Of a DNA stretch of 64,000 nucleotides, positions 1 through 64,000 are shown in pieces. The translations under genes and the position numbers were made by a program. Source of the DNA: Bacterioplanes sp. (GTDB lineage: Bacteria > Pseudomonadota > Gammaproteobacteria > Pseudomonadales > Oceanobacteraceae); the NCBI GenBank assembly GCA_014859445.1, contig JACUUC010000001.1:1-64000 (forward strand). Reading direction: 5' to 3'. Positions within the stretch are counted from its first letter, which is position 1. Every line of letters begins with the position of its first letter. The notes beneath the pieces were generated by a model that saw only the letters and a program-made list of their open reading frames with translations, ran no database searches and was not told the DNA's origin.

Positions 1-567
1 CCACCGTAGAACCACCCGCACTGTCGAAGCTCATGGTGTACGCGTTGACCGTCCATTGCGCGGTATGCGCGGAGCCATTCAGCGGCATGGTGGCAGGCAC
101 CGGTGGATTCCAACCTTCAAAGGTATAACCTATACGAGTTGGCGCGGTCGGCTCGGTGATATTCGTGCCGAAATCTTGTGTGATATCAGCCACCGTAGAA
201 CCACCCGCACTGTCGAAGCTCATGGTGTACGCGTTGACCGTCCATTGCGCGGTATGCGCGGAGCCATTCAGCGGCATGGTGGCAGGCACCGGTGGATTCC
301 AACCTTCAAAGGTATAACCTATACGAGTTGGCGCGGTCGGCTCGGTGATATTCGTGCCGAAATCTTGTGTGATATCAGCCACCGCAGAACCACCCGCACT
401 GTCAAAACTCAGAGTGTATGCATTCACCATCCACTGAGCAGTATGTGTTTGATTGTTTGCAGGCATAATCGCTGGAATGACAGGACTCCAACCAACAAAA
501 CTGTAGCCAGTTTTAGATGGATTAGCAGGCGCTGTAATTTCAGATCCAAGACCTTGTGTAATAGAAC
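1..567 (-). repeat. Tandem 189-bp coding repeat, three units (two identical, one diverged)
   Basis: Units run 1-189, 190-378 and 379-567. By eye the first two are identical base for base, while the third keeps the frame and motif but differs at many positions. The 189-base period equals 63 codons, so unit loss or gain keeps the reading frame. More units may lie beyond the left edge. Confidence 0.9.
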
Positions 568-1126
568 TTACCGAACTACCTCCATCACTATCAAATGTTA
601 ATGTATATTGAGGGACCGTTGAAAACCCTCTAAAGAAGAAGGTTGTTAAGTTCCCACTCGTAATTTGTATAGTCAATGTCTTAAAGCCTGTGTAGACATT
701 TGAGAGTTCAATGCTTTGTACACCGAGGCCGACCGAAAAAGATTCATTTTGAGGTAAAGGGCTGTTTTGGCTATCCACAGCACTTACAGATATGTTTTGT
801 GCCACTCCGCTTTGGTTATTGAAAATTAACTTGTCAATTGAAAGGCTCGTACTTGTTGAGTTAGCACGTATTTCAAATCTGTTTTGGCCTGGAAATGTCG
901 TGTCAGCACTCAAATCACCGTTGGCATTGGTCACACATGATCTCCAATTACCCGTATGTACGGCGTTAACTCTGACATCAGAGTCGGGCGTTGTACTGCA
1001 TGGATTGCTAGCTAAGTTAGGTGCAAAAAAGTAATCTTGAGCATGAATAGACTCAATAGTTAACAAAGCGAACAGAACAACAAGTAAAACCCGCTTCGTT
1101 TCTTTTTTGAAACTTTCATATGGCAT
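1..1126 (-). CDS. Secreted protein with InlB-type (Listeria-Bacteroides) tandem repeats, 3' part missing
   Basis: The frame opens with ATG at 1126 (AGAGGTG ribosome site about 8 bases upstream) and stays open to the left edge, so the C-terminus is outside the window. The first ~27 residues form a signal peptide: basic MPYESFKKETKR, a hydrophobic core VLLVVLFALL, and a likely cut after SIHA. About 140 residues of unrecognised, probably beta-rich sequence follow. Then come repeats of 63 residues with the pattern YTxxFDSxGGSxVxxITQxxG, a GYxFxGW element and HTAQWxVNA, which fits the InlB B-repeat / Flg_new family (TIGR02543/PF09479). Such repeats occur in secreted or surface proteins of bacteria, often ones that touch other cells or matrix. 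The two most distal units seen are identical in DNA. Export is well supported; the actual job is unknown. Confidence 0.82.
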   Translation of the reverse strand, partial: MPYESFKKETKRVLLVVLFALLTIESIHAQDYFFAPNLASNPCSTTPDSDVRVNAVHTGNWRSCVTNANGDLSADTTFPGQNRFEIRANSTSTSLSIDKLIFNNQSGVAQNISVSAVDSQNSPLPQNESFSVGLGVQSIELSNVYTGFKTLTIQITSGNLTTFFFRGFSTVPQYTLTFDSDGGSSVSSITQGLGSEITAPANPSKTGYSFVGWSPVIPAIMPANNQTHTAQWMVNAYTLSFDSAGGSAVADITQDFGTNITEPTAPTRIGYTFEGWNPPVPATMPLNGSAHTAQWTVNAYTMSFDSAGGSTVADITQDFGTNITEPTAPTRIGYTFEGWNPPVPATMPLNGSAHTAQWTVNAYTMSFDSAGGSTV

Positions 1127-1267
1127 TGTAAAACACCTCTTCTTCAGATTTTTTAATCAGGTACAACCAAAGAGTAGGCTAACAATTTATTTGGGCCACA
1201 TACTGAATGTTGCATTTTCTTGCAGTCGCCGAATACCTCGACTAATTTTTGGCGGAATTACACAGAG

Positions 1268-3142
1268 TTAGCGTTGTTTTGGAATCGTTAATAAAAACTC
1301 ACTGCCGTTAGGCAAAGCTTTATAACGAAGCGTGCCGTGATGCAGTTCTGCAACCTGCTGCACCAAATACAACCCCATACCTAATCCGTGAATATCCGTT
1401 CGGCTTGCGTTGGATGCACGGAAAAACTTGTTGAATAGGTTCGCTTGTTCAGAGGCTGGTATGCCGATGCCGTTGTCTCGGACGGTAAAGCATACCGAGT
1501 CGGTTGTGGTGTTCACCGCTAGCAATACTGGGCCACCGTCAGGTGAGTATTTGATGGCGTTGTCGATCAGGTTTAGCAGCGCTAACGACAGCATTTGTCG
1601 GTGAGCGGTCAACGTCACTTCGTCGCCAGTGAGACGATAACTTAGCGAATGTTTGCTGCTGGGCGTTACCAGCTCCATAAGGTCATTGATGAAAACGTCT
1701 AAGTCGATAATTTCTCGATTCTGTTCACTGGCTTGGCTACTGAGCCGGCTTTCTGCTAAGGCGTTGTCGACCAAGTTGTTCAGTCGCGCTAACGCGTTGT
1801 GCGCGCGTGCGAATCTAGGCTGCAAGTCCTTGTTAAGGTCGCTACGAATCTCGATGTTCGTTAAGGCCGAGCTGAGCACGGCAAGTGGTGTTCTGAGTTC
1901 GTGCGCCATCAGGTCTAAAAAGTGCCTGAGCGCTTGAGTGTGTTTGCGCTCTATAAAGGCTTTTTCTTGCAGCTGTTTAAGCTGAATCAGAATCACCAAA
2001 ACAACAAAAGCCACTTGTAAAAAGGAAGAAATGGACCACAAATTGCTGGTCCAAAAATTGGTTGGTAGCGCACCGACGTTGCGCAACACTTGGAAGAATA
2101 TGGCTAAAATACTTGGCAAAAAGGTAATAATCATCAGTGTTGCTGCTTGAGGCTTTACTCGCAACATACTGATAGCACCGAAAAACAATAAGATGAGTAC
2201 AGAAAGGCTGAGCCACATAAAATAAGGCGCAACGAGAGGATATTGACCAGTAAGGCTGGCCGCAATCACAATGCTAGCCAATACCATGTGCAGCACAAGC
2301 CATTTATATAACGTAGGTTTATGGATGTGCAGCTGCAAATACTGATTCATGAACAACGTCAACGCAATCACGACGGAACCACTCGCCAAGCCAATGACAT
2401 CACCAGAAATCTGCGGAAACTCAGGGTAGAAATACAATTGATCAAAGCCGTTAAGCGTTGCATTGAGAATCGCATACACCAACAGATAGACGCTGCTATA
2501 AACAAAAAGGACATCTCGCGTCCAGAAGGCACTCATTAAACTGATCATTAATGCCATGCTCAGCAAACCAAACAAAACACCAAAGAACAACAATTCATTA
2601 GATTCATCAGCCATGTGCTGCTCGATGGTTTTTAACGCTAAATTCGCCGTCAATGCACTGGTGGATTGAATACGAACCAAAAGAAGGTGATCGCCCTGAC
2701 TGAGAGACAATGGGAATACGCTGTACCTGCTCGGTAAAGGGCGCTGCGAAACGGGTACGTGATCTCCCGCTTGCAGCATGTGCACATCGCCAACTGGATT
2801 TTGATGATACACCTCGACCCGATCGAGAAAGCTTGGCTTGATAATCAATCTACGCTGTTGATCTTGCTGCACAACAAGCTTTATCCAAAGCCAAACATCG
2901 TGGTTGCCGTATCCGAAACTGAGCTTGCCTTGGGCTGGGGTCAGTTTGTCTCGCGTTGTCTGTGTAATCAGTTGCTCTGCTTCGATCGTATTGGCTGGGC
3001 TAACCAGATATAACGCATTATTGAGTAGGCCTATGTTAGCGTCCGTTTTCTCAACGACCGTCTGTGCGTGTAATGAGCTAGCGATGCTCAGCATCGTGGC
3101 TATAATGAAAACGGTTTTAACATAAAGCGAAAAATTGATCAT
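1268..3142 (-). CDS. Membrane sensor histidine kinase with 7TMR-DISM input
   Basis: From ATG at 3142 the protein has 624 residues and begins with a signal peptide (MINFSLYVKTVF... cut near SLHAQ). A periplasmic beta-sandwich of the 7TMR-DISMED2 type follows (about residues 30-165), then roughly seven membrane helices (about 180-385). The cytoplasmic part has the H-box MAHELRTPL, an N-box NLIDNAIKYS, and G-boxes DNGIGIP and GLGMGLYL. This is the usual layout of kinases that sense carbohydrate-like or other small periplasmic ligands, though the ligand is unknown. An in-frame ATG at 3217 is possible, but it would put 25 extra residues ahead of the signal peptide. The gene is head to head with the response regulator, its presumed partner; the two start codons overlap. 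Confidence 0.88.
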   Translation of the reverse strand: MINFSLYVKTVFIIATMLSIASSLHAQTVVEKTDANIGLLNNALYLVSPANTIEAEQLITQTTRDKLTPAQGKLSFGYGNHDVWLWIKLVVQQDQQRRLIIKPSFLDRVEVYHQNPVGDVHMLQAGDHVPVSQRPLPSRYSVFPLSLSQGDHLLLVRIQSTSALTANLALKTIEQHMADESNELLFFGVLFGLLSMALMISLMSAFWTRDVLFVYSSVYLLVYAILNATLNGFDQLYFYPEFPQISGDVIGLASGSVVIALTLFMNQYLQLHIHKPTLYKWLVLHMVLASIVIAASLTGQYPLVAPYFMWLSLSVLILLFFGAISMLRVKPQAATLMIITFLPSILAIFFQVLRNVGALPTNFWTSNLWSISSFLQVAFVVLVILIQLKQLQEKAFIERKHTQALRHFLDLMAHELRTPLAVLSSALTNIEIRSDLNKDLQPRFARAHNALARLNNLVDNALAESRLSSQASEQNREIIDLDVFINDLMELVTPSSKHSLSYRLTGDEVTLTAHRQMLSLALLNLIDNAIKYSPDGGPVLLAVNTTTDSVCFTVRDNGIGIPASEQANLFNKFFRASNASRTDIHGLGMGLYLVQQVAELHHGTLRYKALPNGSEFLLTIPKQR

Positions 3143-3818
3143 GGGCATCGCTAACGTATTGATTACTGAAGATAATGTAGATCTGCAAATCGAATTGACC
3201 GATTTCCTTGAATTCAATGGCTATCCCACACAAGCGGTTGATACCTTGGCAAGCATGAACGAAAAGCTCAGTACTGACCAGTTCGATTTTTTGGTCTTGG
3301 ACTTCGGTCTACCTGACGGCGATGGGCTAGCAGCAATACCGTCTATACGTAAACGCTTTGGCCGTTCATTAGGCATTATCGCTCTGACGGCGAGAGGCCA
3401 ACCCAAAGAACGTGTCGCCGGTTTAGAGGCGGGTGCGGACTACTATTTAGTCAAGCCGACGTATTTACCCGAATTAAAAGCAGTGTTAGAACACCTACAA
3501 TCTTATATTGAAAAACCAACCATTGACTGGGTACTCAATCTTTCTCAGCAACAGTTGATGTCACCCAATGGCCAGCTCACAACTCTGACTGGAACCGAAG
3601 TACTGCTACTGCAAATGCTCTCAAAAAGTGATTCTATGGTGGATCGTGAGCAACTGAGTTCAAGTATTTTCCACGTATCCGTTGGTGATACTCGACGATT
3701 AGACACGTTGGTTTGCCGTCTACGCAATAAGGTAGTTAAGAAAACAGGTTTATCGTTACCATTAACAACTTATCGCAATAAAGGCTACCAGCTAGGCGCC
3801 ATGATGATACAAGAATAA
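3141..3818 (+). CDS. OmpR/PhoB-type response regulator
   Basis: 225 residues from ATG at 3141; a TTG two codons earlier is in frame. Residues 1-115 are a receiver with the acidic pair ED in LITEDN, the phospho-acceptor Asp in LVLDFGLPDGDG, a Thr in ALTARG and a Lys in LVKPTY. Residues ~130-220 are a winged helix of the Trans_reg_C family (TGTEVLLLQML, then RLDTLVCRLRNKV and TYRNKGYQLG). It should act as a DNA-binding regulator phosphorylated by the divergent kinase. Its leader must lie inside the kinase coding sequence, because the starts overlap. Targets are not evident; the secreted repeat protein on the far side of the kinase is one candidate by position only. Confidence 0.9.
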   Translation: MGIANVLITEDNVDLQIELTDFLEFNGYPTQAVDTLASMNEKLSTDQFDFLVLDFGLPDGDGLAAIPSIRKRFGRSLGIIALTARGQPKERVAGLEAGADYYLVKPTYLPELKAVLEHLQSYIEKPTIDWVLNLSQQQLMSPNGQLTTLTGTEVLLLQMLSKSDSMVDREQLSSSIFHVSVGDTRRLDTLVCRLRNKVVKKTGLSLPLTTYRNKGYQLGAMMIQE

Positions 3819-3856
3819 GCGAATAGATGGCCCGATCGCGTAGCCAACACACTGTT

Positions 3857-3885
3857 TAAAAAAGGAGGCCGAAGCCTCCTTTTCT
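3857..3885. terminator. Bidirectional rho-independent terminator
   Basis: The stem AAAGGAGGC (3861-3869) pairs with GCCTCCTTT (3874-3882) around a 4-base loop, with A-rich sequence before and T-rich sequence after. It sits between the convergent response regulator and trpB2 genes and can stop both. Confidence 0.85.
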
Positions 3886-3914
3886 TCATTCTGCCATTGT
3901 TAATTCACCATGAA

Positions 3915-5273
3915 TCACGATTTCACTTTCGGTAAACGCGCCAGTGCGGCATCAATTTCCGATTGCGGGTATTCGTAATCTTCCAACTGATGATTCAAAT
4001 ACTTGTCGTACGACACCATATCAAAATGGCCATGCCCTGACAGATTGAAGAATAACGTTTTCGCTTCACCCGACGCTTTGCAGCGCAGCGCTTCATCAAT
4101 ACAAGCACGAATGGCATGATTTGATTCGGGGGCAGGAATGATGCCTTCGCTACGCGCAAACTGCACCCCCGCCTCAAACGTCGCCACCTGCGGCACAGCC
4201 ACCGCTTCAATCAACTTTTCATGGTACATTTGCGATACCAATTGTGAGGCACCATGGTAGCGCAAACCACCGGCATGGATGCCCGGCGGCATGAAATCGT
4301 GCCCCAAGGTGTATTGCAAGGTCATTGGGGTGTGTCCGGCGGTATCGCCGAAATCGTAGGCATAGTGACCTTTGGTTAACGTGGGGCACGAAGTCGGTTC
4401 AACCGCCACCAAACGCACGGCTTTACCACCTGCGGCGGCATCGGCATAAAACGGGAACGCCACACCGCCAAAGTTAGAGCCACCGCCACAAGGGGCAAAG
4501 ATCATATCGGGATAATCACCGACTAACTCAAACTGTTTTTTTGCTTCCAAACCAATGATGGTTTGATGCAGTAGTACGTGGTTCAACACCGAGCCAAGCG
4601 AGTATTTGGTGTCTTCGCGGCTTGCCGCTTCCTCCACCGCTTCGGAAATCGCGATACCCAACGAACCTTGATTGTTCGGATCTTTCGCCAGAATGGCGCG
4701 ACCGGTTTCGGTCAAGTTCGTCGGGCTGGCCAACACTTCACCACCCCACGTTTGCATCATGGAACGACGGAATGGTTTTTGTTCGTAGCTGACTTTCACC
4801 ATATACACGCGTACGTCAATACCAAACATCTGACCCGCCAACGACAAGGAAGAACCCCACTGACCGGCGCCAGTTTCGGTGGTCAGTCGTTTAATACCGG
4901 CCACCTTGTTGTAATACGCCTGCGCAATGGCAGAATTGAGTTTGTGCGAACCCGCGGCACTGATGCCTTCGTATTTGTAATAAATCTTACACGGCGTACC
5001 CAGCGCCGCTTCTAATCGATGCGCACGAAACATGGGCGCCGGACGCCATTGTTGATAAATTTCTCGTACCGGTTCAGGAATATCAATCCAACGCTGCATC
5101 GACATTTCTTGTTCGATGATGTTGTCCGCAAAAATGGCCTGCATGGCCGAGCCATCAATGGGTAAACCGTCGGGTCCACACGGTGGGGCTGGCGGATTTT
5201 TGAGGTCAGCTGCCACGTTGTACCATTGTTTTGGAATCTCAGATTCGGGCAGCAATATTTTTGTTTGTTTCAT
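3915..5273 (-). CDS. TrpB2-type tryptophan synthase beta chain
   Basis: 452 residues from ATG at 5273 (MKQTKILLPESEIP...), which is how this family usually starts; a TTG at 5300 would add nine residues. It is a fold-type II PLP enzyme. The PLP lysine is in AAGSHKLNSA (about residue 111), the TETGAGQWG segment follows, and the phosphate-binding loop is GGGSNFGG. The length and the extended N-terminal segment mark it as TrpB2 rather than the TrpA-dependent TrpB1. TrpB2 condenses indole with serine to make tryptophan and is thought to salvage indole or work alone. No trpA or other trp gene is nearby. It is probably a single-gene unit closed by the terminator at 3857. Confidence 0.88.
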   Translation of the reverse strand: MKQTKILLPESEIPKQWYNVAADLKNPPAPPCGPDGLPIDGSAMQAIFADNIIEQEMSMQRWIDIPEPVREIYQQWRPAPMFRAHRLEAALGTPCKIYYKYEGISAAGSHKLNSAIAQAYYNKVAGIKRLTTETGAGQWGSSLSLAGQMFGIDVRVYMVKVSYEQKPFRRSMMQTWGGEVLASPTNLTETGRAILAKDPNNQGSLGIAISEAVEEAASREDTKYSLGSVLNHVLLHQTIIGLEAKKQFELVGDYPDMIFAPCGGGSNFGGVAFPFYADAAAGGKAVRLVAVEPTSCPTLTKGHYAYDFGDTAGHTPMTLQYTLGHDFMPPGIHAGGLRYHGASQLVSQMYHEKLIEAVAVPQVATFEAGVQFARSEGIIPAPESNHAIRACIDEALRCKASGEAKTLFFNLSGHGHFDMVSYDKYLNHQLEDYEYPQSEIDAALARLPKVKS

Positions 5274-5381
5274 GCGCAGGTCCAAAAAGTATTTACTCAA
5301 TAAACGCGCAAAAATAAACGAAAGGTCAACGAATTGCCATGATTTAACACAACAATCATCGACCTTTTTGGGTAAATTAGG

Positions 5382-5918
5382 CTATTTGATCAGTCGAATC
5401 ATCTGCCGAAACACATCCCCTTCGGCCTTTTGTTGCAGTTCGAATACCGCCATTTCTAACGAGGTCAATTGAGCACCAAGACGATCCATCTTCGCTACGG
5501 CCAGTGCTTTGTTATCCGCCACACGCGAACCGACACAATCGGTCACCAAGTGTACTTCGTACTTTTGCTTCAACAAATCGCACACCGTTTGGTACACGCA
5601 GACGTGGGTTTCTAGTCCGGCCACCAGCCATTGCGTCATTTTTAGCGATTTCACCGCTTGCGCAATGGCTGGCTCTTTCATGCCACTGAAGGTCGTTTTC
5701 ACAAACGCGTCACCCGGGAGCAATTCAGCAATTTCTGGGCGAGTATGACCCAACTTATCGGGAACTTGCTCCATCCAGATAATCGGTAATTCCATCAAGC
5801 TGGCTACTTGAATCAGTACTTTCAAGCGCTCAAATAACGCCGACGCACCATCGATTTGGTCTGATAACGTGCCCTGCACATCCACGATCATTAAACCGGT
5901 TGTTTGTTGACTTAACAT
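5382..5918 (-). CDS. Isochorismatase-family cysteine hydrolase
   Basis: 178 residues from ATG at 5918, which has a GGAG site about 9 bases upstream. An upstream in-frame extension to 5969 looks untranslated. The fold is that of nicotinamidase/isochorismatase enzymes: catalytic Asp in MIVDVQGTL, Lys in AFVKTTFSG, and Cys in LETHVCVYQTV, in the expected order and spacing. Short members like this one (YcaC-like) are often of unknown substrate. It is read in the same direction as trpB2 but is separated from it by about 110 bases. Confidence 0.82.
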   Translation of the reverse strand: MLSQQTTGLMIVDVQGTLSDQIDGASALFERLKVLIQVASLMELPIIWMEQVPDKLGHTRPEIAELLPGDAFVKTTFSGMKEPAIAQAVKSLKMTQWLVAGLETHVCVYQTVCDLLKQKYEVHLVTDCVGSRVADNKALAVAKMDRLGAQLTSLEMAVFELQQKAEGDVFRQMIRLIK

Positions 5919-6008
5919 AACCACTCCACGCCTCAATAAGAACCAACACCATAGCCTACCTGTTTGCACAAACCAATACGCTACGACGTTGGCCGAATAG
6001 CCGGAGAC

Positions 6009-6380
6009 TCAGTGATCACTCGATGTCAGTAAGCTTAATAACTGTTCTATCGCATCACCCGATAAGCGATTCAATAACAAACTCTCGGTACTGGCCGATA
6101 ATGACCACTGCTGGTTCCAGCCGCCATGGCAACCGTACATAATCAAGGTGCTGTTATGATGAGCAAAATCCAAACACTGGTTGGTTTGCTCATTCTGTAG
6201 GGTGCCATTGTCATTCCAGCGCCAATATTGCCGGGTTTTCTGACGATCACACGCAACCGCAGCAATTAGACCAAATACGCCTAGCGACCAATCAAAGCGC
6301 ATAACCGTATAAGACAACGAATAATGGCGGTTATCTGCAACATATCCATGTAGAATACGCGCATTATTTAGCGCACTCAT
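6009..6380 (-). CDS. Short protein with a ricin B-type (QxW) lectin-like segment
   Basis: 123 residues from ATG at 6380; the frame could extend to 6425. Residues ~60-100 resemble one beta-trefoil lobe of ricin B lectins: YWRWNDNGTLQN, then QCLDF, then YGCHGGWNQQWSL with the QxW signature. The N-terminal half has a hydrophobic stretch (WSLGVFGLIAAVAC) but no clear signal peptide. A full ricin B domain has three lobes (about 120 residues), so this is either a very diverged trefoil or a single lobe. It is divergent from the DUF6172 gene with only ~30 bases between starts. Sugar binding is an inference from the motif. Confidence 0.6.
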   Translation of the reverse strand: MSALNNARILHGYVADNRHYSLSYTVMRFDWSLGVFGLIAAVACDRQKTRQYWRWNDNGTLQNEQTNQCLDFAHHNSTLIMYGCHGGWNQQWSLSASTESLLLNRLSGDAIEQLLSLLTSSDH

Positions 6381-6412
6381 GTTCACTCTGCGTGCTGACC
6401 CGTAGGAATTGT

Positions 6413-6718
6413 ATGAAAAAGACATTTACACTGACACACCCTAAGCTTAATACGGCCCGCTTGGTCGATGCCATGAAACATGAAATTAAGAAATACTTTG
6501 CCAGAGAACGCCGGAAGGCGTTACCAGCGGGTATGGATTACTGGACATTCGACTGCCGTTTTGGTGCATCGGAAGAAGTAGCCGAACATATTTTCCCGTC
6601 CGAATTTAATCAACATATAGATGCTGCGGTAGCGCAAGAACTGCCGAGTTTCTATGTCGAAATCCTCGCCCGAGCGTGCAAGCATAAGCCACGTAACCAC
6701 GATGCCACTGCAGACTGA
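6413..6718 (+). CDS. DUF6172 family protein
   Basis: 101 residues. ATG at 6413 is preceded by TAGGA. The sequence MKKTFTLTHPK...RLVDAMKHEIKKY...RRKALPAGMDYWTFDC matches what I recall of the DUF6172 family, small soluble proteins of unknown function found in proteobacteria. It is basic, has no membrane segment, and ends in a charged tail (ACKHKPRNHDATAD). It lies 45 bases ahead of the helicase gene and may be transcribed with it. Confidence 0.75.
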   Translation: MKKTFTLTHPKLNTARLVDAMKHEIKKYFARERRKALPAGMDYWTFDCRFGASEEVAEHIFPSEFNQHIDAAVAQELPSFYVEILARACKHKPRNHDATAD

Positions 6719-6763
6719 CTTTCGTCTGACTGATAACTGTCGCTGGGCGACAGAGGAACTCTG

Positions 6764-8104
6764 ATGCACTTTTCATCGTTAGATTTAGCGCCCGATTTAT
6801 ATCGTGCGCTTGTCGATTATGGCTATCGTGACATGACGCCGGTGCAAATGCAGGCCATTGTGCCTGCTCGCCGAGGTAAAGACATACAGGTCACGGCACA
6901 AACCGGTACGGGTAAAACCGCTGCCTTCGCGATTCCTATCTTACAGCGCATGCTGGATAACCCAAAAAGCACCATTGAGCGCCGACCACGCGCCTTGATT
7001 CTTACACCGACCCGAGAATTAGCCGAACAGCTGGCCGATGCCATTAGCGCGTATGCGCGGTATTTACCTCTGCGGGTCACCGCATTATACGGCGGCGCCA
7101 AACTCAGCGGTCAGGCGAATAAGCTAAACGCTGGTGTTGATATCGTCATCAGCACACCAGGCCGTTTACTCGAACACATGGCACTTGGCAATGTCACCTT
7201 GCGTGACGTGGAATTTGTTGTGTTGGATGAAGCCGACCGTATGCTGGATATGGGCTTTAGCGCCGATGTATTAAAGTTATTGAACATGACAGCCGCCAAA
7301 CGCCAAACCATGTTGTTTTCTGCCACCACCTCTCCGGCGGTCAATGAGCTGTCTCATAAGATTTTGCACAATCATGAACAAATCCGAGTGGCAAGAGCAA
7401 ACAGTACGGCAGACACGATTAGCCACGTTGTCTACCCAGTGGAGGAAGGTCGAAAAGTTGAGTTGTTTACACAACTGTTAGCCGAACAAAACTGGTTTCA
7501 GGTGTTGGTATTTACCAGCACGAAAGAACAAGCTGAACGCTTACTGGCTGAATTACAAAAAACGAAAGTGAACGCAGCCGTGTGCCATGGTGATAAAAAT
7601 CAAGGCGCTCGCCGCCGCGCGATTGCTGATTTTAAATCCGCCAAGTTGCAAGTGCTGATCGCCACCGAAGTGGCTGCCCGTGGTTTGGATATGCGCGGCT
7701 TAAATCTGGTGGTTAATTTTAACCTACCCTACTTACCTGAAGATTATGTGCATCGTATTGGCCGCACTGGTCGAGCCGGGGCAAAAGGTCATGCGATTTC
7801 GTTTGTCAGTCGAGAAGAAGAGCAATCGTTGGAACGCATTCAAAAGCTGATCGGGACGAATATAAAGCGAATCAATAAACGCGGCTTTGAAGTCAGCAAT
7901 CGCGATATTCTGGTTAAGCGTATCTCTCGCAAAGTGTTATCGAACCGCGCCAATAAAGCCACTGAAACCTCGATTGACCTGAGACGTTCGGGTAGCTCCA
8001 AACCGAAACGATCGACCAAAACGAACAGCATAGCTCAGTCTACGGGCAAGGGCCGTGCACAGGGACGCACTGGCGTGAAAAGCAAATCCAATCGCAGCAA
8101 ATAG
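6764..8104 (+). CDS. rhlE: DEAD-box ATP-dependent RNA helicase, RhlE-like
   Basis: 446 residues with a GAGG ribosome site. The helicase motifs are in order: Q-motif region MTPVQMQAI, Walker A AQTGTGKT (Lys ~51), PTRELA, the DEAD box VLDEADRMLDMGF (~155), SAT, and in the second lobe VATEVAARGLDM-like ATEVAARGLD and HRIGRTGRAG. The last ~70 residues are rich in Arg, Lys and Ser, a basic tail typical of RhlE proteins that bind RNA. The expected role is RNA unwinding in ribosome assembly or mRNA turnover, in the cytoplasm. RhlE versus another DEAD-box subgroup is judged from the short N-terminus and the motif wording. Confidence 0.88.
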   Translation: MHFSSLDLAPDLYRALVDYGYRDMTPVQMQAIVPARRGKDIQVTAQTGTGKTAAFAIPILQRMLDNPKSTIERRPRALILTPTRELAEQLADAISAYARYLPLRVTALYGGAKLSGQANKLNAGVDIVISTPGRLLEHMALGNVTLRDVEFVVLDEADRMLDMGFSADVLKLLNMTAAKRQTMLFSATTSPAVNELSHKILHNHEQIRVARANSTADTISHVVYPVEEGRKVELFTQLLAEQNWFQVLVFTSTKEQAERLLAELQKTKVNAAVCHGDKNQGARRRAIADFKSAKLQVLIATEVAARGLDMRGLNLVVNFNLPYLPEDYVHRIGRTGRAGAKGHAISFVSREEEQSLERIQKLIGTNIKRINKRGFEVSNRDILVKRISRKVLSNRANKATETSIDLRRSGSSKPKRSTKTNSIAQSTGKGRAQGRTGVKSKSNRSK

Positions 8105-8115
8105 CCTTTTCTCCA

Positions 8116-8763
8116 TCACTCGATTGCAGCCACCCACTCGCACGGTTTACGAATAAAGCAACCGTGCTGAGTGTGCTGCGCAAACCCGCACACCGCACGA
8201 GCAATGGCATCACCGGTCATCGGTCGCAATGTCGGCAACCAAGTTGCTGGTAAACGCAACAGAATACGGGCGGATACCGTTTCGGCCAATCGTTTATCCG
8301 CTCGCTGCCCCATGATAATGGGCGGATGAATAATCAGCACGCGTTCAAATGCCAATGCGCGAACGCCACGTTCGGCTTCGCCTTTCGCACGAAGATACAA
8401 CAATGGTGATGTTGCATTGGCACCAGGCGAAGAAATCAAAATGCACTGCGAGGCTCCGGCTTGTTTTGCCCAGCGTGCCACGGCAAGCGGGTAATCAACA
8501 TCCACTCGCCAAAACTGCTCACGCGAACCGGCTTGTTTTTTCGTGGTACCAAGCGCACAAAACACGTCATCAATGGGCTCAATTGGTATGGCATCGATAC
8601 CTTCAAAATCCACGATACGAACCGTCAATTTGGGGTGCGAAAAAGCGAGCGGTCGACGCACCCACACAATCACTCGTTGATAAGCGTCGTGCTCACAAAG
8701 CTGTGTCACCAAAGCACGCCCCACGACACCTGTCGCACCCACAATCAAGGCTGTTTTTGTCAT
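8116..8763 (-). CDS. NAD(P)-binding Rossmann protein, HTATIP2/TIP30-like
   Basis: 215 residues beginning MTKTALIVGATGVVGRALV, a Rossmann fold with the GxxGxxG dinucleotide loop in the atypical short-chain dehydrogenase style. CALGTTKKQAGS and the later LISSPGAN/YLRAKGEAE (a YxxxK-like pair) are typical of the HTATIP2-like subgroup often annotated as NAD(P)H-binding oxidoreductase. The substrate is unknown. It converges with the helicase gene, the stops being ~11 bases apart, and no terminator is evident between them. Confidence 0.78.
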   Translation of the reverse strand: MTKTALIVGATGVVGRALVTQLCEHDAYQRVIVWVRRPLAFSHPKLTVRIVDFEGIDAIPIEPIDDVFCALGTTKKQAGSREQFWRVDVDYPLAVARWAKQAGASQCILISSPGANATSPLLYLRAKGEAERGVRALAFERVLIIHPPIIMGQRADKRLAETVSARILLRLPATWLPTLRPMTGDAIARAVCGFAQHTQHGCFIRKPCEWVAAIE

Positions 8764-8809
8764 TTTACGTCCTAAATTAACGCGCTATCGTGCTGAGCAC
8801 TCAACGGGG

Positions 8810-9871
8810 TTAGCGCAACAGCGCAATACTTTTTACCAACGCCACCACGCTCATTCCCACGGTTAATTCGAGCGTTTGGTGTGCATAGTGACTGATTTCG
8901 GCGAGCAACGTTTGGCCATCATGCAATTGTAAGGTCAATAATACATGATCCTCGTAGGAATGAATGGCAGCAATCGACGCCGGTAATTGATTTTGCACAC
9001 TCACCTGCTCTAACCGTACCAAGGCAATACTGACATCGCGTGCGGCTATGCGTAAACGCTGTGTTTCGGTGGTGCGCGAAGCATGGCTGGGTAACCACAA
9101 TGTCACTGGTCCAGAGACAAATTGACGGCGCTGATGTTGATCCACATCGCCCATACTCCCCAGCAAAATACTCGCTGGGCCACGATCAAGAAATAACGGT
9201 GAATCAGGACGCGACAGTGCCGCTTGCAAGGGCTCTACGGAGCGAACACGGCCATTTTCCATAAAGAGTACGTGATCGGCCAGTTGCTCGACTTCCAATG
9301 CGGAATGAGTGACCAATAACATAGGCACCCCAGATTCATTCGCCAAACGCGACAAGAAAGGCATGATTTCGGCTTTCGTTTGACTGTCCAGCGCGGCCAA
9401 CGGCTCATCCAATAGCATCAGCTGTGGGTGACTGAGCAACGCTCGTCCTAGCGCCACGCGTTGTTGTTGACCACCGGATAATTGATCAACAGAGCGATGC
9501 AGCAAGGATGATAAACCCAGCATGTCACTGACTTGCTCTAGCCTCAAACGACGCCGCGATGGCGGGGTTCGATGATAGCCATAAAGTAAATTATCACGCA
9601 CCGACAGGTGAGCCAACAAACTGGCTTCTTGAAACACCAAACCAATGCGGCGACGGTGCAACGGCACAAAATCGCGCCCCTGCCAACACTCGCCATTCAA
9701 CGCGACATGAGCATTAGGTATACGATCAAGCCCCGCGATCACACGCAACAAACTGGTTTTACCGCAACCAGAACGACCAAATATCGCGGTAACGCCTTCG
9801 CTGGGTAGCGTCAAATCCACCGCCAAGGAAAACGCCTGGCGCGACCACGTGACTTGAACTTGCAAACTCAT
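8810..9871 (-). CDS. modC: Molybdate ABC transporter ATP-binding protein ModC
   Basis: 353 residues from ATG at 9871; an earlier start at 9913 would overlap modB. Walker A is FGRSGCGKTSLL, the signature is LSGGQQQRVALGRALL, Walker B is LMLLDEPLAALD, and the switch His is in THSALEVEQLAD. After the nucleotide-binding domain (1-235) comes a C-terminal MOP/TOBE domain (about 285-350, LRIAARDVSIAL...), which in ModC binds molybdate and tunes transport. It is the last gene of modABC and powers import at the inner face of the membrane. Confidence 0.92.
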   Translation of the reverse strand: MSLQVQVTWSRQAFSLAVDLTLPSEGVTAIFGRSGCGKTSLLRVIAGLDRIPNAHVALNGECWQGRDFVPLHRRRIGLVFQEASLLAHLSVRDNLLYGYHRTPPSRRRLRLEQVSDMLGLSSLLHRSVDQLSGGQQQRVALGRALLSHPQLMLLDEPLAALDSQTKAEIMPFLSRLANESGVPMLLVTHSALEVEQLADHVLFMENGRVRSVEPLQAALSRPDSPLFLDRGPASILLGSMGDVDQHQRRQFVSGPVTLWLPSHASRTTETQRLRIAARDVSIALVRLEQVSVQNQLPASIAAIHSYEDHVLLTLQLHDGQTLLAEISHYAHQTLELTVGMSVVALVKSIALLR

Positions 9872-9893
9872 GGACAAGGCCACTCCAAACACA

Positions 9894-10580
9894 TCATATC
9901 TTGGCCACATCAAATCGTCGGTTCACGCCATACACCACCAGCAACACGGTGAAGGAGAATAACAACAACAGCAATGACAGCTGATGAGCTGCGCCATAAT
10001 TCATGGCTTCGGTGTGATCGTAAATCAGCACCGACAACACTTTGGTTTCGCCCGGAATACTGCCGCCTAGCATTAAAATCACACCAAATTCACCAATCGT
10101 GTGTGCAAAGGTCAGAGTCGCCGCCACCAAAAAACCACCGCGAGTCAACGGTAAAATCACACTGAAAAAACGATCCATAGGCCCGGCCCCTAAACTGGCC
10201 GCAACGTCGATGGGACGGCGCCCAAGCTGCATAAAAGCTTGGTGCAAAGGCTGCACGGCAAACGGCATGGAATAGATGACCGACGCCAACAAAATACCTT
10301 CAAACGAAAACGCCAAATGACGCAGCCCCAAACTTTCTAGAGGCTGACCAATCACACCATACGGACCAAACGCCAACAACAAATAAAACCCCAACACCGT
10401 GGGCGGTAACACCAAAGGCAGAGCCACCACCGCTTGCACCATATTGCGCATGAACGAACGGCCATTGGCCAACCACCACGCTAACGGCGTGGCCAACAAC
10501 AATAAAATGATGGTCGTGTAACTACACAGCTTGAGCGTTAATACGATCGCCTGCCAATCGGCTGGGCTAAGTGAATTCAT
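9894..10580 (-). CDS. modB: Molybdate ABC transporter permease ModB
   Basis: 228 residues, five to six membrane helices, and the permease EAA-type loop at DVAASLGAGPMDRFFSVILPL, which contacts ModC. The segment LPLVLPPTVLGFYLL is characteristic of ModB. It lies 10 bases after modA and 22 bases before modC, so the three are one operon. Confidence 0.93.
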   Translation of the reverse strand: MNSLSPADWQAIVLTLKLCSYTTIILLLLATPLAWWLANGRSFMRNMVQAVVALPLVLPPTVLGFYLLLAFGPYGVIGQPLESLGLRHLAFSFEGILLASVIYSMPFAVQPLHQAFMQLGRRPIDVAASLGAGPMDRFFSVILPLTRGGFLVAATLTFAHTIGEFGVILMLGGSIPGETKVLSVLIYDHTEAMNYGAAHQLSLLLLLFSFTVLLVVYGVNRRFDVAKI

Positions 10581-10590
10581 GTGCAGGATC

Positions 10591-11364
10591 TCAATCCGAA
10601 TGAGTGTCGCTACTGGGCATGATAAACCCGTAGTGCTGCATGATACGATGGGCCGTGTCTGTTTTCATAAATTGGGCAAATTGCTCAGCCAGTGGGTTAT
10701 CCGCACCATGACGGGTGATTACATATCCCTGTGTTAAAGGCTGATGCAGCGACTCATCAATCAACACATAACCACGCTCCGCCAAACGCGGAAACAACGC
10801 CAACGACAAGGCAATGATGGCCACATCGGCGGCGCCACTTTCCGCCATTTGTGCGGTTTGCGCGATGTTTTCACCGTACACCAATTTGTGTTCTATCTTA
10901 GGCCACACTCCGCTCGCCAACAGCGCCTCCTTGGCGCGCATGCCATAAGGAGCATGCTCTGGCTGAGCAATGGCGATGCGTCGAAACATGGGTGATGTGA
11001 GATCCTCTAGGCTCAAATCCGTCACATCGTGACGCGCACTCCACAAGACAATTCGCCCCAGTGCATACACCGATGGCGTCGTCACCGCAAATCCATCATG
11101 ATACAGGGTTTCGGGAAAGCGAATATCGGCGGAAAAAAACAGGTCATAGGGTGCGCCATGACGAATTTGCGTCGTCATTTTACCCGATGAGCCATAAATC
11201 ACTCGAATGGACGCATTGCCATGATGAGTTTGGTATTGAGCGACGATGTCATCCAGAGCAAAACGCAAATCCGATGCGGCGGCCATGGTGATGGTTTCTG
11301 AAACCGCCGATAGCGACCATACCGACATACAACACAACAACAAACAACGACGCCAATAGCTCAC
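10591..11364 (-). CDS. modA: Periplasmic molybdate-binding protein ModA
   Basis: 257 residues from GTG at 11364, chosen because GAGG stands ~10 bases ahead; another GTG at 11385 adds seven residues. The signal peptide has a basic WRRCLLLCC start and a cut near AVSE. The mature N-terminus ITMAAASDL, then YGSSGKMTTQI, is the ModA oxyanion-binding pattern, and SGAADVAIIALSLAL is also family-typical. It captures molybdate (or tungstate) in the periplasm for ModBC. I searched the upstream region by eye for a ModE-type site and saw none. Confidence 0.92.
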   Translation of the reverse strand: MSYWRRCLLLCCMSVWSLSAVSETITMAAASDLRFALDDIVAQYQTHHGNASIRVIYGSSGKMTTQIRHGAPYDLFFSADIRFPETLYHDGFAVTTPSVYALGRIVLWSARHDVTDLSLEDLTSPMFRRIAIAQPEHAPYGMRAKEALLASGVWPKIEHKLVYGENIAQTAQMAESGAADVAIIALSLALFPRLAERGYVLIDESLHQPLTQGYVITRHGADNPLAEQFAQFMKTDTAHRIMQHYGFIMPSSDTHSD

Positions 11365-11454
11365 GCAGATATCCTCACTCAACACGGATTGTTAACCAAG
11401 GACACAGCTTACGAGATCGCAAACAAAAATCCATACCAAGAAGGACATAGCCCT

Positions 11455-11490
11455 CCCCACTTTGGGGTAGCTGCCGTGTTCATCACGGCA
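11455..11490 (-). terminator. Two small hairpins after the signalling operon
   Basis: TGCCGTG/CACGGCA (11472-11478 and 11484-11490) and CCCCA/TGGGG (11455-11459 and 11463-11467) lie directly downstream of the GGDEF gene on its strand. There is no clear T-run, so termination is only suggested. Confidence 0.3.
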
Positions 11491-11496
11491 TGAGGA

Positions 11497-13143
11497 TCAG
11501 TCGAGTGCCGAGTCTGCGATGACAATTTGATTACGTCCCTTCGTCTTTGCCAGATACATGGCTTCATCGGCCTGCTTCAGTAATAACTCGGCATCACCCT
11601 GAGTATGAGGACCATACATAGCAATGCCAGCAGAGAAGGTGCAATGAAAATCGGTGCCTTCTGCATGAAACGCAATGTCACGAAAACCCATCAAAATAGC
11701 GACCATCATCTGACGGGCATTGTCCAGTGTGCAGTCTGGCAGTATGACCACAAACTCTTCGCCGCCGTAACGTCCAGCTAAGTCGGTGCGGCGTATGCGC
11801 TGCTTTAATAACGTGGCGAGTGTCGTAATCACCAAATCACCAATCGCATGGCCATAACGGTCGTTCACCTGTTTAAAGTGGTCGATGTCCAACATCACCA
11901 CACTCACAATTTGACGATTACGACGAGCACGTTCCAATTCAACATGAGCGGCTTCTTTAATGGCACTGTGCTTCATCAAGCCGGTTAAGCTGTCTTTTTC
12001 AATGAGGTTGCGCAACTCACGGCTGCGCGCCAACCGCACCTGTACCGCCTTGACCAATTGCGCATCGGAAATCGGTTTCGTAATAAAGTCGTCGGCACCA
12101 AACGACATGGCTTGCAGTTGTTGAATGTGATTCCGCTCCGAGGAAAGGTACACAATCGGTAAACTTTGCAGCGCATCGTACTGGCGAATGACACCAGCCA
12201 ATTCCGGCCCCGTGTAACGTGGCATGTACAAGTCCATCAAAATCAAATCGGGCTGATACTGCACAATGTCTTGAATGATGTCTTCTGGCTCGGTCAACAC
12301 ACAGGCGTCAATACCTGCCGTTTGTAGTACCAAGGCATACCGTTCCGCCAATAACGCATCGTCGTCGATAATACAGACACGCCCTTGACGTTGGCTGTAT
12401 TCACTCATCAAATGCGTAATTCGCCCCAGCATTAAAGGAATATCCAAGGGTGACACATAAAACGCTTTGACGTCATGACGCACCGCTTGCACACGTAACT
12501 CAAACGAATCAACCGCCGAGAATAGCAACAATGGAATGTGTTTCTCACGACGTAAATGCAAAAACTCGGCTTGCTCGAAAATGGATTCATCGTCATTACC
12601 ACAACGCACCGAGGCAAAAATCAAAGCGGGTTGATGCGTTTCAAGTGCTCGCTGGCAGGCATTAAAGTCGGAAAAAGTCGTCACCTGATAGCCAAACGCA
12701 CTGAGCTGATGACTCAGTTCTAAGCTGAGTGCCTGTTTTTGAATCACCAACCAAACCTGAGCATTATCGACATCAGTCTCTTGCGCTGGCGTATTGGCAG
12801 CCACCATCGCAGTATCCAAACCGTTAATGGACTCGCAAAAAGTACGAATCAACGACTGCAAGTGCGACACATCCTGTTGATGTTCTTGCGCTTGTATGCG
12901 CACCGCCATCAGTTCAACCGCGCGTGCTTGCTCACCCAGCACGGTCAGACCAAAGGTGCCACATGAACCGGCCAATTGGTGGGTGACGGCAATCAGCTCT
13001 TTTAACGCGCTGCGCTGCCCAGCAGCAATGGCCTGCCAACACACAGAAATCTGCTTTGCTTTGGGCGGTAGCGTTGTCAAAAAGCGCTGTTGCAGCGCAG
13101 CCATGCGTTCGCTGACTTGCGTTGATCGTTTAGACTGACTCAC
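11497..13143 (-). CDS. Hpt-REC-REC-GGDEF diguanylate cyclase
   Basis: 548 residues starting with GTG at 13143, with GAGG 7 bases upstream. Residues ~15-110 are an Hpt domain (VTHQLAGSCGTFG, phospho-His ~55). A first receiver (~125-245) is degenerate: the phospho-Asp position reads IFASVR and the Lys position YVSPLD. A second receiver (~255-370) is intact (IIDDD, Asp ~304 in LILMDLYMP, Lys ~356 in ITKPI). Residues ~385-540 are a GGDEF domain with GGEEF at ~460 and an inhibitory RxxD site (RRTD) five residues ahead, so c-di-GMP synthesis with product inhibition is expected. It is the last gene of a three-gene signalling operon and its likely output. Confidence 0.9.
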   Translation of the reverse strand: MSQSKRSTQVSERMAALQQRFLTTLPPKAKQISVCWQAIAAGQRSALKELIAVTHQLAGSCGTFGLTVLGEQARAVELMAVRIQAQEHQQDVSHLQSLIRTFCESINGLDTAMVAANTPAQETDVDNAQVWLVIQKQALSLELSHQLSAFGYQVTTFSDFNACQRALETHQPALIFASVRCGNDDESIFEQAEFLHLRREKHIPLLLFSAVDSFELRVQAVRHDVKAFYVSPLDIPLMLGRITHLMSEYSQRQGRVCIIDDDALLAERYALVLQTAGIDACVLTEPEDIIQDIVQYQPDLILMDLYMPRYTGPELAGVIRQYDALQSLPIVYLSSERNHIQQLQAMSFGADDFITKPISDAQLVKAVQVRLARSRELRNLIEKDSLTGLMKHSAIKEAAHVELERARRNRQIVSVVMLDIDHFKQVNDRYGHAIGDLVITTLATLLKQRIRRTDLAGRYGGEEFVVILPDCTLDNARQMMVAILMGFRDIAFHAEGTDFHCTFSAGIAMYGPHTQGDAELLLKQADEAMYLAKTKGRNQIVIADSALD

Positions 13144-13154
13144 TCATATCCTCG

Positions 13155-15917
13155 TTAAAAATTCTCAATGGGCTGGTGCAAAAAACGCACATAAAAACGA
13201 CTGCCAATCCCGTGCGTTGAGGTGAAACCGATTTCACCGTTCATGCCCTCCACCAATTCCTTACACAAGGCCAAACCTAAACCGGTCCCTCCTTTTTCGC
13301 GGGCACTGCTGGCATCGGCTTGGGCAAAACGTTGAAAAATGCGATCTCTAAAGGCATCCGGTATGCCCTCGCCATGATCGCAGATCGCCACTTCTAACCA
13401 CTGTCCATTCATGCCAACTTCAATCGTCACCGCACTCTCCGGTGCCGAATATTTCATCGCATTGGATAACAAATTCGCCAAAATCTGCTGCAAGCGGTGC
13501 TCATCCACTCGGATACTGACGTTGGAGGCGAAGTCATCCATTCGTAATTCCAACGAAATGGCCAGCTTATCCGCATAGGCGGCATGATCGGCTAGCGCTT
13601 TCTCTATTATCGGCAAAATGGGTTGTTGCTTGATATCAAAGCTCATTTTGCCAGCCGCCAATTTCTCCACATCCAACAAGTCATTGATCAAATGATGCAG
13701 CCGCGTGCCATTGCTAAAAGCAATGTTCACTAACTTTTGCGTGGTGACATTCAGACTGTCAGCTTGGGTACTCAAAATGAGCTTTAATGCCGCGGTTATG
13801 GAGGTGAGCGGCGTGCGTAATTCGTGACTGACGGTCGAGATAAAATCGTCTTTCACTTGTTGTAAGCGCATACGCTCGGTCACGTCTTGCACCGAGCCAA
13901 TCATGATCAGCTCTGGATTGTTGTCCGCCGTCACCATTTGCGCTAACTCATGCACCCAACGTATTTGGCCATCGGTTCGGATAATACGATGCACCACATC
14001 GTGCAATCCGGTTGTTTTGGCTTTTTCTTCGCTGGCTTCCAGTAATGCCAAGTCATCGGGGTGAACGGTACTTTTAAACAACGCCACACTCGGCTGAGTG
14101 ATGGCCGAATCAAAACCAAACACCTCATAAATCATGGGTGACCACCACAGTTCACCCGTTTTCAGCGACGCTTGCCAATAACCAATTTGCGCTTGCCGAC
14201 TGGACAACTCCAATCGTTGCTGAGCCAGATGGAGCTGCTCATTGGCGGCTTCCAGCGCCAAGTAAAATTGTTTGGTATGGGTAATATCGTCAATGTATCC
14301 GTGCCACAAAACACTGCCATCCGGTAGGCTTTCTGGCATGGCATGACCCGACAACCAAACAACCTCACCATTGGCATTCTGTATCCGATACTCATGATTC
14401 CAGAGCGTTAAATCGCGACGCGATGTCTCAATGCTCTCAATCAAACCAGACAAGTCGTCCTGCACGATGTGCTCAAACACCGGAGTGGCGTCTTGCTTAG
14501 CCTGTTCAACAGTAACGCCATAAATGGTTTCAATATTGGCACTGGCATAGGGAAACGTCATACGCCCATCGGGCCATTGTTGAAACTGATACACCATACC
14601 TGGCAGTTGTTCTGTCAGTTTTAATAATTGCCGTTTGAGCAGTTTTTCATTGCTGACATCCAAGATGAACCCATCCAAGAAACGGACAGTTCCATCGACG
14701 TCATATTCTGCCTGTCCACGCTCCTCCACATAACGCACACGGCCGTCTTTGTGCACCACGCGATATTGCAAACGCCATCCTTTCTTGGCATTTAATGCTT
14801 TAGCAACAGCACGCTCTAACATTTTTTGATCATCAGGGTGAATGACACTGGCGTAACTGCGCTCCGCATTATTGATAAAATCGCTGGCCGGATAACCCGA
14901 TAACGGATCAATACTGCCGCTCATAAACAACATGGTCCATTGCTCATCGGGCAAACAGCGATAGGTTATACCAGGAATGTTATTCACTAAGGTGGCGAAT
15001 TGATCGCGACTGTCTTGTAAGGCGTGTTCCGCCAGTTTTGCAGCCGTAATATCGGCATGCGTGCCATACATCATCAGTGGCTGGCCGTCTTCGGTTCGAG
15101 AAATCACACGCCCCCGATCATGCACCCAAATCCAATGTCCGGCTTTATGGCGCATGCGGCACTGATAGTCATAAAAATCCAGCTCACCAGCAAAGTGACT
15201 CTGTAATAAACGCCCTGACTCGGACAAATCTTCGGGATGCGCCAACGTCAACCAGGTATCAATAGAAATCGGCGCTAACTCGGCCAAGGTGTAGCCGATC
15301 ATTTCTGCCCAGCGCTCATTAAACACCGTCTCACCGGTTTGCACATTCCACTCCCATGTACCAATGCGCGTCCCTTCGAGCACAGAGCGATAACGCTGCT
15401 CACGTTGTTGTAACTGGCGATGAGCGTGCTCTTGTAAGCGGTCAACGATCTCTTGCTCAATGGCATCGGCAAATTCCCGCAAAATACTGCGCTCAGAGTT
15501 TGTCATCTGCCTAGGTTGACGATCGATCAAACACAAGGTACCGATTTTATAGCCGTCAATGGACAGTGGCGCACCGGCATAAAAGCGAATATAAGGTTCA
15601 CCGGTCACTAAGGGGTTATCGGCAAAACGCTCATCTTGCCGTGCATCGGGAATCTCTAGAATGTTGTCGGCCAGAATCGCATGACCACAAAATGAAATAT
15701 CACGCCCTGTTTCACACGCCTCCAATCCTTGTTTCGACTTAAACCATTGGCGATCTTGATCAACCAACGAAATCAGTACAATGTCACTGCCTAAGCACTG
15801 CTGAACCAAATGCGTTAGGCGATCAAAACGTGTTTCTTCGGGCGTATCTAAAATCAATAATGAACGCAACAACGCAAGGCGCTGCGACTCATTCGAAGGG
15901 GTATCCGGTATTTTCAT
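13155..15917 (-). CDS. Sensor histidine kinase, GAF plus multiple PAS domains
   Basis: 920 residues with no signal peptide or membrane helix, so cytoplasmic. The N-terminal ~20-165 is a GAF domain of the kind seen in many sensory kinases (FCGHAIL, PLVTGEPYIRFYAGAPL). About four PAS/PAC units follow (for example GTWEWNVQTGETVFN, GMVYQFQQWPDG and IGYWQASLKTGELWW). The kinase core has the H-box STVSHELRTPL (His ~698), N-box NLLSNAMKYS, and G-boxes DHGEGIP and GGTGLGLAL. It has no receiver of its own; the partners are the single-receiver gene 7 bases upstream and the Hpt-REC-REC-GGDEF gene 11 bases downstream. Confidence 0.9.
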   Translation of the reverse strand: MKIPDTPSNESQRLALLRSLLILDTPEETRFDRLTHLVQQCLGSDIVLISLVDQDRQWFKSKQGLEACETGRDISFCGHAILADNILEIPDARQDERFADNPLVTGEPYIRFYAGAPLSIDGYKIGTLCLIDRQPRQMTNSERSILREFADAIEQEIVDRLQEHAHRQLQQREQRYRSVLEGTRIGTWEWNVQTGETVFNERWAEMIGYTLAELAPISIDTWLTLAHPEDLSESGRLLQSHFAGELDFYDYQCRMRHKAGHWIWVHDRGRVISRTEDGQPLMMYGTHADITAAKLAEHALQDSRDQFATLVNNIPGITYRCLPDEQWTMLFMSGSIDPLSGYPASDFINNAERSYASVIHPDDQKMLERAVAKALNAKKGWRLQYRVVHKDGRVRYVEERGQAEYDVDGTVRFLDGFILDVSNEKLLKRQLLKLTEQLPGMVYQFQQWPDGRMTFPYASANIETIYGVTVEQAKQDATPVFEHIVQDDLSGLIESIETSRRDLTLWNHEYRIQNANGEVVWLSGHAMPESLPDGSVLWHGYIDDITHTKQFYLALEAANEQLHLAQQRLELSSRQAQIGYWQASLKTGELWWSPMIYEVFGFDSAITQPSVALFKSTVHPDDLALLEASEEKAKTTGLHDVVHRIIRTDGQIRWVHELAQMVTADNNPELIMIGSVQDVTERMRLQQVKDDFISTVSHELRTPLTSITAALKLILSTQADSLNVTTQKLVNIAFSNGTRLHHLINDLLDVEKLAAGKMSFDIKQQPILPIIEKALADHAAYADKLAISLELRMDDFASNVSIRVDEHRLQQILANLLSNAMKYSAPESAVTIEVGMNGQWLEVAICDHGEGIPDAFRDRIFQRFAQADASSAREKGGTGLGLALCKELVEGMNGEIGFTSTHGIGSRFYVRFLHQPIENF

Positions 15918-15924
15918 TACATCA

Positions 15925-16311
15925 TTACCGAGAGGTGTGTTGCTGATAAATGGCCAATAATTGCTTGCCCAATGTCATCGGGTCGAAAGGTTTATTCAGT
16001 ACCGCCACTGCGCCACACTGTAGGTAATGTTGCTTTTCAGCGTCTTGAATTTTGGCGGTCATCATCACGACCGGTATGTCAGCCACATGAGGAATCTCGC
16101 GTAACGCCGCCAGTGTTTGCAAACCATCCATTTTCGGCATCATCACATCCAGTAAAATCAACTGGGGAGCAAAGGACACCACTTGTTGCAACGCCGATTC
16201 ACCACCGTCACAACTCAATAGCTCAAATCCAGCCACATCCACTAACGACATTTCAACAACCAGTCGAATCGACTCGTCATCCTCGACATGCATAATTCGG
16301 TTCAGAGTCAT
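15925..16311 (-). CDS. Single-domain response regulator (CheY-like receiver)
   Basis: 128 residues, all receiver: acidic pair in HVEDDES, phospho-Asp in LILLDVMMPKMDG (~57), Thr in MMTAK and Lys in VLNKPFDP. There is no output domain. It is the first gene of the operon with the GAF/PAS kinase and the Hpt-containing cyclase, so it could shuttle phosphate between kinase and Hpt or act as a phosphate sink. Confidence 0.9.
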   Translation of the reverse strand: MTLNRIMHVEDDESIRLVVEMSLVDVAGFELLSCDGGESALQQVVSFAPQLILLDVMMPKMDGLQTLAALREIPHVADIPVVMMTAKIQDAEKQHYLQCGAVAVLNKPFDPMTLGKQLLAIYQQHTSR

Positions 16312-16353
16312 AGCGTGATAACGCTCCTGAATGCGTTCATCGGAAACGATGGG

Positions 16354-17406
16354 TTATAGCCCTTGAAACTGGAACGGCTTAGCCGGCTGAAAGAACGCAT
16401 TGGCCTCACCCGCGTACACCTGCCCTTGATCCAAACTGAGCTTCTTAACGACGCCACTGGCCGAAAAATCCAGCTTGTTCAAATCAACCCAGACCACATT
16501 AGGAGTGAGTACATTCTCGAAGTAATAGACACGATTGGTTTGATCCGCCACCGCGCGCCAGCGTGTATTCGATATGTGCGGTTGATCGGGTGTTGAGATG
16601 CCATACGGAACAGAGACATTACGAATCACACTGAATACGCTGGCAACGGCCAACTGAGGATTGTTGGTTTGCGGAATGGCTTGAATGTAATACGACGCTC
16701 GCACAAATCGGTCGGCAGCACGATTCGTACCCGGCAAAAAAGTCGTACCCGGAATGTCACGCCAATAGTTATTAATCGCTAGTTGTTCTTCAAAAACCGG
16801 ATCATTAGTCATCACTTGATAGGCACGATCATGATGAATCACCAAGCGACCGTCGATGTATTCCAAAATGGCGCTGTCACCCGTTGCATCCGATAATGAC
16901 AAATGCACCGTGGTAAATTTATCCGTACCGGGGATGAAGTCTGTCACCACCACAAATTCTTCTTTTGCAAAGGCGTCAACCGCTTCCTTAACCGTTGCAA
17001 AATTATCCAAAGCATATTGCGCCCAAGCAGCAATGGTTAAACCTGGCTGATCACCATTTTTTTCAAACTCGGGGTATTGCGAGGTCACTAACCACAGCAT
17101 ATTCGCAACAAGCCCTTGTTCATTCATACCATCAGGGGATGCGATATCCCACGAACTAGCGACCACACTGCCATAGCGTGATGTCCAGCTGATGGAGTTC
17201 TCACCCACCTCGCCATGACGCTGCATACCCCGAGGGAACACCCATAAATTAGCGGGTATATCAATCGAGAAATCCATGGTGCGCCCCGTGACAACCATCT
17301 GCTCAGAGCCTTGATACACAACGCGGGTACAGGCATCGGCATAAAATGCTGACGCCAACAACGCAATAAACCCGCTATGCAGAGTGATTTTTTTTAGCCA
17401 AGTCAT
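16354..17406 (-). CDS. Choloylglycine hydrolase / penicillin V acylase family amidase
   Basis: 350 residues from ATG at 17406, 8 bases after AAGGA; ATGs at 17412 and further up are in frame. A signal peptide (LKKITLHSGFIALLASAFYADA) is followed directly by Cys in ACTRVVY, the N-terminal nucleophile of this Ntn-hydrolase family, unmasked by cleavage. GRTMDFSID and the middle WDIASPDGMNEQGL are family motifs. The enzymes hydrolyse linear amides such as conjugated bile salts, penicillin V or acyl-homoserine lactones. The substrate here is unknown; a periplasmic location is likely. It stands alone, downstream of the glucosylglycerate operon. Confidence 0.85.
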   Translation of the reverse strand: MTWLKKITLHSGFIALLASAFYADACTRVVYQGSEQMVVTGRTMDFSIDIPANLWVFPRGMQRHGEVGENSISWTSRYGSVVASSWDIASPDGMNEQGLVANMLWLVTSQYPEFEKNGDQPGLTIAAWAQYALDNFATVKEAVDAFAKEEFVVVTDFIPGTDKFTTVHLSLSDATGDSAILEYIDGRLVIHHDRAYQVMTNDPVFEEQLAINNYWRDIPGTTFLPGTNRAADRFVRASYYIQAIPQTNNPQLAVASVFSVIRNVSVPYGISTPDQPHISNTRWRAVADQTNRVYYFENVLTPNVVWVDLNKLDFSASGVVKKLSLDQGQVYAGEANAFFQPAKPFQFQGL

Positions 17407-17516
17407 GCCCATGTCCTTGTTACCGTACGAATAATGCATATTGTTCACTAACAGTAGCAAAGCTTCTGCCCTTCGGCCAACGAATCATACCGCGCAGCCG
17501 TAAGCCGATCAGGCGA

Positions 17517-19298
17517 CTATGGCATCTCAGAGGTCACATCCTGCTGACTCATCCACACCATTTGATAGGGCTGCAACAGCCACTCACAAGTCACATTCTC
17601 GATAGCCGTCGCCGTCATGAGATCTTGTAATGGCAAATCATCGCGTAAATTCAATTCCGATAACGACAAGATTTGCGGCTGATCACTGATGTTATAGACG
17701 CAAAAAATACTCTGATGTCGATCTAAGCTTTGCCGCCAAAGTCCAAATACAGTATCACCCAATTGCAAAACAAATTGCGCGGCATTGGGATGAAATGCTG
17801 GCTGTGCGCTGCGAATGGCTAATAACGATTTCATCCGCGTAAAAACCTGCGCATGATGGTGTTGCGAGTCACCGAGCGCGCTCATGAGCATGTCGTAATC
17901 CCACCGATGGCGATTGATAGAACGGTTGTGTTGCGTGTGCTCAAAACGCTCGTAATCATTACCCGTAGCAAAAAAACTATGTAGGTAAATACCGGGAATA
18001 CCCTCCATCGACAGCATGATGGCATGAGCACACAAAAAGCGTTCAACTTGCCATTGATCTGGGCCTAAATGCGTGCCTTGTAACGCATCAAATAAGGCAA
18101 TATTGACTTCGTAAGGACGCGTGCTGCCATCGCTGTTCATACGCAGTGACACTTTGCCGCCAAAACGCATCATGGTTTGTATTAAATCACTCAGTTCTCC
18201 TTCGGTTAACAAACCTTCAGCGGGGCGTAAGCCAATGCCATCGTGCGAGGCGATAAAATTAAAATACGCCGTACCTGCTTGGCTCGGCGGCATACTCATT
18301 AACCATTGTTTCAGATACTGGCAGTTACCCGTCAGCAATGTATTCAACAACAAAGGCGGTAACGAAAAGTTGTAAATGCAATGGGCTTCGTTGGCGTTGC
18401 CAAAGTAGGTCAAATTTTCTTGGTTAGGAATATTGGTTTCGGTAATGATGACGGCATCGGGACACGCGTGCTCAATTAATGTACGCAATAATCGAATGAT
18501 TTCGTGTGTTTGCGGCAAATTAATACAAGGGGTCGCTACTTCTTTCCACAAAAATGCCACGGCATCCAATCGAAATAGCGTCACTCCGTGATCCAAATAC
18601 AGGCGAATGATGCGCGCAAATTCAAGCAACACATCGGGATTGCCAAAATCAAAATCCACCTGATCATGACTGAAGGTGCACCAGACAAATCGCTCCCCCG
18701 CCGCGGTTTGCGTCGCCCGCAACAATGGGCTAGTGCGCGGACGCACAACCTGTGTCAAGTCGTCACTGGGCAACGCCGTTTTAAACAAGGCATTGCCGGG
18801 TGCCTGATCTTGGATAAATTGATCAAACCACAGGCTGCGACTTGAACAATGGTTAATGACTAAGTCGGCCATTAAGCGATATTCACTGGCAATGGCTTGA
18901 ATATCGGCCCAATCGCCCAGCGCCTCATTCACTTCGGCGTAATTCATCACGGCAAAACCATCATCGGAACTGTAGGGATAAAACGGCAAAATATGCACCG
19001 AATTAATGGCACCGGCAAAATCGCGATCCAACACCCGTTTCAGTGTGTGCAGTGGTGCTTCACACACCACACCGTCCTGCTTACGCTCGATGGAATCCCC
19101 ATAGGTAATCAATACCGCATCACGTTCGGACCAATGGTTGGTAAACGGTTGGGGCGTCGTCATCACCTCCGTCAAACGCATCACACGGAGCAATTCGTCA
19201 ACCAATTGAGGAAGCGTAACCGCTAACGTCATGCCGTCATAAATAACGGACAACTGATGTTGCAATTTTTGTTCAAGTGCCTGTAATGATTCATTCAT
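17517..19298 (-). CDS. GH13 sugar phosphorylase, probably glucosylglycerate phosphorylase
   Basis: 593 residues, cytoplasmic. The glycoside hydrolase 13 regions are present: [14 protein letters not shown], nucleophile Asp in [12 protein letters not shown], acid/base Glu in IITETNIPN, and [10 protein letters not shown]. It belongs to the sucrose-phosphorylase-like group (GH13_18). Within that group, characterised members near YcjM split 2-O-alpha-glucosylglycerate with phosphate to glucose-1-phosphate and glycerate. That substrate fits here because the gene follows glucosyl-3-phosphoglycerate synthase by 9 bases and shares an operon with a glycerate kinase. Sucrose phosphorylase is the main alternative. 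ATG at 19298 has AGGG about 8 bases upstream. Confidence 0.8.
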
Positions 19299-19307
19299 CG
19301 TGTTGCC

Positions 19308-20540
19308 CTAACCTGTTGTATTTAGCCAATCTTGATGATCGCCATCGACCGCTTCTATTAAACGGTCATAAACATCGGGCATGGCACTGACCACTCGGTT
19401 CCAGCTGGGAATAAACGGACGCTCCATCGGCACATCCATAAAGGCCTGCCCTGCTGTCAGTATGTTCTCGGCGAACATTTCTACCGCTTTTTCTTCTTGG
19501 TGAATATCCAGCGTCAGGCCATTCATAATGGCATCGTTGTGATAGGTTTCGACAAAATCTAACGCAATGCGAAAGTAGGTGGCTTTTAGGGTGCGGAAGG
19601 TTTCCGCATTGAAGGTCACACCTTGCGTTGCCAGTTTACGAATGAGTGCTTTGGTGATGTCGATGGACATCTTGGACAAACCCGCACGGGTATCATCCAA
19701 CGACAAATCCTGATGTTTGTGATCATAGACATCGGCAATGTCGACCTGACACAAACGATTGGTGGAGTAATTTCGATACATTTCGGACAACACGCCAATT
19801 TCTAAGCCCCAATCACTGGGAATACGAATGTCGGTTAACACGTCTTTGCGAAACGAGAACTCGCCGGCCAATGGATAGCGAAAGCTGTCCATAAAATCCA
19901 AATACTGGTTCTCACCAATCACTTTTTTCAATGCCCGGATCAGCGGGGTCACCAACAACCGAGACACACGGCCATTGATTTTTCCTTCCGCCACGCGGGC
20001 GTAATAGCCTTTGCAGAACTCATAGTTAAATTGTGGATGTGCCACTGGGTACATTAACCGCGCCAACAAACTGCGGTCGTAGGTGACGATATCGCAATCG
20101 TGTAAGCCGATGGATTCGGCCTTACCGGTCGCGAGCATATAGCCCATGCAGTACCACACATTGCGCCCCTTACCCAATTCTTTCGGCGCCACTTCTAACG
20201 CTTGCAACTCGGCATCCAGTGCCTTCAAGCGCGGACCATCATTCCAAAGTACTTGGTGATCTTGTGGTAACTCTGCAAAAAAAGCTTTGGCATGATGAAA
20301 TTCGGCCATATCGGCCCGATCAAGACCGATCACGATGTGCGCCAAGTACGGGACTTTTTTCAACTCCTGCACGATATTGGCCAGCGCGGGCCCCTGCAAC
20401 TCGGAATACAAGGACGGCAAAATAAGCCCCATCGGCCGAAAACGCGAAAAATGCAATAAATCGTATTCCAGCTCTTCAACAGGACGTTTCGATAAATTGT
20501 GCAATGTCGTCACAATGCCATTTTGATGAAAATCCGCCAT
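19308..20540 (-). CDS. gpgS: Glucosyl-3-phosphoglycerate synthase (GT81)
   Basis: 410 residues. The GT-A fold glycosyltransferase has its metal-binding DxD within GLHDCDIVTYDR (~150), plus PLAGEFSFRKDVL and DWGLEIGVLSEMYRN, patterns of the GT81 family. It joins glucose from a nucleotide sugar to 3-phosphoglycerate, the first step in glucosylglycerate synthesis. GAGG precedes ATG at 20540, and the phosphatase gene ends 6 bases before it, so the order in the operon is kinase, phosphatase, synthase, phosphorylase. Confidence 0.87.
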   Translation of the reverse strand: MADFHQNGIVTTLHNLSKRPVEELEYDLLHFSRFRPMGLILPSLYSELQGPALANIVQELKKVPYLAHIVIGLDRADMAEFHHAKAFFAELPQDHQVLWNDGPRLKALDAELQALEVAPKELGKGRNVWYCMGYMLATGKAESIGLHDCDIVTYDRSLLARLMYPVAHPQFNYEFCKGYYARVAEGKINGRVSRLLVTPLIRALKKVIGENQYLDFMDSFRYPLAGEFSFRKDVLTDIRIPSDWGLEIGVLSEMYRNYSTNRLCQVDIADVYDHKHQDLSLDDTRAGLSKMSIDITKALIRKLATQGVTFNAETFRTLKATYFRIALDFVETYHNDAIMNGLTLDIHQEEKAVEMFAENILTAGQAFMDVPMERPFIPSWNRVVSAMPDVYDRLIEAVDGDHQDWLNTTG

Positions 20541-20546
20541 GGTGGA

Positions 20547-21371
20547 TTACCTCTTGTTATCGGATGATTCCGGCAAAATGAAATGCCGAATGGCTTCTGC
20601 CCAACCGACGGGGCCGACCCCGTCAGTGGAATACAGATGCGTATGAGAAATGTCAGGAAAATCGTGGTGTAACGAGCGCACCCGTACCGCCATATCAGCC
20701 GCCTCGAGCATGGAGACATCATTACCACCATCACCCAGCGCGATGGTGGTCAGTTGCGATGAAGATAGCCGATGCATCAACTCGGTGACGTAACGCACGG
20801 CTTTACCTTTGTTGATGCCCTGTAAAACATGCACAAAGCGACCACCACAAACGCACTCACAACCCTGTTTGGATAGCCTTTCTATGAAACACGATAAGGT
20901 TTCGTCATCACCCAGCCAGTACAATGGATCAGAAAATTCACGCTGCAACGAGAGGCTCGCCGCGTCTGTCGACAACCCAGTAAGGTGCGCCACGTGCGAT
21001 GACGACAGTTGCGAAAATCGCTGAAACTGTCCAGCACAATCAATCTCTAGTTGATCAATGAATTGCATCACTGAATCAAACGGCTCCGCCAGTACGTGAC
21101 ACGCTAATCCGGAGCGTTCACCCCAGTCGTTTTGCACCCAAACACTATTCAATGGCGCGTAAATGGCCGCGCCATTTTCCACCACAAAAGGACAGTTCAG
21201 TTGCAATGTACGCCACAATGGCTCCACTTCGGCTCGGGTTTTACTGGTGACAATAACGACCGGAATAGCGGTATGTCGTAGCTCTGCCAATACGGATTCG
21301 GCCGCATGGTAGGAATAATCATCATGATTGAGTAATGTGCCATCCAAATCGGTAAAGACCATCCACGTCAT
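20547..21371 (-). CDS. HAD phosphatase, glucosyl/mannosyl-3-phosphoglycerate phosphatase type
   Basis: 274 residues of the HAD-IIB class: motif I FTDLDGTLL (Asp 8 and 10), motif II IVTSKT, and motif IV ALGDGGNDVSMLE. The wording matches the mannosyl-3-phosphoglycerate phosphatase (MpgP/YedP) family. Next to GpgS it would remove phosphate from glucosyl-3-phosphoglycerate to leave glucosylglycerate. Its ATG overlaps the stop of the glycerate kinase gene by four bases, pointing to translational coupling. Confidence 0.85.
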   Translation of the reverse strand: MTWMVFTDLDGTLLNHDDYSYHAAESVLAELRHTAIPVVIVTSKTRAEVEPLWRTLQLNCPFVVENGAAIYAPLNSVWVQNDWGERSGLACHVLAEPFDSVMQFIDQLEIDCAGQFQRFSQLSSSHVAHLTGLSTDAASLSLQREFSDPLYWLGDDETLSCFIERLSKQGCECVCGGRFVHVLQGINKGKAVRYVTELMHRLSSSQLTTIALGDGGNDVSMLEAADMAVRVRSLHHDFPDISHTHLYSTDGVGPVGWAEAIRHFILPESSDNKR

Positions 21372-22273
21372 GAGTCACCTCGCGTTCGCCACGCACGGAT
21401 AGCGCGTTCACTCGACAACGTAAAACAGTCATCAACTCGATCCGGCATCGTTGCCAGAGCATGTTCGGTTAAACGTTGATAATGAGCGATGAAATAGGCC
21501 AGCTCATCATCCGACATGAGCTGATTGGGTTGTCGTTTTGCATCGATACAGGCCATAGACGCACGCAGCGCATGCTCTTGCTCCGTTCGCCATTGCAGCA
21601 CCGAGTCAAAACTGGGCGCACGCAACATCAACAAACGATCAATTTGCTGAAAAATAGGCCAATATCGCTGTGCCAATTGTTGATTCACGTAATGCCGCCA
21701 CTGCCCATCTCGATCGTGCTTGGCCTCAAGATGATTAACGGGGGCTTGTAACGCACTAATGGCTTGAGCTTCCACCCCTACACACCAACCCTCGAGGATA
21801 ATTATTCGCTGCGGCTGCTCGACTACAGTCCATTCCGAAGGCGAGAAACGATCGTCCATCGCTTTGTTAAAACGGGGAATCATCATCGGCACTTGTTGCT
21901 GCAACAAACCAGATAACACCTCATTTAAAAAGTCCGTATCGTGAGTACCTGGTACACCACGCGTGATCAGTAATGGGTGAACCTGACGAGCCAACTGCTG
22001 ACGCTCGGTGCGCGTGCGATAAAAATCATCAATCGACATACCAACTGCAGGCACATCGAGCAACTCTGTCAGCACAGCACATAAAAACGTGGTCAAGGTG
22101 GATTTACCTGACCCTTGGCAGCCATGAATGCCGAGCAACAGCGGTTGATCTAACGCCTGTGCCTGCTGGGCAAGGCGCTGCGCTAAGGGCCAATAATAGT
22201 GCTCAACCGTCGTTTGAAAACGCTGAGGGAGTCGATGCTGCTGCATGAACTGCGCTAACCAAGTTAATTCCAC
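21368..22273 (-). CDS. D-glycerate 3-kinase-like P-loop kinase (GLYK/Tda10 type)
   Basis: 301 residues from GTG at 22273, which has GAGG 7 bases upstream; an ATG at 22318 is in frame but has a poor ribosome site. Walker A is HGCQGSGKSTL. Then come MSIDDFYRTR, ITRGVPGTHD and ILEGWCVGV, the pattern shared by plant glycerate kinase and yeast Tda10. In this operon it would return glycerate, released by the phosphorylase, to 3-phosphoglycerate, the acceptor for GpgS. It is the first gene of the unit, so the promoter should be in 22274-22494, shared with the divergent secreted protein. Confidence 0.78.
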   Translation of the reverse strand: MELTWLAQFMQQHRLPQRFQTTVEHYYWPLAQRLAQQAQALDQPLLLGIHGCQGSGKSTLTTFLCAVLTELLDVPAVGMSIDDFYRTRTERQQLARQVHPLLITRGVPGTHDTDFLNEVLSGLLQQQVPMMIPRFNKAMDDRFSPSEWTVVEQPQRIIILEGWCVGVEAQAISALQAPVNHLEAKHDRDGQWRHYVNQQLAQRYWPIFQQIDRLLMLRAPSFDSVLQWRTEQEHALRASMACIDAKRQPNQLMSDDELAYFIAHYQRLTEHALATMPDRVDDCFTLSSERAIRAWRTRGDS

Positions 22274-22494
22274 ACACAATCCTCTTCGTCGGAATCCCTT
22301 TGTATTTGCACAATGCATACCAACTCAAATCACCGTTTTAGGGCAAACCTTGCCGCAAAGGGTGGCAGTCGGTGCAGAAAATACGTCCAGCAGCCCCAAA
22401 ACAGTGCAACCGTGGCTAAGCTACCCGTGCGTTATTATGTTTTTTGTTTGTATGGTAAAATGCCAATCCAACACTCGCTATGAATAGGATCACC

Positions 22495-23412
22495 ATGATC
22501 ACTCGGCCGTTCTTGTTGCTTATCCTCTGCGTTACTAGCATAGTCTTTGCGCCATTCAGCTACAGTCACAACCAACAGACAAAAACGGCACTGGATGTCA
22601 TGTCACTGTTTGTGCAAGGTGCGTCATCGGACGAAGTATTCAATGCCGCCGTCAGCGCGCAAATGCGTGTCGAGCCAAAGTATTTAGCTATTGCGTATTA
22701 CAATGCGAGAACGGGCGAAGTCATCGAGCAGGATGCTATTCGAGACATGCTAGGTGCCTTTGCGTACGATGGAGCACGTCAATTACTGCAAATCGCATTC
22801 TCACTCAACCCAAACTTCAGCGACCTTTCGCAACAGCAAGTCGAGCAAATTCTGGATGCAGCGGCACTGGCCAGTATGCACCAATTACCCGTAGACATTG
22901 ATATCGAATTTTACGATATCCGAACAGGCCCAACAGGTCGTGGTGGCGGCGGAATCTCTGGCCAAGTTCCGACCCAAGCCGCAACATCGACCAATCAAGC
23001 AGCTACTCAGCGATCTAATCAAGCGGATGAGAATGCATTTGATCCTCAAGATCCCCATCAACGAGAGGCGTTAATCAGTCAGGTTCTGCCAGACAGCGAA
23101 GAAGCCATGCTGGATTTGATGCGTAACTTAGGTGTCCGAGCGACACCCAAAGAGGGATTGGTTGCATTTTTTATCATTGTGGCTGCGCCCAGCCTCAGCC
23201 AACTGGAAGCGGCCTATGAGGCAGAGAAAATGACTCATAAACAGGCATTTTCGCTGCAACACACGGAAACCATAGATCGCTTTATTGAGCGACATGACAG
23301 TGGTTTGTACCGTTTAATCGAAGTGGCTTTCTTTGCGGGCAGTGATAACGACATATTGGAAGCCGTGAGAACCGCGGTGGATGGTGCTTTTTATGCAGAT
23401 GGATCGTATTAA
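22495..23412 (+). CDS. Secreted protein of unknown function
   Basis: 305 residues from ATG at 22495 (AGGA 9 bases ahead); an ATG at 22480 is also in frame. The N-terminus MITRPFLLLILCVTSIVFAP...YSH is a signal peptide. The mature part is mostly helical and acidic, interrupted by a glycine-rich stretch (GPTGRGGGGISG) and a Gln/Thr/Ser-rich linker (~150-185), then a helical C-terminal half. The two halves each hold a segment of the type SxxEAMLDL/ADVFN, but I recognise no family. It is divergent from the glucosylglycerate operon and converges on the exonuclease gene with only 5 bases between stops. Confidence 0.75.
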   Translation: MITRPFLLLILCVTSIVFAPFSYSHNQQTKTALDVMSLFVQGASSDEVFNAAVSAQMRVEPKYLAIAYYNARTGEVIEQDAIRDMLGAFAYDGARQLLQIAFSLNPNFSDLSQQQVEQILDAAALASMHQLPVDIDIEFYDIRTGPTGRGGGGISGQVPTQAATSTNQAATQRSNQADENAFDPQDPHQREALISQVLPDSEEAMLDLMRNLGVRATPKEGLVAFFIIVAAPSLSQLEAAYEAEKMTHKQAFSLQHTETIDRFIERHDSGLYRLIEVAFFAGSDNDILEAVRTAVDGAFYADGSY

Positions 23413-23417
23413 CATCA

Positions 23418-24161
23418 TCAGCACCAAAAATCGCTAACGGGTGCCTGCGGGTGATAACGATGAGCTATTTGTGCCTGCAGCAGCTCCGCACTGGCTATGG
23501 CATCGGTCACCGCATGATGTGGTCGATACGGAGGTAAGTGGTAACGTTGGCGACTGTCATGCAAACGTATCGACAGAGGTGTTTTTCCGCGCCAACGATC
23601 CCACAAACTGAGTGGCTTTTGTCGGTGCAGTTTGGCCTCTAACATCAGCGTATCGATTACCGGAAATTGAATCCCCTCCCCCAGTCGTGTCTTGACTCCT
23701 AAATCCAAAAACGATCGCTCAATGTGCTTGTAATGCACCACAACCACATGACCGGCAAGTAACGACAGCAGTTCAGGCAGTATATCGGCAAGATCGGGGG
23801 CATTCTCAACCGCCGAATGGGTAATACGATGAACGGTAATGGAATCATCCGTTAACTGGTAACGAGGCTTTAACAACCATTGCCGTGCACGTGAGCAAAA
23901 AATACGTTGCAGCGTAAAAGGCACCAAGCCAATACTGACGATGCCGTGCGTCTGTGGATTAAGCCCTGTGGTCTCAAAATCCATGGCCATTAACGGTACA
24001 TCACTGATAGGCGTGTCGCCAGCCACCATGCCTTGCGCATAAAACTGCTGCAACAGCGAATGAGACACCCGTTGAGCTTGCTGAGCGTAATACGCTGACC
24101 AATCCTTGATCACGACTGGCTTCTGCTCGTTGTTGGATCGATCAGGCCCCAAATACAACAT
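23418..24161 (-). CDS. DEDDh-type 3'-5' exonuclease (DnaQ-like)
   Basis: 247 residues; ATG at 24161 has GAGG 6-7 bases upstream. The exonuclease domain (about 55-230) shows ExoI MAMDFETTGLNP (Asp, Glu), ExoII around VVVHYKHIERSFLD, and ExoIII with His and Asp in PHHAVTDAIASAEL. The first ~50 residues are a helical extension. It lies 8 bases after the cNMP/CBS/nucleotidyltransferase gene. An exonuclease of this kind beside such a protein is a pairing I recognise from other proteobacterial genomes. The nucleic-acid or nucleotide substrate is unknown. Confidence 0.85.
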   Translation of the reverse strand: MLYLGPDRSNNEQKPVVIKDWSAYYAQQAQRVSHSLLQQFYAQGMVAGDTPISDVPLMAMDFETTGLNPQTHGIVSIGLVPFTLQRIFCSRARQWLLKPRYQLTDDSITVHRITHSAVENAPDLADILPELLSLLAGHVVVVHYKHIERSFLDLGVKTRLGEGIQFPVIDTLMLEAKLHRQKPLSLWDRWRGKTPLSIRLHDSRQRYHLPPYRPHHAVTDAIASAELLQAQIAHRYHPQAPVSDFWC

Positions 24162-24169
24162 ACGAAACC

Positions 24170-26053
24170 TCAGGCCTTGAAGTGAAATTTCAAAAACTTC
24201 TGCGCATTGCTCAACACCTGAAAAGCTTCTTTTAAGTGCTTACGCTCAAAGTCGGACAGCTGTTCCGGTAGCACATTATTATCGGGCGCTTCACCCTGCC
24301 GTAACGCATTGGCCTGATGGCGAATACGTGTCATGACAATGACTTCAAAGGCATCTCGTAAATCTTCGGCGCGACCTTTAGGTAAGGTACCGGCGGCGAT
24401 CAAATCCTGAATCCGCCCAAACGTGCTGTTTTCGGTTGAGCCAATGGATAATGCATGTATACGAATCAAATCCACAAAGGGAGCGGTACCGCGACGCTTA
24501 ATACCAAGACGATTATTCTGCTTACCATCTTGCTCCATCACAAAATCTTTAAAAAAACCCAACGGCGGAGTTCGAGTTAAGGCATTACGGGTCATACTGG
24601 CTAAAAACAATGGTCGCTGGCGTGCCAGCTGACTCACGAGCTGACGCAATTGCTTGGCCCAATGGGTTTCACCCCACACACCATCGATGTCAAAGAAAAT
24701 GGAACTTTGCAGCAACCGCTCGGGAGAGGGCTGTTCAATCCAGCTGCGAAAATAGTGCTGCCAAACGCTCAAGGGCTGACGCCACTGTGCATTGGTCGCC
24801 ATGATATTCCCAGTACAATAGGTATAACCACAAGCGGCCAATCCATCAGATACAAATTGGGCCAACTGCCTAAAATATTCGTCGTGTAGCGCTGGGTCGA
24901 AACGATTGTCCAATACCAACGCATTATCTTGGTCGGTGAAAACCAGCTGCTCATCGCGCGCCATAGAGCCTAAGGCTAAAAAACAATATGGCACCGGTGG
25001 TGGACCGAGTTGTTCTTCTGCCAATTCCAATAATCGCTGCTTAAAGCTGCGGCCAATAGCCGCCATGGCGCTACCGATCATTTGCGAATTGGCATCTTCG
25101 TTCACCATACGCACAAAACAAGCGTGTACATCGGGGACTAATGATTGCAACTCGGCAATGGTATGTTGGCGAAAAATCTGACTGACGATAAATAAGCTAT
25201 TTTGTGATTCAAATCGAATAATGTCTGATATCGCGATCACGCCGATTGGACGCTGCTTTTTCACCACGGGTAGATGGTGAAGATTATGCCGGAGCATCAA
25301 CATCATGGCTTCAAAAATATACTGTTTATGCTCAATCGTGGCGGGTACCGTTGACATAATGTCAGATACCGGTGTTTCTAATGATCCATTTTCAGCAACC
25401 AGACGCATCCGAATGTCTTTATCCGTTACGATACCCGCCAATGTCCCAACCAACACCTCATCACGAGGACTTTCAGCGTGTTCCGAATTGTGCAAAATCA
25501 ATAAGGAAGACACGTTTTGTTCTGTCATTAACTGCGCCGCTTGCCAAGAAGAGGCTTCGCTTCCTATACAAACCGGCTCTCGCTGAATCAAGGTTTCCAC
25601 CGTCGCACCGAGTAAATCAACTTGAGACGTTTGTGTGGCTTTATTCGATTTACGTCGCTCGCTATCGCCTACTTCGACGTAATCTGCAAACTCATCGTTG
25701 TCGTCAAATAGCTGTTGGAAAATCGTTTGGGGAATAAAGTAAATTAGGGTGTCTTCCAGTGCCGTCGCCGGAAAGCGAACTTTGCCACCACGCAACAGGC
25801 CTTGTTCACCAAAAATCCCCCCTTCACTTAGGCGGTTATACAATTCGCCATTGCGCCGAAACGTTTCAACAGCGCCACTGCGAATCAAATGCAACGAGTC
25901 CAACGGCTCGTTGAATGACAAAATATGCGTGCCCGCTTTAAAATAACCGACATCAATACTGATCGCGACCTGCTCTATTTGCTCAGCGGGCAATTCTTGA
26001 AACGGTGAATGCCGCTTCAAGAAATCCAGTATTTCGATTTGCTCAATTTCCAT
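24170..26053 (-). CDS. cNMP-binding / CBS pair / DUF294 nucleotidyltransferase-like protein
   Basis: 627 residues from ATG at 26053; a TTG at 26065 is in frame. In order: a cyclic-nucleotide-binding fold (~5-125; GGIFGEQGLLRGG and a FPATA-type pocket), two CBS domains (~150-285; VGTLAGIVTDKDIRMRL and RPIGVIAISDIIR), a DUF294 nucleotidyltransferase-like domain with ALGSMARDEQLVFTDQDNAL (GS...DxD as in GlnD), and a helical DUF294 C-terminal domain to the end. It has several nucleotide-sensing modules and a conserved transferase motif. It sits between a BCCT transporter (16 bases) and a DEDDh exonuclease (8 bases), so it may couple transport to a nucleotide signal; this is inference. Confidence 0.87.
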   Translation of the reverse strand: MEIEQIEILDFLKRHSPFQELPAEQIEQVAISIDVGYFKAGTHILSFNEPLDSLHLIRSGAVETFRRNGELYNRLSEGGIFGEQGLLRGGKVRFPATALEDTLIYFIPQTIFQQLFDDNDEFADYVEVGDSERRKSNKATQTSQVDLLGATVETLIQREPVCIGSEASSWQAAQLMTEQNVSSLLILHNSEHAESPRDEVLVGTLAGIVTDKDIRMRLVAENGSLETPVSDIMSTVPATIEHKQYIFEAMMLMLRHNLHHLPVVKKQRPIGVIAISDIIRFESQNSLFIVSQIFRQHTIAELQSLVPDVHACFVRMVNEDANSQMIGSAMAAIGRSFKQRLLELAEEQLGPPPVPYCFLALGSMARDEQLVFTDQDNALVLDNRFDPALHDEYFRQLAQFVSDGLAACGYTYCTGNIMATNAQWRQPLSVWQHYFRSWIEQPSPERLLQSSIFFDIDGVWGETHWAKQLRQLVSQLARQRPLFLASMTRNALTRTPPLGFFKDFVMEQDGKQNNRLGIKRRGTAPFVDLIRIHALSIGSTENSTFGRIQDLIAAGTLPKGRAEDLRDAFEVIVMTRIRHQANALRQGEAPDNNVLPEQLSDFERKHLKEAFQVLSNAQKFLKFHFKA

Positions 26054-26069
26054 TCCTTGACTCAACTCG

Positions 26070-27698
26070 TTATCGTCGCGGCTCAGTCATTAGCCCTTTC
26101 ACAACGGCAACACAAGCAACCAGCAACACAATCGTAAATGGAAATCCAGTAGACACCGCCATGGCCTGCAAAGCCACCAATCCGCCACCCAAAATCAACG
26201 CAATTGCAACAATGCCTTCAAAAGTACACCAAAATACACGCTGCGGTGTTGGTGCATCCACCTTGCCACCTGCGGCAATGGTATCAATCACCAAAGACCC
26301 CGAGTCCGATGAGGTAATAAAGAAGACCACAACCAGAATAATCGCAATAAACGACGTTATACTCGCGAGTGGCAATGCCTCCAGCATGACAAACAACTGC
26401 AACGGTAACGCGGCTTCAGCCGCCGCCATGTAACCATCTTGAATGACTTGGCTGATGGCCGTCCCCCCAAACACCGTCATCCACAGTACGCATGCCAAAG
26501 AAGGAATCACCATCACCGAGACCAAAAACTCGCGAACGGTTCGCCCACGAGAAACGCGAGCAATGAACATACCAACGAATGGCGACCAACTGATCCACCA
26601 TGCCCAATAAAAGGCCGTCCAACCTTGAGAAAAGTTGGCATCCTCTCGGCCTACTGGGTTTGCTAATGCAGGTAGATACTGCAAATAAGCGCCTAAATTA
26701 CTGAAAAAACCCGTTACGATAGCAACCGTTGGTCCGACAATAATAAGAAACAACAACAGCAAGGTCGCCAGCGTCATATTGATTTCAGACAAGCGTTTCA
26801 CACCGGCATCCAAACCGGCCACGACGGATACCAAGGCAATCAGGGTAATACCGATCACCAACAACACCTGTGTGGTTATGCCTTCTGGTAAGCCGAATAA
26901 CGCATGAAGACCCGCACTGGCTTGGGATGCGCCTAGCCCCAATGACGTAGCAAGACCAAAGAGCGTTGCCAACACAGCCACAATATCGATGATGTGTCCC
27001 GGCCAGCCCCACACGCGCTCACCCAGTAACGGATAAAAAATGGAGCGAATGGTCAACGGTAAGCCTTTGTTGAACGAAAACAAGGCTAAGCCCAGCGCCA
27101 AAATGGCATAAATAGCCCAAGGGTGAAGCGCCCAATGATAAATAGTCGCCGCCATACCTAACCGCTCAGCGGCGGCTGTATCGCCCATGGCACCGGCCAA
27201 CGGTGCCCAGTCCGTACGTACGCCATCTTCAATAACGGTTCCCGCATACGCTGACGAGTAATGTGACAAAGGTTCAGACACGCCATAAAACATCAAACCG
27301 ATCCCCATGCCTGCCGCAAAGAGCATGGAGAACCAACCTAAATAGCCATAATCCGGTGTTGCTTCCGTACCGCCCAAGCGAACACGCCCTAATGGAGATA
27401 CAATCAAAATGAAACAAAGAATGACAAAAATATTGGCCGCACTGATAAAGAACCAATCTAAATTACTGGTTAACCAACCTCGTAAATTGCCAAAGAAAGG
27501 AGCCGCCTGTGCTTGAAACAGCAAGGTAAAAACCACGAACGCGATGACGGTTAAACCAGAGATTAAAAATACGCGATTATGAATATCGAGCCCAAAAGGC
27601 CCGACGTTAACAACGATATTGTCTTGCCCGATTTGATAATCAGTATCAATAGGATTGACATCCCCATCAGGGATCATAGGGTCTTTGTGAATTGCCAT
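26070..27698 (-). CDS. BCCT-family betaine/choline/carnitine transporter
   Basis: 542 residues from ATG at 27698 (AAGG 7 bases upstream); a second ATG at 27731 is poorly placed. About twelve membrane helices are visible. GMGIGLMFYGVSEPLSHY and YWAWWISWSPFVGMFIARVSRGRT are BCCT signatures, the latter holding the Trp-rich substrate and sodium site of helix 8. It imports quaternary-amine osmolytes with sodium or protons. The N-terminal tail of ~40 residues is cytoplasmic and acidic. It is the first gene of the run with the cNMP/CBS protein and the exonuclease, and lies close to the glucosylglycerate operon, both fitting osmotic adaptation. Confidence 0.9.
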   Translation of the reverse strand: MAIHKDPMIPDGDVNPIDTDYQIGQDNIVVNVGPFGLDIHNRVFLISGLTVIAFVVFTLLFQAQAAPFFGNLRGWLTSNLDWFFISAANIFVILCFILIVSPLGRVRLGGTEATPDYGYLGWFSMLFAAGMGIGLMFYGVSEPLSHYSSAYAGTVIEDGVRTDWAPLAGAMGDTAAAERLGMAATIYHWALHPWAIYAILALGLALFSFNKGLPLTIRSIFYPLLGERVWGWPGHIIDIVAVLATLFGLATSLGLGASQASAGLHALFGLPEGITTQVLLVIGITLIALVSVVAGLDAGVKRLSEINMTLATLLLLFLIIVGPTVAIVTGFFSNLGAYLQYLPALANPVGREDANFSQGWTAFYWAWWISWSPFVGMFIARVSRGRTVREFLVSVMVIPSLACVLWMTVFGGTAISQVIQDGYMAAAEAALPLQLFVMLEALPLASITSFIAIILVVVFFITSSDSGSLVIDTIAAGGKVDAPTPQRVFWCTFEGIVAIALILGGGLVALQAMAVSTGFPFTIVLLVACVAVVKGLMTEPRR

Positions 27699-27818
27699 GC
27701 AAAAGCCTTGTTCTAAAACATTCGCTTTCATACTGGCACAATTACCTCAGAATACAAATCACAGCCATGGCATCGGTCTGCTGCAACACATATCGCTTAA
27801 ACAAACAACCGATGCACA

Positions 27819-28070
27819 TCAAGATTGATAAAAAGCTTCGACTTCTCCTTTTAATTTGATTAACAACGGTCGACCAAAGCGATCTTTTGCTTTCGGTGAT
27901 GGAATTTTCACCCAGCCTTCACTGATGCAATATTCTTCAACATCATTGCGTTCCTTACCATTTAGGCGAATACCAATGTCAAATTCAAAGCACGCTTCAA
28001 CGTGGTGTGGGCTACGTGGGTTAGCAGCTAAATGGTCGGGTAAGGCAGGTTTTGCGTTGGTGTCACTCAT
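27819..28070 (-). CDS. DUF3297 family protein
   Basis: 83 residues. The sequence PDHLAANPRSPHHVEACFE..DIGIRLNGKERNDVEEYCISEGW is the conserved core of the DUF3297 family, small cytoplasmic proteins of unknown function widespread in proteobacteria. It is sometimes mislabelled glutathione peroxidase; no peroxidase Cys motif is present. It appears to be a single-gene unit. Confidence 0.85.
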   Translation of the reverse strand: MSDTNAKPALPDHLAANPRSPHHVEACFEFDIGIRLNGKERNDVEEYCISEGWVKIPSPKAKDRFGRPLLIKLKGEVEAFYQS

Positions 28071-28174
28071 CAGGATTACTCAAGCAGTGTAAGAAGAGCG
28101 GCATTGTAGACAAAGCCACCCATTCTCTCAACAAAGTACTCAGTTCGTGATCGCAAATGGAAATATACAGTGGA

Positions 28175-29176
28175 TTAGGGGTTGAGCTGATATTGCTCCA
28201 CACGATTACGACCATTGTGCTTAGCGCAATACAAGGCCGTGTCGACTTTTTGAATCAGCACGTCCGCAGTGTCACCAATCTCATGCGAGGCCACGCCAAA
28301 ACTGGCGGTTTTCTGTTTGACGACCGGAAAATCATGACATTCAATGGCTTTTCTCAGTTTTTCAGCGAGTTCTAACAACCCATTCATGTCGGTTTCCACA
28401 CACAAAATGAGGAATTCTTCGCCGCCCCAGCGACCGACGACATCGGTCACCCGAGTATGGTCTTGCAGTATGTTGGCAATGGTGACTAACGCCGCATCCC
28501 CCACCTGATGGCCATGCTGGTCATTGACCTGTTTGAAATCATCAATGTCTAACATGATCACGCCAAAAGGATGGGCATAACGCGCTGTGCGCTGTACTTC
28601 TTCAGCCAATAGACCATCCAATTTGTATCGATTGCATAAGCCCGTCAGTCGATCGGTAATGTACAAGCGCTCCAACTCTGCATTTTTCAATGCCAATTCC
28701 TGAGTACGCTCACTCACTTTACGCTCCAGCTCGGCATTGAGTGCTTCGTACTGGGCATTGATGCGCTCTGCACGGGCGATCTCTTCCCGCATTCGACGTT
28801 CCGCATGTTTCAAATCTTTAATGCTGCGCGACACACCCGCAATATACTGAGCTCGACCGCCTTGTTCGACCAAGGGCACCAGCAGGGTTAACCAGTAGTC
28901 ATCACCAATGCCAGGTTCTTCGTAACTCATGGGTTGGCCAGATTCGATACACGCTTGATAACGCCTCTGTATGTCATCATACAGCTCAGGAGGAAGCAGC
29001 TCATCCAGTGCCAGCGATAAATCCAACCCCGCTGGCAGTGCCTGTTCTTGCGCCGGATTGTGATTCACTAGGTAATAGCGACCAGCACGTGCTTCAATAA
29101 CAAACATGGTATCGGATGAGTGCTGCCAAAGCAGACGTAAACTCTCAAGAGAGACCTTCGACAAATAAGGACTCAT
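28175..29176 (-). CDS. PAS-GGDEF diguanylate cyclase
   Basis: 333 residues, cytoplasmic. A PAS-like sensor (~10-125) is followed by a coiled-coil linker (~125-170, ERRMREEIARAERINAQYEAL). The GGDEF domain (~175-330) has LTGLCNRYKLD, VIMLDIDDFKQVND, and GGEEF preceded by RVTD, an RxxD inhibitory site. It should make c-di-GMP in response to a signal bound by the PAS domain. The gene stands alone between DUF3297 and the MATE pump. Confidence 0.9.
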   Translation of the reverse strand: MSPYLSKVSLESLRLLWQHSSDTMFVIEARAGRYYLVNHNPAQEQALPAGLDLSLALDELLPPELYDDIQRRYQACIESGQPMSYEEPGIGDDYWLTLLVPLVEQGGRAQYIAGVSRSIKDLKHAERRMREEIARAERINAQYEALNAELERKVSERTQELALKNAELERLYITDRLTGLCNRYKLDGLLAEEVQRTARYAHPFGVIMLDIDDFKQVNDQHGHQVGDAALVTIANILQDHTRVTDVVGRWGGEEFLILCVETDMNGLLELAEKLRKAIECHDFPVVKQKTASFGVASHEIGDTADVLIQKVDTALYCAKHNGRNRVEQYQLNP

Positions 29177-29322
29177 ACGCTGATCACACGTACAAATACG
29201 TCATAGTGGCTCATACAGTCCCCATTGAACAAAATCCATTACTGTTCAATTTAGTCGATATTTCTCCCACCGCCAGTATGCGAATTAAGAACCGACAGCA
29301 ACGATAAGCGGCTCACGATTCG

Positions 29323-30690
29323 TTAGATGGTGTCTCGCCTCTTACGACCAAAGTACGTTCTATTCGCTTTTTTCAACAGCAACAGTGCCACCCCAAGTGC
29401 CATCAATTCAGCCAACGGGATAGCGGCCCAGACACCTTGAATGCCCATCCACATGGGCAATACGGTAACGCCCACTAACACAAAGACCAATCCGCGCAAT
29501 ACCGAGATCACCAAGGAATGTTTCGCAGCACCCAGCGCGGTAAAATAAGAAATAATCAACACATTCAAGCCATTGATCAAAAATACGAACGCAAACAGAT
29601 GCAACCCTTGGGCAGCAATTTGAAACGCACTGCTCTCTGGCGTATCGAAAAAAAGTAAAATAGCCCGATCGCCATACCACTGCAGCAACACAAAGATGAT
29701 CACACCAATGGTTGTGTTAACGACCGCCGCAAAGCGAAACATTTGCTTAACACGGTCATACTGTTTTGCACCATAGTGGTAACTCAGCACCGGTATCAAG
29801 CCGTCAGAAATGCCTAAAAACAACAACACACCGATAAAATTGATGTAATTGATGGCCGTAAACGCAGCAACCCCATCGGCACCCAACAAACGCACAACGG
29901 TCAGATTAATGATCAGAATACTCACCGCCGCCGCCATTTCGGATACCCCTTCAGACGAGCCGTTGAAGGCTGCTCGTTTCAATAAGTCGAATTGGAAACG
30001 GCCTTTTAACATCGAAATCGGTTGTTTGGGATGAAAGGTGATACAGGCAGAAACACATAAGCCAATGGTAAAGGCAATGCCCGTTGCCACACTGGCACCG
30101 GTGGTGCCCCATTCCAACACGATGACAAAGAACATGGATAAGGCAATATTAAGCAACACCGCCAGCGACATAATGATCATCGAAAAGGTCGGGTGCCCTA
30201 ATGACTTCAGCATGGCATCGGAATAAAAGCACAACACCAGAGGCACAATAAAAGGCAACAAACCCGATAAATACGCCAAGGAATACGGCTGCAGCCGTTC
30301 ATCAGCACCCATCCATCGAGTCATCGGCTCGGCTAACCACAACGATAAAGCGGTCATAACACAGCCGATCACCAACAATGACCAAAAACCCGTCGACATG
30401 GCTTGTTGAGCCGCATCGAGATGGTTACGGCCCAACTCCATACTGACCAAGGTTTGACTTCCAATTCCGACGATCAATGCCAATACAATGATGAAGCTGT
30501 AAAGTGGCATGATGATATTGATACCACCCAAGGCATCCGATCCGAGGTAATTACCCACCACGATACCGTCGACCAAACTTTGTAAACCAAAGAACACCAT
30601 GGTCACAACACTGGGTAAGGCGTACTTGATAAACACGCGGTAAATGGGCGCATCGATTAGCGCAGCATGGTTATTCGAAGACTGATGCAT
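29323..30690 (-). CDS. MATE-family multidrug/cation antiporter
   Basis: 455 residues with about twelve membrane helices in two similar halves. GIGSQTLVSMELGRN in the first half and GISDGLIPVLSYHYGAKQ in the second match the MatE repeats. PSVVTMVFFGLQSLVDGIVVGNY at the N-terminus is also typical. MATE pumps expel cationic drugs or metabolites in exchange for sodium or protons. Substrate unknown; it is in the DinF/MepA-like part of the family by wording only. Confidence 0.88.
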   Translation of the reverse strand: MHQSSNNHAALIDAPIYRVFIKYALPSVVTMVFFGLQSLVDGIVVGNYLGSDALGGINIIMPLYSFIIVLALIVGIGSQTLVSMELGRNHLDAAQQAMSTGFWSLLVIGCVMTALSLWLAEPMTRWMGADERLQPYSLAYLSGLLPFIVPLVLCFYSDAMLKSLGHPTFSMIIMSLAVLLNIALSMFFVIVLEWGTTGASVATGIAFTIGLCVSACITFHPKQPISMLKGRFQFDLLKRAAFNGSSEGVSEMAAAVSILIINLTVVRLLGADGVAAFTAINYINFIGVLLFLGISDGLIPVLSYHYGAKQYDRVKQMFRFAAVVNTTIGVIIFVLLQWYGDRAILLFFDTPESSAFQIAAQGLHLFAFVFLINGLNVLIISYFTALGAAKHSLVISVLRGLVFVLVGVTVLPMWMGIQGVWAAIPLAELMALGVALLLLKKANRTYFGRKRRDTI

Positions 30691-30905
30691 AAACCATTAA
30701 CACCGTTAAAATGAATGCTATTAGTATCGCACAAAAGACCAATCTCACATCAGCCATTGATCCCACACCGTACCGTTGCAATAACACAAGCAATCAACAA
30801 ACTCGGCAAAAAAGAACAAAACCAACCGAGTTCGTTTTTGTTTGAACTACACTGAACAGACATTGAGTAACGACAATGACGTACTCGCCTGCTTCAGGAG
30901 TCAAC

Positions 30906-31667
30906 ATGATTCAATCTCATCTACGTTACGGAATAGTCGCCCTCATCATTCTGTTGTCACCCGTTATTCACGCCAACACCGTCCATCTCACCTCTCTCGA
31001 ATGGCCGCCTTACGCCAGTCAAGCGTTACCCGCTAAGGGGGCTTCCACCGCCGTTGCCAAGGCAGCGTTTGCGGCAATGGGCTATGAACTTAAGGTGACT
31101 TTTTTACCCTGGTCGCGCGCCGTCGCGCTGGCGCAAAACAGCGATCAGTACGTTGGTTATTTTCCCGAGTATTTTTTTGAGACCAGCGATTTTGTGTTTT
31201 CCGATGCCATCGGCCAAGGCCCTTTAGGTTTTGTTGAACACAAAGAGGCACCCATTCACTGGCAAACCCTTGATGATTTGCGCGGCAAAACCATCGGTGT
31301 GGTGCAAGATTACGTCAACACAGAAGCATTCGATGACAAGGTCGCTAACAACGAAATCGATGCAGAGCCCGTATTAACGGATGTGCAAAACATCATGAAA
31401 GTGGCGCACAAGCGCATCGAATTGGCCGTGATTGATCCGTATGTGTTAGCGCATTCATTGAATCACGACCCTCGTCTGCATTTTGCCCAAGAACAGGTTC
31501 AAATGAATGCGACGCTGTTGGTTATCAAAGAACTGCATGTTGCCTTTAACAACACAGAACAAGGTCGGCACTATCAGGCATTATTTAACAAAGGACTGGA
31601 GAAAATTGATGTCGATGCCATCATGGCTGAGCACATGCCGTCCCTATCAGATCATGACTCGCCATAA
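30906..31667 (+). CDS. Periplasmic solute-binding protein (SBP_bac_3 family), orphan
   Basis: 253 residues; ATG at 30906 follows CAGGAG, so an upstream in-frame extension to 30876 is not used. The signal peptide IVALIILLSPVIHA leads to NTVHLTSLEWPPYAS, the start of the amino-acid-type binding fold. FVFSDAIGQG and LRGKTIGVVQDYVNT are family landmarks. No ABC permease or ATPase is nearby, so it may feed a distant transporter or act as a sensor. A second orphan of the same fold lies at 44098. Confidence 0.85.
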   Translation: MIQSHLRYGIVALIILLSPVIHANTVHLTSLEWPPYASQALPAKGASTAVAKAAFAAMGYELKVTFLPWSRAVALAQNSDQYVGYFPEYFFETSDFVFSDAIGQGPLGFVEHKEAPIHWQTLDDLRGKTIGVVQDYVNTEAFDDKVANNEIDAEPVLTDVQNIMKVAHKRIELAVIDPYVLAHSLNHDPRLHFAQEQVQMNATLLVIKELHVAFNNTEQGRHYQALFNKGLEKIDVDAIMAEHMPSLSDHDSP

Positions 31668-31698
31668 CGGTCGAGCTGACTGTGGTTGGGTATGCCGC

Positions 31699-31890
31699 TC
31701 ATTCGTACCGTTTTTTCTTGGCCCGCTTCTTTTTTAAGTAATCCTTGACCGGTGTGGCTTTGCTCGGCAAAGCGTGAGCAAAGCGCTGCCGAATCGCCTC
31801 GACATTGGCTTCTTTCTGCTCGTGCTCTCGTCGATGCCGATGTTTTTCGGCCGCTTGTTGAAAGTCCACAAGATTGTCGTTCTTGGCCAT
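31699..31890 (-). CDS. Small highly charged conserved-type protein
   Basis: 63 residues: MAKNDNLVDFQQAAEKHRHRREHEQKEANV... ending in a Lys/Arg tail (KKKRAKKKRYE). It is cytoplasmic and helical, with no membrane segment. I have a sense of similar short proteins beside helicases in related bacteria but cannot name a family. It is divergent from hrpB (72 bases between starts) and convergent with the solute-binding protein. Another reading frame runs through the same stretch, but this one has the more protein-like composition. Confidence 0.55.
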   Translation of the reverse strand: MAKNDNLVDFQQAAEKHRHRREHEQKEANVEAIRQRFAHALPSKATPVKDYLKKKRAKKKRYE

Positions 31891-31962
31891 GGTGTGCTCG
31901 TCGTTGTTCTCGATATCCCCATGGTATCATGTCATTTCTGTTTTGTGAGTTAGGTGTCTGTT

Positions 31963-34473
31963 GTGTCTGCTGAATTACCGATCGACGAGATGATTGCTGA
32001 CTTGCGCACGGCATTGCGCGAGCAGCCGACGGTATTGTTAAGTGCAGCACCCGGTGCCGGTAAAACAACACGTGTGCCACTCGCGCTACTCGAAGAACCA
32101 TGGCTGGACGGGCAACGCATTATCCTACTAGAGCCTCGTCGTTTGGCCGCTCAAAATGCCGCACGATTTATGGCTCAGCAACGCAATGAGCCTGTCGGTC
32201 AAACCGTGGGGTACCGCATTCGCCTCGATCATAAAATCAGCCACACAACGCGCATTGAAGTGGTGACCGAAGGCATTCTGACTCGCATGCTGCTCGACGA
32301 TCCCGAATTGAGCGGCATTGGCTTGGTCATTTTCGATGAATTTCATGAACGTAATCTTCATTCTGATTTGGCACTTGCACTGACGCTGCAGTGCCAGCAG
32401 TTGTTGCGCGATGACTTACGCCTGCTGGTGATGTCCGCCACATTGGATGAAGCGCGCTTAGCGCCCGCCCTCAACGCACCATTACTCGTGAGTGCAGGCA
32501 GAAGCTTTGCCGTGGACGTGGCTTACCGACCACTCCCCAATGGCAATGCATCACTGATTGAGCATTGCGCACGGATTGTTCGTGAAGCGTTAACGCACGA
32601 GGGCGACGTCTTGGTATTTTTACCCGGTGTGCGCGAAATTCACCAACTGCAAGATCGGTTAGCACAGCTAACACCGTCAATGTCCATTCGCGTGTGCCCT
32701 TTGCATGGACAACTCAACGAACAAGACCAAGCATTGGCACTACAGCCAGCTCCGGCCGGAATGCGTAAAATTCTATTGGCCACCAACATTGCCGAAAGCT
32801 CTCTCACGATTGATGGCGTTCGTATTGTGGTGGATTCCGGTTTAGAGCGACGGATGTCGTTTCAAGCCAACAGCGGTTTGAGTGTACTCACGACACGTTC
32901 TATCTCGCAAGCCTCGGCCGCACAACGAACGGGACGAGCCGGTCGTCAAGCACCCGGACATTGCTTTCGCTTATGGCCAGAAAGCACGCATTCGCGCTTA
33001 GAAGCCCACATTCGACCGGAAATACTAGATACCGACCTCGCGGCATTGGCGCTGACCATTCGGCAATGGGGCGCGCATCAGAGTGATCTTTTTTGGTTAA
33101 CCGAGCCACCGGCCAATGCGTTGACACAAGCTGAGCAATTGTTACGGCAACTGGGCTGTTTGGAGCAAGATAACAACGCATTGTCTGCTCATGGTCGTGC
33201 TTGCGCCTCATTACCGATTGAGCCACGCTGGGCGCATGCCTTGTTACGTCTGCACGCGGCGGGTGTCGGTCAAGAAGCCTGCGTCTGGGTGGCGCTGTGG
33301 CAAGAATGGCCGCACGCACTGCGGTACACCGATGATGGTGTTCGCTTACGAGCCCAAGCTGAACAACACCGACAACGCTGGCAACATCGTGTTGTGCCAT
33401 TATCACAACGCTTATGGCAGGCCTTACGCTCATCAGCCTCACACCTCGATAAGGCCAACAATGACGGTATCCAGCCACCAGCAACCGATGACATTCCTGC
33501 GCTGTTAATTGCTCTTGCGTTTCCCGATCGTATCGCGCAACGTCGTGCCAATAGCCAACGTTTCTTGCTGAGTCATGGACAGGGTGCCGAGTTATTACCC
33601 AACTCCGACTTACAAACAACGTCATGGCTGGCGTGTGCTGATGTCACATTGGGTCAACCATCACGTATTCGTCTTGCGGTGCCCCTGTCAGACGCATTGC
33701 TCAATCAACTGGCGCTATGGCTACCCGAGTCGTTCAAACAGCAAACAGAAGTGGGTTTTTTGGACAACGGGCAGTTCGTTGCGCGACGCCATGAATTACT
33801 TGGTGCCATTCGACTTCGCTCTACGCCACTACCGCGCCTAACCGAATCCGAATGGCAAGACGCTTGGCAGCACTATGTGCAGCAACAGGGACTGGCTTGC
33901 TTTACCTGGTCAGCCGAGGCACGACAGTGGCGAGCACGAATGGCCATCATGCACCAACACGATCCGCAATCTTGGCCTGCGGTCGATGATGCACATTTAC
34001 TTGCGACGCTTGAACACTGGTTATTACCCCTGCTGAACTCCGCTCGCCATGTGCGCGATTTAGCCAAGGTAGACATGCAAATGGCGCTGACAAACACGCT
34101 GGACTGGTCACAACAACAGGCCATTGGCCAAGCTCTGCCGACCCATTTCACGGTGCCCAGTGGCTCTCAAATTGCCATTGACTATGTGTCATCACCGCCC
34201 ATCTTGGCGGTGAAATTACAAGAGATGTTTGGTTGCCACAGCCAACCGACGGTCTTACAAGGGCGACTACCGATACAAGTTCACTTATTGTCTCCGGCAC
34301 GACGTCCCTTGCAAATCACCGCCGATTTAGCCCATTTTTGGCGGCACACCTACGCAGATGTGCGCAAAGACATGCGTGGGCGTTACCCCAAACACCCGTG
34401 GCCTGAAGATCCGCTCACAGCACAAGCCACCCGACTCACCAAAGCCGCGCAGGCTAGACAAACGACTGACTGA
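31963..34473 (+). CDS. hrpB: ATP-dependent helicase HrpB
   Basis: 836 residues from GTG at 31963, 7-8 bases after TTAGG; a GTG three codons earlier is also possible. Helicase motifs: Walker A SAAPGAGKTTRVP, DEFHER in place of DEAH, VMSATLD, and QRTGRAGR in lobe two. The long C-terminal half holds the HrpB_C region (KDMRGRYPKHPWPEDP near the end). HrpB is a DExH-box protein close to RNA helicases; its cellular role is not firmly settled. The last 20 bases overlap, tail to tail, with the DyP peroxidase gene. Confidence 0.9.
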   Translation: MSAELPIDEMIADLRTALREQPTVLLSAAPGAGKTTRVPLALLEEPWLDGQRIILLEPRRLAAQNAARFMAQQRNEPVGQTVGYRIRLDHKISHTTRIEVVTEGILTRMLLDDPELSGIGLVIFDEFHERNLHSDLALALTLQCQQLLRDDLRLLVMSATLDEARLAPALNAPLLVSAGRSFAVDVAYRPLPNGNASLIEHCARIVREALTHEGDVLVFLPGVREIHQLQDRLAQLTPSMSIRVCPLHGQLNEQDQALALQPAPAGMRKILLATNIAESSLTIDGVRIVVDSGLERRMSFQANSGLSVLTTRSISQASAAQRTGRAGRQAPGHCFRLWPESTHSRLEAHIRPEILDTDLAALALTIRQWGAHQSDLFWLTEPPANALTQAEQLLRQLGCLEQDNNALSAHGRACASLPIEPRWAHALLRLHAAGVGQEACVWVALWQEWPHALRYTDDGVRLRAQAEQHRQRWQHRVVPLSQRLWQALRSSASHLDKANNDGIQPPATDDIPALLIALAFPDRIAQRRANSQRFLLSHGQGAELLPNSDLQTTSWLACADVTLGQPSRIRLAVPLSDALLNQLALWLPESFKQQTEVGFLDNGQFVARRHELLGAIRLRSTPLPRLTESEWQDAWQHYVQQQGLACFTWSAEARQWRARMAIMHQHDPQSWPAVDDAHLLATLEHWLLPLLNSARHVRDLAKVDMQMALTNTLDWSQQQAIGQALPTHFTVPSGSQIAIDYVSSPPILAVKLQEMFGCHSQPTVLQGRLPIQVHLLSPARRPLQITADLAHFWRHTYADVRKDMRGRYPKHPWPEDPLTAQATRLTKAAQARQTTD

Positions 34474-35386
34474 GTATCGCGTTCAAATCCACTTGGGCTG
34501 GCATAAACCAATAGGCGCCACTGACCGCTTGTGAATACCGCATCAAATGATCACTGTAACCATCGCCAGTATTACCCAGCATACGCTGCAATTGAATGTC
34601 TAGGCGATTCAGTTCACAAGCAAAACCAATGAAATACAGACCATGATCTTCTGCGCCACCATACGGTGTGCTACGTCGCCAGATTTTTTGTGCCACGCCA
34701 TCCAGTTTCACATCCGTTCGGCTCACGTGCGAGGTGGGTGGCATGGCATCCCCCGTTAATTCAATATTATCCTGCTTGGTACGACCAATGACCTGCGCTT
34801 GTTCGTCCTCGGTTAATTGTTGAAAAGCCGACAATCGATGTCGCCACTGCTGAGTCAAGACATACGACCCACCCGCACCCTCTTGCCCAATTGGAATTTG
34901 CGCAGCATCACCCCGCTTATCCAATTTGGGGTTGGCTGTACCGTCAACAAAGCCCGTTAAGTCCCGTGCTTCACGATTTTTAAATCCACTGACCTCTCGC
35001 TGAGTGAGCAATACATCGCGAATCGCATGATGCACCTGCAAAACACCGGCCATCACATCACCCCGATCATCGCCATGCAGCCAAAACCACACATCGGCTT
35101 GAGTGCTCGGCATGGTTTCACCATTCACGCCTTGCAAGGTCACAAACTCACGTAACGACGCGGGTTGCCAATTGGGATTTAATCGTTGCCAAGTCGTCAG
35201 CGAAAACGCCACCGCAATGTGCACACCGGCACAGGGTTGCAGCGCGTGTTGCAATGCCTCTTGCAACGCGCTAACGGGTTGATCGACAGGCCAAGTGCAC
35301 TCCAAATAATGCGCATGACGATTCGGTTCGGCATACAAGGCTGACTGAGCCATCGCCATCAGTGGAGTCAAATCAGATACGGTCAT
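34454..35386 (-). CDS. Dyp-type heme peroxidase (YfeX-like)
   Basis: 310 residues, no signal peptide. The distal GFVDGTANP motif carries the catalytic Asp, followed by the proximal heme-ligand His in MPPTSHVSRTDV and RRSTPYGG with the conserved Arg. Length and wording match cytoplasmic DyPs of the YfeX group, which oxidise porphyrin-like and other compounds with hydrogen peroxide. Start ATG at 35386 has AGAG upstream. It is followed upstream, 77 bases away, by the GlxA-type regulator read the same way. Confidence 0.88.
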   Translation of the reverse strand: MTVSDLTPLMAMAQSALYAEPNRHAHYLECTWPVDQPVSALQEALQHALQPCAGVHIAVAFSLTTWQRLNPNWQPASLREFVTLQGVNGETMPSTQADVWFWLHGDDRGDVMAGVLQVHHAIRDVLLTQREVSGFKNREARDLTGFVDGTANPKLDKRGDAAQIPIGQEGAGGSYVLTQQWRHRLSAFQQLTEDEQAQVIGRTKQDNIELTGDAMPPTSHVSRTDVKLDGVAQKIWRRSTPYGGAEDHGLYFIGFACELNRLDIQLQRMLGNTGDGYSDHLMRYSQAVSGAYWFMPAQVDLNAILSQSFV

Positions 35387-35463
35387 TGTGTGTTCTCTGT
35401 ACTTGGAAAACTCTGCATAGAACAGGCATGCTAGCCAGTTTCAAGGGTGCATGCAACGCGCAC

Positions 35464-36462
35464 TCATGACGGATGGTACTCACTGGAAAACAGTTTAGCG
35501 CGCACTTTTTGACGAAATTCACCGGGGGTTTGTCCCGCCCAACGTTTAAACACACGAATGAAATAGCCCACATCGCTGTAGCCCACCGCTTCGCCGACAT
35601 CCGCCACCGTAATATTCGAGTGCTGCAATAACTCGCGTGCATTGGCGCAGCGTATTTGCTGTACATACTGCCCCAGCGTCTGTCCGGTTACTCGCTTAAA
35701 ACGACGATTCAGCTGACGTTCACTCAAGTCAACCCAGCGCGCCATGTCGCTTAAGCACATAGACTTAGCACTGTGTTGCTGTATCCAAGTTTGTATCATC
35801 GCAACGCGTTCATCGGGGTGCTGTTGACTCTGCTCGTCATAAAAAACACGTTTTTCAAAAGGATGGCGCACCTCCGGTGAGAACTGCTGCTCCACCGCCA
35901 AGGCGATCGCACGACCAAAGTGCAAACCAATGACATGCACCATCAAATCGGCTCCCGAGTTAATACTGGCCGCACACGACAGTCGTCCCGCTTGCGTTAA
36001 CAGGTGCTGTCGTTGCAACTGCACCTTCGGATAGTCTTGCGCAAATTGATCCAAATAATGCCAATGCGTCGTTGCCGGTTTGCCGTTCAGTAATCCCGCT
36101 TCTGCGAGTAAACACACACCGGTACCGATAGCAACCATGCTGGCACCACGCTGATAACACGACTGCAACCAGCGGATCGCATGACTCGCTTGCGCTATTT
36201 GTCGCTTGGGGTTACGCCACAGCGCAGGAATAATAATCAAATCCGTCTGCTCGATGTCCGCCAAGGTACAGCTGGGTCGAATTTGAAATCCACCGAGCAT
36301 GGTTAATGGCGCGATACATTCCGCCGCCACATCCACGCGAAAATGACTGCGAGAATCATGGGCAACCTGCAAGCGAGCGCGACTGGCTTCCAACATCTCT
36401 AGGGGCATGGCAACACTGGAGCTCAGCATGTGATTCAGTGCTAACAGGGTGACGTGTTGCAT
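35464..36462 (-). CDS. GlxA-type AraC-family transcriptional regulator
   Basis: 332 residues; ATG at 36462 has AAGGAGG close upstream. The first ~185 residues are a DJ-1/PfpI (class I amidotransferase-like) domain (VAIGTGVCLLAEAGLLNGKPATTHW). The C-terminal ~100 residues are an AraC double helix-turn-helix: LSERQLNRRFKRVTGQTLGQYV and VGYSDVGYFIRVFKRWAGQTPGEFR. Regulators of this build control catabolic or stress genes in response to small ligands. It is divergent from the fabY-like gene and precedes the DyP gene, either of which could be a target. Confidence 0.9.
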   Translation of the reverse strand: MQHVTLLALNHMLSSSVAMPLEMLEASRARLQVAHDSRSHFRVDVAAECIAPLTMLGGFQIRPSCTLADIEQTDLIIIPALWRNPKRQIAQASHAIRWLQSCYQRGASMVAIGTGVCLLAEAGLLNGKPATTHWHYLDQFAQDYPKVQLQRQHLLTQAGRLSCAASINSGADLMVHVIGLHFGRAIALAVEQQFSPEVRHPFEKRVFYDEQSQQHPDERVAMIQTWIQQHSAKSMCLSDMARWVDLSERQLNRRFKRVTGQTLGQYVQQIRCANARELLQHSNITVADVGEAVGYSDVGYFIRVFKRWAGQTPGEFRQKVRAKLFSSEYHPS

Positions 36463-36624
36463 ATTGCCTCCTTAACGCTATTCACAATAAACGGCACAAG
36501 CACTGTGCGATTCATTCATCGAATCTGTCTTTATTGTTATACCTTATGTCTTTTTCATCCTAAATCCGACCTTGGTATCGCCTCTACAATAGTCACTTTA
36601 CGATATTCGTTATCGAGGTATGTG

Positions 36625-38367
36625 GTGAGAAAATTAGCAGTCATATGTGGATTTGGTGGCATCAATGCCGCAGGACGCAGTTCCGGTTGGCACGCGTTTA
36701 ATCGCGTCGTGTTTGATCAACTATCCTCCGCGGAGCAACAGCAAACCGTGCGTGCGTTAACACAGCTGGCACAGCCGCAAACCGATTTGCGCCACACCAT
36801 CATGGCGGCGGATGAACAGCAAACACGACTCAATGGCAGTTTGATTCGCCAATGGGATAACCAACTCTGGGATGCCAACGCCGTCCCCGTACACGAACCT
36901 TTTACCGATGAACAGGGGCAAGCGTGCTGGCGCTTACGCCACCAGCGCCTGCCTGTACAAAGTGCAGGACAAGCACCCATAGGGTTCACGCCCGAACAAC
37001 ATTACCCACAGCCCACTCAGGCACGCCACCATCCTCGCGGCTTACAAATGGCGCTGTATGCGGCCAGTGATGCCTTAGGTCAATTGGGTTATAACTGGGA
37101 ACATCTGCGTCAACACCTTCGCCCCGATCAAATCGCGGTGTATGCCGGCTCGGCCATGGGGCAACTGGATGCCCAAAGTCATGGCGGTATGTTGCAAGCG
37201 GCATTGCAAGGCAAGCGTACCAGCGCCAAGCAATGTGCATTAGGTTTGGCCGAAATGACCGCGGACTTCATCAATGCCTATGTATTAGGCAATGTCGGCG
37301 CAACCGGCACCATGATGGGGGCCTGTGCGAGCTTTTTGTACAATTTAAAAATCGGTTTGGATGACATTCAATCAGGACGTCGGCGTTTGGTCTTAGTGGG
37401 CAATAGCGAGTCACCGCTGACACCCGAAATTGTGCAAGGCTATCACGCCATGACGGCACTGGCATCGGAAGCGAAATTGCGAGAGCTGGATCAACTCAAC
37501 CCCGATGAGTTACCCAATTGGCGACGCGCCAGCCGCCCTTTTGGTCAAAACTGCGGTTTTACCTTGGGCGAATCGGCGCAGTGTTTCATTCTTTGCGACG
37601 ACGAATTGGCCATCGAGCTGGGCTTAACCATTTACGCCGCCGTTGGCGACGTATTCACTCATGCCGATGGGTTTAAATCGTCCATTGCCAGCCCGGGTAT
37701 TGGTAATTACCTAACGCTGGGTAAGGCCATGGGGGAAGCGCGTCGCTGGCTCGGCGATGATCTGCTTCGTAGCGGCAGTTTTGTCCAAGCCCATGGTAGC
37801 AGTACGCCTCAAAACCGCACCACCGAATCCGAAATTTTAAGCCGCTTAGCGACCACCTTCGGTATTCGTCACTGGCCAATCACCGCCATGAAAGCACACT
37901 TGGGCCATTCCATCAGTGCGGCTTCGGCCGACCAGTTGTTAATGACCTTAGGCAGTTGGCAACAAGGGTGGTTACCGGGCATTACCACCACGGAGGCGTT
38001 AGCCGATGACGTTCATCAACAAAGTCTGCATTTTGCCTTGCAACATCAGCCACTCGACAGTACGACCACCCCTCTTGCGTTCATTAACGCCAAAGGTTTT
38101 GGGGGTAATAATGCATCGGGGTTTGTGATTTCGCCGCAACAAACGGCATTGTGGTTACAGCGCAAATACGGCCGTCAAGGTTGGAGCGAATACCAGCGTA
38201 AACAATCACTCACGTTAGCACAAAGCCAAGCATACGATGAAGCCACCCTCGCAGGACAAACGCAACTGCGTTACCATTTCGCCCACAACGAGCTGCAACC
38301 CGATGATGTCACCCTCTGGGATCACAGCATTGCAATCCGGGGTTGGCAGCAACGGGTATTATTGTGA
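36625..38367 (+). CDS. Beta-ketoacyl-ACP synthase, FabY-like
   Basis: 580 residues from GTG at 36625, with GAGG 7 bases ahead; the open frame runs further upstream but without a ribosome site. The thiolase-fold Cys-His-His triad is seen in GACASFLYN, VQAHGSSTPQNR and KAHLGHSISAAS, with FGGNNASGF near the end. The size and N-terminus (KLAVICGFGGINAAGRSS) fit the FabY branch, which in Pseudomonas starts fatty-acid synthesis from acetyl-CoA and malonyl-ACP in place of FabH. No other fatty-acid gene is nearby. The role as initiator is inferred from the family. Confidence 0.82.
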   Translation: MRKLAVICGFGGINAAGRSSGWHAFNRVVFDQLSSAEQQQTVRALTQLAQPQTDLRHTIMAADEQQTRLNGSLIRQWDNQLWDANAVPVHEPFTDEQGQACWRLRHQRLPVQSAGQAPIGFTPEQHYPQPTQARHHPRGLQMALYAASDALGQLGYNWEHLRQHLRPDQIAVYAGSAMGQLDAQSHGGMLQAALQGKRTSAKQCALGLAEMTADFINAYVLGNVGATGTMMGACASFLYNLKIGLDDIQSGRRRLVLVGNSESPLTPEIVQGYHAMTALASEAKLRELDQLNPDELPNWRRASRPFGQNCGFTLGESAQCFILCDDELAIELGLTIYAAVGDVFTHADGFKSSIASPGIGNYLTLGKAMGEARRWLGDDLLRSGSFVQAHGSSTPQNRTTESEILSRLATTFGIRHWPITAMKAHLGHSISAASADQLLMTLGSWQQGWLPGITTTEALADDVHQQSLHFALQHQPLDSTTTPLAFINAKGFGGNNASGFVISPQQTALWLQRKYGRQGWSEYQRKQSLTLAQSQAYDEATLAGQTQLRYHFAHNELQPDDVTLWDHSIAIRGWQQRVLL

Positions 38368-38390
38368 CGTTGCACGATTAAAGAAGACAC

Positions 38391-38413
38391 GAGCCGATGC
38401 CGTCAATCGGCTC
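38391..38413. terminator. Hairpin between fabY-like and zapE genes
   Basis: A perfect 8-bp stem, GAGCCGAT (38391-38398) with ATCGGCTC (38406-38413), overlaps the zapE stop. It lacks a T-run, so it may be a weak or protein-assisted terminator for the converging genes. Confidence 0.35.
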
Positions 38414-39521
38414 GATGTTCACGAGCTAAGTAATCGTGCGATTGCATTTCCAGCATACGCGATGTGGTGCGCTGAAATTCAAACTCCAACTTACCCTGGC
38501 CATAAATTTCATGAATCGGCGCATCCGCTGACATAATCACTTTCACGCCACGATCATAGAACTCATCGATTAAATTGATAAACCGGCGGGCTAAATCGTC
38601 GTTTTTCTGGCCCATCACCGGCACGTTCGAAATCAGAATCGCGTGATACAGTTTACCCAATTCAATGTAATCGTTTTGCGAACGCGGACCATCACACAAG
38701 GCTTTAAAATCGAACCACGCAATGTCATCACAGACTGCTTTGGCGGGAATATTACGACCTAAAATGGCGACATCCACGTGCGTTGCTACGTGACGTGGAT
38801 CGGCAATAAGACGATCAAAACTGGTTTGCAAACTGCTTTCCGCGGTGCCATCTAACGGATAGTGATACAGCTCTGCTTGCTCCAGCGTACGCAGTCGATA
38901 ATCCACACCGCTATCAACATTCACCACATCGGTAAATTCATTCAATAGTTTGATGGCGGGCATAAAACGTGCGCGTTGCAAACCGTCTTTATACAAACCG
39001 TCAGGCACAATGTTCGAGGTCGAAACCAAGGTCACGCCACGATCAAACAATTCTTGCATCAAGCCGCCAAGAATCATGGCGTCACCAATATCGGAAACAA
39101 AAAACTCGTCAAAACAAATCACACGCGCTTCGCTGGCGATCCGATCCGCGACAATGGTTAATGGATTTTTCTCACCACTGAGTTCTGTTAAATCTTTGTG
39201 GACACGCTGCATAAAGCGGTGAAAATGCGTGCGCATTTTGCGCTTAAAGGGCAAGGCATCATAAAAGGTGTCGACCAAGTAGGTTTTGCCACGCCCGACG
39301 CCACCCCAAAAATAGATACCCTGCACAGGCCGCTTTTTCTTTTTGCTAAAGCGCTGAGAAAATTTAGCGAGTGGGTTTTGGTTTGCTTCGCGCTGGTCGA
39401 GGGCAACTAAATCATCATACAAGCGTTGCAAATGCTTCACGGCCATTTCTTGCGCCGCATCGTATGAAAAATCATCTCGTTGCAAATCGGCTTGATACAG
39501 TTCCCAAGGGGTCGACATCGC
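38403..39521 (-). CDS. zapE: Cell division ATPase ZapE
   Basis: 372 residues from ATG at 39521 (GGAG 8 bases upstream). It is an AFG1-like AAA ATPase: Walker A YFWGGVGRGKTYLVD, Walker B ARVICFDEFFVSDIGDAMI, and the sensor region TSNIVPDGLYKDGLQRARF, which is typical of ZapE/YhcM. ZapE binds and bundles FtsZ at constricting rings in an ATP-dependent way. The gene is on its own here. It converges with the fabY-like gene 35 bases away. Confidence 0.9.
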   Translation of the reverse strand, partial: AMSTPWELYQADLQRDDFSYDAAQEMAVKHLQRLYDDLVALDQREANQNPLAKFSQRFSKKKKRPVQGIYFWGGVGRGKTYLVDTFYDALPFKRKMRTHFHRFMQRVHKDLTELSGEKNPLTIVADRIASEARVICFDEFFVSDIGDAMILGGLMQELFDRGVTLVSTSNIVPDGLYKDGLQRARFMPAIKLLNEFTDVVNVDSGVDYRLRTLEQAELYHYPLDGTAESSLQTSFDRLIADPRHVATHVDVAILGRNIPAKAVCDDIAWFDFKALCDGPRSQNDYIELGKLYHAILISNVPVMGQKNDDLARRFINLIDEFYDRGVKVIMSADAPIHEIYGQGKLEFEFQRTTSRMLEMQSHDYLAREHRAD

Positions 39522-39646
39522 TGGCTCCGCAAAGATTAAGAAAAACAAGGGGGCGCAATTTAGCTAACCGCGTCGAAAAGTGCAAACTTTGTCCACGCTG
39601 ACAGGGCCATACCAAGGTCGCAGCCAGAGACCACTGGCCATGACAC

Positions 39647-40408
39647 CTAGGGCTGACGCTTAGGCAAACCCATTTTTTGCAACAATCGGTTGCGAGTAGC
39701 ATACCAATGATTGCTTGGCTGCTCTGGGGCATCGGCCAGCATGTCCGCAAAGGGAATGGCATCACTCGGACGAGGTGCCAAATGCGCAAAAAACACCAAT
39801 GCAGCCTGCAAATCCGCCACTCGTTGCAATGACTGACGATACTGATTGGGATGACACAGAGGGTATGGCGGTACGATACGCCCACGCACCTGCACCATTA
39901 AATCGGCGACGTACAAGCGACGGCTCGGGGTGTGCAACAACGAAATATCATGATCCGTATGGCCGGGCGTATAAATCACCTGCCAATCCGGAAAATTCGG
40001 TAACGTTTGCTCATCGTCGAGCAGTATGTCGGGTTTTAAGATGGGGTTATACCAAATATGGCGCTTTGGATTGCCTAAGCGTCCTGCCACGTAATAAGTT
40101 AATCCCAAATCAATCAGATGCGCCGTGCGACCCGCCAAACCGCTGTACCATTTGGCCGCTTTTGGGTGAGCCGCGATAGGGGCACCCGTACGCTGACGCA
40201 GTTCATGAGCACCACCGCCATGATCAGGATGCATGTGTGTGACCACAATCAAACGCAAATCCGTCAGCGGCCGCTGTAAGGTGTCGGTGATAAACTCACA
40301 AACTTGATCCACATCCGCACGGCAACACCCATCCAGCAACAGCAGTTGATGGTCGTCTTCAACAAGAAAGATATTTTGGATGTAGCCTTTCAGGGTATGT
40401 ATGTGCAT
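39647..40408 (-). CDS. Metallo-beta-lactamase-fold hydrolase
   Basis: 253 residues, no signal peptide. The metal site HMHPDH (THMHPDHGG) is followed by the second His in YTPGHTDHD and an Asp in LYVADLM, all in the spacing of the MBL superfamily with two metal ions. The substrate is unknown; glyoxalase II-like thioesterases and lactonases share the pattern. The gene is in a run of single genes with zapE and the alpha/beta hydrolase. Confidence 0.85.
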   Translation of the reverse strand: MHIHTLKGYIQNIFLVEDDHQLLLLDGCCRADVDQVCEFITDTLQRPLTDLRLIVVTHMHPDHGGGAHELRQRTGAPIAAHPKAAKWYSGLAGRTAHLIDLGLTYYVAGRLGNPKRHIWYNPILKPDILLDDEQTLPNFPDWQVIYTPGHTDHDISLLHTPSRRLYVADLMVQVRGRIVPPYPLCHPNQYRQSLQRVADLQAALVFFAHLAPRPSDAIPFADMLADAPEQPSNHWYATRNRLLQKMGLPKRQP

Positions 40409-40498
40409 GAGTCCGTTACCGTTATCTCGCTAAGTCAATGACATTGAGTGCGGCGCAATGTAACCAACTACGCCAACCGATACAATGTGCAAACGCGC

Positions 40499-41134
40499 CT
40501 AAGAAGCCAACACGTGTTGAAAATCGGCTTGCAAACTGCTGCCTAATTCAGCCAATCGACCATGAAAAAAATGCCCGCCTTCGCTATAGATCGTGAATTC
40601 TGGCATCGGCACAACCCGCTCTACCCACTGCACTACGTCGTCAAACGGCACCACTTCATCGGCATCGCCCATATAAACGAAGGTTTCAAATTCGTACGGC
40701 AAGGATGACGGTGCAGCAAAATGATGTACCGCGGGTGCGATCATGAATAAACCGCTCAGCCGCTCGGCCACCTTCGGAGCCACTAAGCAGGCCATGCCGG
40801 CACCAAATGAAAAGCCAACCAACAGGACTCTCTGCCAGCCTAACGTCTGCTGCGCATAATCCAACACGGCCAACACATCATCTTGCTCACCACGACCGTG
40901 GTCATGAATGCCCTCACTGCGGCCAACACCGCGAAAATTAAAGCGCAGCGTGGGTAAGTCGAGCTTTGCCGCACTGCGTACCACCGTCGACACCACTTTA
41001 TTGGTCATGGTGCCATCGAACAACGGGTGCGGATGACACACCAACACTCCGACCTGACCTTGCTTGGCATCACCGAACAAAGCCTGTAAACGTCCCTCAG
41101 GGCCTGGTATATCCATGGATTGCTCAATACTCAT
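40499..41134 (-). CDS. Alpha/beta hydrolase of the short CocE/KANL3-like group
   Basis: 211 residues; ATG at 41134 has AGGAG 8 bases upstream. The oxyanion segment LVCHPHPLFDGTM, nucleophile elbow VGFSFGAGMA (Ser), Asp in YMGDADEVVP and His in EGGHFFHG complete a catalytic triad. Small proteins of this kind are widespread in proteobacteria as putative esterases of unknown substrate. RFNFRGVGRSEG is another family signature. Confidence 0.85.
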   Translation of the reverse strand: MSIEQSMDIPGPEGRLQALFGDAKQGQVGVLVCHPHPLFDGTMTNKVVSTVVRSAAKLDLPTLRFNFRGVGRSEGIHDHGRGEQDDVLAVLDYAQQTLGWQRVLLVGFSFGAGMACLVAPKVAERLSGLFMIAPAVHHFAAPSSLPYEFETFVYMGDADEVVPFDDVVQWVERVVPMPEFTIYSEGGHFFHGRLAELGSSLQADFQHVLAS

Positions 41135-41294
41135 GTCAGTTACTCCTTATTATTTCGGGGTAGAAAGGGCCGCACGCTTCGTGCAAGTCGTGTGCGGTTC
41201 GTAGCACCGCCGGTAAACCTTAAAAGCATCGTCCTCTCACAGCATTGAGCAGAACGATACACGGATAGAAATTGAAGCACCGGACTGTCTATAT

Positions 41295-41315
41295 TGTTAT
41301 AGCCAAATGTTATAG
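41295..41315. promoter_or_regulatory. Direct repeat TGTTATAG-N5-TGTTATAG upstream of cysD
   Basis: Two identical octamers (41295-41302 and 41308-41315) lie about 95 bases before cysD in an AT-rich part of the intergenic region, with TTATA/ATAAC elements reminiscent of CysB half sites. The sequence is seen directly; binding by CysB or another LysR-type regulator is inference. Confidence 0.35.
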
Positions 41316-41409
41316 ATAACACCTTTTTATATGCCATCCGTCTTGCTATATTGCGCTTCAATTCAAACTCGCTGGTTTTATACCTTTTCCGGGAGCAATC
41401 CGAACGATT

Positions 41410-42318
41410 ATGACCGATTACAACCTCACTCATTTAAAGCAGCTCGAAGCGGAGAGTATTCATATCATCCGCGAAGTGGCCGCGGAATTCGACAATCCGG
41501 TAATGCTGTATTCTATCGGTAAAGACTCTTCTGTGATGCTGCATTTGGCACGCAAAGCATTTTATCCCGGCAAACCACCGTTTCCGCTCATGCACGTGGA
41601 TACCACGTGGAAATTCAAAGAAATGATTGAATTTCGTGACAACATGGCGAAAGACGTTGGCATGGAGTTGATTGTCCACATCAACGAAGACGGTGTACGT
41701 CAGGGAGTTGGCCCGTTCACCCACGGCTCGTCAAAGCACACCGACGTCATGAAAACCGAATCGCTAAAACAAGCGCTCGATAAATACGGTTTTGATGCCG
41801 CGTTTGGTGGTGCACGTCGAGATGAAGAAAAATCGCGCGCCAAAGAACGAGTGTATTCGTTCCGTGACAGCAAGCATCGCTGGGATCCAAAAAATCAGCG
41901 TCCTGAACTGTGGAATATTTACAACAGCAAGGTCAACAAAGGCGAAAGCATTCGTGTATTCCCCTTGTCGAATTGGACCGAACTGGATATCTGGCAATAC
42001 ATTTATCTTGAGCAAATCCCATTGGTGCCATTGTACTACTCGGCACCACGCCCTGTGGTTGACCGCGACGGCATGTTGATCATGGTCGATGATGAACGTA
42101 TGCCATTAAAAGACGGCGAAGTGCCAGAAATGAAATCGGTACGCTTCCGTACGTTAGGTTGTTATCCGCTGACGGGAGCGGTTGAATCCGAAGCAGCGAC
42201 ACTGCCCGAAATTATCCAAGAAATGTTACTGACGACGACATCCGAGCGTCAGGGCCGCGCTATTGACCACGATTCTTCCGGTTCCATGGAGAAGAAAAAG
42301 CAAGAGGGTTACTTCTAA
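41410..42318 (+). CDS. cysD: Sulfate adenylyltransferase small subunit CysD
   Basis: 302 residues. The PP-loop-type ATP-pyrophosphatase motif [17 protein letters not shown] is near residue 37, and [16 protein letters not shown] and [10 protein letters not shown] follow. It makes adenosine 5'-phosphosulfate from sulfate and ATP together with the GTPase CysN, the first step of sulfate assimilation. cysN begins one base after the stop. The start ATG at 41410 has GGGAG 14 bases ahead, a long spacing. Confidence 0.95.
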
Positions 42319-42319
42319 C

Positions 42320-43930
42320 ATGTCACATCAATCCGAATTAATTGCTGCCGATATTCTGGAATACCTCCAGCAGCACGAAAACAAGCAAATGCTGCGTTTT
42401 TTAACGTGCGGTAACGTCGATGATGGCAAATCCACCCTGATTGGGCGCTTGCTCCATGATTCGAAAATGATCTATGAAGATCAATTGGCCGCCATCGAAA
42501 AAGACAGTGCCAAAGTGGGTACGACGGGCGAAAAAATCGACTTGGCTTTGTTGGTCGATGGTTTGCAAGCCGAACGCGAGCAAGGCATTACCATTGATGT
42601 GGCCTACCGTTATTTCAGTACGGCCAAACGTAAGTTCATCATTGCGGATACCCCAGGGCACGAGCAGTACACGCGCAACATGGCGACCGGCGCGTCGACG
42701 TGCGATCTGGCTATCATATTGATTGATGCGCGTTATGGAGTGCAAACGCAAACACGTCGTCACAGTTTTATTGCCTCGTTGTTAGGTATTAAACACGTCG
42801 TTGTCGCCATCAACAAAATGGATCTACTGGATTTCAGTGAAGAGCGTTTCAATGAAATCCGTGAGGACTACTTGCAGTTTGCTACCAAGCTGCATCTGAA
42901 TAACATTCATTTTGTACCGATGTCGGCTTTGGATGGCGATAACGTGGTTGATCGCTCGCCTCGCTCGCCTTGGTACAGCGGTCAGACCTTGATGGAAATC
43001 TTGGAGACCGTGGAGATTGCTGCCGACAAGAACATCGACAATTTCCGTTTACCGGTACAATACGTGAATCGTCCCAACCTCGATTTCCGTGGTTTTTGTG
43101 GCACCATTGCTTCCGGCACCATCCAGCCTGGCGAAACCATCATGGCACTGCCATCGATGAAAACCAGTAAGGTTGAGCGCATTGTGACCTTTGACGGTGA
43201 CTTAGACCTCGCCTTTACCGATCAGGCCGTCACTTTGACGTTAGAAGACGAGATCGACATCAGCCGTGGCGACGTGCTGGTCAAAGTCGACGACTTACCC
43301 ATTGTCAGCAACAAACTCAATGCCGACGTGGTGTGGATGACCGAGCAACCGCTGGTTCCGGGCAAGCCCTACAGCATCAAGTTCTCTGCCAGTTCGACCA
43401 GCGGCACCATCAGTCGTATTCATCACTTAGTGGATGTGAATACGCTGGAGCAAAGCCAAGCCGAACAAGTGAATATGAACGAGATCGCCTTGGTCGAAGT
43501 CTCACTGGACAAAGCCGTGCCATTTGACAGTTACCATAAGCTGCCAGGTACAGGCGCGTTCATCATTATCGACCGCATGACCAACGTGACGGTGGGTGCG
43601 GGCATGATCGTGGGCGATGCCAAAGGGGCTGGCAGCCTAGACACACCGGTGAGTGCGGCCGAAAAAGCGCATCGCTTTAACCAAAAACCGGCCATTGTTG
43701 CGGTGAACGCCGCCAACGCTGAACAGGTTGTCCAACAACTGGATCGACGGTTATTTGAACTCGGCCGTGTTGCCGCTGTGGTTAGTGCAGAACATGCACC
43801 GATTCTGAAAGCCGTGGGTTTGATTGCGCTGGTTGCCGGCGGTTGTGATCATGCCGACTTGAGCTTAGCAGCCGACAACGAGAGCATTGATAGCTTGGTT
43901 GCCGACTTGCAAGAACAAGGTATTTTGTAA
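42320..43930 (+). CDS. cysN: Sulfate adenylyltransferase large subunit CysN with degenerate C-terminal APS-kinase-like tail
   Basis: 536 residues from ATG at 42320. The GTPase domain has [27 protein letters not shown] and NKMDL, then EF-Tu-like beta barrels ending around [10 protein letters not shown] (~430). E. coli CysN stops near 475; here a further 105 residues (43613-43927) resemble a shrunken APS kinase (CysC) domain as fused in CysNC proteins: [10 protein letters not shown] for its first strand, [10 protein letters not shown] for the first helix, VGLIALVAG, and ADLSLAA...[12 protein letters not shown] for the end. The P-loop is replaced by NAANAEQVV and the middle is missing, so kinase activity is not expected. 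It pairs with CysD. No full cysC is in the window. Confidence 0.93.
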
Positions 43931-43948
43931 CGCGCCAGTTTGGTGCCG

Positions 43949-43984
43949 AAACCCCGCATACGGCAACGTATGTGGGGTTTTTTG
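43949..43984 (+). terminator. Rho-independent terminator of cysDN
   Basis: AAACCCCGCATAC (43949-43961) pairs with GTATGTGGGGTTT (43968-43980) with one G-T pair, loop GGCAAC, followed by a run of T. Confidence 0.9.
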
Positions 43985-44097
43985 TGCCTAGCCCAATAAG
44001 CCTGACACAATTCACTAACGAAAAAGTCACCTATTGTTACTTGATGGCATTGTCAGTTTGGTCATTTTGTGACCATACTGTAGCCAGATAACGCAAT

Positions 44098-44964
44098 ATG
44101 GATGATTGCTGTATGAGCTACTTTCGCTTTCTTCGCACGGCAAAACAGCGCCGCTCTGGCTCAATGCGCTGGGCCATCAGAATGACGCTCATTGTACTTT
44201 TTGCCAACCACGCCTACTCCGAAGCGACACCCATTGTTCTGTACGCATCAGAATACCCCCCGTTTTACGCCAGTCATTTAGCTCAACAAGGTGTCATTAG
44301 CGACATTGTCGTAACCGCATTTGCACGCACCAACCTGTCTGTGCATGTTGAGTTTTTGCCCTTTCGTCGTGGTCTGACTCAAATTCAAGAAGGACGTGCC
44401 GATGGCATGTTTGCGCTATGGTATAGCAACGAACGCGCGCAACAACTGTGGTTTTCGGATGCCATTGAAAGCAATGAAATTGTCTTACTACGACGAATTG
44501 ACGATGTGCGCACCATGGATCCACACAACCTACATGGATTGCGCATTGGTAATGTGCGTGGCTATTTGCCACCGGATGTGATTTTGCAGCAGAACATTCG
44601 CTTGAACGAGGTCTCACTCGACAGTCAATTGCTAATGATGTTGGCGCACAATCGCCTAGATGCCATCATTATCGATCGCTGGGTTGCCAATCATTTAATT
44701 ACCACACAAATGCCCGAACTGCTTGGCCAGGTGGTTGCGATCGAACCACCGCTTGAGCGGAAAGCCATGCATGTGGTGTTCAGTAAAACGCGCAGTCATT
44801 CACTCGCATTGCGAGATCAATTCAATGACGCCTTACAACAGCTGCGCGATGAAGGCATCATCGCTGACATTTTGCGGCGTCATGGATTTGAGCATGACCT
44901 AGTGACGATGGCCGCTGAAAAACGGCAGAATGTGCACCCGCATCAGGTCAACGCTCTCCCCTAA
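44098..44964 (+). CDS. Periplasmic solute-binding protein (SBP_bac_3 family), orphan
   Basis: 288 residues if ATG 44098 is used; ATG at 44113 or a later Met near MRWAIRMTL are alternatives, as no start has a strong ribosome site. A hydrophobic segment RMTLIVLFANHAYSEA is the signal peptide. TPIVLYASEYPPFYAS begins the binding fold; LRIGNVRGYLPPDV and LAHNRLDAIIIDRWV are family landmarks. It resembles the protein at 30906 in layout but not closely in sequence. No permease is nearby. It overlaps the NhaC gene tail to tail by four bases. Confidence 0.8.
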   Translation: MDDCCMSYFRFLRTAKQRRSGSMRWAIRMTLIVLFANHAYSEATPIVLYASEYPPFYASHLAQQGVISDIVVTAFARTNLSVHVEFLPFRRGLTQIQEGRADGMFALWYSNERAQQLWFSDAIESNEIVLLRRIDDVRTMDPHNLHGLRIGNVRGYLPPDVILQQNIRLNEVSLDSQLLMMLAHNRLDAIIIDRWVANHLITTQMPELLGQVVAIEPPLERKAMHVVFSKTRSHSLALRDQFNDALQQLRDEGIIADILRRHGFEHDLVTMAAEKRQNVHPHQVNALP

Positions 44965-46421
44965 CTTTCTTGCGGGGTTGCCAATGGCACAATTCTAAAA
45001 TGGGTTGCCACAAACGCAATGCACATCACCGGCCCCAACAAATTAAAGAACGCGTATGGCGCATAAGCCCATGTACTCACTCCCAATGTGACGGCCATGT
45101 AAGCACCGCAGGAATTCCAAGGAATTAAGGGCGAAGTCACAATGGCCGAATCACCCAAAGCGCGGGATAAGTTACTGCTGTCGAGCCCCTTTTCAGCGTA
45201 TTCTAAGCGGAACATACGCCCCGGCAACACAATAGAAATGTACTGATCGGCGGTGACAAAATTCGATCCGATCGCGGTAAAGACTGTTGTCATGACCAAG
45301 CCGACGGTGGTTTCAACGGAGCGCAACAAGGCTCGCATGATGCGCTGCAGCAAACCGGTTTGCTCCATCACCGCACCAAAGGTCATGGCGCAAATAATCA
45401 ACCAAATGGTAATGAGCATGCTGATCATGCCGCCACGAGTCAGTAACGAATCCAGCGCGTCATTGCCGGTGCTGGCGGTATAACCATCGTAAAGCACAAT
45501 CCAAACCGCCAATACGCTGGTTTGCACCATGTCCAGACCATCACGCGCCACAAACCGAACCAAGCCATCTTGTTGAAACAACACGGCAAGCAATGCCGCA
45601 GAAGCCGTCCCCGCAACCAAGGTAATCAACGCAGGAACCCGTCGCCATGCCAGTATGCCAACCACGAGAACCGGCAACAATAAATGCAAACCGATGTGAT
45701 AATGTTCGCGTAAGCCCGCGCGCGTTTCTTGCATACTTTGCAAAGCATCAAACTCACTCTGCCCGCCCAACATCAAATAAATGATCAAAGCAATCAAAAA
45801 GGCAGGGATACTGGTCCACAACGACTGACGAATATGCTCAAACAGCGGTGTTTGCGTGACGGCCGCGGCTAAGTTCGCGGTATCCGATAACGGCGATAAT
45901 TTATCACCAAAATACGCACCTGAAATCACGGCACCCGCCGTGAGTGCCGGATTCAATTGCATGGCAGCCGCCATACCCATAAACGCAATACCCAATGTAC
46001 CGGCCACAGTCCATGAACTGCCAATACTCAGCGCCGCCACCGCTGAAATAAAACACGCAGCCGCATAAAACCAATCGGCGGAGATCAACCACAAGCCATA
46101 ATAAATCAGACTTTGTACGGTGCCGGATAACATCCAACTGCCAATCAACGCGCCAACCACAAACAAAATCAGTACCGCAATCATGGCATTAGCAATGCCA
46201 TTGATGATTCCCTGCTCAATGTCCGCCCATTGCTGGCCATGACGAAGACCGATCCAGGCGGCCAAACCAGCGGCGATTAATAAGGCAATCTGATTGGCAC
46301 CCTGCGACGCATCATCGCCAAACCAGATAACGGACAACACCAGCATACCGACTAACACCAATACGGGAAAAACGGCCGACCACAACCCAATAGGACGCGA
46401 TGTCTCTTGCTTCACTGACAC
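44961..46421 (-). CDS. nhaC: NhaC-family Na+/H+ antiporter
   Basis: 486 residues from GTG at 46421 with GAGG 9 bases ahead; the frame reaches back to a TTG at 46436. About twelve membrane helices. GAYFGDKLSPLSDTANLAAA is the NhaC signature, and GDSAIVTSPLIPWNSCGAYM a second conserved stretch. It exchanges sodium for protons at the inner membrane, in keeping with a saline habitat. It is a single gene, its start facing the RND efflux operon across ~300 bases. Confidence 0.9.
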   Translation of the reverse strand: MSVKQETSRPIGLWSAVFPVLVLVGMLVLSVIWFGDDASQGANQIALLIAAGLAAWIGLRHGQQWADIEQGIINGIANAMIAVLILFVVGALIGSWMLSGTVQSLIYYGLWLISADWFYAAACFISAVAALSIGSSWTVAGTLGIAFMGMAAAMQLNPALTAGAVISGAYFGDKLSPLSDTANLAAAVTQTPLFEHIRQSLWTSIPAFLIALIIYLMLGGQSEFDALQSMQETRAGLREHYHIGLHLLLPVLVVGILAWRRVPALITLVAGTASAALLAVLFQQDGLVRFVARDGLDMVQTSVLAVWIVLYDGYTASTGNDALDSLLTRGGMISMLITIWLIICAMTFGAVMEQTGLLQRIMRALLRSVETTVGLVMTTVFTAIGSNFVTADQYISIVLPGRMFRLEYAEKGLDSSNLSRALGDSAIVTSPLIPWNSCGAYMAVTLGVSTWAYAPYAFFNLLGPVMCIAFVATHFRIVPLATPQES

Positions 46422-46638
46422 AGTTATCAACCTCAATGAAAAAAGGGGCGTATTCTACACAGATTCCCCATAAACCACAGCGCCGCTGTCGCGTAAGTCA
46501 ACTACCACCTGGATTTGTAGCGAATCCATACTTTTCATTCAACGCTCAGCCGCCTTGGTGAAAACTGTTGTACAATGATTCAAAAATAACATGAGCAGCA
46601 GACTCATGAGCACCACTCACCACTGTCCTAGTTCCGCA

Positions 46639-46694
46639 CACAATGCGTTCTATTTTTAGCGTAGATAGAACGGCTCGTTTTACGCACAATGCGT
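46639..46694. promoter_or_regulatory. Hairpin and direct repeats ahead of the RND efflux operon
   Basis: CACAATGCGT occurs twice (46639-46648 and 46685-46694). Between them CGTTCTAT (46646-46653) is inverted as ATAGAACG (46665-46672), giving an 8-bp perfect stem. This lies 30-85 bases before the adaptor gene and could be an operator or a leader hairpin. A TACAAT element further upstream (46573-46578) might be a -10 site. Function is inferred from position. Confidence 0.4.
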
Positions 46695-46722
46695 ACTAAT
46701 ATTTATAATAAGAGTGTTTTTC

Positions 46723-47772
46723 ATGCGTACTCCAATGTTGGCGGTGGTGTTTGCCGCACTGTGGCTCAGTGCCTGCTCTTCATCTCAAGATACAGAACAA
46801 TCTAAACTACCCCCCTTTGTGAAAACCGTTACCGTGCAAAGTGACAGCGGCGCGATGCTCGGTTTATCCGGAACCGTTCGTGCGCGGGTTGAATCACCCT
46901 TGTCGTTTCAAGTAGCCGGACGTATTGCCCAACGGTTTGTGGATTCTGGTCAGCAGGTCAAAGCTGGACAGGTGTTATTTGCGTTGGACACACGTGATTT
47001 ACAGCAACAGGTGAATGCCAGCGAAGCCGATGTGGCCGCCGCCGAAGCGAGTTTAGCCACGGCGAGTGCCGATCTGGTGCGCAGCCAGCAGTTGTTTGAT
47101 CGTGGCCTGGCCAGCGAACAAGCCCTCGAACGTGCGCAGCTCGTGTTACAAGAAGCTCAGGCCCGTCGCAATGCCAGCAAAGCACGGTTGGCACAAGCCC
47201 GCAATGCCTTCGAATACGGCAAACTGGCCTCTCCCAGCGATGGCATATTGATTGACGTTCGTGGTGAAAATGGTCAGGTGGTTGCTCCCGGACAAGCCGT
47301 CGCGATACTGGCTCAGTCTGGACAGCGTGAAGTCGAATTGAATTTTCCGGAACATGAAGTCCCACCTCAGACAGGCGTCGTATTACTGAATGACGGCAGT
47401 ACCATCACCTTAACCTTACGCGAAGTTGCTGGGTCGGCTGACGCCCAGACTCGAACCGTCCGTGCCCGTTATCGCATTACCGAAAACGCTGAACGTTTGG
47501 TACTGGGCTCCGTGGTACGTACTCGATTTCATGCCACAGACAACACCGATATCGAATTTTCCGTTCCTATTGCCGCTTTAGATGATCGCGGTCATGGCCC
47601 CCGTGTTTGGCGCTATGACGATGGACAGGTAAACCCCATCACCATTGACGTGATTGCCATTAGCAATGACAGTGCACGTATTCGTGGCCCACTGACCACC
47701 AATGACCGTATTGTGTCACTCGGTACACATCTTCTGTTGGATGGCATGGCGGTGCGGGAGCTGGCACGATGA
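46723..47772 (+). CDS. RND efflux periplasmic adaptor lipoprotein
   Basis: 349 residues from ATG at 46723; an earlier ATG at 46714 is in frame. The signal peptide ends in the lipobox LWLSACSS, so Cys is lipidated and the protein is anchored to the inner membrane. The membrane-fusion layout is clear: barrel-sandwich start VESPLSFQVAGRIAQRFVDSGQQVKAGQVLF, an alpha-helical coiled-coil hairpin rich in Ala (~85-150), then the second half-lipoyl strand FEYGKLASPSDGILIDV. It links the pump gene, which overlaps by ATGA, to an outer-membrane channel encoded elsewhere. Confidence 0.9.
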   Translation: MRTPMLAVVFAALWLSACSSSQDTEQSKLPPFVKTVTVQSDSGAMLGLSGTVRARVESPLSFQVAGRIAQRFVDSGQQVKAGQVLFALDTRDLQQQVNASEADVAAAEASLATASADLVRSQQLFDRGLASEQALERAQLVLQEAQARRNASKARLAQARNAFEYGKLASPSDGILIDVRGENGQVVAPGQAVAILAQSGQREVELNFPEHEVPPQTGVVLLNDGSTITLTLREVAGSADAQTRTVRARYRITENAERLVLGSVVRTRFHATDNTDIEFSVPIAALDDRGHGPRVWRYDDGQVNPITIDVIAISNDSARIRGPLTTNDRIVSLGTHLLLDGMAVRELAR

Positions 47773-50700
47773 GCTTTCCCAACCTCTCCATGCTGGCCGT
47801 CCAACAACGTGCGGTCACCTTGTTCTTTTTAATACTCTCGGTGATCGCTGGCATCTACGCATTCAATGCGCTCGGCCGAGCAGAAGACCCTTCCTTTACC
47901 GTAAAAGCCACCGTTGTGAATGTGTTTTGGCCAGGAGCAACACCGGAAGAACTGCAAACACAAGTGGTAGACCATCTCGAAAAACGCATTCAAGAAGTGG
48001 AAGCCATCTACAAAATTGATTCAACCATTCGACCGGGTCAAGCCGCCTTGCAAATTGAATTTCAGGATTTCACGCCATCGACCGAAATTCCGAACTTGCT
48101 TTATCAAGTTCGCAAACGCATGCAAGAAGAGCAAGGCCGTTTACCTGCAGGCGTCATAGGCCCAGTGGTCAATGACGATTTTTCCGATGTGTTTTTTAGT
48201 TTGATTGCCCTAAGTGCACCGGGTATGCCGATGCGTGAATTGAGTCGTGACGCCGAACGCATTCGAGATCGCTTGCAGCAAATCCAAGGGGTACATAAGG
48301 CCATCTTAATTGGTGAGCGCCCCGAACGAGTGTACGTCGAATTTGATGCGGCGCGTCTACTCAGCCTTGGCACCACACCACAGCATATTTTTGAAGCCAT
48401 CGCCCAAAGCAATCAGCTGATGCCAGCCGGACGGATGGAAACCGCTGGTGCGCGTGTGTACATGCGCATTGATGCCGACTTGGCCGATATGCAGCAGCTG
48501 TCCGCACTACCCGTTCGCATTGGCGATCAACTGCTAAAATTATCCGACCTAGCCACCATTCGTCGTGGTTATGAAGAACCGGCCACGTTTTTGGTACGCG
48601 CAGCCGGTGAAGACGCCATTCTCTTGGGGGTCGTGATGAATCGTGGTGCCAATGGTTTGGCACTGGGTGAACGCTTGTATCATTTTCTCGATGAAGAACG
48701 AGCACGCTTGCCATTAGGTATGTCACTGTCGGTACTCACCAAACAATCGGATGCCATTGTTGCCGCCGTGGACTTGTTTCAAGTGAAGTTCCTAGTGGCC
48801 GTGATTGTGGTGGTCGCGGTGAGTATTCTGGCCATTGGGTTGCGCGCGGGCATTGTGATTGGCATTGCCGTGCCTCTCACTCTTGGCATCACGTTTTTGA
48901 TCATGATGTTGATGGGTATTAATTTTGATCGTATCACTCTCGGTGCACTCATTATCGCTCTCGGCTTGTTGGTGGACGACGCCATCATTGCGGTCGAAAT
49001 GATGCTGGTCAAAATGGAGGAAGGCTGGAGCAAAGTACGTTCAGCAGGCCATGCCTGGACGGTCACCGCAGCCCCCATGTTATTCGGTACGTTAGTCACC
49101 GTGGCCGGCTTTTTCCCCATTGGTTTTGCTCGTTCCGGGGTGGGCGAATACGCGGGTAATATCTTTTGGGTTCTGGCAATATCGCTACTGGTATCCTGGT
49201 TTGTGGCGGTGTATTTCGTGCCCTACTTAGGGGTAAAGCTATTGCCCAAAATGAAAGCCAACCAAGAGCATCATGACCCCTACAATACACCGCGCTACCA
49301 ACAATTACGCCGCCTCATTCAGGCCTGTGTCCATCATCGTAAACTGGTGGTGTCTGGCACATTAGGTTTGCTGGTATTGTCGATTATTGGTATGGCAACC
49401 GTTGTGGAAAAGCAGTTTTTTCCCAGCTCCGATCGTCCAGAAGTGGTGATTAGCGTGTTTTTACCGCAAGGTAGCAGCATTCAAGCAACCGACCAAACCG
49501 TGCGTAACATTGAGCAACTCTTAATTGGCCATGAAGATGTCATAAGCCTAGCCAGTTATATCGGTGCCGGTGCGCCTCGATTCTTTATTTCGGCCAACCC
49601 TGAACCGCCCAGCTCAGCCTTTGCCAAAATTGTGGCGGTTTCTCACGATGTGGCCGCTCGCGAGCGTTTAGCCAGCCTTATTAATAAGCACATTGAAGCC
49701 GGTGACTTCCCTGAAGCACGCGTTCGTGTTTCGCGCTTATTGTACGGCCCTCCGGTCATTTGGCCGGTGGCGTTTCGTGTCATGGGGCCGGATGGGTTGG
49801 TGGTGCGTGATATCGCCAATCAGGTACGCGAGGTCATGGCACAACACCCGCATATGGTCGACCCGCATTTAGAATGGCAAGAGCGCACCGCCAGCTTGCG
49901 GCTTGCGATGGACGAGGAGCGCTTACGTTTGCTCGGGCTCACGGCACAAGATGTCGCGCGCCAATTGCAATTCCAACTGGATGGCATCACCATTACCCAA
50001 GTTCGACAAGACATTCGCACCGTGGATGTGGTGGCTCGTGCCGCCAACGCGGGGCAACGACTGGACGCGTCCAGTTTGGATTCGATCGAAATCCAAACCC
50101 GCCAAGGACGCACCATTGCCTTAGCCCAAATCGGTGAGTTGGAAGTGGTCTTTGAAGATCCCGTGATCAAACGCTATAACCGCCAACTGTACATTGCCGT
50201 ACAAGGCGATATTCAAAATGCGCAAGCAAACGACGTGAGTGCGCAAGTTTGGCAACAAATTGCCGATATTCGCGCTCAGTTGCCCCAAGATTATCGCATC
50301 ATGCAGGCGGGTTCCGTTGAACAATCGGGCAAGGCCAATGCCTCACTGCAAAAACTGCAACCCGCTATGATCGCTTTTATGCTGATTTTTATTATGCTGC
50401 AAATGCGTTCGTTCACCGGCACGTTTATCGTGGTCGCTACCGCGCCATTAGGCATCATTGGTGCCGTGATGGCGTTGTTGCTCTTCAGTCAACCGTTTGG
50501 TTTCGTCGCGCTATTGGGGCTGACGGGGCTAGCGGGTATTCTGATGCGTAATACGCTGATTTTGACGCAGCAAGTAAGTGATAACTTTGACGCTGGCATG
50601 TCGGCCTTTGATGGCGTTGTCGAAGCCGCCGTTCAACGTGCCCGCCCCGTTATCTTAACCGCGCTCGCCGCCATGCTGGCGTTTGTGCCACTCACATTAG

Positions 50701-50825
50701 ACAGTTTTTGGGGGCCGCTAGCCTATGTGTTAATCGGTGGGGTGGCCATCGGTACCGCCATTACACTGTTATTTGTGCCGGCCCTGTATGCACTTTGGTT
50801 TAAAATAGAGGCCCATGGCGCATAG
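47769..50825 (+). CDS. RND efflux transporter permease
   Basis: 1018 residues with twelve membrane helices: one near residue 15, a block at ~335-530, one at ~530, and a block at ~850-1010. Two large periplasmic loops lie between. The proton-relay Asp pair is in ALGLLVDDAIIAVEMM. In the later helix block the segment GILMRNTLIL has Arg where AcrB has Lys. It is proton-driven and exports hydrophobic compounds or drugs with the adaptor upstream. No TolC-type gene or local regulator is next to it. Translation is coupled through the ATGA overlap. Confidence 0.92.
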   Translation: MSFPNLSMLAVQQRAVTLFFLILSVIAGIYAFNALGRAEDPSFTVKATVVNVFWPGATPEELQTQVVDHLEKRIQEVEAIYKIDSTIRPGQAALQIEFQDFTPSTEIPNLLYQVRKRMQEEQGRLPAGVIGPVVNDDFSDVFFSLIALSAPGMPMRELSRDAERIRDRLQQIQGVHKAILIGERPERVYVEFDAARLLSLGTTPQHIFEAIAQSNQLMPAGRMETAGARVYMRIDADLADMQQLSALPVRIGDQLLKLSDLATIRRGYEEPATFLVRAAGEDAILLGVVMNRGANGLALGERLYHFLDEERARLPLGMSLSVLTKQSDAIVAAVDLFQVKFLVAVIVVVAVSILAIGLRAGIVIGIAVPLTLGITFLIMMLMGINFDRITLGALIIALGLLVDDAIIAVEMMLVKMEEGWSKVRSAGHAWTVTAAPMLFGTLVTVAGFFPIGFARSGVGEYAGNIFWVLAISLLVSWFVAVYFVPYLGVKLLPKMKANQEHHDPYNTPRYQQLRRLIQACVHHRKLVVSGTLGLLVLSIIGMATVVEKQFFPSSDRPEVVISVFLPQGSSIQATDQTVRNIEQLLIGHEDVISLASYIGAGAPRFFISANPEPPSSAFAKIVAVSHDVAARERLASLINKHIEAGDFPEARVRVSRLLYGPPVIWPVAFRVMGPDGLVVRDIANQVREVMAQHPHMVDPHLEWQERTASLRLAMDEERLRLLGLTAQDVARQLQFQLDGITITQVRQDIRTVDVVARAANAGQRLDASSLDSIEIQTRQGRTIALAQIGELEVVFEDPVIKRYNRQLYIAVQGDIQNAQANDVSAQVWQQIADIRAQLPQDYRIMQAGSVEQSGKANASLQKLQPAMIAFMLIFIMLQMRSFTGTFIVVATAPLGIIGAVMALLLFSQPFGFVALLGLTGLAGILMRNTLILTQQVSDNFDAGMSAFDGVVEAAVQRARPVILTALAAMLAFVPLTLDSFWGPLAYVLIGGVAIGTAITLLFVPALYALWFKIEAHGA

Positions 50826-50838
50826 CGCCAAGGGATTA

Positions 50839-52242
50839 TTAGTAAACATCGCGGCAGTAACGACCTGCCGCCAACAATTGCTCGACCTCTTCGGCGCCTA
50901 ATTGCTCAAGCAGGACGTCGTCTACTCCGGCGGCCATGCCATCACGACTGCCGCAGACAAAAATAACGGCCCCCTTGGCCAACCATTCGTGTAACGTATC
51001 CGCCTGTTGTAACAACATTTGTTGCACATACCCATGGTGGTAATACTGCCGCGAATCACCTGCGGGCAGCGTCTCACTGCGTGAAAATACCCAATCCAAC
51101 CGTGTGATATGACCAGAGTCACACCAATGCGCCAATTCCTCCTGATAGGGGCGATCAAAGCGCACATCGCGCTCTCCATAGATTAACCAATTGGCATTGG
51201 CACCGCGTAACCAACGATGCATTAAGTGCGCTCGCAAACCAGCTAATCCCGTGCCATTGCCGATCAATATCAATGGAGAATCATCATTCACTGGATGAAA
51301 ACTGGGGTTACGCCGAATCGCAATGGCAACCGAATCCCACATCCCTGCGTGTTGGCATAAATAACCCGACGCCAAGCCAAGCGTGCCGTGCTCATTTCTG
51401 CGTTCACGCACAAACAATTGCAGATGTCCTTCTTCGGGCACACTGGCAATGGTGTAATCTCGACTCGGTTGATGATCCGATACTTTTACCTGCGCAATGT
51501 CTCCCGCTTGCCAAGTCAACGCCTGCTGCTCCGGTATCGATGAGCGCAGAGTCAGCAAATAGCTGAAGTTCTCACCCGCCTTTTCATTCACACACTGACG
51601 TTCTGTTAAACGCCACGGATGGTAAGTGGGATTCGACAAGGCACGATTCGACGTTGGGCGCTCAATATTGTCTCCATGAGCCTGACCTTCCGCCACTAAC
51701 CAATCGTGCCAAGATGCATACCAGTGGTTGAGTTGTTCGGTATGTAACTGATCAATGGTGTGCAACGGTCGATAGGCCTTCGCCCCCAATGACACGAATG
51801 TCTGAAATACCTGCTCCGCATAGGCACAGAAATGCGCATAATGACGATCCCCCAAACCCAGTACCGCAAACTGTAAAGACGGCAGAGCATTCAGTTGCCG
51901 CGCATGGCGTAAAAAGAAACGTCCATTATCTGGCGGGTCGCCTTCACCGTAGGTGCTGACGATCAGTAATAAGCGAGTACTTCGTTGCAACCACTCACCG
52001 TCCAACTGATTAAGCGTTAACAATTGGCTACGCAATCCCGCTTCGCGTAGCTGCTGAGTGTGCTGTTCGGCCAACGCATGCGCTTGACCACTTTGGCTGG
52101 CATAGGCCACCAGCCAGTCAAGTTCAGACACCGACGATAATGCCGGTTGGCGTCGCTGATAGCGTCGATAACAACCTACGCAAAAAAGAAGATAAGCCAG
52201 CACGAACGCACTGGCTTGTAACCAAGGGTAGTACGTCAACAT
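50839..52242 (-). CDS. Membrane-anchored flavodoxin/FAD/NADPH reductase (sulfite-reductase-alpha-like)
   Basis: 467 residues from ATG at 52242; the open frame extends upstream over the previous gene. One N-terminal membrane helix (WLQASAFVLAYLLFCVGCY) is followed by a flavodoxin domain (~45-185: VAYASQSGQA for the FMN phosphate loop, VSTYGEGDPPDN), then an FAD domain (RDYTIASVPEEG) and an NADP domain (LILIGNGTGLAGLRAHL, VFVCGSRDGMAAGV). It is a cytochrome P450 reductase-type electron donor. It is the last gene of the iron-linked run, suggesting it passes electrons to ferric substrates or to the PepSY membrane protein. Confidence 0.88.
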   Translation of the reverse strand: MLTYYPWLQASAFVLAYLLFCVGCYRRYQRRQPALSSVSELDWLVAYASQSGQAHALAEQHTQQLREAGLRSQLLTLNQLDGEWLQRSTRLLLIVSTYGEGDPPDNGRFFLRHARQLNALPSLQFAVLGLGDRHYAHFCAYAEQVFQTFVSLGAKAYRPLHTIDQLHTEQLNHWYASWHDWLVAEGQAHGDNIERPTSNRALSNPTYHPWRLTERQCVNEKAGENFSYLLTLRSSIPEQQALTWQAGDIAQVKVSDHQPSRDYTIASVPEEGHLQLFVRERRNEHGTLGLASGYLCQHAGMWDSVAIAIRRNPSFHPVNDDSPLILIGNGTGLAGLRAHLMHRWLRGANANWLIYGERDVRFDRPYQEELAHWCDSGHITRLDWVFSRSETLPAGDSRQYYHHGYVQQMLLQQADTLHEWLAKGAVIFVCGSRDGMAAGVDDVLLEQLGAEEVEQLLAAGRYCRDVY

Positions 52243-52244
52243 GA

Positions 52245-53075
52245 TCAGTCCGGTAACACTTCGAATACCGCCACATAACCCCCCGTACGCACCGTTGCGG
52301 GTTTTTTGGCCTTGTGGTCTTTGTACTCGGCTTCTAAAAAGTACCGTCCAGCGCCATTCCAAGTAATGCTTACTAGGCCTTTTTTATCCGACGCCAAAGT
52401 AATTTCTTCTTGGCTATTGCGGTAACGCGTACCTTCTCGAATAATCGATACCTCAACGCCGACGGCTGGCTTGCCGTCCATCAAAAATTGAAACTGTGCT
52501 TCTTCACCGGCAAACAAATCGTTCGGATGCGTGATCGGATTCAACTCCAATCCTTGCCCTGTTGGTTTAAGCACAGCGGTGGTAGGGGCACCTAAGGTGA
52601 CAAAGGTTTCCATTCGCCGCAACGCATGAGTGACTTGACGATTTTTTGCTTTTTCCGGTACATGCTCAGCAAATCCTTCTGGTGTGTATTGCTGACCTCG
52701 GCCTGGCCACATACGGCGCTCACCTTCTTCGGTTTCCCAAGTAGCACGCAAACCGCTACTGGCGGTGAAAATACGGTAAGTTCCTTCTTGTTCCAAGGCG
52801 ACATCAAACACGGTGCGGTATTTACCGACATGCATATTTTGCACATCAAGCACAGTGCCATCCGGTGCGTGAACCGCTAATGCCGAAAAACGTCCTGGAT
52901 TGTAATTGGCCAAAAAAATGTCGTTCGACACGGCAGCATCAAAACTCACCCAGCGATTTTGACCTGACAATACCGTTTCTTGTGGTACGACCCAAGCGCG
53001 GTGCGCATCCACCACCGAGGTTGCTATTAACATCGTGCCTAATAGTAGAGGCTTCATCATTTTTTTAGATAGCAT
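52245..53075 (-). CDS. DUF4198 periplasmic protein
   Basis: 276 residues; ATG at 53075 follows AGGA. The signal peptide is MMKPLLLGTMLIATSVVDA, cut just before HRAWVVPQ, so the mature protein starts with His, which is common in DUF4198 and related metal-linked proteins. The rest is beta-rich (WVSFDAAVSNDIFLANY; GVEVSIIREGTRYRNSQEEI). DUF4198 proteins often lie near metal-uptake genes, first noted with nickel and cobalt. Here the neighbours and Fur-like sites point to iron. Confidence 0.83.
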   Translation of the reverse strand: MLSKKMMKPLLLGTMLIATSVVDAHRAWVVPQETVLSGQNRWVSFDAAVSNDIFLANYNPGRFSALAVHAPDGTVLDVQNMHVGKYRTVFDVALEQEGTYRIFTASSGLRATWETEEGERRMWPGRGQQYTPEGFAEHVPEKAKNRQVTHALRRMETFVTLGAPTTAVLKPTGQGLELNPITHPNDLFAGEEAQFQFLMDGKPAVGVEVSIIREGTRYRNSQEEITLASDKKGLVSITWNGAGRYFLEAEYKDHKAKKPATVRTGGYVAVFEVLPD

Positions 53076-53084
53076 GTCTTTTTC

Positions 53085-53609
53085 CTATTCGGGTTTAAGG
53101 GTTAGCGCAATACGCCCGAGCTCGTGCTCGCCGTTCACCGTTAAGGTGGTTGGACGGCTGGCTGGCCAGGTGAACGGAATGCTTAATAGTTCTCGACCAC
53201 CCACTTCTCGTGCCGCTTCGATTTGTAAGCGATAGTTGCCTGCGGCTAAGTTGGTTAAAGGGTGCTGCCCTGCAACAAATTGCAGCTCATATTGACCGGG
53301 GGCTTTCGTCGCGCCACTGACCCCATCGACGGGCATGGTCAAGGTACGACCACTGCGTCGCCACCACTGACGCATGTCTTTTAACCACTTTTCGCCTTCG
53401 TTATTGCGCATTTTGCCGTCATACCAAACGGCCAAATTGCTCACGACTTGATGACGTTCATCTTCAATCCAAAGTGCCACGTACGGTCTGTGATACTCAG
53501 CAACGTTCAGAGCAGGAATTTCTATCGCCACATCAAACGCATTCGCGTAGGCCGTAACACTGCTGGCGAAGAGGATTGGCGCACAGGCCAAATACATCGT
53601 TGTTCGCAT
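53085..53609 (-). CDS. DUF2271 periplasmic protein
   Basis: 174 residues, preceded by TAGGAG. A signal peptide (MRTTMYLACAPILFASSVTAYA) precedes a domain with RPYVALWIEDERHQVVSNLAVW, WWRRSGRTLT, VDGVSGATKAPGQYEL and REVGGRELLSIPF, the core of DUF2271. These small periplasmic proteins are usually found with PepSY proteins and TonB receptors. The SGATKAPG segment resembles a flavinylation-type site, but I would not claim it. It lies 9 bases after the PepSY gene and 9 before the DUF4198 gene. Confidence 0.85.
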   Translation of the reverse strand: MRTTMYLACAPILFASSVTAYANAFDVAIEIPALNVAEYHRPYVALWIEDERHQVVSNLAVWYDGKMRNNEGEKWLKDMRQWWRRSGRTLTMPVDGVSGATKAPGQYELQFVAGQHPLTNLAAGNYRLQIEAAREVGGRELLSIPFTWPASRPTTLTVNGEHELGRIALTLKPE

Positions 53610-53618
53610 CGTTCACTC

Positions 53619-54236
53619 CTAATGATGAACTGTTAAAATAATGATCAGTAACGGTAATAACGCACCGAAAGCCACCAGCGGCCATGTACTTGGACGCTGC
53701 TGCGCGTAACGAACCAACAACCACAAACCACTGATGGAAAAGATCAAACATAAAATCGAAAACACATCGAGAAACACCGACCAAGCGAAACCGGTGTGAC
53801 GACCTTTGTGCAAATCATTGAAAAAAGAAATCCAACCACGATCGGTATCCTCATAAAGCAGCACACCGCTCTCGAGATCGACACTCAACCAAGCATCCCC
53901 CCCGGGTTTTGGCATACCGAGATACACTTCATGATCATCCCAGTCGGCCCGATTCGCTGTGGTGCGAATACCATGCTCACGCCACAACCAATCCCGAAGC
54001 GACATAGGCAGCGGCCCATTTGTGCGCTGCTGTACGTTACTCAACATCGCCTCTGACAATTGCAGCTCGCGACTGTCGACCTGAGGTGTCACACGAATAT
54101 CAGCCGCATGATTCAATGTGATGCCCGTAATGGCAAACAGCATCATACCCACCAAGCACACGGCCGAACTGATCCAATGCCATTGTCGTAATGTTCCCAA
54201 TGAGCAAGACAACATGGTTTTTTTTAACGCACTCAA
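53619..54236 (-). CDS. PepSY-associated membrane protein
   Basis: 205 residues from TTG at 54236, chosen for a GAGG 6-7 bases ahead; an ATG at 54215 is an alternative. It has an N-terminal helix (WHWISSAVCLVGMMLFAITGITLNH, with His residues typical of heme-binding PepSY_TM proteins), a periplasmic PepSY-like domain (~60-140, DAWLSVDLESGVLLYEDTDRG), and a second helix near FNDLHKGRHTG...ILCLIFSISGLWL, then a final helix. Such proteins are linked to ferric-siderophore reduction at the inner membrane. It is the first gene of the downstream four-gene run, behind its own Fur-like site. Confidence 0.83.
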   Translation of the reverse strand: MSALKKTMLSCSLGTLRQWHWISSAVCLVGMMLFAITGITLNHAADIRVTPQVDSRELQLSEAMLSNVQQRTNGPLPMSLRDWLWREHGIRTTANRADWDDHEVYLGMPKPGGDAWLSVDLESGVLLYEDTDRGWISFFNDLHKGRHTGFAWSVFLDVFSILCLIFSISGLWLLVRYAQQRPSTWPLVAFGALLPLLIIILTVHH

Positions 54237-54295
54237 TCTGTACCTCGATGACCTGTTCTCAATTTGGCACGCATACTAACAAAGAAGAAAAGACG

Positions 54296-54314
54296 AATGT
54301 AAATAATTTGCATT
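54296..54314 (-). promoter_or_regulatory. Fur-box-like palindrome before the PepSY gene
   Basis: AATGTAAATAATTTGCATT (19 bases) is nearly a perfect palindrome and matches the Fur consensus AATGATAATNATTATCATT at 14-15 positions, with the misses symmetric. It is 60 bases upstream of the PepSY gene start and downstream of the receptor gene, so it may give the last four genes an iron-controlled promoter of their own. Confidence 0.55.
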
Positions 54315-54354
54315 TCATTACATACAGCCATTCGCCCCTTCTTCCTAGAACTGA

Positions 54355-56796
54355 TTAGAAGTTCACATTCAAACTCAACCAGAGATTACGGCGCTTATCC
54401 TTGTTGTTGTAATCGTCACGGAACGTGGCTTGATAACCATCCGCCTCACCGTCGGCTATCACACAAGCCGCCGCCGTACTGCTGCATTCCTCAAACGTAC
54501 TTTGATAGGTCGTAAAGTCGCGATCCAATACGTTATTGATGCGTCCATTCAAGGTCACGTTCTGACTGATTTGATAACTCGCTCCCAAATGCAACACCTC
54601 GTAATCTTTAAAGTGCAATGCCTTATCCGCCTCTGTATCCCAACTGCGGTAACGCTTAGAGCGTGCTTCCATGGTTAAAAATACGTTCAAGTTTGCTAAC
54701 ACACGCCAATCTAAGGTGGCATTGGCCATGTGCTTGGCGGCACTGCCATACGGGCGTCCTTTATTCACTCCGCTACGTTGCTCGCCATCGGTGTAGGTGT
54801 AATTGGCTCGTAAACCCAGTTGTTCGACAAGCTGTAAGCGACCAGCAACTTCCACGCCTTCAATAACAACCTCATCAATGTTCACCGAACGACTACTGCT
54901 TGCATAACCCAGATCGGCGTATTCTCCCGTGCTAGCGCAGGTGTATGGCGTCGTTGGGCCACACGGTTGTGATGAGATTTTGTCTTTAAACGCATTCTTG
55001 AAGACGGTGATATTGGCATGGTGATTGGCCGTAGGATGTTGCCAGTACACAGCCAGCTCGCTGCTGGTGGTGGTTTCCGGTTTTAAATCTGGATTGCCGA
55101 ATGTCGGGCTTGTACCTTGAGCCACAAAACCTGTGACACCATCATACAATGCGGTGGTCTTAGGTGTTTTAAAACCCGTACTGATCCCACCTTTGACGGT
55201 AAGACTGCTACTGGCGTTATAAATGGCATACAAACGGGGACTGACGTTGTCACCAAACACGTCATGATTGTCGTAACGTAAACCGGCGGTGACCGCAAGC
55301 GGTGCTGTCACATACCAAGTATCTTCGGCAAAAACCGACCACATATTGTGCTTTTGCACACGATTTGGACGACCACTTTCCATGCCAAACACACCATCTT
55401 CCAATTCGCCTTGAGTGATTTGCGCTCCGACCACTGCCGTATGCTGACCCAACCACTGAAATGGCATGTCCAATTTTGCGTCCAGCACGTACTGACGGCT
55501 TTCCAAAGTACGCTTTTGACGTGGCAAGAAAGTATTTTCTGCAATCGCTTTACGCTCTTCTTCCGTTAGACCGACATACGCCCCAGTGCCCTCGATCATT
55601 GCTAACAAGTGCTGACGCTCGGATACCGTGAAGGGCAAAGTACGACCGTCATTGTTAGTGGCAACGTGCGACAACGATATGAGACTATTGCCAAATCCCC
55701 ATTGACCGTCATGACTGAGCGCCCAGTAATCTCGAGTAAACTCTTGATCTTTGTCGTAACCGACGCGTGGATCGGCACGCTTACTCCAAGTACCACCATC
55801 ACCTTCGCATGCCGTTTGATTGCGCCCAACACCACCCAGACAAACATTACTTGTGCGCCAAATACTGGCGAAACCATCTACCGTACCAACGGGATAAATC
55901 TCATTACCGGAGTCGTCTTTGCGCGTCTTATTGTCATACACTTGCTTCGAAACGTCGTAGTCAAAGGTGATGGTTTGCCGCTCTGACGGCGTCCACGATA
56001 CAGTAAAGCCCGCTGCACTATTGGTGTTATCGACGGTTTTACCACCACTGCCAAAGCCTAGACTGCGATCGCGTACCTCGCCGTTCGGATAGCGAATCGG
56101 ATCATACACAGGAGACGACTCCAAACGCTGATAGCGGCTACCGCGAATACTCATGTCCAACGTGCCAGGAAGAATCGGACCAGCCAAATACACATCAACG
56201 GTGCGATCATCGCCATACGCACTGTCGGTTTGATGAGTACCACTGGCGGTTACCGAGCCAGACCAGGTTTCCATATCACGCCGCGTGATGATATTGATGA
56301 CCCCGCCCATGGCATCAGCACCGTATAAGGTCGATGCCGGCCCACGAATGACTTCAATTCGCTCAATGGCATCCAGCGGTGGAATGTGATTAAACTGATT
56401 CCCACCAAAATTGTTGGGATAAATATCACCGTGATTATTCTGACGACGGCCGTTGATCAAAATCAGCGTGTAATCTGACCCCATACCACGAATACTGATG
56501 CTACCCTGCCCTGTTTTATCGCGGGTTTCACCCACATCCACCCCTTCTAACTCACGCACTGCATCGAGCAATGTCATGAATGGGCGCGAGCGAAGCTCTT
56601 CTTGCGTGATCACAGAAATACTGGCCGGCGCTTCAACCAATTTTTGTTCGAAACCCGCTGCCGATACAACAACCTTTGACAAATCAACCTGTGACTCGTT
56701 GGCAATGACTGGCGCAGTCAAAGACAAACCGCTCGCACCGATGGCAAGCGATAGTAGTGATCGTGACAATGATATTTTCAAGACTGATGCTTTCAA
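54355..56796 (-). CDS. TonB-dependent outer-membrane receptor, CirA/FepA-like
   Basis: 813 residues from TTG at 56796, chosen because GAGGGA lies 6 bases upstream; the ATG at 56829 would add 11 residues. A signal peptide ends near PVIANE. The TonB-box region LSKVVVSAAG is followed by the plug (~45-165: SISVITQEEL, SISIRGMGSDYTLILINGRR, IERIEVIRGPASTLYGADAMGGVINI). The rest is a 22-strand barrel ending in SLNVNF, with a terminal Phe. The plug wording is close to CirA, FepA and IroN, which take up catechol siderophores. The substrate here is not known; the upstream Fur-like box supports iron. Confidence 0.88.
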   Translation of the reverse strand: MKASVLKISLSRSLLSLAIGASGLSLTAPVIANESQVDLSKVVVSAAGFEQKLVEAPASISVITQEELRSRPFMTLLDAVRELEGVDVGETRDKTGQGSISIRGMGSDYTLILINGRRQNNHGDIYPNNFGGNQFNHIPPLDAIERIEVIRGPASTLYGADAMGGVINIITRRDMETWSGSVTASGTHQTDSAYGDDRTVDVYLAGPILPGTLDMSIRGSRYQRLESSPVYDPIRYPNGEVRDRSLGFGSGGKTVDNTNSAAGFTVSWTPSERQTITFDYDVSKQVYDNKTRKDDSGNEIYPVGTVDGFASIWRTSNVCLGGVGRNQTACEGDGGTWSKRADPRVGYDKDQEFTRDYWALSHDGQWGFGNSLISLSHVATNNDGRTLPFTVSERQHLLAMIEGTGAYVGLTEEERKAIAENTFLPRQKRTLESRQYVLDAKLDMPFQWLGQHTAVVGAQITQGELEDGVFGMESGRPNRVQKHNMWSVFAEDTWYVTAPLAVTAGLRYDNHDVFGDNVSPRLYAIYNASSSLTVKGGISTGFKTPKTTALYDGVTGFVAQGTSPTFGNPDLKPETTTSSELAVYWQHPTANHHANITVFKNAFKDKISSQPCGPTTPYTCASTGEYADLGYASSSRSVNIDEVVIEGVEVAGRLQLVEQLGLRANYTYTDGEQRSGVNKGRPYGSAAKHMANATLDWRVLANLNVFLTMEARSKRYRSWDTEADKALHFKDYEVLHLGASYQISQNVTLNGRINNVLDRDFTTYQSTFEECSSTAAACVIADGEADGYQATFRDDYNNKDKRRNLWLSLNVNF

Positions 56797-56887
56797 GACA
56801 ATTCCCTCGTTGAATGAAACGACGCGCATGCTCAGTGAAACCCTGCATACGAATAAACGAGGAGCATCCTACCTTAAATATAAACTT

Positions 56888-56906
56888 AATGAGAAGTATT
56901 ATTATT
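56888..56906 (-). promoter_or_regulatory. Fur-box-like site upstream of the TonB receptor
   Basis: AATGAGAAGTATTATTATT matches the Fur consensus AATGATAATNATTATCATT at about 15 of 18 defined positions. It lies ~90 bases before the receptor gene in an AT-rich region between it and the divergent ABM-family gene, so it could control both. Confidence 0.65.
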
Positions 56907-57045
56907 AAGATTAACTAAAAAAGTTCCCTCTATCACGATTTTTTCTTTAAAAATCAGGTCTATTTTCTTGTCGCATTTACTCTTATACTTTTTGCTTAAA
57001 GACATCAGCCCACATCAGCCAACCTTCAAAACAGGAACACACGGT

Positions 57046-57327
57046 ATGATCAAGGTGATTATCGAACGCTTCATCGCTGACGATATGGCGGCACTCTACG
57101 ACGCCACCATCAAAGAATCATTGAAAGATATTTTGGAAACACCAGGATATATCAAAGGGGCATCGTATCGAGATGCCAAAAACCCCAATCATCGCTTTAT
57201 CATTACCGACTGGCTAAGTGAAGCCGCTTGGCAAAAATGGGCAACCTCGGCAGAACGACGTAACTCCATGTCAGCCATTAAAGCCATTCTTGAAAGCGAA
57301 GAGAAAATCACCATCCTGCGCCACTGA
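57046..57327 (+). CDS. Antibiotic biosynthesis monooxygenase (ABM) domain protein
   Basis: 93 residues from ATG at 57046, with AGGA 11 bases ahead; the frame extends upstream over non-coding sequence. A dimeric ferredoxin-like fold is suggested by MIKVIIERFI, PGYIKGASYRDAKNPNHRFIITDW and WQKWATSAERRN, the ABM pattern. Related small proteins include heme-degrading IsdG-type monooxygenases. The heme link is not shown by the sequence, but the position, divergent from the iron receptor across a Fur-like site, makes iron use worth considering. Confidence 0.75.
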   Translation: MIKVIIERFIADDMAALYDATIKESLKDILETPGYIKGASYRDAKNPNHRFIITDWLSEAAWQKWATSAERRNSMSAIKAILESEEKITILRH

Positions 57328-57401
57328 TGTTCTGTCGTACAGTAATGCCAATCATCAAGGCACGGATACCGCTACGTGCCTTGATGACACCTCGGTATTT
57401 C

Positions 57402-58040
57402 TCACTCGACGGTCGATTCGCCATATTGCTTGACGAATGCCGCAACCGTAACAGCAGCCTGCTCCATGTGTTGTTCAAACGTAAAACCTGAACGCTTACG
57501 CGGTTTCAAATCATGATCGCCATCTGGCAACCAACACCATTCAGCCTTGCCTTCCAGCCCGTAAGTTGCAACCTCCTGTCGATTTCCCATTGCGTCTCGT
57601 TCGCCTTGAACGATCAACAGCGGCATTGACATCGACGACCAATGGGCAATACGCAACGCATCTGGCTTTTTATTCGGATGGAATGGATACCCCAAACACA
57701 CACAACCGCGGACATATTCTTTGGTATCCTCTGCCGCCAACAGAGAAGCAACGCGCCCTCCCATGGATTTCCCCCCAATGATCACTGGGCGATCAAGTTC
57801 CACGAGCAATTGGTGATAATGTGCCTGCAAGACAGGCATACGATCAGGAGGTCGTTTAACGCCAGTTTGTTCTCGAATGGACATGTACGGAAAATCAAAT
57901 CGAACCACACAAATCCCCTGCGCAACCAACAAGGACGTCATTACATTCATCCATTCACTGCGAGATGAAGCCCCTGCTCCATGCGCCAATACCAAACAAG
58001 GGGTATGTTCATTGCCATCCATTGTGTATTTAATCGCCAT
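57402..58040 (-). CDS. Alpha/beta hydrolase of the KANL3/Tex30-like group
   Basis: 212 residues. LVLAHGAGASSRSEWM supplies the oxyanion region, IGGKSMGGRVAS the Ser nucleophile, VQGERDAMG the Asp, and PDGDHDLKP the His. RFDFPYM is another marker of this small-hydrolase group. The substrate is unknown. It faces the ABM gene tail to tail. Its upstream side is the long leader before ccoN. Confidence 0.82.
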   Translation of the reverse strand: MAIKYTMDGNEHTPCLVLAHGAGASSRSEWMNVMTSLLVAQGICVVRFDFPYMSIREQTGVKRPPDRMPVLQAHYHQLLVELDRPVIIGGKSMGGRVASLLAAEDTKEYVRGCVCLGYPFHPNKKPDALRIAHWSSMSMPLLIVQGERDAMGNRQEVATYGLEGKAEWCWLPDGDHDLKPRKRSGFTFEQHMEQAAVTVAAFVKQYGESTVE

Positions 58041-58406
58041 TTTTGCGTTATTCGTCCTTTGATCTTACGGTTTTATGAAATAGTTCATTCGCGCCAACGT
58101 AACTCTTGCGCTGCATCAATATTTTCGCACATGGGGCAATTATGATGCACTTATCCGTTATGGTTTAGCGAGGTCATATACCTAATTAGGCTATGCTATA
58201 CGGCAGGATTGCTGGCAACTTGGTCAGAATCTAACCAACTTAGTAGGATAGATTCTCAAAAGGACGGCGGCGATCAATAAAACAGGGCATAAGCCCATGT
58301 AAAATCAGGTGATTTTGGCGATGTCGTTGCAAAAGAAGCGTGCAAGCCAGATAATACTCACCCGATTTTTTAACCCTCAATCCTCGCTGTTAAATGGAAT
58401 CCAATC
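58041..58406 (+). promoter_or_regulatory. Long leader of the cbb3 operon
   Basis: This 366-base stretch has no gene. It holds a perfect palindrome CCTAATTAGG (58181-58190) beside a TATGCTATAC -10-like element, a GGGCATAAGCCC hairpin, and an AAATCAGGTGATTT hairpin. I looked for an FNR/Anr box (TTGAT-N4-ATCAA) and saw none that is convincing. The promoter for ccoNOQP must be here or in the previous gene. Confidence 0.5.
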
Positions 58407-59840
58407 ATGAGCACAGCATTTGACCATCCAGAGTACAACTACAAGGTGGTAAGACAGTTTGCCATCATGACCGTAGTTTGGGGCATTGTTGGTATGGCCG
58501 TCGGTGTTCTCATCGCCGCCCAACTAGCATGGCCTGCTTTAAACTTTGATACGCCTTGGCTGTCATTCGGACGTTTGCGTCCGTTACACACCAATGCGGT
58601 GATTTTTGCGTTCGGTGGTTCAGCCCTGTTTGCAACCTCGTATTACATTGTGCAACGCACGTGTCGTACACGCTTATTCTCTGACACGTTAGCGAGCTTC
58701 ACCTTTTGGGGTTGGCAGCTGGTTATTGTGTTGGCGGCCATCACTCTGCCTCTCGGCATGACATCCGCCAAAGAGTACGCTGAATTAGAGTGGCCCATCG
58801 ATATTTTGGTTGCCGTGGTTTGGGTTGCTTACCTCGTCAATTTCTTAGGCACGATTGCGATTCGCAAAGAAAGCCACATTTACGTGGCAAACTGGTTCTT
58901 TGCGGCCATGATCATCATGATTGCCATTCTTTATGTGGTTAATAATGCAGCCATGCCAGTCACTTTCACCAAGTCGTACTCGGCCTACGCAGGTACAGTC
59001 GATGCCATGATTCAATGGTGGTGGGGACACAACGCGGTTGGTTTCTTCTTAACAGCGGGCTTCTTGGGCATTATGTACTACTTCGTACCGAAGCAGGCAG
59101 GTCGCCCGGTGTATTCTTACCGTTTGTCCATCGTTCACTTCTGGGCACTGATTTCCATCTACGTTTGGGCCGGTGGTCACCACTTGCACTACTCTGCACT
59201 GCCAGATTGGGCACAAACAGCGGGTATGGTCATGTCTTTGATTCTATTAGCTCCTAGCTGGGGCGGTATGATCAACGGCATGATGACGCTGTCTGGTGCA
59301 TGGCACAAACTGCGTAACGATCCTATTTTGCGCTTTTTAGTGGTGTCATTGTCATTCTACGGCATGTCGACTTTCGAAGGCCCGATGATGTCAATCAAGA
59401 CGGTAAACGCACTGTCGCACAACACCGACTGGACCATTGGTCACGTTCACTCAGGTGCTCTTGGCTGGGTTGCCATGGTATCGATTGGTGCATTGTATCA
59501 TTTGATTCCAATCATGTTCGGTCGCAAAGCAGGCGATATGTATTCGATCAGTTTGATTAACGTTCACTTCTGGTTGTCGACCATTGGCACTGTGTTGTAC
59601 ATCGCCGCTCTGTGGGTTAACGGTATCATGCAAGGCTTGATGTGGCGTGCAGTGAATGACGACGGCACATTAACATACAGCTTCGTGGAGTCGGTTGAAG
59701 CCTCTCACGGTGGTTATGTCGTGCGTACTATTGGCGGCCTATTGTTCTTAATTGGTATGTTCATCATGGCTTATAACGTCTATATGACCGTTAAAGCAGC
59801 CAATAAAGAAGCGGGTGCGGCTGCACCAGCTCAGGCTTAA
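58407..59840 (+). CDS. ccoN: cbb3-type cytochrome c oxidase subunit I
   Basis: 477 residues with about twelve membrane helices. Heme and copper ligands are visible: His 61 in [10 protein letters not shown], the Cu-B His pair with the neighbouring His in [17 protein letters not shown], and [12 protein letters not shown] for the heme ligands. It is the catalytic subunit that reduces oxygen at low concentration and pumps protons. GGA precedes ATG at 58407. First gene of ccoNOQP. Confidence 0.95.
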
Positions 59841-59853
59841 GGAGTTTTGAATC

Positions 59854-60462
59854 ATGATTAAACACGATTCTATCGAGAAAAGTTTGCCGCTGATGGTGAT
59901 CATGATCGTCATCGCCCTTAGCTGGGGTGGCTTGGTTGAGATCGTACCACTTGCTTTTGACAAAAATACGACGGAACCCGTCGATGGCTTAAAGCCACTT
60001 TCAGCGCTGGAGTTAGAAGGCCGTGATGTCTACATCCGCGAGGGTTGCCACGTATGTCACACACAAATGGTTCGTCCCTTCCGTGCTGAGACTGAACGCT
60101 ATGGCCCTTACTCGCAATCAGGTGAGCACGTGTATGAGCATCCATTCTTGTGGGGTTCAAAACGCACTGGGCCAGATTTGGCTCGCGTAGGTGGCCGCTA
60201 CTCGGACGACTGGCATCGCGCCCACATGTATAACCCTCGTGACGTCGTACCCGAGTCGATCATGCCATCCTACCCATGGTTGTTTACCAATACCGTCGAT
60301 GGTCGTTTAACGCCTCGTAAGATGCGCGCGCTGCGTACCCTAGGCGTACCTTACACAGATGACGACATCGAAGGTGCAAAAGCAGCGGTCGATGGCCGGA
60401 CTGAAATCGATGCCCTAATTGCCTATATGCAGCAATTGGGTACAGCAATCACCAAACGGTAA
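59854..60462 (+). CDS. ccoO: cbb3 oxidase monoheme subunit II
   Basis: 202 residues. One N-terminal helix ([25 protein letters not shown]) is followed by a c-type heme site [15 protein letters not shown] (CxxCH) and a distal Met in [10 protein letters not shown]. It passes electrons from CcoP to CcoN on the periplasmic face. GGAG lies before the start; 13 bases after ccoN. Confidence 0.95.
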
Positions 60463-60466
60463 TCCT

Positions 60467-60646
60467 ATGGACATTAACGACGTGCGCGGCATTGGTAGTA
60501 TTTTCGCCCTCATCGCTTTCAGCGGAATTATATGGTGGGCTTATGGCACCAGCCGCAAAAAACGCTTTGAAGACGATGCTCACATACCGTTTCAAGAAAA
60601 TGATGATGGTATGCCGCTTCACGACGCTAACGATCGGAGTAAATAG
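60467..60646 (+). CDS. ccoQ: cbb3 oxidase small subunit CcoQ
   Basis: 59 residues from ATG at 60467. One membrane helix (GSIFALIAFSGIIWWAYG) is followed by a basic KKRFEDD and an acidic tail, the usual CcoQ form. CcoQ stabilises the oxidase complex. It lies 4 bases after ccoO and 2 before ccoP. Confidence 0.9.
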   Translation: MDINDVRGIGSIFALIAFSGIIWWAYGTSRKKRFEDDAHIPFQENDDGMPLHDANDRSK

Positions 60647-60648
60647 AT

Positions 60649-61590
60649 ATGTTAAGCACTTTCTGGCAAGTGTGGATTACGGTAATTACACTGGGGTCCA
60701 TTATTGGCTGCGGTATACTGATTATGTATACCAGTCGCGGCCAACGTAAAGAAGAGACCGACCAAACAACAGGCCATGATTACGACGGCATTCAAGAACT
60801 GGACAACCCGCTACCACGCTGGTGGGTATTCATGTTCTGGGGAACCATCGTTTTCGGTTTTGGTTATTTGGGCGCATACGGCTATGGTAACTTCAAAGGT
60901 TTTTTAACCGTTGAAGTCGATGGCGAACAAGTCACTTGGACTTCTCACAACCAGTGGAAAGCCGAAGTACAAGCCTTTGAACGTGAAATTGAGCCTTTAT
61001 TCAATGAGTGGGCAGCAACGCCAATTCCTGAATTGATTGGCAATGATGCGGCCATGCAAACAGGACACCGCTTGTTTAAAAGCAACTGTTCCGTTTGTCA
61101 CGGCACGGCGGCTCAAGGTGCGAAAGGCTTCCCTAACCTAGCAGATAACGATTGGCTATGGGGTGGCTCACCAGAGCGCATCGTTGAAACCATCGCCAAG
61201 GGACGTCAAGGCATCATGCCTTCACAGCTACCCATGCTGGGGGAAGAAGGCATTGCCGATATGACCAACTACGTTCGTAGCTTATCTGGCTTACCTCACG
61301 AAGCCGATGCCGCTGAACGTGCCGCACCGAAATTCCAGCAATTCTGCATGGCTTGTCATGGTGCAGACGGTAAAGGTAATCAATGGTTGGGGGCACCTAA
61401 TCTGACCGACGAAACGTGGTTGTATGGTGGCTCTTCTCGTGAGATTGCCTTCACCTTACGTCATGGCCGTCATGGTGTGATGCCAAACTTCAGCGAAATT
61501 TGGGATACATTGACTGAGCAAAAAATCCATGTGGTTTCTGCGTATGTCTATTCACTGTCCAATGAACCTGAAGTGACTAGTGCACAATAA
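60649..61590 (+). CDS. ccoP: cbb3 oxidase diheme subunit III
   Basis: 313 residues. Two N-terminal membrane helices (WQVWITVITLGSIIGCGIL and WWVFMFWGTIVFGFGYLGAY) anchor two cytochrome c domains with heme motifs CSVCH (~150) and CMACH (~230) and Met ligands in GIMPSQLP and GVMPNFSE. It accepts electrons from soluble cytochrome c and passes them to CcoO. It ends the ccoNOQP unit before a strong terminator. Confidence 0.95.
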   Translation: MLSTFWQVWITVITLGSIIGCGILIMYTSRGQRKEETDQTTGHDYDGIQELDNPLPRWWVFMFWGTIVFGFGYLGAYGYGNFKGFLTVEVDGEQVTWTSHNQWKAEVQAFEREIEPLFNEWAATPIPELIGNDAAMQTGHRLFKSNCSVCHGTAAQGAKGFPNLADNDWLWGGSPERIVETIAKGRQGIMPSQLPMLGEEGIADMTNYVRSLSGLPHEADAAERAAPKFQQFCMACHGADGKGNQWLGAPNLTDETWLYGGSSREIAFTLRHGRHGVMPNFSEIWDTLTEQKIHVVSAYVYSLSNEPEVTSAQ

Positions 61591-61624
61591 ATACCTCTCT
61601 TGAGATAACTCAAGAAACGGCGAG

Positions 61625-61648
61625 AAAAGCGGCTTAGGCCGCTTTTTT
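61625..61648 (+). terminator. Rho-independent terminator after ccoP
   Basis: AAAAGCGGC (61625-61633) and GCCGCTTTT (61638-61646) with a TTAG loop and a T-run. It separates ccoNOQP from ccoG. Confidence 0.92.
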
Positions 61649-61671
61649 CATTATCAATAGCTAGCCAACAT

Positions 61672-61693
61672 TATATAATCCAACCGTTATATA
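61672..61693. promoter_or_regulatory. AT-rich inverted repeat ahead of ccoG
   Basis: TATATAA (61672-61678) and TTATATA (61687-61693) are inverted around 8 bases, ~70 bases before ccoG and after the ccoP terminator. ccoG therefore probably has its own promoter; whether this repeat is the operator or contains the -10 element is unknown. Confidence 0.35.
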
Positions 61694-61763
61694 GCATTGA
61701 ATACATTCGCTCTGTCCCTGTTATTCAATACGCACCAAACAGCCTACCTAAAGAGTGGTCGTT

Positions 61764-63170
61764 ATGAGCAAAATACCCGTCAAAAATGTCACACCTGAAA
61801 CCGTGAGCATGTATCAGAAGCGCGAAAAATTGTATGTGCGTGAAATTGAAGGTTTTTTCCAAAAACTGCGTACCTATTCACTATGGGCATTAATGCTCGG
61901 CTATTTTGGTACCGCTTGGATCAATTGGGGAGATCGCCAAGCGGTATTATTCGATTTACCCGCACGTCAGTTTCATATTTTCGGCATCACCTTTTGGCCT
62001 CAAGATTTTATCTTATTGTCTGCCCTTCTCATTATTTGTGCATTCGGACTGTTCACTATCACCAATTTAGCAGGACGTATTTGGTGTGGTTACACCTGCC
62101 CGCAATCGGCTTGGTCGTTTATTTTCATGTGGCTGGAAGAACGCACGGAAGGCACACGTAATGCGCGCATAAAGCTCGACAAAGAGCCCATGTCCCTCAC
62201 CAAGCTGCGTAAAAAAGCACTGAAACACACGTCCTGGTTTATTGTGGCGTTTTGGACAGGGGTCACCTTCGTTGGTTATTTCACGCCGATTCGTGAACTG
62301 GTTGTCGATTTAGTGGTATTCGACATCAGTGGCTGGGCCTTGTTTTGGATAGCCTTCTTTACTGTCATTACCTATCTGAATGCGGGCTGGATGCGCGAAC
62401 AAGTCTGTATTTATATGTGCCCCTATGCCCGCTTCCAGTCGGTCATGTACGACCGCGATACCTTGGCGGTGTCCTACGATGTGAAGCGCGGCGAACCACG
62501 CGGCAAGCGTAGCAAAAAAGAAGAGCAAACCGGTGAGCAAACTCAGCTTGGTGACTGTGTCGATTGTTCGCTGTGCGTTCAAGTGTGTCCAACCGGTATC
62601 GATATTCGTGACGGGTTGCAATACCAGTGCATTGGCTGTGCCCTGTGTATTGATGCGTGCGATTCCATCATGGAAAAGCTGAACAAACCGAAAGGATTGA
62701 TTCGCTACACCACTGAAAACGAATTAGAAGGTCAAAAAACTCACTTTTTACGTCCACGTCTCATTGGTTACGCCTCGGTATTACTCATTATGATGGTGGC
62801 TTTGGCCTACAACATCGGAACGCGCACACCCTTTAAGCTTGAAATTGAACGAGATCGCATGAATGTGTACGTTGAAACCGTGAATGACACCATTGAGAAC
62901 AGTTACTCCGTTAAATTGATTAACATGTCGCAATCCACTGGTATTTACGACATTCGTCTCGAAGGCGCTGACTTTCTCACGCTACACGGGGAGACACGCC
63001 ATCAATTAGGCGTCAATGAACTCAAAGAAATTACCTTCCGTTTGGAACTAGACCCACAAACACACCGCCTAAGCCAGAACAAAACAGCGGTTACCTTTGT
63101 GATCACCGATGCAGAAACAGGTACCGACATCACGCAAAAAGTAACCAGCTTTATCGCTCCAATACGTTAA
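61764..63170 (+). CDS. ccoG: cbb3 oxidase assembly iron-sulfur protein CcoG (FixG-like)
   Basis: 468 residues from ATG at 61764; the open frame begins three codons earlier. Five or so membrane helices are followed by a bacterial ferredoxin-type domain with CVDCSLCVQVCPTGID and CIGCALCIDACD (about 265-305), fitting two 4Fe-4S clusters. A WCGYTCPQSAW segment in the membrane part holds a CxxxC. The last ~120 residues are a periplasmic Ig-like domain (FixG_C). It reduces copper for cbb3 assembly, by what is known of the family. Confidence 0.93.
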   Translation: MSKIPVKNVTPETVSMYQKREKLYVREIEGFFQKLRTYSLWALMLGYFGTAWINWGDRQAVLFDLPARQFHIFGITFWPQDFILLSALLIICAFGLFTITNLAGRIWCGYTCPQSAWSFIFMWLEERTEGTRNARIKLDKEPMSLTKLRKKALKHTSWFIVAFWTGVTFVGYFTPIRELVVDLVVFDISGWALFWIAFFTVITYLNAGWMREQVCIYMCPYARFQSVMYDRDTLAVSYDVKRGEPRGKRSKKEEQTGEQTQLGDCVDCSLCVQVCPTGIDIRDGLQYQCIGCALCIDACDSIMEKLNKPKGLIRYTTENELEGQKTHFLRPRLIGYASVLLIMMVALAYNIGTRTPFKLEIERDRMNVYVETVNDTIENSYSVKLINMSQSTGIYDIRLEGADFLTLHGETRHQLGVNELKEITFRLELDPQTHRLSQNKTAVTFVITDAETGTDITQKVTSFIAPIR

Positions 63171-63181
63171 CTCGCTGGAAC

Positions 63182-63250
63182 AAGGTCATGCGTCAATGAC
63201 CTTTATCTAGAGCCATTCCGCCTAAGCAGGTACACTTAGGCGGATTTTAT
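63182..63250 (+). terminator. Two tandem hairpins between ccoG and ccoH
   Basis: AAGGTCAT/ATGACCTT (63182-63189 and 63196-63203) and CCGCCTAAG/CTTAGGCGG (63218-63226 and 63235-63243), the second followed by ATTTTATATTTT. The second ends just 15 bases before the ccoH ribosome site, so it may attenuate rather than fully stop transcription into ccoHI. Confidence 0.65.
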
Positions 63251-63264
63251 ATTTTGAGGTCAAT

Positions 63265-63765
63265 ATGCAAAACCAAGACGCCACGACATCTCACTGGTTT
63301 AAAGAACCGATGTTTTATTTGGTTGCCGGTATTCCATTTGTTGCTGTTATTTGGGGCTTCATCATGCTCAGTATGGCCATGAATACTCGTGATTCATTAG
63401 TCAGCGACAGCTATTACAAAGACGGTCGCAGTTATACCGAAAATATGGACATGGACAACACGGCAAAACGATTAGCCATTCAAGCCAATATCCGCTTCAC
63501 GACCGATGACATTTACGTTGATGTCGTATCGCAACTCGATAACTTGCCAGCCACGTTACAACTGGAAAAAATTCATCCAACGCTGCAAGAATACGACGCA
63601 CACACTTTATTGCAGCGCTTACCTTCTGGAAAATATGTCGGCCTGAACGACATCGAGCTTCCTCAACGACGTCATTTATGGCTCAGCAGTCCAGAACAAG
63701 GATGGCGCGTACGTCTAACACAATTTATTGAAGCTAACGAGACTTATACTTTTAGTGCCTTATGA
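63265..63765 (+). CDS. ccoH: FixH/CcoH family cbb3 assembly protein
   Basis: 166 residues; GAGG precedes ATG at 63265. One N-terminal helix (FYLVAGIPFVAVIWGFIMLSMAM) follows a short cytoplasmic lead, then DSLVSDSYYKDGRSYTENMDMD, the FixH signature, and a periplasmic domain. FixH/CcoH proteins help assemble cbb3 oxidase with the copper pump CcoI. Its stop overlaps the ccoI start (ATGA). Confidence 0.9.
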   Translation: MQNQDATTSHWFKEPMFYLVAGIPFVAVIWGFIMLSMAMNTRDSLVSDSYYKDGRSYTENMDMDNTAKRLAIQANIRFTTDDIYVDVVSQLDNLPATLQLEKIHPTLQEYDAHTLLQRLPSGKYVGLNDIELPQRRHLWLSSPEQGWRVRLTQFIEANETYTFSAL

Positions 63766-64000
63766 CCAATAGTTGCGCCATCACAGCTTGCTTCCATTGC
63801 GGTGAGCCCGTTATGGATCATGGACGTTGGTCCGTCATGATTGATGGTGAATCACGCCCAATGTGTTGTCCTGGCTGTCACGCCATTGCCGAAACCATCG
63901 TAGCCAGTGGTTTACACGATTATTATCGTCATCGCACCGAATTACCCGACGTCACACCCATTGACGTCAACGATCAGGACATCAGTGCTCGCGACACGCT
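63762..64000 (+). CDS. ccoI: Copper-transporting P-type ATPase CcoI (FixI), 3' part missing
   Basis: Only the first 79 codons are in the window. The N-terminus MTNSCAITACFHCGEPV, then MCCPGCHAIAETIVASGL, is the Cys-rich lead typical of CcoI/FixI/CtpA-like copper ATPases that deliver copper for cbb3 assembly. The P-type core motifs would lie beyond the right edge, so the name rests on this lead and on its coupling to ccoH. Confidence 0.85.
   Translation, partial: MTNSCAITACFHCGEPVMDHGRWSVMIDGESRPMCCPGCHAIAETIVASGLHDYYRHRTELPDVTPIDVNDQDISARDT

Follow-up and report, generated by a model that had tools for sequence, protein, structure and literature searches.

A divergent sensor kinase and response regulator gene pair with interlocked start codons in Bacterioplanes sp. 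and related genomes

The genes of a kinase and its regulator usually lie in one operon, which ties their amounts. How might such a pair be expressed when its two genes stand back to back with start-codon bases in common? We asked this of a locus in a 64,000-nucleotide stretch of Bacterioplanes sp. (contig JACUUC010000001.1, positions 1 to 64,000, hereafter the window). A preliminary description had noted that the likeliest ATGs of the two genes share bases, and its coordinates proved exact. Read directly, positions 3140-3143 are CATG (C3140, A3141, T3142, G3143), with the regulator ATG at 3141-3143 on the plus strand and the kinase ATG at 3142-3140 on the minus strand. A3141 and T3142 belong to both codons, and the frames are consistent with a 2-base divergent start-codon overlap, that is, two protein genes on opposite strands whose start codons have common bases. 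Both overlapping frames encode known Pfam families and align with relatives in which the register is the same, and the pair is a genuine divergent pair of two-component genes without intergenic DNA.

The regulator gene (3141..3818, plus strand) encodes an OmpR-family response regulator of 225 aa with a receiver domain (3156-3488, PF00072, 2.6e-19) and a DNA-binding C-terminal domain (3573-3794, PF00486, 7.8e-9); E10, D11, D54 and K105 are invariant in all seven aligned regulators, and the receiver Asp and the output domain expected of a two-component regulator are both present. Its frame opens only at 3126 and offers three early starts (TTG 3135, ATG 3141 and TTG 3159). The first receiver strand (ANVLITED) begins three residues past ATG 3141, and a start at TTG 3159 would therefore cut into this strand. 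A terminator-like hairpin of 10 pairs after the gene (3860..3883, plus strand), the strongest of seven found in 900-4000 against a mean of 3.0 in shuffled sequences, suggests that the regulator mRNA ends here.

The kinase gene (1268..3142, minus strand) encodes a sensor histidine kinase of 624 aa counted from ATG 3142. Using the protein version from ATG 3148 for the Pfam search, we detected the domains 7TMR-DISMED2 (2633-3010, PF07696, 5e-22), 7TMR-DISM_7TM (1991-2593, PF07695, 6.1e-22), HisKA (1736-1930, PF00512, 1.4e-8) and HATPase (1274-1594, PF02518, 1.4e-24). The first two both exceed the gathering score, which places the protein among 7TMR-DISM sensor kinases, and it carries the phospho-acceptor His and the ATPase domain of a two-component kinase, the motif HELRTPLA being found in six of the seven aligned kinases and HEFRTPLA in the other (L104). 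RetS, LadS and SagS are 7TMR-DISM sensor histidine kinases of the hybrid type; the window kinase resembles them in its 7TMR-DISMED2 and 7TM sensor, but unlike them it is a plain HisKA-HATPase kinase beside an OmpR-type regulator. From ATG 3142 it reads MINFSLYVKTVFIIATMLSIASSLHA followed by Q, by eye a complete signal-peptide-like N-terminus (26 aa ending in LHA before the Q; 3065..3142, minus strand), and this stretch is antisense to any regulator mRNA leader. The two N-termini thus indirectly support the use of both starts in the cell. By geometry, neither start could shift far downstream, because the signal peptide or the first receiver strand would be cut, and any change in the two common bases would cost at least one gene its canonical start (ATG, GTG or TTG). 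The escape that remains is a start deeper within the partner gene, one that L103 and L176 (below) may use.

Directly downstream of the kinase, a gene at window 2-1123 (minus strand) that reaches the contig end encodes a protein with a signal-like N-terminus and Listeria-Bacteroides (Flg_new) repeats (PF09479, 2.7e-35); 2.4 copies of a 189-base tandem repeat (95% matches) run to the window start, which is the first base of the contig. This protein is a possible target of the kinase/regulator pair. On the other side, convergent with the regulator gene, lies a TrpB-like PLP enzyme (3915-5300, minus strand; NCBIfam PRK12391, TIGR01415). A crude list of 46 long ORFs, from which the kinase/regulator pair drops by its overlap filter, holds seven other divergent neighbours in the window; the gaps of six measure 161-794 bases, while that of the seventh is -9 and looks by eye like the result of an over-extended ORF. 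There, an AraC/DJ-1-type regulator (35464-36462, minus strand) adjoins a ketoacyl-synthase-like gene (36454-38367, plus strand), the longest ORFs overlapping by 9 bases; this is probably not a second interlock, because the plus-strand start looks over-extended.

To find relatives we searched genomes with the two proteins and with profiles. Few candidates were scored per genome (13 in the kinase search of 93 genomes, 7 in both order draws and in the class search, 20 in the L103-family profile search and 19 in the Pseudomonas-like family search), so that absence is not firm and orthologs may be missed. At an E-value of 1e-25 the regulator matched in none of 43 genomes of the same family, and in three of 93 genomes searched, the window's own among them; with the kinase at 1e-60, the window's own genome was the only match among 93. 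An order-wide draw with the regulator at 1e-24 gave matches in 13 of 390 genomes including the window's, and the 12 other loci comprised three divergent kinase/regulator pairs (L102, L103 and L104), seven codirectional pairs, one convergent pair and one locus without a kinase match. A profile built from four regulators and run against single families brought in L176, L177 and L178, all from the genus of L103. In the family of L103, 21 of 144 genomes matched this profile at 1e-40, and four of these, one already in the profile, had E-values no higher than 3.4e-87; in the second family 11 of 22 genomes matched at 1e-40, and only the L102 genome, itself in the profile, fell below 1e-50. The 69 loci scored (L114-L182, repeats included) had a codirectional kinase in 56 cases, a divergent one in eight and no kinase match in five; the eight divergent loci represent five distinct junctions (L102, L103, L176, L177 and L178), three places having been fetched twice, and four codirectional places were also counted twice. 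A second order draw with seven regulators at 1e-58 gave three of 389 genomes, all known (L103, L102 and L104). A class-wide search at 1e-36, with a profile broad enough to include general OmpR regulators, matched at least 187 of 369 genomes, the best match outside the order among those listed reaching 2.3e-53 versus 3.4e-87 or lower for zero-spacer loci. The best 80 of 317 relatives in a collection scan were distant regulators with 26-39% identity, and a plasmid search returned at least 5000 records, all below 60% identity (33-35% among the matches listed).

These searches yielded six divergent junctions without a spacer (the window, L102, L103, L176, L177 and L178), spread over three families (f1, f6 and f16). 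The comparison of related genomes that the preliminary description had proposed thus found the overlap in some of them: CATG is present in four of the six (the window, L102, L177 and L178), and the frame register is kept in all six. The sisters L103 and L176 read TATG (L103:3604-3607 and L176:3953-3956), with the regulator ATG intact and ATA where the kinase ATG is expected; in both, further ATG and TTG codons in the kinase frame lie deeper in the regulator. Their kinase would begin at a rare AUA codon or carry a longer N-terminus encoded antisense to the regulator, and the two loci demonstrate that this position can lose its kinase ATG. Because CATG with the same frame register recurs in L102, L177 and L178, and TATG in L103 and L176, the interlock is beyond chance, and its recurrence in other genomes rules out an annotation artefact or an assembly error. 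Regulator identity between the three CATG lineages is 38-44%: the window regulator is 44% identical to that of L102 and 39-42% to the other four, and the L102 regulator is 38-43% identical to those of L103, L176, L177 and L178. The window kinase shares 31-35% identity with those of the five other zero-spacer loci. The N-termini vary on both sides of the site while the junction stays constant, the L102 regulator showing a 2-codon difference and the kinase leaders of the five other loci spanning 20-26 aa (counted from ATA in L103 and L176).

Two further divergent pairs, L104 and L191, have spacers of 72 and 87 bases, taking the likeliest starts; we guess their family to be Pseudomonas-like. A search of that family at 1e-50 matched nine of 148 genomes, of which two were divergent with a spacer, one codirectional, one convergent and five without a kinase match in the 1.5-kb flanks. 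In these last five regulator relatives (L186-L190) the kinase may lie elsewhere in the genome; the divergent-side neighbour of L188, and probably of L186, L189 and L190, resembles by eye a TolC-type outer-membrane factor. With the L186 regulator as query, no plasmid matched at 1e-30.

In a tree of 29 regulators hand-picked from those found, the six zero-spacer loci form one group with moderate support (91/87, below the starred level), divided into the window with L102 (97/92) and the four loci of one genus (99/99), within which L103 and L176 are nested together. A tree of 16 hand-picked kinases also unites these six (97/96), but it joins the window to the genus of four (82/73) instead of to L102 and so disagrees weakly with the regulator tree. 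In the simplest history consistent with these data, the interlock would have arisen a single time and the kinase ATG would have been lost once afterwards. The two genes are adjacent in all six loci, which group together in both trees, and the kinase and the regulator look like partners. For two-component genes, PMC3018481, as excerpted here, gives cis intervals a preponderance of more than 15 to 1 over trans below 200 bases.

The preliminary description held this layout to be unusual for divergent genes, and published counts agree. In the sections of PMC2174442 consulted here, divergent overlaps are strongly under-represented in prokaryotes and the rarest class, with 331 of 14,958 overlaps in 58 species; of the 331 listed in its Tables 2 and 3, 274 are of at least 5 bases, which leaves 57 shorter than 5 bases, about one per genome, and by our own arithmetic its rounded percentages imply that nearly all 57 are in the phase seen here. 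Like these short overlaps of phase 123:213, the window overlap has the first two ATG bases common to both genes; unlike those general counts, it concerns a kinase and a regulator that look like partners and are followed through relatives at 38-44% regulator identity. The portion of PMC2478687 used counts 457 divergent overlaps among 42,055 in 338 genomes and judges 75 of 75 checked divergent overlaps longer than 60 bases to be annotation errors; the window overlap is a 2-base case recurring in independent genomes, outside the length range judged there. Short divergent start overlaps thus appear to be a known rare kind, and in the open-licence literature we recognised no report of a kinase gene whose start codon shares bases with that of its regulator, or of such an overlap being conserved.

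We then looked for expression signals inside the partner genes. The best promoter candidate in the window belongs to the regulator: TATAAT at 3101..3106 (plus strand), a candidate -10 inside the kinase gene, 34 bases before the regulator ATG, which pairs with a weak candidate -35, TAGCGA, at 3079-3084 (plus strand); 17% of synonymous re-codings score as high. A strict promoter scan of 2940-3340 found none, with 0.8 expected, and a promoter matrix applied inside the partner genes showed no clear excess over the synonymous null (12 tests, lowest tail 0.05, for the L102 kinase). Kinase Shine-Dalgarno matches are good in L177 (-7.6, cggggagt) and L178 (-8.4, cgaggagt), 4 bases before the ATG and within regulator codons 3-5, and the L178 regulator scores -8.6 inside the kinase gene; the window scores little (-1.8 for the regulator, -0.2 for the kinase), and none of the scores stands out against the synonymous null (12 tests, lowest tail 0.03, for the L102 regulator). 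Conservation near the junction was compared in five of the possible tests among six pairs, with uncorrected p values. Fourfold sites of the L103/L176 kinases, the closest pair, are conserved at 15/18 in codons 1-40 versus 128/253 in the rest (Fisher p 0.007), and the L103/L178 regulators are identical at 15/22 in codons 1-40 versus 46/112 in the rest (p 0.03); fourfold sites of the L103/L176 regulators show no 5' excess (9/17 vs 40/86, p 0.79), nor does either gene in L103/L177 (p 0.70 and 0.29). Together these values would make for a weak rise in 5' synonymous conservation near the junction; 5' codons are reportedly unusual in general (PMC12725619). A search for an operator found no exact 7-base direct repeat with a period of 10, 11, 12, 21 or 22 at a distance of up to 120 bases from any of the six junctions.

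What the layout itself implies follows from geometry. Since there is no spacer, each gene should be transcribed from a promoter within the 5' coding region of its partner, as the preliminary description had stated for promoters and ribosome sites alike, and whatever leader either mRNA has must fall within the coding sequence of the partner. Unless both mRNAs are leaderless, the promoters then point towards each other while the genes point apart, and the leaders, both ribosome-binding sites included, are complementary and antisense to the partner mRNA. Overlapping opposite mRNAs are therefore expected at the junction; this part of the earlier proposal stands by geometry, the sequence scores for promoters not being clearly above the null. 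The forced mutual exclusion proposed with it is not supported in any strict form, because a two-component pair needs both proteins together, and the promoter scores do not clearly exceed those of synonymous re-codings. We favour instead an interlocked pair with promoters inside the partners and a mild reciprocal damping rather than on/off exclusion, to which we give a probability of about 0.5. Polymerase collision and cutting of the leader duplex by RNase III would each contribute to this damping, which would hold the two mRNAs at low levels with their ratio close to a fixed value, and the regulator might control both promoters. The arrangement of the genes, its presence in related genomes and the families of the two proteins are demonstrated; a regulatory effect of the overlap is the hypothetical part of this explanation.

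Known systems offer partial parallels. In phage 186 the promoters pR and pL stand face to face while their genes diverge, and the polymerases interfere in a lysis/lysogeny switch; the promoters predicted here would likewise converge while the genes diverge, but unlike in that switch both products are needed together. In the excludon, as outlined in the part of PMC7154746 used, neighbouring mRNAs overlap, also at their 5' ends, and may lower each other through RNase III or interference, a likeness that at our locus is one of geometry; the excludon is defined by a long mRNA that represses its partner, whereas the present overlap is known from sequence and may span only tens of bases. The kinase and regulator genes of pqsA-pqsC in Propionibacterium acnes are also transcribed divergently, an arrangement that the authors call unusual, and a potential antisense RNA is reported at that locus (PMC3848588, in excerpt). 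There, unlike here, the kinase gene follows one for a peptide (pqsB), start sites were mapped upstream of pqsB and pqsC, and the excerpted text describes no start codon shared by kinase and regulator.

The damping reading is challenged most by a frozen accident, which fits nearly as well, because the common bases and the N-termini restrict the starts and the kinase ATG is gone from one lineage. The interlock would have arisen once and be hard to undo, because the two starts have bases in common, with both genes expressed independently at a low level and the antisense leaders without effect. We hold this to be quite possible, if somewhat short of even odds. The grouping of all six loci in both trees is what inertia predicts, the TATG lineage, which broke its kinase ATG, implies that the exact interlock is dispensable, and the promoter and Shine-Dalgarno scores are not clearly above the synonymous null. 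Yet divergent genes in general seldom overlap and are disfavoured when they do, as far as the excerpted PMC2174442 goes, and the spacers of L104 and L191, in another family, imply that a spacer is workable for the pair.

A different alternative moves the kinase start. In the window the in-frame starts are TTG 3217, ATG 3148, ATG 3142 and ATG 3094. ATG 3148, absent from the preliminary description, would add a possible two-codon extension (3143..3148, minus strand, MPMINF); from it or from TTG 3217, and similarly in the relatives, the overlap would be 8 or 77 bases rather than 2. In-frame upstream starts do exist in all six loci, and in L103 and L176 an upstream ATG or TTG may serve the kinase, because these have ATA at the site and no charged residue before the hydrophobic part. 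But any such extension reads the strand opposite conserved regulator codons and would therefore be similar between relatives even if untranslated, and the good Shine-Dalgarno matches of L177 and L178 are placed for the CATG start. The overlap phase pairs third positions with third positions and is therefore uninformative; for this reason a wobble-based test of whether the extra overlap in L103 and L176 is translated was dropped. Overall we consider an upstream start improbable. A start downstream at ATG 3094, which the preliminary description had named as what would restore a normal spacer and an ordinary divergent pair, is very improbable: in-frame ATGs past the interlock also occur in L102 and L177, and GTG/TTG codons in L178, but these share no aligned position, in the window only MLSIASSLHA would be kept, a leader deprived of its charged part and of most of its hydrophobic stretch, the charged, hydrophobic leaders of the four CATG loci begin at the interlock (L103 and L176 align there but carry ATA), and even then 46 bases would have to hold two promoters and two leaders.

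Beyond mild reciprocal damping, a stronger possibility is that CATG acts as a governor of kinase-to-regulator dosage, in which convergent promoters and mutually antisense ribosome sites make each mRNA limit the other. We regard this as doubtful; if true, the ratio of sensor to regulator would be set by DNA geometry instead of an operon, and this geometry would have been selected across three families. A back-to-back pair with shared starts kept at about 40% protein identity is a natural test of operon substitutes, and what is at stake is whether antisense leaders and colliding polymerases can replace an operon.
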